Shown here one piece after another: positions 1 through 6,373 of a stretch of DNA of 6,373 bases (the first letter of the stretch is position 1; each line of letters starts with the position of its first letter). Under the pieces are notes generated by a model. The model ran no database searches, was not told the DNA's origin, and worked only from the letters and a program-made list of their open reading frames with translations. The stretch is from Pseudomonadota bacterium (GTDB taxonomy: Bacteria > Pseudomonadota > Gammaproteobacteria > Halothiobacillales > Halothiobacillaceae): positions 1 to 6,373 of the forward strand of contig JAJYPA010000480.1 of NCBI GenBank assembly GCA_021795795.1, written 5' to 3'. The position numbers were made by a program, and so were the translations under genes.

Positions 1-482
1 AAATGCCCAAGGCAAGCAAAGAGATTCTTCCAGTTGAAATAGGCATGGCACATTTCTCCGTGTTTTCATCATCCATGAATATGCAAATATGCATTGTTGT
101 GAGGAGGTTATCAACGAACATGTCGCGTCAGACTCAGGCTATTGGCTGGATTTTCTATATCAGACGGAATACTCCAATTTGTCTGCTAGGCCTCGGCAAG
201 TCTATCGATGATGTACTGATTCTCCTGATCCAGACAACGCGGCCTGACGTGCCATGATCTGACAAAAAGTTGAGGCTGATCATTCCGGGAGTTGTCGGCT
301 GCCCACTCTGTCGTACCGTTGCCATGGTGATATTTCATGTTGGCATCCCGTGATGAGAAAATCATAGTACAGTTCAGTCAGCCAAGCCATCCATTACTCA
401 ATCGGTTCCAAGGTCCCTGCTGACAACCCAATGTCCGCTATCAGTCTGCTGCCGACCACCAGGTCTCAGCGGCGGCAGGGCA
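1..482. other. Left-edge region without a supportable gene
   Basis: I recognise no gene here. A plus-strand reading frame of 84 codons (3-257) has no ribosome binding site at its first ATG. A GAGGAGG at 101-107 lies 12 bases before an internal ATG at 120, which would give a 45-residue peptide of no known family. On the minus strand a frame opens at an ATG at 122-120 just after an in-frame TGA and runs off the window edge for 40 codons, again without a clear ribosome binding site. The two overlap, so at most one could be real. A small inverted repeat (ATGCA-aata-TGCAT, 81-94) lies in the AT-rich part. From about 258 to 430 I see no coding or RNA signal; the rest is repeat copy A, described separately. 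Confidence 0.4.
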
Positions 483-486
483 GCGG
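432..486 (+). repeat. Degenerate dispersed repeat, copy A
   Basis: These 55 bases align without gaps to 6249-6303 with 47 identities by my hand count, sharing stretches such as GCTATCAGTCT, CTGCCGAC and CAGGGCAGCGG. The copy is in the same orientation as copies B and C. The clear similarity to copy C stops at base 486, three bases before the inferred end of the integron cassette array, so the array seems to abut this repeat. It contains no ORF. I infer a dispersed intergenic element of the kind common in proteobacterial genomes; I cannot assign it to a named family. Confidence 0.6.
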
Positions 487-555
487 AACCAGTCGTTCAC
501 ATCCAGACTGGGAACGGGTATTATCTGCCAGTCTCGCTTGAGCGCAGGGTTATAC
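483..555 (-). other. attC recombination site of the HNH cassette (left end atypical)
   Basis: Read on the minus strand, the site starts three bases after the HNH stop codon with the core GTATAAC (555-549). It continues with CCTGCGCTCAAGCGAGACTGG and, after a loop, the complementary CCAGTCT, giving a perfect 7-base stem (AGACTGG/CCAGTCT). It ends with GTGAACGACTGGTT, which resembles the inner-arm to core side of known attC sites. The 73-base length is within the usual 55-141 range. GTATAAC is the exact complement of GTTATAC at the start of the same cassette (1261-1255), the expected signature of an excisable cassette. The distal core reads GTTCCGC, which departs from the GTTRRRY consensus, so the far boundary is less certain and may mark chromosomal flank or a rearrangement. 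Confidence 0.6.
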
Positions 556-1260
556 AGATTATTCACGGACCAACCTGCTTACACGCTCGTAGAGCTGCGA
601 AACCAATGTTCTTGAGTTTTCACCGTAGTGGGCCTCTCTATGGCAATTCGGGCATAGAGCAGCCGCGTTGGTCACGGTGTCGGAGCCATTATCGGCAAGC
701 TGACGAACGTGATGCACTTCGAGGAACGGTAGCCCGTCTGAGCCATTGAAAGGGGCCGGTTGGCCGCAAGATTCGCACTTGCCATTGGCTTGTTGAAGCA
801 CCCAGGCCTTCACAGCCGCATCCCTTTGGTACTGAGTAATCGCGAATGAAGTAGCTGTTGGACGGCGATTGCCTTGAGGTTTTGAAAGGTTTTTCTTTTT
901 CGCTTCTTCGCGCGCCTCAATTTCAAACGCGGTAACAGGGATGAATTGCCTTCCCTCGGACTGCGCAATCATTGCTTCAATTTCCGCCGCCACGTTTGCT
1001 CCAACATTCTTAGCAGGCTTGAGACCCGCCAGCCAGACACGGCCCAATAGCGTCATGACGTAGGAAATGTTTTGCATTCGATATTCAAATGCCTTTTCCG
1101 TCCGTCCAAACTTGGCTGTAAGATCCTGGTAGTAACGTTTCTTGATGAAAGGCTGGCCTTGGCGCTCCTTCCGTTGCATCTCAATGTAAGCTTCGACCGA
1201 GGCGCTTAGCTCTTCTTTGCTCCAACTGTCACTCATGTGAATACGGTCCTATCTGTATAA
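489..1260 (-). mobile_element. Integron gene cassette 2 (HNH endonuclease cassette)
   Basis: This 772-base unit has the layout of an integron gene cassette: one ORF, short flanks and a 3' attC. On the minus strand it begins with TTATAC after the recombination point in the attC at 1255-1321, has 24 bases before the HNH start codon, and ends in its own attC at 555-483. The complement between its first bases and its own outer core (GTATAAC) is what cassette excision and insertion would leave. The left boundary is the weaker one because the distal core is non-consensus. It is the second cassette from the attI-like site. Confidence 0.65.
559..1236 (-). CDS. HNH endonuclease, McrA-like
   Basis: A 225-residue protein predicted to cut double-stranded DNA with a beta-beta-alpha-metal HNH fold. 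The nuclease domain fills the C-terminus: zinc-binding pairs C154-x2-C157 and C195-x2-C198, the signature L172-EVHH-176 supplying the general-base histidine, N190, and H199/H203 after the second cysteine pair. All key residues are present, so it should be active. Residues 5-80 form an N-terminal region including EYRMQNIS, a block I recall in front of HNH domains in restriction-like proteins, where it may recognise DNA. A lysine-rich linker (about 108-125) joins the two. The ATG at 1236 has only a weak AGGA upstream. It is the sole gene of an integron cassette, and its stop codon lies three bases before the attC. Likely role, inferred: restriction of foreign or modified DNA. No methyltransferase is nearby, which fits a modification-dependent or toxin-like enzyme better than a classical restriction pair. 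Confidence 0.88.
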   Translation of the reverse strand: MSDSWSKEELSASVEAYIEMQRKERQGQPFIKKRYYQDLTAKFGRTEKAFEYRMQNISYVMTLLGRVWLAGLKPAKNVGANVAAEIEAMIAQSEGRQFIPVTAFEIEAREEAKKKNLSKPQGNRRPTATSFAITQYQRDAAVKAWVLQQANGKCESCGQPAPFNGSDGLPFLEVHHVRQLADNGSDTVTNAAALCPNCHREAHYGENSRTLVSQLYERVSRLVRE

Positions 1261-1321
1261 CGACGCAAATAACCGGCGCTGAGCGACAGCGGAGCTTCCT
1301 AGTTGATTTGCCTCGTTAGCT
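1255..1321 (-). other. attC recombination site between the two cassettes
   Basis: On the minus strand this 67-base imperfect palindrome starts with AGCTAAC (1321-1315) and ends with GTTATAC (1261-1255). The outer arms TAACGAGGCAAAT and TAACGACGCAAAT, one read on each strand, match at 12 of 13 positions. The inner part (around 1275-1300) can also pair, with unpaired bases, as in folded single-stranded attC sites. The GTTATAC end fits the GTTRRRY consensus. The AGCTAAC core is the exact complement of the GTTAGCT that starts the 146-residue cassette at 1820-1814. It lies between the stop of that gene (1353) and the HNH start (1236). Confidence 0.8.
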
Positions 1322-1352
1322 GTGAATTATGTGAATAATGTTGCATACGAAA

Positions 1353-1793
1353 TTATTCCGAGAGCTTTACTCCATTGCGACAAACTTCACTAGTTGCTAT
1401 ATCAGAGACCCCTACTTTCTCTTCAATTTTGACTAACCAACGAACCACTATTTTGAATGGCCATTTAACATCCTTGAACTCCCACTCGTACACCCTGATT
1501 TTACTATTTTTGGTACTGGTGTGGTGGGCGGCACGCCTTTCTCCAATATTTTTCAGCTTTTTTTTGGTTTCAATATCATAAAAATCTGCATCTAGAGTTG
1601 GGTTTTCACCTTTATCTAAATCAGACCAATCAAGACGAAATATAATTTTATATTCTTCAATTGCAACTGGCTCAAAAAAATGACAATAGCTTTCCACTTT
1701 AGTGGATAGCTCTTGTGTTTCACCTGAATCTAAACGTATTACACAAACTGAATCAATTGTATGTTTTAGGTCGCCTCTTCTGATTGGTTCCAT
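1353..1793 (-). CDS. Hypothetical cassette protein, 146 residues
   Basis: I do not recognise this family. The protein is soluble-looking, with no signal peptide or membrane segment. It is rich in charged residues and alternating hydrophobics, for example a run of beta-type sequence around residues 98-125 (IRVYEWEF, WPFKIVVRW), so a small beta-sheet fold is plausible. It has two cysteines far apart (17 and 37), a third near the C-terminus, and a HH pair at 90-91 but no recognisable catalytic motif. The ATG at 1793 is well supported: GAGGAGG lies on the minus strand at 1809-1803 with a 9-base spacer. It is the first cassette gene after the attI-like site, so it should be the best expressed of the array. 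AT-rich composition suggests transfer. Many cassette proteins are toxins, antitoxins or anti-phage factors, but nothing in this sequence points to one of these. Confidence 0.7.
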   Translation of the reverse strand: MEPIRRGDLKHTIDSVCVIRLDSGETQELSTKVESYCHFFEPVAIEEYKIIFRLDWSDLDKGENPTLDADFYDIETKKKLKNIGERRAAHHTSTKNSKIRVYEWEFKDVKWPFKIVVRWLVKIEEKVGVSDIATSEVCRNGVKLSE

Positions 1794-1802
1794 ACTTGAG
1801 CG

Positions 1803-1809
1803 CCTCCTC
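1803..1809 (-). promoter_or_regulatory. Ribosome binding site of the 146-residue cassette gene
   Basis: The minus strand reads GAGGAGG nine bases before the ATG at 1793. It is a near-complete anti-16S match, lies inside the cassette just after its boundary, and fixes the start codon. Confidence 0.75.
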
Positions 1810-1813
1810 GAAC

Positions 1814-1880
1814 AGCTAACGTTAATTCGACTGCACTAACAGTGCAGCGATAACATTCCTTATCGCAGCATAACATCTCA
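1814..1880 (-). other. attI-like integron primary recombination site
   Basis: Read on the minus strand, this stretch has the parts of an attI site in order. There are two direct repeats ATGTTATGCTGC and ATGTTATCGCTGC (1876-1865 and 1856-1844), then a spacer with a perfect 7-base inverted repeat (CTGCACT-aac-AGTGCAG, 1831-1847), then the core GTTAGCT (1820-1814) where cassette 1 begins. From memory, class 1 attI1 has two ATGTTA-containing integrase-binding repeats about 19 bases apart, and the second starts 34 bases before its GTTAGGC core; here the figures are 20 and 36. A further perfect inverted repeat GCGATAA/TTATCGC (1847-1866) overlaps the repeats. It does not look like an attC: no minus-strand gene ends upstream of it and no outer core pairs with the GTTAGCT. 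No integrase gene accompanies it in the window. Confidence 0.65.
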
Positions 1881-1899
1881 TACCACCCCCCAGTCACAA
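1870..1899 (-). promoter_or_regulatory. Possible cassette promoter (weak)
   Basis: On the minus strand TTGTGA (1899-1894) and TGTTAT (1875-1870) stand 18 bases apart, each matching the sigma-70 consensus at four of six positions. The position, overlapping the distal edge of the attI-like site and pointing into the cassettes, is where a cassette promoter could be. The match is weak and could be chance. Confidence 0.2.
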
Positions 1900-2198
1900 A
1901 TGATTGTTAATGCCCATATTGGCGATTTCCTGGCCGCAGGGAAAGCTCCCCTTCCCACGCTGCTGTCGCTCGTGGCCGCGTGTAGAATGACGACAACGGG
2001 TCAGATAATGTCATTTGCTTTCCGCTGCTGAATGACCGCTCTCAGTCTCTTACCGCCCATGGGGCAGCACCTTGGCTGAATTTACTGCTTTCCATTGACG
2101 GTCGGCAAGCATAATCGTCCTATGCCCGTCCGCCGCAGATCCTTGGTCTATGGCCGCCCTTGTCACACGCCATCTGATAGACTCTCCAGATTAGGCGA
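1881..2198. other. Spacer between attI-like site and dinB; no integrase gene
   Basis: In most integrons the integrase gene starts on this side of attI, transcribed away from the cassettes, so plus strand here. I find no tyrosine-recombinase sequence in any frame. The longest sensible plus-strand frame is 43 codons (1900-2031, ATG start, no ribosome binding site) and matches nothing I know. The stretch contains repeat copy B and the leader of dinB. I see no CTGT-N8-ACAG type LexA operator ahead of dinB. Confidence 0.6.
1999..2048 (+). repeat. Degenerate dispersed repeat, copy B
   Basis: These 50 bases align without gaps to 6215-6264 with 41 identities by hand count; the best part, from ATTTGCTTT to CTCAGTCT (2013-2048), has 32 of 36. 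It shares the AATG-CCGCT-TCAGTCT centre with copy A. Same orientation as A and C. It is non-coding and lies between the attI-like site and dinB. Confidence 0.55.
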
Positions 2199-2203
2199 GG
2201 AGG
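2199..2203 (+). promoter_or_regulatory. Ribosome binding site of dinB (selects TTG start)
   Basis: GGAGG, within GAGGAGG, lies seven bases before the TTG at 2211. No ATG gives the polymerase N-terminus at a suitable distance, so the signal supports a TTG start and shows that the reading frame was once a properly translated gene. Confidence 0.7.
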
Positions 2204-2210
2204 TTATCGA

Positions 2211-3301
2211 TTGCCCTACCAAACACCGGAAGAGCGCAGCCCGGAGCTCCGCAAGATCATCCACGTGGACATGGACGCGTTCTTTGCGGCTGTGGAGCAA
2301 CGCGATCGGCCAGTGCTCCGTGGGGCGTCGTTGCGACGTGCAGCTATGAGGTGCGACGATTTGGTATCCACTCGGCCATGTCAGCAGCCAGAGCCCGTTC
2401 TCTTTGCCCCCAGGCCATCTTTGTCCGCCCCCGTATGGAGGCCTATCGGGAGGCCTCCCGCCAAGTGATGACCATCCTGCGCAGTTTCACACCGCTGGTG
2501 GAACCCCTATCTCTGGATGAGGCATTTCTGGACGTAACGGCCGCCACGGCCGACGGAACCCTGGCAGTCGAGATCGCTCGGGAAATCTTGGATCGCATCC
2601 ATCGAGAAACGGGATTGACGGCTTCAGCAGGGGTCTCCTTCAACAAGCTGCTGGCCAAGCTGGCCTCCGACTGGCGTAAGCCCCACGGGCTTTTTGTCAT
2701 TCCACCAGAGCGCGGCCTCGCCTTCTTGGCGCCGCTGCCTGTAGGCAAGCTGCATGGCGTGGGTCCGGCCACCGTCAAAAAGCTCTCGGCAATGGACGTG
2801 GAAACGGTATTGGATCTACGGAACCGCTCGCTGGAGTTTCTTGTGACCCATTTCGGCAGGTCGGGAGGCTGGTTTTACGATGTAGCACGGGCGATCGACG
2901 AGCGGCCAGTCCAACCGTCCCGCCAGCGGAAGTCGGTGGGGACCGAACGCACCTTCTCCAAAAACTTGGAGGATCGAAGCGTCATGCTGACTACGCTACA
3001 GGAAATGGCCACGCAGGTTGCGGCCCGCCTCCAGGCCTTGAACTTGGCGGGCCATACCGTGAATATCAAAGTGCGCTTTCCCGATTTTACGACGGTCACC
3101 CGAGCACATACGGCGACCGAGGGCATCGGGAGCGCGGATGCTATCGCGGCATTGCTACCAGAGTTACTCGACCGAGCAGTTCCCCAGGGCGCGTCGGTGC
3201 GCCTGCTGGGGATCACCGTGAGCGGCTTGGTCCACGTCCTGGCAGCGAGTCGGGCTGCACAGCAGATGAGCTTGCTGGACGGAATCCTCAACCAAGGGTA
3301 A
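2211..3301 (+). pseudogene. dinB: DNA polymerase IV (Y-family), frameshifted by internal deletion
   Basis: DinB is the translesion polymerase that copies damaged templates and depends on the sliding clamp. The first frame (from TTG 2211) gives the expected N-terminus, KIIHVDMDAFFAAVEQRDRP, with the metal-binding aspartates, and stays in frame as far as VLRG (to 2324). From 2324 the homologous reading continues in another frame: GVVATCSYEVRRFGIHSAM, then EPLSLDEAFLDV with the catalytic D-E pair, then LLAKLASDWRKPHG, the little-finger domain and a C-terminal QMSLLD resembling a clamp-binding motif, ending at TAA 3299-3301. The family's roughly 12 residues around the PVAVGG segment are missing, so I infer a deletion of about 37 bases (3n+1). 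A GTG at 2351 could start a 316-residue C-terminal product, but it would lack the first catalytic aspartate. GC content is high compared with the genes on either side. The product is very probably inactive unless the shift is a sequencing error. Confidence 0.85.
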
Positions 3302-3305
3302 GAAT

Positions 3306-3494
3306 ATGGCCAGGGAATGGGCGGTGATGCAGCGGGAGCAGACCTTCACAGTCGTCATGGGAAAAGCTATTATCGGCCAAGAAGCGCCGATCATATCCTA
3401 TGACGAACTTCAGTTTGGTTCCACACAGCAGTCAATCGTGCGAACTCGCGAATACATAATGATGGGGTTGAAGTGGGCAAAAGTAAGCTTCTAG
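3306..3494 (+). CDS. Doubtful 62-codon ORF after dinB
   Basis: It starts with an ATG four bases after the dinB stop and ends in TAG. There is no ribosome binding site between the two genes, and the protein resembles no family I know and has no clear domain. It might be a decayed remnant or simple read-through of spacer. The 243-base gap between dinB and the Toprim gene contains nothing else I can name. Confidence 0.15.
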   Translation: MAREWAVMQREQTFTVVMGKAIIGQEAPIISYDELQFGSTQQSIVRTREYIMMGLKWAKVSF

Positions 3495-3533
3495 ATCATT
3501 GAGTATATGTAGCGCCAAGTTTACCGCGCTTAC

Positions 3534-3538
3534 GGGAG
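3534..3538 (+). promoter_or_regulatory. Ribosome binding site of the HEPN/Toprim gene (selects GTG)
   Basis: GGGAG stands six bases before the GTG at 3545. The GTG gives a protein beginning MGTEINLTVGG, which matches the start typical of the family, so the N-terminus is complete. Confidence 0.6.
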
Positions 3539-3544
3539 CGTGAG

Positions 3545-4816
3545 GTGGGGACGGAGATCAATCTGACAGTCGGCGGAATTGTTATTGATTGGGCGAAAAA
3601 CGACCCTGGCAGAGATCACGGCTTTTTATTTCAACCATGTGACCTTGCTAGACGTCATTCCGACCAAGCTGACTACGAGTACTGCGCGGAGCATCCCGAG
3701 GTCGATCTATCGCTTGAAGAGGAATCGTTAGCGCGCCCATTGGCCGCCACTCTCCCTCGCCTAAACTTAGCTGGCTGGACGCGCGACAAGGCACGCTATG
3801 AATACAACGCCTTGCTAGCCGAACAGGCTGAGTTTGCAGAAGAAATCGAACAGACAGCATCCAAGCTTTTGACATTCGAAGAATTTTGCGAACTTGTGAG
3901 TCGATATCCTCTTAAAACACTTGACGATACCTACTTAAACTACGAGCCCGAGCTAGATCTAAAGATTAAAGAACGGTTTCGCGCAGATCAAGTGGATATG
4001 GACAGACTCCCTGACTCCCAAGACTCATTGTATTGGTCAGTAAAAAGTTATTTTGCTTCGAAAGTATGTGTGCTTAGCCCTTATTCAATGCTGCAAGTTT
4101 TCGGGCTATGCGAGTCAAACAACAACGCAGAAGTTATTTGGCAGTATGGTCCACTAGTCGCCGCAGGCTGGGCAAATATTTCAGCATTTAAATCGGGTAC
4201 CAATCGATCGCAGACTATACTAGTAGCTACGGAGGGCACTACTGACTCCCGCATCCTGAAGCATGCCTTAGCCATATTACGTCCAGACATTTCAGACTTT
4301 TTTAAGTTCGTGGACGTTGATGAAAGGCATCCATTTTGGGGAACCGGAAACTTAGTTAAGTTCGCGGAGGGGCTTGTACGAATTGATATCCAGAATAAAG
4401 TTATGTTCATTCTGGATAATGACGCTGAGGGAGTAGATGCTTTAAGGCGCCTTGAGCAACTAGACATGCCGGACAACATGCGAACGATGCTGCTCCCTGA
4501 TCTTGATGCTTTTCGTGCCTTTCCAACAATAGACCCGGAAGGGGCATATACCTCGGACATTAATGGACGCGCTGCGGCGATCGAATGCTATTTGGATCTC
4601 CGGCTTCCCAATTACGGCCTTCCACTAGTAAGATGGAGTAACTATAAGAAGGACGTTGACGCATGGCATGGATCCCTAGAGCACAAAGAAACTTACATGC
4701 GCCATTTCCTTAATCAAACGCCAGAAATGCTCAGAAGTGACGGCTACGACACTACAAAGCTCGAATCTGTATTGGATGCGATCACCACTCAAGCGGTGTT
4801 GCTACAGCACGAGTAA
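3545..4816 (+). CDS. HEPN/Toprim-associated domain protein
   Basis: A 423-residue soluble protein. The first 60 residues (GTEINLTVGGIVIDWAKN, then DHGFLFQ and RRHSDQADYEY) match the N-terminal domain known as HEPN/Toprim-associated. A helical, acidic middle follows (about 80-200). The C-terminal half is a Toprim nuclease fold of the kind seen in OLD-type and topoisomerase-primase proteins: E230 in VATEGTTDSRIL is the conserved glutamate, and D291-x-D293-xx-G296 in FILDNDAEG is the metal-binding DxD. E347 in AAIECYLD may be a further acidic ligand. The catalytic set looks intact, so metal-dependent DNA or RNA cleavage is likely. Family members often sit in defence islands, but their substrate is not settled to my knowledge. 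GTG start with GGGAG upstream. The next gene, for a DUF3800 protein, is 114 bp downstream on the same strand. GC content is lower than dinB, suggesting acquisition. Confidence 0.82.
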   Translation: MGTEINLTVGGIVIDWAKNDPGRDHGFLFQPCDLARRHSDQADYEYCAEHPEVDLSLEEESLARPLAATLPRLNLAGWTRDKARYEYNALLAEQAEFAEEIEQTASKLLTFEEFCELVSRYPLKTLDDTYLNYEPELDLKIKERFRADQVDMDRLPDSQDSLYWSVKSYFASKVCVLSPYSMLQVFGLCESNNNAEVIWQYGPLVAAGWANISAFKSGTNRSQTILVATEGTTDSRILKHALAILRPDISDFFKFVDVDERHPFWGTGNLVKFAEGLVRIDIQNKVMFILDNDAEGVDALRRLEQLDMPDNMRTMLLPDLDAFRAFPTIDPEGAYTSDINGRAAAIECYLDLRLPNYGLPLVRWSNYKKDVDAWHGSLEHKETYMRHFLNQTPEMLRSDGYDTTKLESVLDAITTQAVLLQHE

Positions 4817-4907
4817 CTTGACTAAATCAAGCAACGTTAAAATAGAAATAGAGCAGTCAATTGATGATGTCGTAAAAAGGTAATAGCTTTCACAGCATGA
4901 GATTTAT

Positions 4908-4934
4908 ATGAATAATAAGGAGTTTTTATTTTGA
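4908..4934 (+). other. Possible leader mini-ORF overlapping the DUF3800 start
   Basis: ATG 4908 opens an 8-codon frame (MNNKEFLF) whose TGA (4932-4934) overlaps the TTG start of the next gene at 4931. Such an overlap could couple translation, but the mini-ORF has no ribosome binding site of its own and contains the one used by the downstream gene, so chance is quite possible. Confidence 0.15.
4916..4922 (+). promoter_or_regulatory. Ribosome binding site of the DUF3800 gene (selects TTG)
   Basis: TAAGGAG ends eight bases before TTG 4931 and 14 bases before ATG 4937. The spacing favours TTG. The choice changes the protein by only two residues. Confidence 0.6.
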
Positions 4935-6019
4935 CAATGACTTTCTATCTTGATGAAAGTGGACATAGCGGCGATTTGGTCAATTGCGGTGTGAGATATG
5001 ACTTCACGGAGCAGCCGTTTTTTGTTTTGGCTGCGGTAGGTCTCGGGGATGAGGCCGAGATAGCGAAGATCGTGGCCAATCTACGCAAACAACATAAAAT
5101 CCCTCCGGGGGAGCTAAAGTCAAAATCTCTGCAAGCTAAACCGATGTTTATTGCGGACATAATCAACAAATTATTGCAAAACCATGTTCCACTATTTGTC
5201 GAAGTTGTGGATAAGCGTTATTTTATTTGCACCGCCATCACGACCTTTCAGCTTCTATCTCCGTCAATGGGTTTCCAACAGAATCACGATTTGTTTATCC
5301 TCCAAAATAAGATCGCTGATTTCTTGTATAGTAAGGCGCCTTCTCGAGTGTTCGAGACGTTCATAGACGCTTGCTTAGCCCCATCGAACATCAAACTTCT
5401 AACATCATTCTATAGCGTGAGGGAATTCTGTCACAATGCCGCCTATACAAGTGGTGCAGACGAAAACTTTTTTGATACATTGTTATGCATTGTAGAGGAT
5501 GCGCTCTTCTCTTACCAAGAGCAGAGGCGGAATAATGAAGAAGCATATCTAAGATTTCTGCCTCCACCCGACAGGAATAAGAACAATAAATATGTGTGGA
5601 TGTTGCCGAATCTCACGTCATTCACGAACATCTATGCACGATTAAATCTCTTTTACGGACGTAAAATAAATGGTGTTCATCTAGCCCATGATCAACAGTT
5701 AGAATTGGATGATATTATACAACGCGGAAAAACGTCTACAGAAATGCTGCAAGAGACGGCTGTCAATTGTTACACACCGCACTCAGATTTTATATTCGAA
5801 CAAATTGCCAAACTATATTTTGTCCAATCCCATGAATCTATTGGTATTCAGTTAGCTGATGTTGTGGCTGGGACTGTAATGCGTTATTTTAGGGATAGCC
5901 TACTGCATAAGAGCATGAATGTGGACCTGTCTCGTGCGATTAAGATGATGATTAATGGATCGGATGGGCGGACAGGATATGGCATTAATCAGGTTGTTCC
6001 TGCACACCTTGTGCGTTGA
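4931..6019 (+). CDS. DUF3800 domain protein, predicted RNase H-like nuclease
   Basis: A 362-residue soluble protein carrying the DUF3800 hallmarks in order: YLDESG at 6-11 (acidic D8, E9), ELKS at 61-64, VVDKRYF at 92-98, HLAHDQQLE around 250-258 with D254, and IQLADVVAG at 306-314 with D310. DUF3800 is thought to have an RNase H-like fold in which these acidic residues bind metal, so nuclease activity is probable but substrate and trigger are unknown. The full set of motifs indicates an intact gene. The start is TTG with TAAGGAG eight bases away. It follows the HEPN/Toprim gene by 114 bp; the gap holds a TTGACT at 4818-4823 but no convincing -10 partner, so I cannot tell whether it has its own promoter or is cotranscribed. 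I see no strong terminator after either gene. Composition is AT-rich relative to dinB. Inferred role: effector or partner in a defence pair. Confidence 0.85.
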   Translation: MTMTFYLDESGHSGDLVNCGVRYDFTEQPFFVLAAVGLGDEAEIAKIVANLRKQHKIPPGELKSKSLQAKPMFIADIINKLLQNHVPLFVEVVDKRYFICTAITTFQLLSPSMGFQQNHDLFILQNKIADFLYSKAPSRVFETFIDACLAPSNIKLLTSFYSVREFCHNAAYTSGADENFFDTLLCIVEDALFSYQEQRRNNEEAYLRFLPPPDRNKNNKYVWMLPNLTSFTNIYARLNLFYGRKINGVHLAHDQQLELDDIIQRGKTSTEMLQETAVNCYTPHSDFIFEQIAKLYFVQSHESIGIQLADVVAGTVMRYFRDSLLHKSMNVDLSRAIKMMINGSDGRTGYGINQVVPAHLVR

Positions 6020-6214
6020 AGAATGTCATATGTTGTTTATGCATCAGGTTATATGTTCCTTTTTATGGGTGGAGAAATATTTCTGGGAAGAGATTTTACG
6101 CAAATCAGATTGAGCCCGCGCCATGACTAATTCCGTTTCTAACTCATTGGAACATCTTTAATATAGGGCAATGAACAATAGAACGGCGCCATGACGGATC
6201 TGCTATCGACAGTA
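6020..6214. other. AT-rich spacer after the DUF3800 gene
   Basis: I see no gene, RNA or clear terminator here. The decamer GCGCCATGAC occurs twice (6118-6127 and 6186-6195). Repeat copy C follows directly and GC content rises there. Confidence 0.4.
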
Positions 6215-6303
6215 GGTCGGATGATACGATTTGCTTTCACCTGCTGAATGACTGCTATCAGTCTTCTGCCGACGATCAGGGCTCAACGGCGACAGGGCAG
6301 CGG
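6215..6303 (+). repeat. Degenerate dispersed repeat, copy C (fullest copy)
   Basis: This 89-base stretch joins the parts found separately in the other copies: its left part matches copy B (1999-2048) and its right part matches copy A (432-486), the two overlapping in the AATG-CTGCT-TCAGTCT centre. All copies share one orientation. It has no ORF. It may be the near-complete element, with A and B truncated or diverged versions. Together B and C flank the dinB, Toprim and DUF3800 segment. Confidence 0.6.
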
Positions 6304-6373
6304 GTGCGGTTCCTCGCCGCTGATGAAAACGGCTATTCCCGCAGCGTATCGCGTCAACGTCGGCAACCTGTGA

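Follow-up and report, generated by a model that had tools for sequence, protein, structure and literature searches.

The window, by which we mean the whole 6,373-nucleotide stretch of DNA analysed here, carries two gene cassettes on its minus strand, preceded by an attI-like site. In the position where an integron integrase gene (intI) would start, there is dispersed-repeat-like DNA followed by a frameshifted dinB (Table 1).

Table 1. Positions of the recombination sites, cassettes and flanking elements in the window
Feature	Position	Strand	Description
Dispersed repeat copy in place of the 3' half of attC 2	430..531	+	430-486 is 86% identical to 6247-6303; boundary judged by eye
Cassette 2	549..1260	-	From TTATAC to R'' box; 3' half of attC missing; self-matching boxes at 1260-1255 and 555-549
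ORF of cassette 2, HNH endonuclease, 225 aa	559..1236	-	PF01844, E=2.9e-11; PADLOC mREase_IV, E=5e-35, residues 113-222
attC of cassette 1	1255..1321	-	R'' AGCTAAC, 5-nt spacer, L'' AAATCAAC, one extrahelical base relative to L' GTTATTT, R' GTTATAC
Cassette 1	1261..1819	-	From TTAGCT to the G of its own attC; start and attC R'' exact mirrors
ORF of cassette 1, 146 aa	1353..1793	-	No Pfam or PADLOC match at E≤0.01
attI unit, conserved	1818..1913	-	R1 85.4 bits (window is one of the six R1 seeds); BLAST relatives in three genomes
Core GTT of attI unit	1820-1818	-	Crossover G|TT at 1820/1819
Simple site AGTGCAGTCGAATTAACGTT with L-like and R-like boxes	1818..1837	-	Consensus aGTGCAGTcgAATTtACGTT, 25 selected sites, 5 beside intI or a remnant
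Downstream direct repeat ATGTTATCGC, DR1-like	1847..1856	-	20 bp from upstream repeat; consensus aTGTTA-cgCTGCA, same 25 sites
Upstream direct repeat GATGTTATGC, DR2-like	1868..1877	-	Consensus ATGTTATaC.GCA, 25 sites selected from 49
Dispersed-repeat-like DNA where intI would start	1914..2028		Family D1 covers 1991-2060; 1914-1965 aligns with upstream DNA of related sites
dinB, frameshifted	2211..3301	+	Frames 2211-2468 and 2351-3301 overlap; some 37 bp absent between 2305 and 2324

Read along the minus strand from 1880 to 1814, the site consists of two ATGTTAT repeats, TGCACTGTTAGTGCA, the simple site and the core GTTAGCT. The direct repeats lie at 1876-1870 and 1856-1850 with a spacing of 20 bp, the inverted repeat TGCACT/AGTGCA occupies 1832-1846, and the core, one base off GTTRRRY, is at 1820-1814. 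This layout is that of attI1 of class 1 integrons, where two direct repeats about 20 bp apart are also followed by a simple site and a GTTRRRY core; counted by hand, the spacing is 20/37 bp in the window and 19/35 bp in attI1. The paired direct repeats, inverted repeat, GTTAGCT motif and attI1-like spacing described in the first-pass annotation are all present. In local alignment with attI1 (a reference sequence that matched at least 4897 plasmid records at an identity of at least 99%) the window site scores 13, a value reached by one of 1000 dinucleotide shuffles. It differs from attI1 in having no adjoining integrase gene and many copies per family genome. A promoter scan of 1750-2220 returned no calls, a TTGTGA-N18-TGTTAT pair being visible by eye only, and any promoter role, such as that of a Pc directed into the first cassette, would be putative. 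The terminator scan of the same segment gave nothing useful. Among known RNA families a single sub-threshold match was found in the window, and the tRNA search was likewise unproductive.

The first bases of a cassette are expected to mirror the R'' box of its own attC. Cassette 1 begins with G|TTAGCT and the exact mirror AGCTAAC opens its attC 31 nt past the stop codon. Cassette 2 begins with G|TTATAC, and the mirror GTATAAC is found at 555-549, 3 nt past the stop, the remainder of this attC being replaced by the dispersed repeat. The claim of two correctly oriented cassettes is borne out, with self-matching ends for cassette 1 and only half an attC for cassette 2. The attC content of the window, one weak site (E=0.21) and half of another, compares with at least two in the definition of a CALIN. 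DNA at 479-1276, which contains the HNH cassette, is 98% identical to a locus in genome G015 (G015:C10, L127). About 22 nt of the preceding attC are kept there (a 26-nt match), but a different, unrelated gene precedes the cassette.

On the other side of the site, the dispersed repeat and broken dinB reported in the intI position are as described, with D1 at 1991-2060 and dinB about 37 bp short, a gap calculated manually using the G010:C52 and G004:C29 coordinates. The absence of intI is likewise confirmed: with one A-type IntI and one B-type IntI cut short by its contig as tblastn queries, the best match in the window had E=2.1. An intI between positions 1880 and 2210 of related strains, as had been envisaged, was not seen: four dinB loci of the A. 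caldus type were inspected (one each in G024 and G019, two in G023), and in these homology to the window ends at about 2029-2077, before attI. The matches of DinB indicate Acidithiobacillus (74% to A. ferriphilus, 67% to A. concretivorus).

Together with the DNA upstream of it, dinB seems to form a sharply bounded unit at 2028-3348: several relatives begin at 2028-2030 and end at 3334-3348, their upstream flanks differ among the loci inspected, and the ends resemble, by eye, inverted TGAATGACCGCT motifs of the dispersed repeat. The repeat itself, at 430-486, 1991-2060 and 6207-6303, has many matches across the family genomes. Parts of the window match A. caldus plasmids, and no plasmid record covers 80% of it. 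The A. caldus plasmid mpAca1.1 carries an attI-family match at L082 6309-6380, which coincides with G019:C2; DNA similar to the dinB 3' end lies shortly before it, and a hypothetical gene follows. Elsewhere in the window, 3545-4816 encodes a HEPN/Toprim-N protein (PF18871, E=1.6e-45) with no PADLOC match and 4931-6019 a DUF3800 protein (PF12686) with PADLOC PDC-type matches (best E=5.5e-9). The two are possibly a defence pair.

A family of related sites in Acidithiobacillaceae

BLAST relatives of the window site were found in other genomes of Acidithiobacillaceae, the family of A. concretivorus (G002): 78% identity over 1818-1953 (E=2.3e-20), 81% over 1818-1926 (E=1.3e-18), 76% over 1815-1955 (E=6e-15) and 84% over 1817-1874 (E=4.6e-9). 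After the core they carry different genes, and no intI match was present in their loci examined. Using six integrase-less copies (the window and five found by BLAST), we built a model, R1, and searched 29 genomes of the family, many of them draft assemblies. There were 48 matches at E≤1; 44 of them, including five seeds, reached E≤0.05 and were distributed over 20 of the 29 genomes. Outside the family, none of 149 other Pseudomonadota genomes had a match at E≤0.05 under stricter filters. With laxer filters, 39 of those 149 genomes again gave none at this level; four of the 39 had weak matches, the best at E=0.06. Two further genomes of the order had no matches. The highest count per genome, eight, was found in G006, which has only a partial intI and whose size of 4.6 Mb is unusual; this genome may be mixed.

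Together with the window, the 48 matches at E≤1 make up the 49 elements considered below. Near copies across core and cassette are counted separately (G008b/G014:C69, G009:C82/G016:C5, G018b/G009:C24 and G004:C28c/G008d), G018a and G018c represent a single place read on both strands, and G012:C15 and G014:C133 are without a clear core. Subtype labels, like the A-type and B-type labels, were assigned by eye. In an alignment of 25 sites selected from the 49, the window site fits the pattern ATGTTATaC.GCA - spacer - aTGTTA-cgCTGCA - aGTGCAGTcgAATTtACGTT, and the attI boxes are conserved across sites with differing upstream DNA. We refer to these sites as the B-type attI family of Acidithiobacillaceae, a name coined in this analysis.

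Some members of the family stand next to an integrase gene. Five of the 44 matches at E≤0.05 adjoin intI or a remnant of it and 39 do not in the DNA examined, which extended at least 1 kb upstream for 36 of the latter and at least 3.5 kb for 30. At G011:C171 the neighbour is a divergent B-type intI with an open frame cut by the contig end; at G010:C38, G010:C51, G005b and G009:C162 it is a remnant of divergent B-type intI. R1 E-values for the linked sites are modest, from 7e-5 to 0.015 per genome. A further linked-type site, recognised by eye at a contig end, is G015:C116 (E=0.09, outside the 44). When the 49 loci were searched by tblastn with the A-type IntI of G015 and the contig-cut B-type IntI of G011, matches at E≤1e-3 were obtained for seven elements and for none of the other 42. 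Beyond the five linked sites there are two matches: G001:C205 has a distant recombinase 2.8 kb downstream of it, and at G008c a C-terminal piece of IntI lies 2.6 kb upstream. Similarity of the window site to integrase-adjacent attI sites, which the first-pass annotation had made a point to be checked, was found for all five (G011:C171, G010:C38, G010:C51, G005b and G009:C162); against the G011 site the local alignment score is 17, compared with a shuffle maximum of 14. The A-type integron lineage was also considered as the source of the window site and rejected: R1 matches none of the 12 loci judged A-type by eye, all of which were scanned with it. The A-type attI of G005 shows no resemblance to attI1 above shuffles, 484 of 1000 reaching its score.

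Integrases over the TIGR02249 cut-off occur in seven of the 20 genomes with R1 matches (G002, G004, G005, G011, G015, G017 and G022) and in none of the other 13. Four genomes, G004, G005, G015 and G017, contain both lone sites and a full-length intI classed as A-type. Only G011 has a B-type intI with an open frame, which is divided between two contigs; the G011 IntI reaches 343.8 bits against a cut-off of 265.

Cassettes and dispersal

Self-matching ends could be examined in the 38 of the 49 elements that have a closed ORF after the core, the 11 others being dropped. An exact mirror between cassette start and R'' near the stop was found in 12 of the 38, compared with a mean of 0.75 and a maximum of 4 in a core-swap control (500 repeats). 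The 12 include the window, two linked sites and two near-identical copies (G008b and G014:C69). Exact self-match failed in 26, and one-mismatch mirrors, of which there were 10, were not above control (mean 7.98). A covariance model built from 19 attC sites of integron arrays in Acidithiobacillaceae gave 19 matches at E≤0.01 in 45 loci, 18 of them on the cassette strand, and none at E≤1 in eight loci without known integrons. Model calibration was short throughout. Such a match lies within 2.5 kb downstream of 13 elements (11 unlinked, 2 linked); 28 of the 39 unlinked sites have none. Our own attC scanner did not separate the strands, with 11 sense and 8 antisense counts at a score of at least 14 downstream of sites. 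At two sites the genes recur as cassettes of other arrays: G014:C133 (88% to an array of G022) and G009:C162 (78% to an array of G005).

The question of which parts travel together is illustrated by the alpha copies, ten copies assigned by eye to the subtype of the window, five of them in G006. Their 260 bp of repeat and attI give a BLAST match in 35 of 45 pairs, whereas neither the first 500 bp past the core nor the flank from -1160 to -260 matches in any of the 45 (plus strand, E≤1e-3 throughout). G006:C2 and G015:C94 have 258 bp in common further upstream, at unequal distances. The dispersed repeat adjoins alpha attI units in both orientations, and it also sits in the attC of cassette 2. 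A different combination is seen in linked G011 and lone G018b, whose cassette starts are identical at 243 of 263 positions and whose attI sites are identical at only 35 of 61, the switch occurring at the core. Since G009:C24 is a near copy of G018b, this case counts once, not twice. Three lone pairs and one linked pair have matching flanks while their cassettes differ. In two of the lone pairs (G004:C28a/G008d and G001:C205/G022:C7) the attI type differs as well as the cassette, and in the third (G006:C101b/G015:C19) the distance between the site and the end of the common flank is 477 bp greater in one genome than in the other. Finally, G004:C28c and G008d have attI and cassette in common (96% over 402 bp) but not the further upstream flank, so that an attI unit can move with its cassette.

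Possible loading in trans and alternative explanations

The best explanation, to which we would give about an even chance, is that the window holds a genuine B-type attI belonging to a family of dispersed units, with cassettes loaded by IntI in trans. The window site would be an attI that belongs to a second Acidithiobacillus integron lineage, the B-type one, and that has no integrase gene beside it. The unit, repeat-like DNA plus attI of roughly 100-150 bp, would have become dispersed over the genomes of Acidithiobacillaceae. An IntI from elsewhere in the cell, whichever it was, would then have recombined circular cassettes into the GTT core (attI x attC), the HNH cassette probably first and cassette 1 later. 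At present the window array appears static, given that half the attC of cassette 2 is gone and that there is no integrase in cis. Several observations count against this reading, namely the presence of intI over the cut-off in just seven of the 20 genomes, units that move with a cassette, the weakness of attC 1 and the 28 of 39 unlinked sites without an attC-model match.

The serious rival, in our estimate possible to a degree somewhat short of even, is that the sites are local fossils. On this view a cis integrase once stood beside every lone attI, or beside the ancestor of each unit, and cassettes were captured before intI was lost by deletion or repeat insertion; at a later stage the copies would have spread together with their cassettes or diverged, trans activity being unnecessary. 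The intermediates G010:C38, G010:C51, G005b and G009:C162, which retain pieces of B-type intI beside attI, agree with such a history, as do the repeat-like DNA occupying the intI position, the same attI unit and cassette on different further flanks in G004:C28c and G008d, and the broken attC of cassette 2. Fossils are also favoured by the fact that intact intI is rare in these genomes, 13 of 20 having none over the cut-off. However, five alpha copies in the single genome G006 are part of a group with a common intI-less repeat and attI but unrelated cassettes and near flanks, 42 of the 49 elements are without an intI-like match at E≤1e-3 in the DNA examined, and one cassette start occurs both at a linked site and at a lone one, the switch lying at the core. 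The alpha copies, with the same attI unit and unrelated cassettes, and the G011/G018b case favour use of the sites after separation from intI. Taken together, the dispersal data favour, without proving it, cassette capture at sites that had already parted from intI, although part of the pattern can be put down to homologous recombination or to joint movement. Under the explanation by loading in trans, the attI platforms would be dispersed, loaded at least partly in trans, and now possibly inert.

It is very improbable that we are dealing with a leader or promoter element which is carried by the repeat in front of unrelated genes and resembles attI only incidentally. In the alpha copies examined by eye, repeat-like DNA does lie immediately upstream, and the many unlinked sites without a downstream attC-model match would fit, but sites whose boxes agree in kind and order adjoin intI frames, the exact self-matches of cassettes far exceed the control mean, and all attC-model matches except one are on the cassette strand. 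Least credible of all is that the stretch is the attC of a lost cassette or a cassette end of the delta-attI type: our calibrated attC scanner does give the window site 12.6, like attC 1 with 12.4, but a score of at least 6 ending at the core occurs in only 2 of the 49 elements, so that it is not a family property (the other 47 homologous sites have none), the covariance model run on the window with filters off did not list 1814-1880 at E≤10 (its top match was the weak 1255-1321, 11.3 bits), and the minus strand has no ORF of 60 aa or more from 1881 to 2210. On the covariance model and the family-wide scanner scores, the attC of a lost cassette was rejected. The proposal of an attI kept without its integrase is supported both by this silence of the attC model and by the homologous sites that adjoin intI or its remnants in related genomes; judged by its sequence, 1818-1913 of the minus strand is an attI, not an attC.

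Known systems and implications

Integrons are defined by an integrase with attI in cis. Compared with a complete integron, the window has the attI site and the oriented cassettes, and lacks the integrase in cis. It shares cassettes without an integrase with CALINs, which differ in being defined on attC only, whereas the window has an attI. IntegronFinder 2.0 is described as detecting intI and attC, and not attI outside class 1, where such sites are poorly described (PMC9024848). Detached attI sequences are known from delta-attI-type gene cassettes of class 1 and class 2 integrons. There, however, a piece of attI replaces attC 3' of the ORF inside integrons (PMC12901181), whereas the window attI is whole, stands 5' of the cassettes and has no integrase. 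Degraded integrons of Xanthomonas, in which intI is truncated or lost and cassettes remain, are similar in this respect; they differ in consisting of an ancestral locus next to ilvD plus CALINs, with no dispersed attI copies in the part of the account drawn on here (PMC12444791). In attG sites, too, cassettes are inserted outside an integron, but the same source presents these as consensus sequences for recombination, distinct from both attC and attI (PMC12444791), while the sites here keep attI boxes. Loss of intI is reported in Treponema (PMC3607928), integron integrases are listed in an A. ferrooxidans genome (PMC6736930), and the term 'attI-like' is used in PMC10127599. Among the open-licence papers listed for lone or multiple attI, or for attI with integrase loss, we found no description of dispersed integrase-less attI sites, and in that literature we found no paper on Acidithiobacillus with CALIN and integrons.

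It is tempting to go one step further and to consider a distributed integron of Acidithiobacillaceae, in which one integrase, where present, would serve many scattered attI docking sites, each with one or few cassettes, the attI unit having multiplied with the dispersed repeat. We regard this as a tentative and rather unlikely extension. If true, it would be a new architecture, with one enzyme and many platforms.

The window site is one of dozens of such sites in Acidithiobacillaceae, a family of acid-loving bacteria, and most of them are without an adjoining integrase gene. A family of lone attI sites with up to eight matches per genome would imply a platform that is itself able to spread and that can perhaps be loaded in trans. 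The integron content of such genomes would then be undercounted, and the question of whether a cassette landing site needs its own integrase becomes directly testable.
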